NCBI GenBank assembly: GCA_003695505.1
Contig: RFIY01000263.1
Location: forward strand, 1-5,947
Reading direction: 5' to 3'
From: J088 sp003695505 [NCBI: Candidatus Dadabacteria bacterium]
Lineage (GTDB): Bacteria > J088
Length of the DNA stretch: 5,947 nt
Each line of letters begins with the position of its first letter. Positions within the stretch are counted from its first letter, which is position 1. A program made the position numbers and the translations under genes. Below are positions 1-5,947 of this stretch, piece after piece. The notes below the pieces were generated by a model. The model searched no databases. It had not been told where the DNA came from and saw only the letters and a program-made list of their open reading frames with translations.

Positions 1-903
1 CAGGGTGCGCAGAAAGCAGGAATGCTCGATGCGTGGCTCGGATTGCCCTCGGTACGGGAATCGGTACGACTCGCCGAGGATCTTCTGTCGGCGCCACTCG
101 GCACCTGGATGCGCGAAGGCCCAGACGAAACCTTGCGTGAAACCGCGTGGGCCCAGCCTGCGCTTCTGGCGCTGGGTGTACCGATCGCGCGCGAGCTGAT
201 CGAGCGTGGACTACCCGTCGTTGCTGCGGCCGGCCACAGCCTCGGCGAGCTGACCGCACTGACGGCGGCCGGCGTATTCACCCTGGAACAGGGCATTCGC
301 CTGGCGCACGAACGTGGCCGCGCGATGCAGGAGGCCGTTCCGATTGGTCAGGGTGGCATGGCGGCCCTGCTCGGCGTCGACGATGCGGCGCTCGCGACCG
401 TACTCGAACGCGCGCACCGTTTCGGTGTGATCGTCGCTGCCAATGAAAACGCACCGGGCCATACCGTCGTCAGCGGAGAGGCCGCAGCCCTTGCGGCCGT
501 GCGCGAACACGCTTCGGACTGCGGCATACGCCGCGTCGTCCCGCTGCCCGTTTCCGCGCCATTTCATTCGCCATTGATGGCGCCCGCCGCCGAACGGCTG
601 CGATCCCTGCTTGCCGAAACACCGCTGGCTGAGCCCGCGTTTCCCGTCTGGAGCAATGTACATTGCGCGCCATACCAGGACGTCGGACAAATACGGGACG
701 CGCTGGTCGAACAGATCACCGCACCAGTGCGCTGGACGACGCAGGTCTCCCGCATGTATGAACGTCTGTCCGACAGTATCGCGGTCGATGTCGCACCGGC
801 TGGCGTACTGAGCGGATTGCACCGTCGCATACGCGCGGACTGGCCGATCCAGCGATTGCAGTCGCCGGCCGACCTGGATGTCATCGCCGAGCGCGCGGCA
901 TGA
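1..903 (+). CDS. fabD: Malonyl-CoA:ACP transacylase (FabD-like), 5'-truncated by the window edge
   Basis: Transfers malonyl from CoA to the phosphopantetheine thiol of acyl carrier protein in the cytoplasm, supplying extender units for fatty-acid or polyketide synthesis. The frame is open from base 1. The first visible residues, QGAQKAGM, match the FabD N-terminal GQGxQ motif, whose first Gln forms the oxyanion hole, so only about 10 residues are missing and the ATG at 22 is not the true start. Numbering from base 1 (300 residues), the nucleophile elbow GHSLGE has Ser80, HERGRAMQEAVP has the CoA-carboxylate-binding Arg105, and SAPFHSPLM has the catalytic His189. The estimated full length of about 310 residues equals the family norm. 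One oddity: the conserved C-terminal GPGxVLxGL reads APAGVLSGL. The stop overlaps the fabG start by 4 bases, which implies translational coupling. The family call is firm; whether it serves housekeeping or accessory synthesis is not settled. Confidence 0.93.
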   Translation, partial: QGAQKAGMLDAWLGLPSVRESVRLAEDLLSAPLGTWMREGPDETLRETAWAQPALLALGVPIARELIERGLPVVAAAGHSLGELTALTAAGVFTLEQGIRLAHERGRAMQEAVPIGQGGMAALLGVDDAALATVLERAHRFGVIVAANENAPGHTVVSGEAAALAAVREHASDCGIRRVVPLPVSAPFHSPLMAPAAERLRSLLAETPLAEPAFPVWSNVHCAPYQDVGQIRDALVEQITAPVRWTTQVSRMYERLSDSIAVDVAPAGVLSGLHRRIRADWPIQRLQSPADLDVIAERAA

Positions 904-1634
904 ACCAACGACGAACGGCGCTGATCACGGGCGCATCCGGCGCCATCGGCGCGGCCTGCGCATACCGGCTGGCGCGGCAAGGCTGGGATCTGCTGCTGCA
1001 TTACCGTACCGAAAGGGACGAAACGCTGACAAAAAACTGCACGGACGCTGGCGCAAGGGTTGGCTGGTGGCAGGCCGACCTCTCAGAGGACGACTGGACC
1101 GACAGCCTCCGTGACCAGCTTAAGGACAGCGGCGAAGTGACTGGCATCGTCCACGCCGCAGGCAATACCGGCGAGGGGCTGATCGCCCGCGTCAGCGACG
1201 ACCAGATCGACCGGACACTTGCCATCCACGTCCGCGCAGCCGCGATCATCGTCCGTGAATGCTCACGACACCTCTTGCGCGCCCGTTTCGGCCGCATCGT
1301 ACTGATCGGCAGCACCGTCGGTTTATCGGGCAACGCCGGGCAGAGCATCTATGCAGCCGCAAAAATGGGCCAGATCGGACTGGTTCGCGCCTGGACCCGC
1401 GAAATGGCCCGACGGGGCATTACCAGCAACGTCGTCGCGCCCGGCTGGATTGAAACTGACATGACAGTTGATATACTGAACCGCAACAGAGATGCGCTCG
1501 AAAATGAGATCCCGGCGGCGCGCATCGGGCAGCCAGACGACGTCGCCGCGGCGGTGGCGTTTCTGATGACGGAAGAGGCGGGGTATATCAGCGGCCAGAC
1601 CCTCCCCGTCAATGGCGGATTGTGGATGGTGTAA
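900..1634 (+). CDS. fabG: 3-oxoacyl-ACP reductase (FabG-like SDR) with altered active-site Asn
   Basis: A classical short-chain dehydrogenase/reductase predicted to reduce 3-oxoacyl-ACP to 3-hydroxyacyl-ACP with NADPH. Its 244 residues match the length of E. coli FabG. The Rossmann glycine motif TGASGAIG is at 10-17, Asp60 is at the adenine-contact position, Ser138 lies in IGSTVG, Tyr151 and Lys155 in YAAAK, and VAPGWIETDMT at 179-189 and the C-terminal VNGGLWMV are FabG hallmarks. The Ser, Tyr and Lys fall at the same residue numbers as in E. coli FabG. Two conserved sites differ: the NNAG motif is HAAG (85-88), and the helix-4 catalytic Asn is His110 (AIHVRA). The ATG start lies in an ATGA overlap with fabD and no strong Shine-Dalgarno is visible, so coupling is likely. 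It is probably a reductase, but its catalysis or substrate range may differ from housekeeping FabG. Confidence 0.92.
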   Translation: MNQRRTALITGASGAIGAACAYRLARQGWDLLLHYRTERDETLTKNCTDAGARVGWWQADLSEDDWTDSLRDQLKDSGEVTGIVHAAGNTGEGLIARVSDDQIDRTLAIHVRAAAIIVRECSRHLLRARFGRIVLIGSTVGLSGNAGQSIYAAAKMGQIGLVRAWTREMARRGITSNVVAPGWIETDMTVDILNRNRDALENEIPAARIGQPDDVAAAVAFLMTEEAGYISGQTLPVNGGLWMV

Positions 1635-1650
1635 CGGGCAAGCGGATTAC

Positions 1651-1654
1651 GGAG
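1651..1654 (+). promoter_or_regulatory. Ribosome binding site of acpP
   Basis: GGAG lies 8 bases before the ATG at 1663, in the 28-base gap after the fabG stop. It selects 1663 over an upstream in-frame start at 1612 that lies inside fabG. It is the clearest Shine-Dalgarno in the left-hand operon, in keeping with the high expression usual for ACP. Confidence 0.75.
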
Positions 1655-1662
1655 AACAACCA

Positions 1663-1905
1663 ATGGCAGAACAAGGCGATATCTTTACCCGGGTAACCGA
1701 AATCATTTCGGACAAGCTGGCAATCGATCCGAAGCAGATCACCCCGGAAAGCACCTTTACCGAAGACCTGGGCGCGGACAGCCTCGATGTCGTGGAGCTC
1801 CTGATGGCTCTCGAGGACGAGTTTGGCATACACATCGAAGAGGAAGAAGCCGAGCAGATTGAGTCCGTCCGCGATGTCATCGCCTTCATCGAAGAGCACG
1901 TCTGA
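1663..1905 (+). CDS. acpP: Acyl carrier protein
   Basis: A small acidic four-helix carrier that holds growing acyl chains as thioesters on a 4'-phosphopantetheine arm and passes them between the neighbouring enzymes. The 80-residue product has the standard size. The attachment motif is EDLGADSLD, with Ser40 as the modified residue, and the flanking VVELLMALEDEFGI (helix II) and EEEAEQI segments are typical of AcpP. The acidic helix II (Glu45, Glu51, Asp52, Glu53) would dock to the basic patches of FabD, FabG and FabF. The start has a good GGAG site 8 bases upstream. The 3' end is overlapped by the ketosynthase gene in another frame. This is the most canonical member of the operon, in contrast to the diverged enzymes around it. 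Confidence 0.96.
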   Translation: MAEQGDIFTRVTEIISDKLAIDPKQITPESTFTEDLGADSLDVVELLMALEDEFGIHIEEEEAEQIESVRDVIAFIEEHV

Positions 1906-3157
1906 CGAACCTGAGGCGCCCCGCCATCGGCGGGTAGTCATTTCGGGTATCGGTGTCTTTTCGCCTTCCGGGGTCTCGGTTGGCGAACTCGAACAGCAGA
2001 TCTTTTCTGGTCGCAGCGCGTTGCGCACAGAGACTTTTCGTTCGTCTGTCGACGAATGTATCTGCGCGGTCGCCGCAGCACCGGAAGTCATTCCCGGTCT
2101 CGACAGCCGTCAGCGCCGGCGGCTGGATCGGTTCTGCCAGATGGCGCTCTATGCGGCCTGCCAGGCCAGCGAGGAAGCGCGCCTGACCGCGAGCGGGTTT
2201 CCGGCGACTTCCGGCATCTTTTGGGGCAGTGGGTTCGGCGGCATTATCTCTCTGACCGAGCAGCTTGAGATCCTTCAGCAGCGCGGGTGCAGGCGCGTAT
2301 CGCCACTGGTCGTGCCAGCCGTCATTGCCAACGCCGCCGCGGCGCATATTGCAGAGACATTTGAGATCAGGGGCCCGTCGCTGACATTTACGACGGCCTG
2401 CGCCGCGAGCGGGCAGGCGATTGGCGAAGCGTGGACACGAGTCGCCAGCGGTGAACTCGATGTGGCGATCGCGGGCGGATCGGAAGCCGCGCTGACAACG
2501 ATTGCCGCCGCCGGTTTCCTGAACGCCCGGGCACTGGCAAGACAGGCAGACGACGTGCGGCCATTTGGCGAGGGCCGCAGCGGCTTTGCGCTGGCCGAGG
2601 GCGCCTGCGCGCTGATCCTGGAGCCGCTCGAACAGGCGCTGGAACGTCGCGCCCCCGTATACGCCGAGGTGCTTGGCTACGGAACCGCTACAGACGCCTG
2701 GCACATCACCGAACCCGACCCGAAAGGACGCGGCGCCGAACGCGCCATTCGAGAAGCATTGCGCAGTGCCGGGCTTCATCCCCGAACGATAGACTACGTC
2801 AACGCGCACGCAACCGGCACGGTCGTGGGGGACCGTGTCGAGGCAGAGGTTATCGCTCGCGTCTACGGAACTGGCGAAGAGGCACCCACCGTTTCCAGCA
2901 CGAAGGGACTGACCGGCCATCTGCTCGGCGCGGCCGGCGCGATCGAAGCAGCCGTCACCGCGCTGGCGCTGCGCACCGGACTGCTGCCCCCAAACACGCC
3001 GGTGGACACTCCGGGCGATGATTGCCCCGTGCCACGACTGGCCCGCCCGGGCGACCGACAACACCTGCATACAGCCACGTCGCACGCCTTCGGATTCGGC
3101 GGCGTCAACACCTGCATCGTCCTGGGCCAGCCAGACCTGCGCATCGAACATCACTGA
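1874..3157 (+). CDS. fabF: Beta-ketoacyl-ACP synthase II (FabF-like)
   Basis: A decarboxylating condensing enzyme that elongates acyl-ACP with malonyl-ACP. From the ATG at 1874 it has 427 residues, slightly longer than E. coli FabF (413). The Cys-His-His triad is visible: Cys176 in TTACAASG, His312 in NAHATGT, and His349 in KGLTGHLLGAAGA together with Lys344. The C-terminal HAFGFGGVNT corresponds to the gating FGFGGTN loop. Conserved positions differ: RPFD is RPFG, RDGF is RSGF and GEG is AEG (residues 229-243). The fold begins at RHRRVVISGIG, about residue 17, after a Ser-rich leader. No ATG, GTG or TTG occurs in frame between 1874 and the conserved core, so the gene must start inside acpP (32-base overlap). 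A TTG at 1823 preceded by GAGGA is an alternative start giving 444 residues. The enzyme family is certain; FabF-type elongation versus a specialised ketosynthase is inference. Confidence 0.92.
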   Translation: MSSPSSKSTSDEPEAPRHRRVVISGIGVFSPSGVSVGELEQQIFSGRSALRTETFRSSVDECICAVAAAPEVIPGLDSRQRRRLDRFCQMALYAACQASEEARLTASGFPATSGIFWGSGFGGIISLTEQLEILQQRGCRRVSPLVVPAVIANAAAAHIAETFEIRGPSLTFTTACAASGQAIGEAWTRVASGELDVAIAGGSEAALTTIAAAGFLNARALARQADDVRPFGEGRSGFALAEGACALILEPLEQALERRAPVYAEVLGYGTATDAWHITEPDPKGRGAERAIREALRSAGLHPRTIDYVNAHATGTVVGDRVEAEVIARVYGTGEEAPTVSSTKGLTGHLLGAAGAIEAAVTALALRTGLLPPNTPVDTPGDDCPVPRLARPGDRQHLHTATSHAFGFGGVNTCIVLGQPDLRIEHH

Positions 3158-3161
3158 GGCC

Positions 3162-3689
3162 ATGAAATCCGAAGGTCCCGCCCAACGCATCGTCATTGAA
3201 GAGCGCCATCCCGCCTGGCGGGGGCGGACCGAGCTGGGCGCAATGTTGTCGATTCCCTGCGGCGCGTATGACGATCAGACCTTCGCAATGTTCGATGCGT
3301 ACCTGGAAAGGCTGCAATCCGCCGGGATCGAACGTTGCATCATGTTCAGCCAGCCGCTACCCGACACGCCGATCCCGCGTGGCAAGGCCGCGCGCAGACT
3401 GTACGCCCTGCTGCAGCAGGAGCGCGGACGGTTCGTCGCCGTCGTCAACGCGATCCACGGAGACAGCCTGTGGCGAAGGGCCGCCAGAGCCTTCCTGAAT
3501 CGGCTCGTCACCGCATACGATGACCATCCGATTGCCTGGGTTCGCGACGTCCGCGATGCCGCGGACTGGGCATGGCAGATCGCGGAACGGCAGCAGATCG
3601 TTCTACCGGCGAGCAATCCGGCCGAATTACACGACTGGCTGGACCGGGGCCTCCGCGAGCTTACCGCCGAACCTGAGGCGGCGCCGTAA
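3162..3689 (+). CDS. Uncharacterised protein, paralogue 1 (possibly STAS/SpoIIAA-like)
   Basis: I do not recognise a named family with confidence. The 175-residue product has no signal peptide or membrane segment. Its core carries AYDD (35-38), QPLPDTPIPRG (64-74), AARRL, AVVNAI (93-98), AARAFL (107-112) and PIAWVRDVRDAADWAW (123-138). The last segment, ending in a strand followed by an Ala-Trp helix, resembles the end of SpoIIAA/STAS-like proteins, but this is only a pattern impression. The gene at 4282-4776 encodes a homologue without gaps over the core. The ATG is 4 bases after the ketosynthase stop, and the only purine-rich site (GAGG) is 2 bases from it, so re-initiation after fabF translation is likely. 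It is therefore probably the last gene of the acyl-chain operon, which hints at a role with ACP-linked metabolism or its regulation. It ends 12 bases before the convergent gene. Confidence 0.85.
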   Translation: MKSEGPAQRIVIEERHPAWRGRTELGAMLSIPCGAYDDQTFAMFDAYLERLQSAGIERCIMFSQPLPDTPIPRGKAARRLYALLQQERGRFVAVVNAIHGDSLWRRAARAFLNRLVTAYDDHPIAWVRDVRDAADWAWQIAERQQIVLPASNPAELHDWLDRGLRELTAEPEAAP

Positions 3690-3701
3690 GCGGGCCGCCG
3701 G

Positions 3702-4232
3702 TCACATCTCGGCCCGAATCGGCCACATCCGCTCACCCAGCTTCAGGCAAGGCGTACCATCGCCGTCTTCGTCAAGCCAGGTTGCCAGATCCGCGACCGC
3801 CGTTCGCGTCAGTCGCGCCGCGTGCCCGCGTCGCTCCGTATCTCCGTACCGCCCGCAAGCGACCGTTGCGACGAGACCTCCGTCCGGGCGTAGCAGCAGA
3901 CCATCATCCGGGAGCGGCTCAACAGAGCCGTCTCCGAGCTCGAACATCAGCGCACCGTTCTCCGCGAATACATGGCGCACGATCAGCGGCGTGTCCTCGA
4001 ACTCGACCAGCACGCGTTGCGGCCCGTTGACAATCCAGTATTGCCCCTCGCGGTTGCGCATCAGATGGCGCCAGAGAAAGGCCTTCAGCTTCGGATGGGT
4101 AATCGGGCCGTCGCCGATCAGCCATCGCCCCTCGCGGTCAAGCCGCAGCACGCCCGCAGCAATCAGCCGGTCAGGAATCTGATCGACCGATTCGACGGGA
4201 TGGTCAGGCTGTTCTGGAATCCGCAATGGCAT
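3702..4232 (-). CDS. Uncharacterised protein, tentatively DUF4505/UPF0598- or DUF1285-like
   Basis: A 176-residue soluble protein on the opposite strand, lying between two paralogous genes. Visible landmarks are LRLDREGRWLIGDGPI (29-44), KAFLWRHLMRNREGQYWIV (50-68), VEFEDTPLIVRHVF (76-89), and a C-terminal LKLGERMWPI (163-172). The order resembles the DUF4505/UPF0598 family (a D-x-x-G-x-L/W-x-x-D opening, then FF-x-RLR-x-N-x-x-GRY, then C/F-EDTPIVFTHL), which includes human C8orf82. DUF1285 shows a similar order (dG-W, a dG-Y-L segment, VEDaPF). The SPCG signature of UPF0598 is absent, so the assignment is tentative. The ATG has AGGA 10 bases upstream. Its stop is 12 bases from the end of the convergent gene, and its start is 49 bases from the divergent paralogue. 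Function is unknown. It is a real gene on grounds of fit between its neighbours and a coherent globular sequence. Confidence 0.78.
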   Translation of the reverse strand: MPLRIPEQPDHPVESVDQIPDRLIAAGVLRLDREGRWLIGDGPITHPKLKAFLWRHLMRNREGQYWIVNGPQRVLVEFEDTPLIVRHVFAENGALMFELGDGSVEPLPDDGLLLRPDGGLVATVACGRYGDTERRGHAARLTRTAVADLATWLDEDGDGTPCLKLGERMWPIRAEM

Positions 4233-4237
4233 CTTGA

Positions 4238-4243
4238 TATGAT
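4238..4243 (+). promoter_or_regulatory. Candidate -10 element for paralogue 2
   Basis: TATGAT (5 of 6 to the sigma-70 -10 consensus) stands out in GC-rich sequence, about 39 bases before the GTG start at 4282. No good -35 is visible at 17 bases upstream (TGGAAT). It lies in the 49-base divergent gap, immediately upstream of the minus-strand gene's start codon, so transcription of the two genes could interfere. Confidence 0.3.
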
Positions 4244-4270
4244 CCTGAAAGCTTGCGCCAACGACAGCGA

Positions 4271-4275
4271 AAGGA
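4271..4275 (+). promoter_or_regulatory. Ribosome binding site that selects the GTG start at 4282
   Basis: AAGGA is followed by a 6-base spacer and then GTG at 4282. The in-frame ATG at 4297 has no comparable site at the right distance, so the GTG start is preferred for paralogue 2. Confidence 0.65.
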
Positions 4276-4281
4276 CGTTTT

Positions 4282-4776
4282 GTGGAATTCGCCCGGATGC
4301 ATCCTGGTTTTTTCCTGTACTACACCCGTGGGCTGTTGCTTTCGGTACCGACCGACGCCTACGATGATGCATCGTTCGCGGCCATGGATCAGGCCGTGGC
4401 GCAAATACGCGCGTCTGGATGCGACCGGCTGATGCTGTTCAATCAACCGTTCCCGGGAACACCGATTCCTCGTGGTGACGCTGCCCGCCAACTGCGCGCC
4501 CTCTTCCAGCGAGAACGCGACCTGATTACGGCCGTCGTCAACGCCATCCCGGGCACCGGCTTCTGGGTCAGCGCCGCGCGGGTCTTTTTGCGCGCGCTGT
4601 CGCTGGCGTATCGAGACCGCCCCATCACCTGGTGCCAGGATGTGCGCGAGGCGTCCGCCTGGGCACTGCGCCAGGCCGACCTGCTCGGACTGGACGTGCC
4701 ATATACCGATCCTGAGGATCTGGCGCGCTGGCTCGAACGCGGCCTGAAAGAGGCGGGCTTTCCCGGGTTGGGCTAG
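4282..4776 (+). CDS. Uncharacterised protein, paralogue 2 (possibly STAS/SpoIIAA-like)
   Basis: A 164-residue homologue of the protein at 3162-3689. Residues 17-157 align to residues 26-166 of that protein with a constant offset of 9 and no gap. By hand count 68 of 141 positions are identical. Shared blocks are AYDD (26-29), QPFPGTPIPRGDAARQL (55-71), ER (78-79), AVVNAI (84-89), AARVFL (98-103), AY-x-D-x-PI-x-W (109-117), DVREA (120-124) and WLERGL (150-155). The N terminus is shorter and unrelated. GTG is chosen because of AAGGA 6 bases upstream; the ATG at 4297 would remove five residues. Unlike paralogue 1 it stands alone, with its own likely promoter, between a divergent gene and a convergent tRNA. 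No membrane segment or catalytic motif is recognised. A SpoIIAA/STAS-type fold is a guess from the PIxW-DVRxAxxWA end. Duplication followed by divergence is a reasonable inference. Confidence 0.86.
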   Translation: MEFARMHPGFFLYYTRGLLLSVPTDAYDDASFAAMDQAVAQIRASGCDRLMLFNQPFPGTPIPRGDAARQLRALFQRERDLITAVVNAIPGTGFWVSAARVFLRALSLAYRDRPITWCQDVREASAWALRQADLLGLDVPYTDPEDLARWLERGLKEAGFPGLG

Positions 4777-4777
4777 C

Positions 4778-4800
4778 GTGTGCGGCTGGGCTTCGCACAC
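4778..4800 (+). terminator. Candidate bidirectional hairpin terminator
   Basis: GTGTGCG (4778-4784) and CGCACAC (4794-4800) form a perfect 7-bp stem around a 9-base loop, starting 2 bases after the stop of paralogue 2 and 17 bases beyond the 3' end of the convergent tRNA-Trp. The position suits termination from both sides. There is no T-run on either strand, so strength is doubtful. Confidence 0.4.
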
Positions 4801-4817
4801 ATTACGCGCAATCAGAA

Positions 4818-4890
4818 CAGGAGCGGCGAGACTCGAACTCGCAACCTCCGGATTTGGAGTCCGGTGCACTGCCAATTGTGCTACGCTCCT
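4818..4890 (-). tRNA. tRNA-Trp (anticodon CCA)
   Basis: Read on the minus strand, the 73 bases fold into a full cloverleaf: acceptor AGGAGCG/CGCTCCT (7 bp), D stem GCAC/GTGC, anticodon stem CCGGA/TCCGG around loop CTCCAAA, T stem GCGAG/CTCGC around TTCGAGT, and discriminator G73. The anticodon CCA lies at 4855-4857 and reads UGG, and G73 is the usual tryptophanyl-tRNA synthetase identity base. The 3' CCA is not encoded (TTC follows), so it must be added by the CCA-adding enzyme. The body is close to E. coli tRNA-Trp, supporting a beta- or gammaproteobacterial source. In many proteobacteria tRNA-Trp precedes secE-nusG; here nothing co-directional follows it in the window. Confidence 0.98.
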
Positions 4891-4908
4891 CGAAGTCGCA
4901 AAGGACAC

Positions 4909-4938
4909 ATTGTAGATATAATCGACCATTGACTGCAA
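4909..4938 (-). promoter_or_regulatory. Likely sigma-70 promoter of tRNA-Trp
   Basis: On the minus strand, TTGCAG (+ strand 4933-4938) and TACAAT (+ strand 4909-4914) are separated by 18 bases. The -10 ends 18 bases before the tRNA 5' end, leaving a short leader for RNase P. Both hexamers match consensus at 4 to 5 of 6 positions and are AT-rich against a GC-rich background. Confidence 0.55.
4917..4922 (+). promoter_or_regulatory. Candidate -10 of the histidine kinase gene, overlapping the tRNA promoter
   Basis: A perfect TATAAT lies 62 bases before the kinase ATG, inside the spacer of the divergent tRNA-Trp promoter. There is no recognisable -35 (AGTCGC at the expected place) and no extended -10 TG, so it may need an activator or may be fortuitous. 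If both are used, polymerases on the two strands would compete for the same site. Confidence 0.35.
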
Positions 4939-4984
4939 TTCGCGTCCGATCTGATTCAACGCCGACGATGTACACGGTCCGACA

Positions 4985-5947
4985 ATGACTGAAGTAGAGA
5001 CGAAATTGCTGGCCGAGAAGTGGTGGGAACGCGTCCGCGCAAGCTACCCGGACGCCTGGGCCATGATCGCGGCCATCGGCATCGTCGTCAATCTGGTTGT
5101 GATCCCTGTCGACCTGATGAACATGACAGGGTCGTATCACAATGTGATCATTGGGCTACGTTGCGCGGCAGCAGCCTGGTTCGGCGTGATGTTCGTCGTC
5201 GCGCGACGATATCCGGACTGGCTTCGCAGATGGTGGCTGACAACCCTGCTCATCTCGTTCGCCTTCTTCTGCCTCGTCTACACGGCGATCAGTCTGATGG
5301 TCAATGGCATCCAGAACCACTACTACGCCGCGATCATCGAGGTCGAGTTCATCGTCGCAACCTTCGGGATGCTCCCTGTACTGCCGTTTGCCGTCGCGAC
5401 GATCCTGCTGAATGTTCTCTACATCGTCACCCACCAGGCGGCCGGCGCGATCGCAAGCACCTCGGAACTGATTACGTTGACCACGACACTTGGCATCTGC
5501 GCCGCGCTCGCAATCGTCACACTCGCCCGGATGATTCGCGTGCAACTTGGCGGATTCGCGGAGCTGCTGGAACGTCAAGTCCTGTCGCGCGAGCTGGAGG
5601 ACCGTGTTGCGGCCCAGACCTTGCGACTGCAACGCCTGAACCGCTACCTGAACGATCAGATCGAAGCGCACCGTCGCAGTCTGTCGCGAGAGTTGCACGA
5701 CGATCTGGGGCAACTGCTGTCCATCATCGTGCAAACGTCGAACGCGCTCGCGCCGGCCGCCGAGAAACTCGATGCGAGCGATCGCGAACGCTTTGCGTTG
5801 CTCCAGGATGTCAGTGCACGCGCCGTCGAGTCGGTGCGCCGCCTCGCCGCCGAAAACAGCGCCCCGGCCCTGGCCGAGCAGACTCTGTCGGCAGCCATCC
5901 GCGCCGATGTTCGGCGCATCGAATCGGCCGGCACGCTGTCTGTTGGC
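4985..5947 (+). CDS. Membrane sensor histidine kinase, NarL/LiaS type (HisKA_3), 3'-truncated
   Basis: The frame is open from the ATG at 4985 to the window edge (321 codons), and an in-frame stop at 4952 fixes this as the first start. Residues 25-183 hold about five or six hydrophobic segments (near 25-45, 55-73, 84-105, 118-150, 163-183) with short loops, so sensing is probably within or close to the inner membrane rather than in a large periplasmic domain. Residues 190-232 are rich in Leu, Gln, Glu and Arg and look like a coiled-coil signalling helix. The H-box SLSRELHDDLGQLLS has the phosphoacceptor His238, as in HisKA_3 kinases that dimerise and phosphorylate NarL/FixJ-type response regulators. 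The ATP-binding domain lies beyond the edge. No clear Shine-Dalgarno precedes the start. The signal is unknown, and a LuxR-type regulator gene directly downstream would be expected. Confidence 0.92.
   Translation, partial: MTEVETKLLAEKWWERVRASYPDAWAMIAAIGIVVNLVVIPVDLMNMTGSYHNVIIGLRCAAAAWFGVMFVVARRYPDWLRRWWLTTLLISFAFFCLVYTAISLMVNGIQNHYYAAIIEVEFIVATFGMLPVLPFAVATILLNVLYIVTHQAAGAIASTSELITLTTTLGICAALAIVTLARMIRVQLGGFAELLERQVLSRELEDRVAAQTLRLQRLNRYLNDQIEAHRRSLSRELHDDLGQLLSIIVQTSNALAPAAEKLDASDRERFALLQDVSARAVESVRRLAAENSAPALAEQTLSAAIRADVRRIESAGTLSVG

Follow-up and report, generated by a model that had tools for sequence, protein, structure and literature searches.

Two paralogous genes, here called A and B, were distinguished beside a predicted fatty-acid synthesis (fab) cluster in a bacterial draft genome, and both look like intact genes under purifying selection. 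Judged from their sequences, their products are best explained as members of an undescribed and so far single-genome protein family. A structure model indicates that A probably adopts a SpoIIAA/STAS-type fold, and the same fold follows for B by homology. It is possible, and we propose it tentatively, that these paralogues contact acyl-loaded acyl carrier protein (acyl-ACP) or the chain that it carries and adjust the synthesis of fatty acids; within this proposal the fold is moderately supported by the model, and the function is one that we infer.

The analysed stretch of DNA (the window; 5,947 nucleotides) is a whole contig of a draft genome (2.83 Mb, 395 contigs, 84.5% complete). Its genes are arranged in the order fabD-like, fabG-like, acp, fabF-type, A, a minus-strand DUF2944 gene, B, tRNA-Trp and a HisKA_3 kinase gene (Table 1).

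Table 1. Features predicted in the window, in order of position
Feature	Coordinates	Strand	Basis and remarks
fabD-like, malonyl-CoA:ACP transacylase	1..903	+	PF00698, 82 bits; TIGR00128, 226.5 bits (cut-off 260.9)
fabG-like, ketoacyl reductase (SDR)	900..1634	+	PF13561, 162.8 bits; 4-nt overlap with fabD stop
acp, acyl carrier protein	1663..1905	+	NF002148, 107.1 bits (cut-off 71); PF00550, 60.1 bits
fabF-type, ketoacyl-ACP synthase II	1874..3157	+	TIGR03150, 399.2 bits (cut-off 493.75); PF00109, PF02801
A, 175 aa, orphan	3162..3689	+	ORF, ATG start; proposed SpoIIAA/STAS-type fold with C-terminal helix
DUF2944 gene between the copies, 176 aa	3702..4232	-	PF11161, 51.4 bits (cut-off 32.2)
Extended -10-like TGATATGAT upstream of B	4235..4243	+	By eye only
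Shine-Dalgarno-like AAAGGA	4270..4275	+	By eye; 6 nt ahead of the GTG of B
B, 164 aa, orphan paralogue of A	4282..4776	+	ORF, GTG start; stands alone; 70/151 residues identical to A
tRNA-Trp	4890-4818	-	Between B and the kinase gene
HisKA_3 histidine kinase	4985-5947	+	PF07730, 34.8 bits; runs off the contig end

The fabD-fabG-acp-fabF order is common to the window and the fab cluster of E. coli (plsX-fabH-fabD-fabG-acpP-fabF-pabC), which differs in having pabC behind fabF where the window has A; plsX and fabH are out of view, since the contig ends within this region and truncates the 5' end of the fabD-like gene. Inspection by eye located the active-site motifs of FabD (including GHSLGE) and FabG, the regions of the active-site Cys and His of the FabF product, and the DSL attachment site (ADSLD) of the ACP, a protein with a net charge of -19. 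In a further difference from E. coli, FabD, FabG and FabF of the window all score below the cut-offs of their top NCBIfam models, and the FabF is at most 43% identical to proteins of 386 genomes, among the matches listed, which is in keeping with a deep lineage. Within the source genome it is the only FabF at E ≤ 1e-60 among the four of 18 candidates that were scored. The ATG in use for fabF falls within acp (overlap 1874-1905, 32 nt), and the true start may be located further downstream. The fabG-like product outscores the FabG models with YmfI, a model for EF-P 5-aminopentanone reductase (225.8 bits, cut-off 238, against 213.9 bits, cut-off 297.75, for TIGR01830 FabG); because of its neighbour genes it is most likely a diverged FabG.

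BLASTP aligned A and B over 151 residues without a single gap, with 70 identities (46%) and 98 positives (E 8e-48), and the top ungapped diagonal of at least 100 residues reached 42.7% identity, compared with a maximum of 20% in 2000 shuffles. An earlier, sequence-only reading of this DNA had described two diverged paralogues aligned at a constant offset over about 141 residues, with roughly 48% identity; the best window of that length contains 68 identities (48.2%), and the shared motifs named in that reading recur in both proteins. The differences between the genes are distributed over the three codon positions as 0.37/0.36/0.64, pN is 0.37 vs. a pS of 0.71, and 41 of the 70 identical residues are encoded by differing codons. 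Synonymous sites are thus near saturation, which points to an old duplication, while the codon-position pattern and the 41 codon changes suggest that both genes have long been kept under selection. The minus-strand gene between the copies was rightly taken to be unrelated to them, as its product passes the gathering score of PF11161. This protein also gives DUF1285_N at 18.9 bits (under the cut-off of 29.3) and a weak PDB match (2re3, E 0.029). DUF1285 has been suggested to act in signalling by nucleotide binding (PMC2954208); this role is not carried over to the DUF2944 gene of the window.

Four libraries (Pfam, NCBIfam, PHROGs and PADLOC) contain no named family for A or B, in line with the earlier reading, which knew of no named function for this motif set. 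In Pfam, nothing above the cut-off was obtained for A (best DUF4734, E 0.18, 12.5 bits vs. 25, over 25 residues) and no match for B; in NCBIfam, A had no match and B nothing above the cut-off (best a Maf-like model, E 0.045, 13.3 bits vs. 269). PHROGs returned one family for A at E 0.2 and none for B, and PADLOC none for either. PDB sequences gave no match for A or B singly and three matches for a two-row A/B profile at E 1-1.7. Plasmids held no relative of A or B, and phages, searched with A alone, a single match at E 0.6. Pattern scans, which mainly pick up near relatives, revealed no relative in genome contigs or viral contigs.

Genome searches were similarly unproductive. The query P0002, run against 98 genomes, matched in its own genome alone, and the A/B profile, run against 386 genomes, matched its own and 23 others at E ≤ 0.1 (0.005-0.09), where about 39 are expected by chance; three of the six top others (E 0.005-0.019) cross stop codons. 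Among 195 genomes of a single phylum (that of genome G028) the profile found three partial matches (E 3.8e-5, 2.4e-4 and 0.005), whose ORFs appear by eye to be transporter-like, apparently antisense and amidohydrolase-like, respectively, and which were read as chance. Consequently, no convincing homologue of A or B was recognized in the other genomes searched (386 sampled, and 195 of one phylum).

The position of the host bears on how this absence is to be read. No 16S rRNA gene was found in the source genome. The aligned part of its RpoB is 56-66% identical to those of E. coli and 22 genomes (drawn from the 44 other best-matching genomes, out of 145 searched), and an RpoB tree of 24 rows places it together with genome G044 (97/97), on long branches. 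From these identities and the tree, the host is probably a separate phylum-level lineage. The two genomes of the phylum of G044, both included in the list of the FabF search, gave no match with the A/B profile. The search of the host's own phylum amounted to the source genome alone (either the set contains no other genome of its phylum, or the source genome itself carries no phylum label), and because the genomes searched include no phylum-mates, the absence of relatives is weak evidence. The sequence-only reading had named two outcomes that would speak against it, namely membership of a well-characterised family and a pairing unique to this genome. The proteins have a known fold at most; a unique pairing fits the data so far, on a sampling too thin to count as a refutation. 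Recurrence of the pair or of the three-gene arrangement, which that reading would have taken as support for a functional module, was not seen in the genomes searched.

Two side observations concern these genomes. No FabF match at E ≤ 1e-60 was obtained for G044, among the matches listed, and therefore the fatty-acid pathway of that genome may be reduced or divergent. In the source genome, the RpoB sequence is divided between two contig ends (C89, from base 1, and C153, up to base 9627); the proteins read from them overlap and differ at two or more residues, possibly due to strain variation in the draft genome.

The lack of convincing homologues in the 386 and 195 genomes would also be expected if A and B were lineage-specific, duplicated orphans unconnected with fatty-acid synthesis, A being a last gene that is read through from the fab operon. 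B has no adjoining fab gene, and gene order alone is weak functional evidence; against this, the 4-nt spacing behind fabF and the purifying selection on both copies imply a kept function, though not which one. We regard this explanation as quite unlikely.

A STAS/SpoIIAA-type fold had been set down from the sequence pattern before A was modelled, after a poor model in which B was placed first. AlphaFold2 with A first yielded a pLDDT of 66.3 and a pTM of 0.62, with one of five models converging (the others at most 51.6); with B first the pLDDT was 53.5 and the model was unusable: in its structure comparison STAS chains did not appear, Z stayed below 5 and the matches were without meaning. The SpoIIAA-like fold is reported to have the order beta1-beta2-alpha1-beta3-alpha2-beta4-alpha3-beta5-alpha4 (PMC2954212). 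Strands and helices of the A model follow this order, with four core strands, a first strand of two residues at low confidence, and an extra C-terminal helix. VIA-align, run over the top 1000 chains of Foldseek for this model, ranked highest (i) 2q3l, a SpoIIAA-like protein (Z 7.8, rmsd 2.9, 106 of 122 residues), (ii) 3mgl, which we take to be the STAS part of a Vibrio cholerae permease-family protein (Z 7.7, 111 of 128 residues), and (iii) 6jhk, RsbS (Z 6.6, 108 of 116 residues), so that 87-93% of each chain is covered by the alignment, values of Z below 8 being ones that, as the tool warns, can mean merely a common arrangement. The next chains are tied with the third: 4h08, a hydrolase (6.4), 2vpt, an esterase (6.3), and 1z8h, a GDSL-like lipase (6.0). 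Foldseek itself gave no match to the A model at E 0.001, and neither did the viral structure library at the same threshold.

At the sequence level, a profile of A and B was aligned by hhalign with SpoIIAA-like sequences from 14 of 16 loci (the short fragments L067 and L069 were left out). The alignment was colinear (score 20.3, P 0.01, probability 4%) and spanned 115 columns at a loose setting and 81 at default; the score was reached by one of 150 global and none of 150 block shuffles, while the divergent SpoIIAA-like sequence L071 alone scored under the shuffle mean. In a three-row alignment with A and B, L071 did not line up in the expected way, and that alignment was set aside. An HMM of the 14 sequences gave A 2.4 bits (two of 500 shuffles as high, 328 reported) and B -1.2 bits (47 of 500, 245 reported), values that lend weak sequence support to A and none to B. 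The A-x-x-W pattern described in alpha4 of the SpoIIAA-like family (PMC2954212) was seen in both proteins, whereas the conserved Ala-Ala-Trp-Asp-Asp described in alpha2 (PMC2954212) is absent, A having GKAARRL and B GDAARQL. It is the fold proposed beforehand, the three chains of that same fold on top and the colinear profile alignment that make this fold likely for A.

A rather unlikely alternative is that the two proteins belong to a different alpha/beta fold (e.g., half of a (beta/alpha) barrel with an amidohydrolase-type TIM barrel as its origin, or a flavodoxin-like fold), the STAS match reflecting a common arrangement. The hydrolase at Z 6.4 would suit it, and many proteins in the Foldseek list for the A model are barrels; however, the listed barrels lie at about Z 5, compared with 7.8 for 2q3l. 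An amidohydrolase-type TIM barrel is an eight-fold barrel with an HxH metal site on its first strand, whereas A has just 175 residues and four core strands in its model, and HxH occurs in neither A nor B. The amidohydrolase-like ORF mentioned above (L074, minus strand) shares 26 of 60 residues with A (BLASTP E 6e-8, a single comparison) and is aligned with the A/B profile by hhalign over 43 columns (P 0.00026, probability 43%). Its pairwise E value is nevertheless a selected one, because the ORF was picked as the weakest of three matches from 195 genomes (E 0.005 per genome); about 60 residues are matched, B alone gives E 0.054, and the similarity to A is probably due to chance.

With the SpoIIAA/STAS-type fold as the preferred reading, three known systems may be compared. 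The SpoIIAA-like family (PF11964, DUF3478; 2ook and 2q3l of Shewanella) also consists of single-domain proteins and shares with A and B the strand and helix order of the A model, its top structural match and A-x-x-W in the last domain helix. The points of difference are the missing Pfam match (none for PF11964 at E ≤ 10), the missing Trp-Asp-Asp of alpha2, the extra C-terminal helix in the A model, and the presence of two paralogues near fab genes. The STAS proteins (PF01740; YchM/DauA STAS, RsbS, SpoIIAA and MlaB) are approached structurally through 3mgl and 6jhk, but A and B have no sequence match to them (none for PF01740 at E ≤ 10), no transporter fusion and no DSSG, the phosphosite motif of SpoIIAA. 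Given these failed Pfam tests and the lack of the alpha2 Trp-Asp-Asp, A and B were not filed under PF11964 or STAS. The CRAL-TRIO lipid carriers, a eukaryotic family, are described as having the same SCOP fold as SpoIIAA and binding nonpolar ligands (PMC2954212), whereas A and B have no Pfam match, and no CRAL-TRIO chain is present among the VIA-align matches listed for the A model.

The proposed contact with acyl-ACP is drawn from the following observations. A crystal structure of the YchM STAS domain of E. coli with ACP is cited, and ACP helix II is reported as important in the contact (PMC3340395); in the window, an acp gene precedes A. For SpoIIAA-like proteins, a role as carriers of nonpolar ligands has been proposed, with alpha2 and alpha3 described as closing a hydrophobic cavity like a lid and as the predicted site of membrane contact (PMC2954212). 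The turn before alpha2 together with alpha2 is conserved between A and B at 14 of 21 positions. The two helices alpha2/alpha3 carry net charges of +3/+4 in A, and of +2/+2 in B. Against the proposal, alpha3 is conserved at 8 of 17 positions, no better than the average, and over their full length A and B are slightly acidic (-2 and -1, respectively). In the proposed mechanism, A is probably made with FabD, FabG, ACP and FabF from one operon, and B separately. The positively charged alpha2/alpha3 face, with the motifs PxTPIPRGxAARxLxALxQxER and WxxAARxFL, would dock on the acidic ACP or on its acyl chain, in a mode akin to that of the YchM STAS domain or to a SpoIIAA-like lipid-carrier role, and the docked protein would sense or limit fatty-acid synthesis. 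The action of A would then follow the expression of the fab operon, and that of B another signal.

The same fold could instead serve a classical STAS switch acting on a protein partner (e.g., an anti-sigma factor, a kinase or a transporter subunit), with the fab operon merely a convenient place and a Thr in the beta3-alpha2 turn (T69 of A, T60 of B) as phospho-switch. A Ser/Thr at the equivalent position is reported to be broadly conserved in STAS proteins and phosphorylated in SpoIIAA, RsbR and RsbS (PMC7367683). PxTPIPRG, with its Thr, is common to A and B just ahead of alpha2 (an equivalence taken from a modest model), the matched 3mgl and 6jhk are STAS domains, and B is followed further downstream by the gene of a histidine kinase. 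Weighing against such a switch are the lack of a DSSG-type motif and of a Pfam STAS match, the minus-strand tRNA gene that separates the HisKA_3 gene from B, and the fact that a Pfam scan of eight window proteins revealed no anti-sigma gene; we consider it unlikely.

To our knowledge, direct protein contacts with ACP that tune type II fatty-acid synthesis are only partly known. The complex of the YchM STAS domain with ACP is a rare example, and a dedicated STAS-type protein encoded behind fabF would make the STAS-ACP link a testable regulatory module. A narrow survey of the literature (titles and the beginnings of abstracts) contained no description of a fab operon that encodes a free-standing STAS protein. 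That A and B represent a new free-standing SpoIIAA/STAS-type family, which binds acyl-ACP and regulates synthesis by direct contact through one operon-coupled and one separately switched copy, seems improbable as a whole; if true, the two copies of one sensor would be found in a deep-branching bacterial lineage. Should the fold alone hold, the SpoIIAA-like fold would gain an undescribed family, from a lineage that has been little sampled.

Since the ATG of A follows the fabF stop codon (3155-3157) by 4 nt, A very likely belongs to the fab transcript, a position that could be incidental. The starts of B and of the divergent DUF2944 gene are 49 nt apart, and B has its own Shine-Dalgarno-like site. 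The earlier description of one copy with the acyl-chain genes and the other alone is upheld; its suggestion of different partners or timing would fit this arrangement. A consensus scan of positions 3000-5000 detected no promoter or terminator. Membrane-sensing kinases of the HisKA_3 class, e.g., DesK, can govern lipid genes; nothing here ties the kinase of the window to B, and its product contains several hydrophobic N-terminal stretches (by eye).
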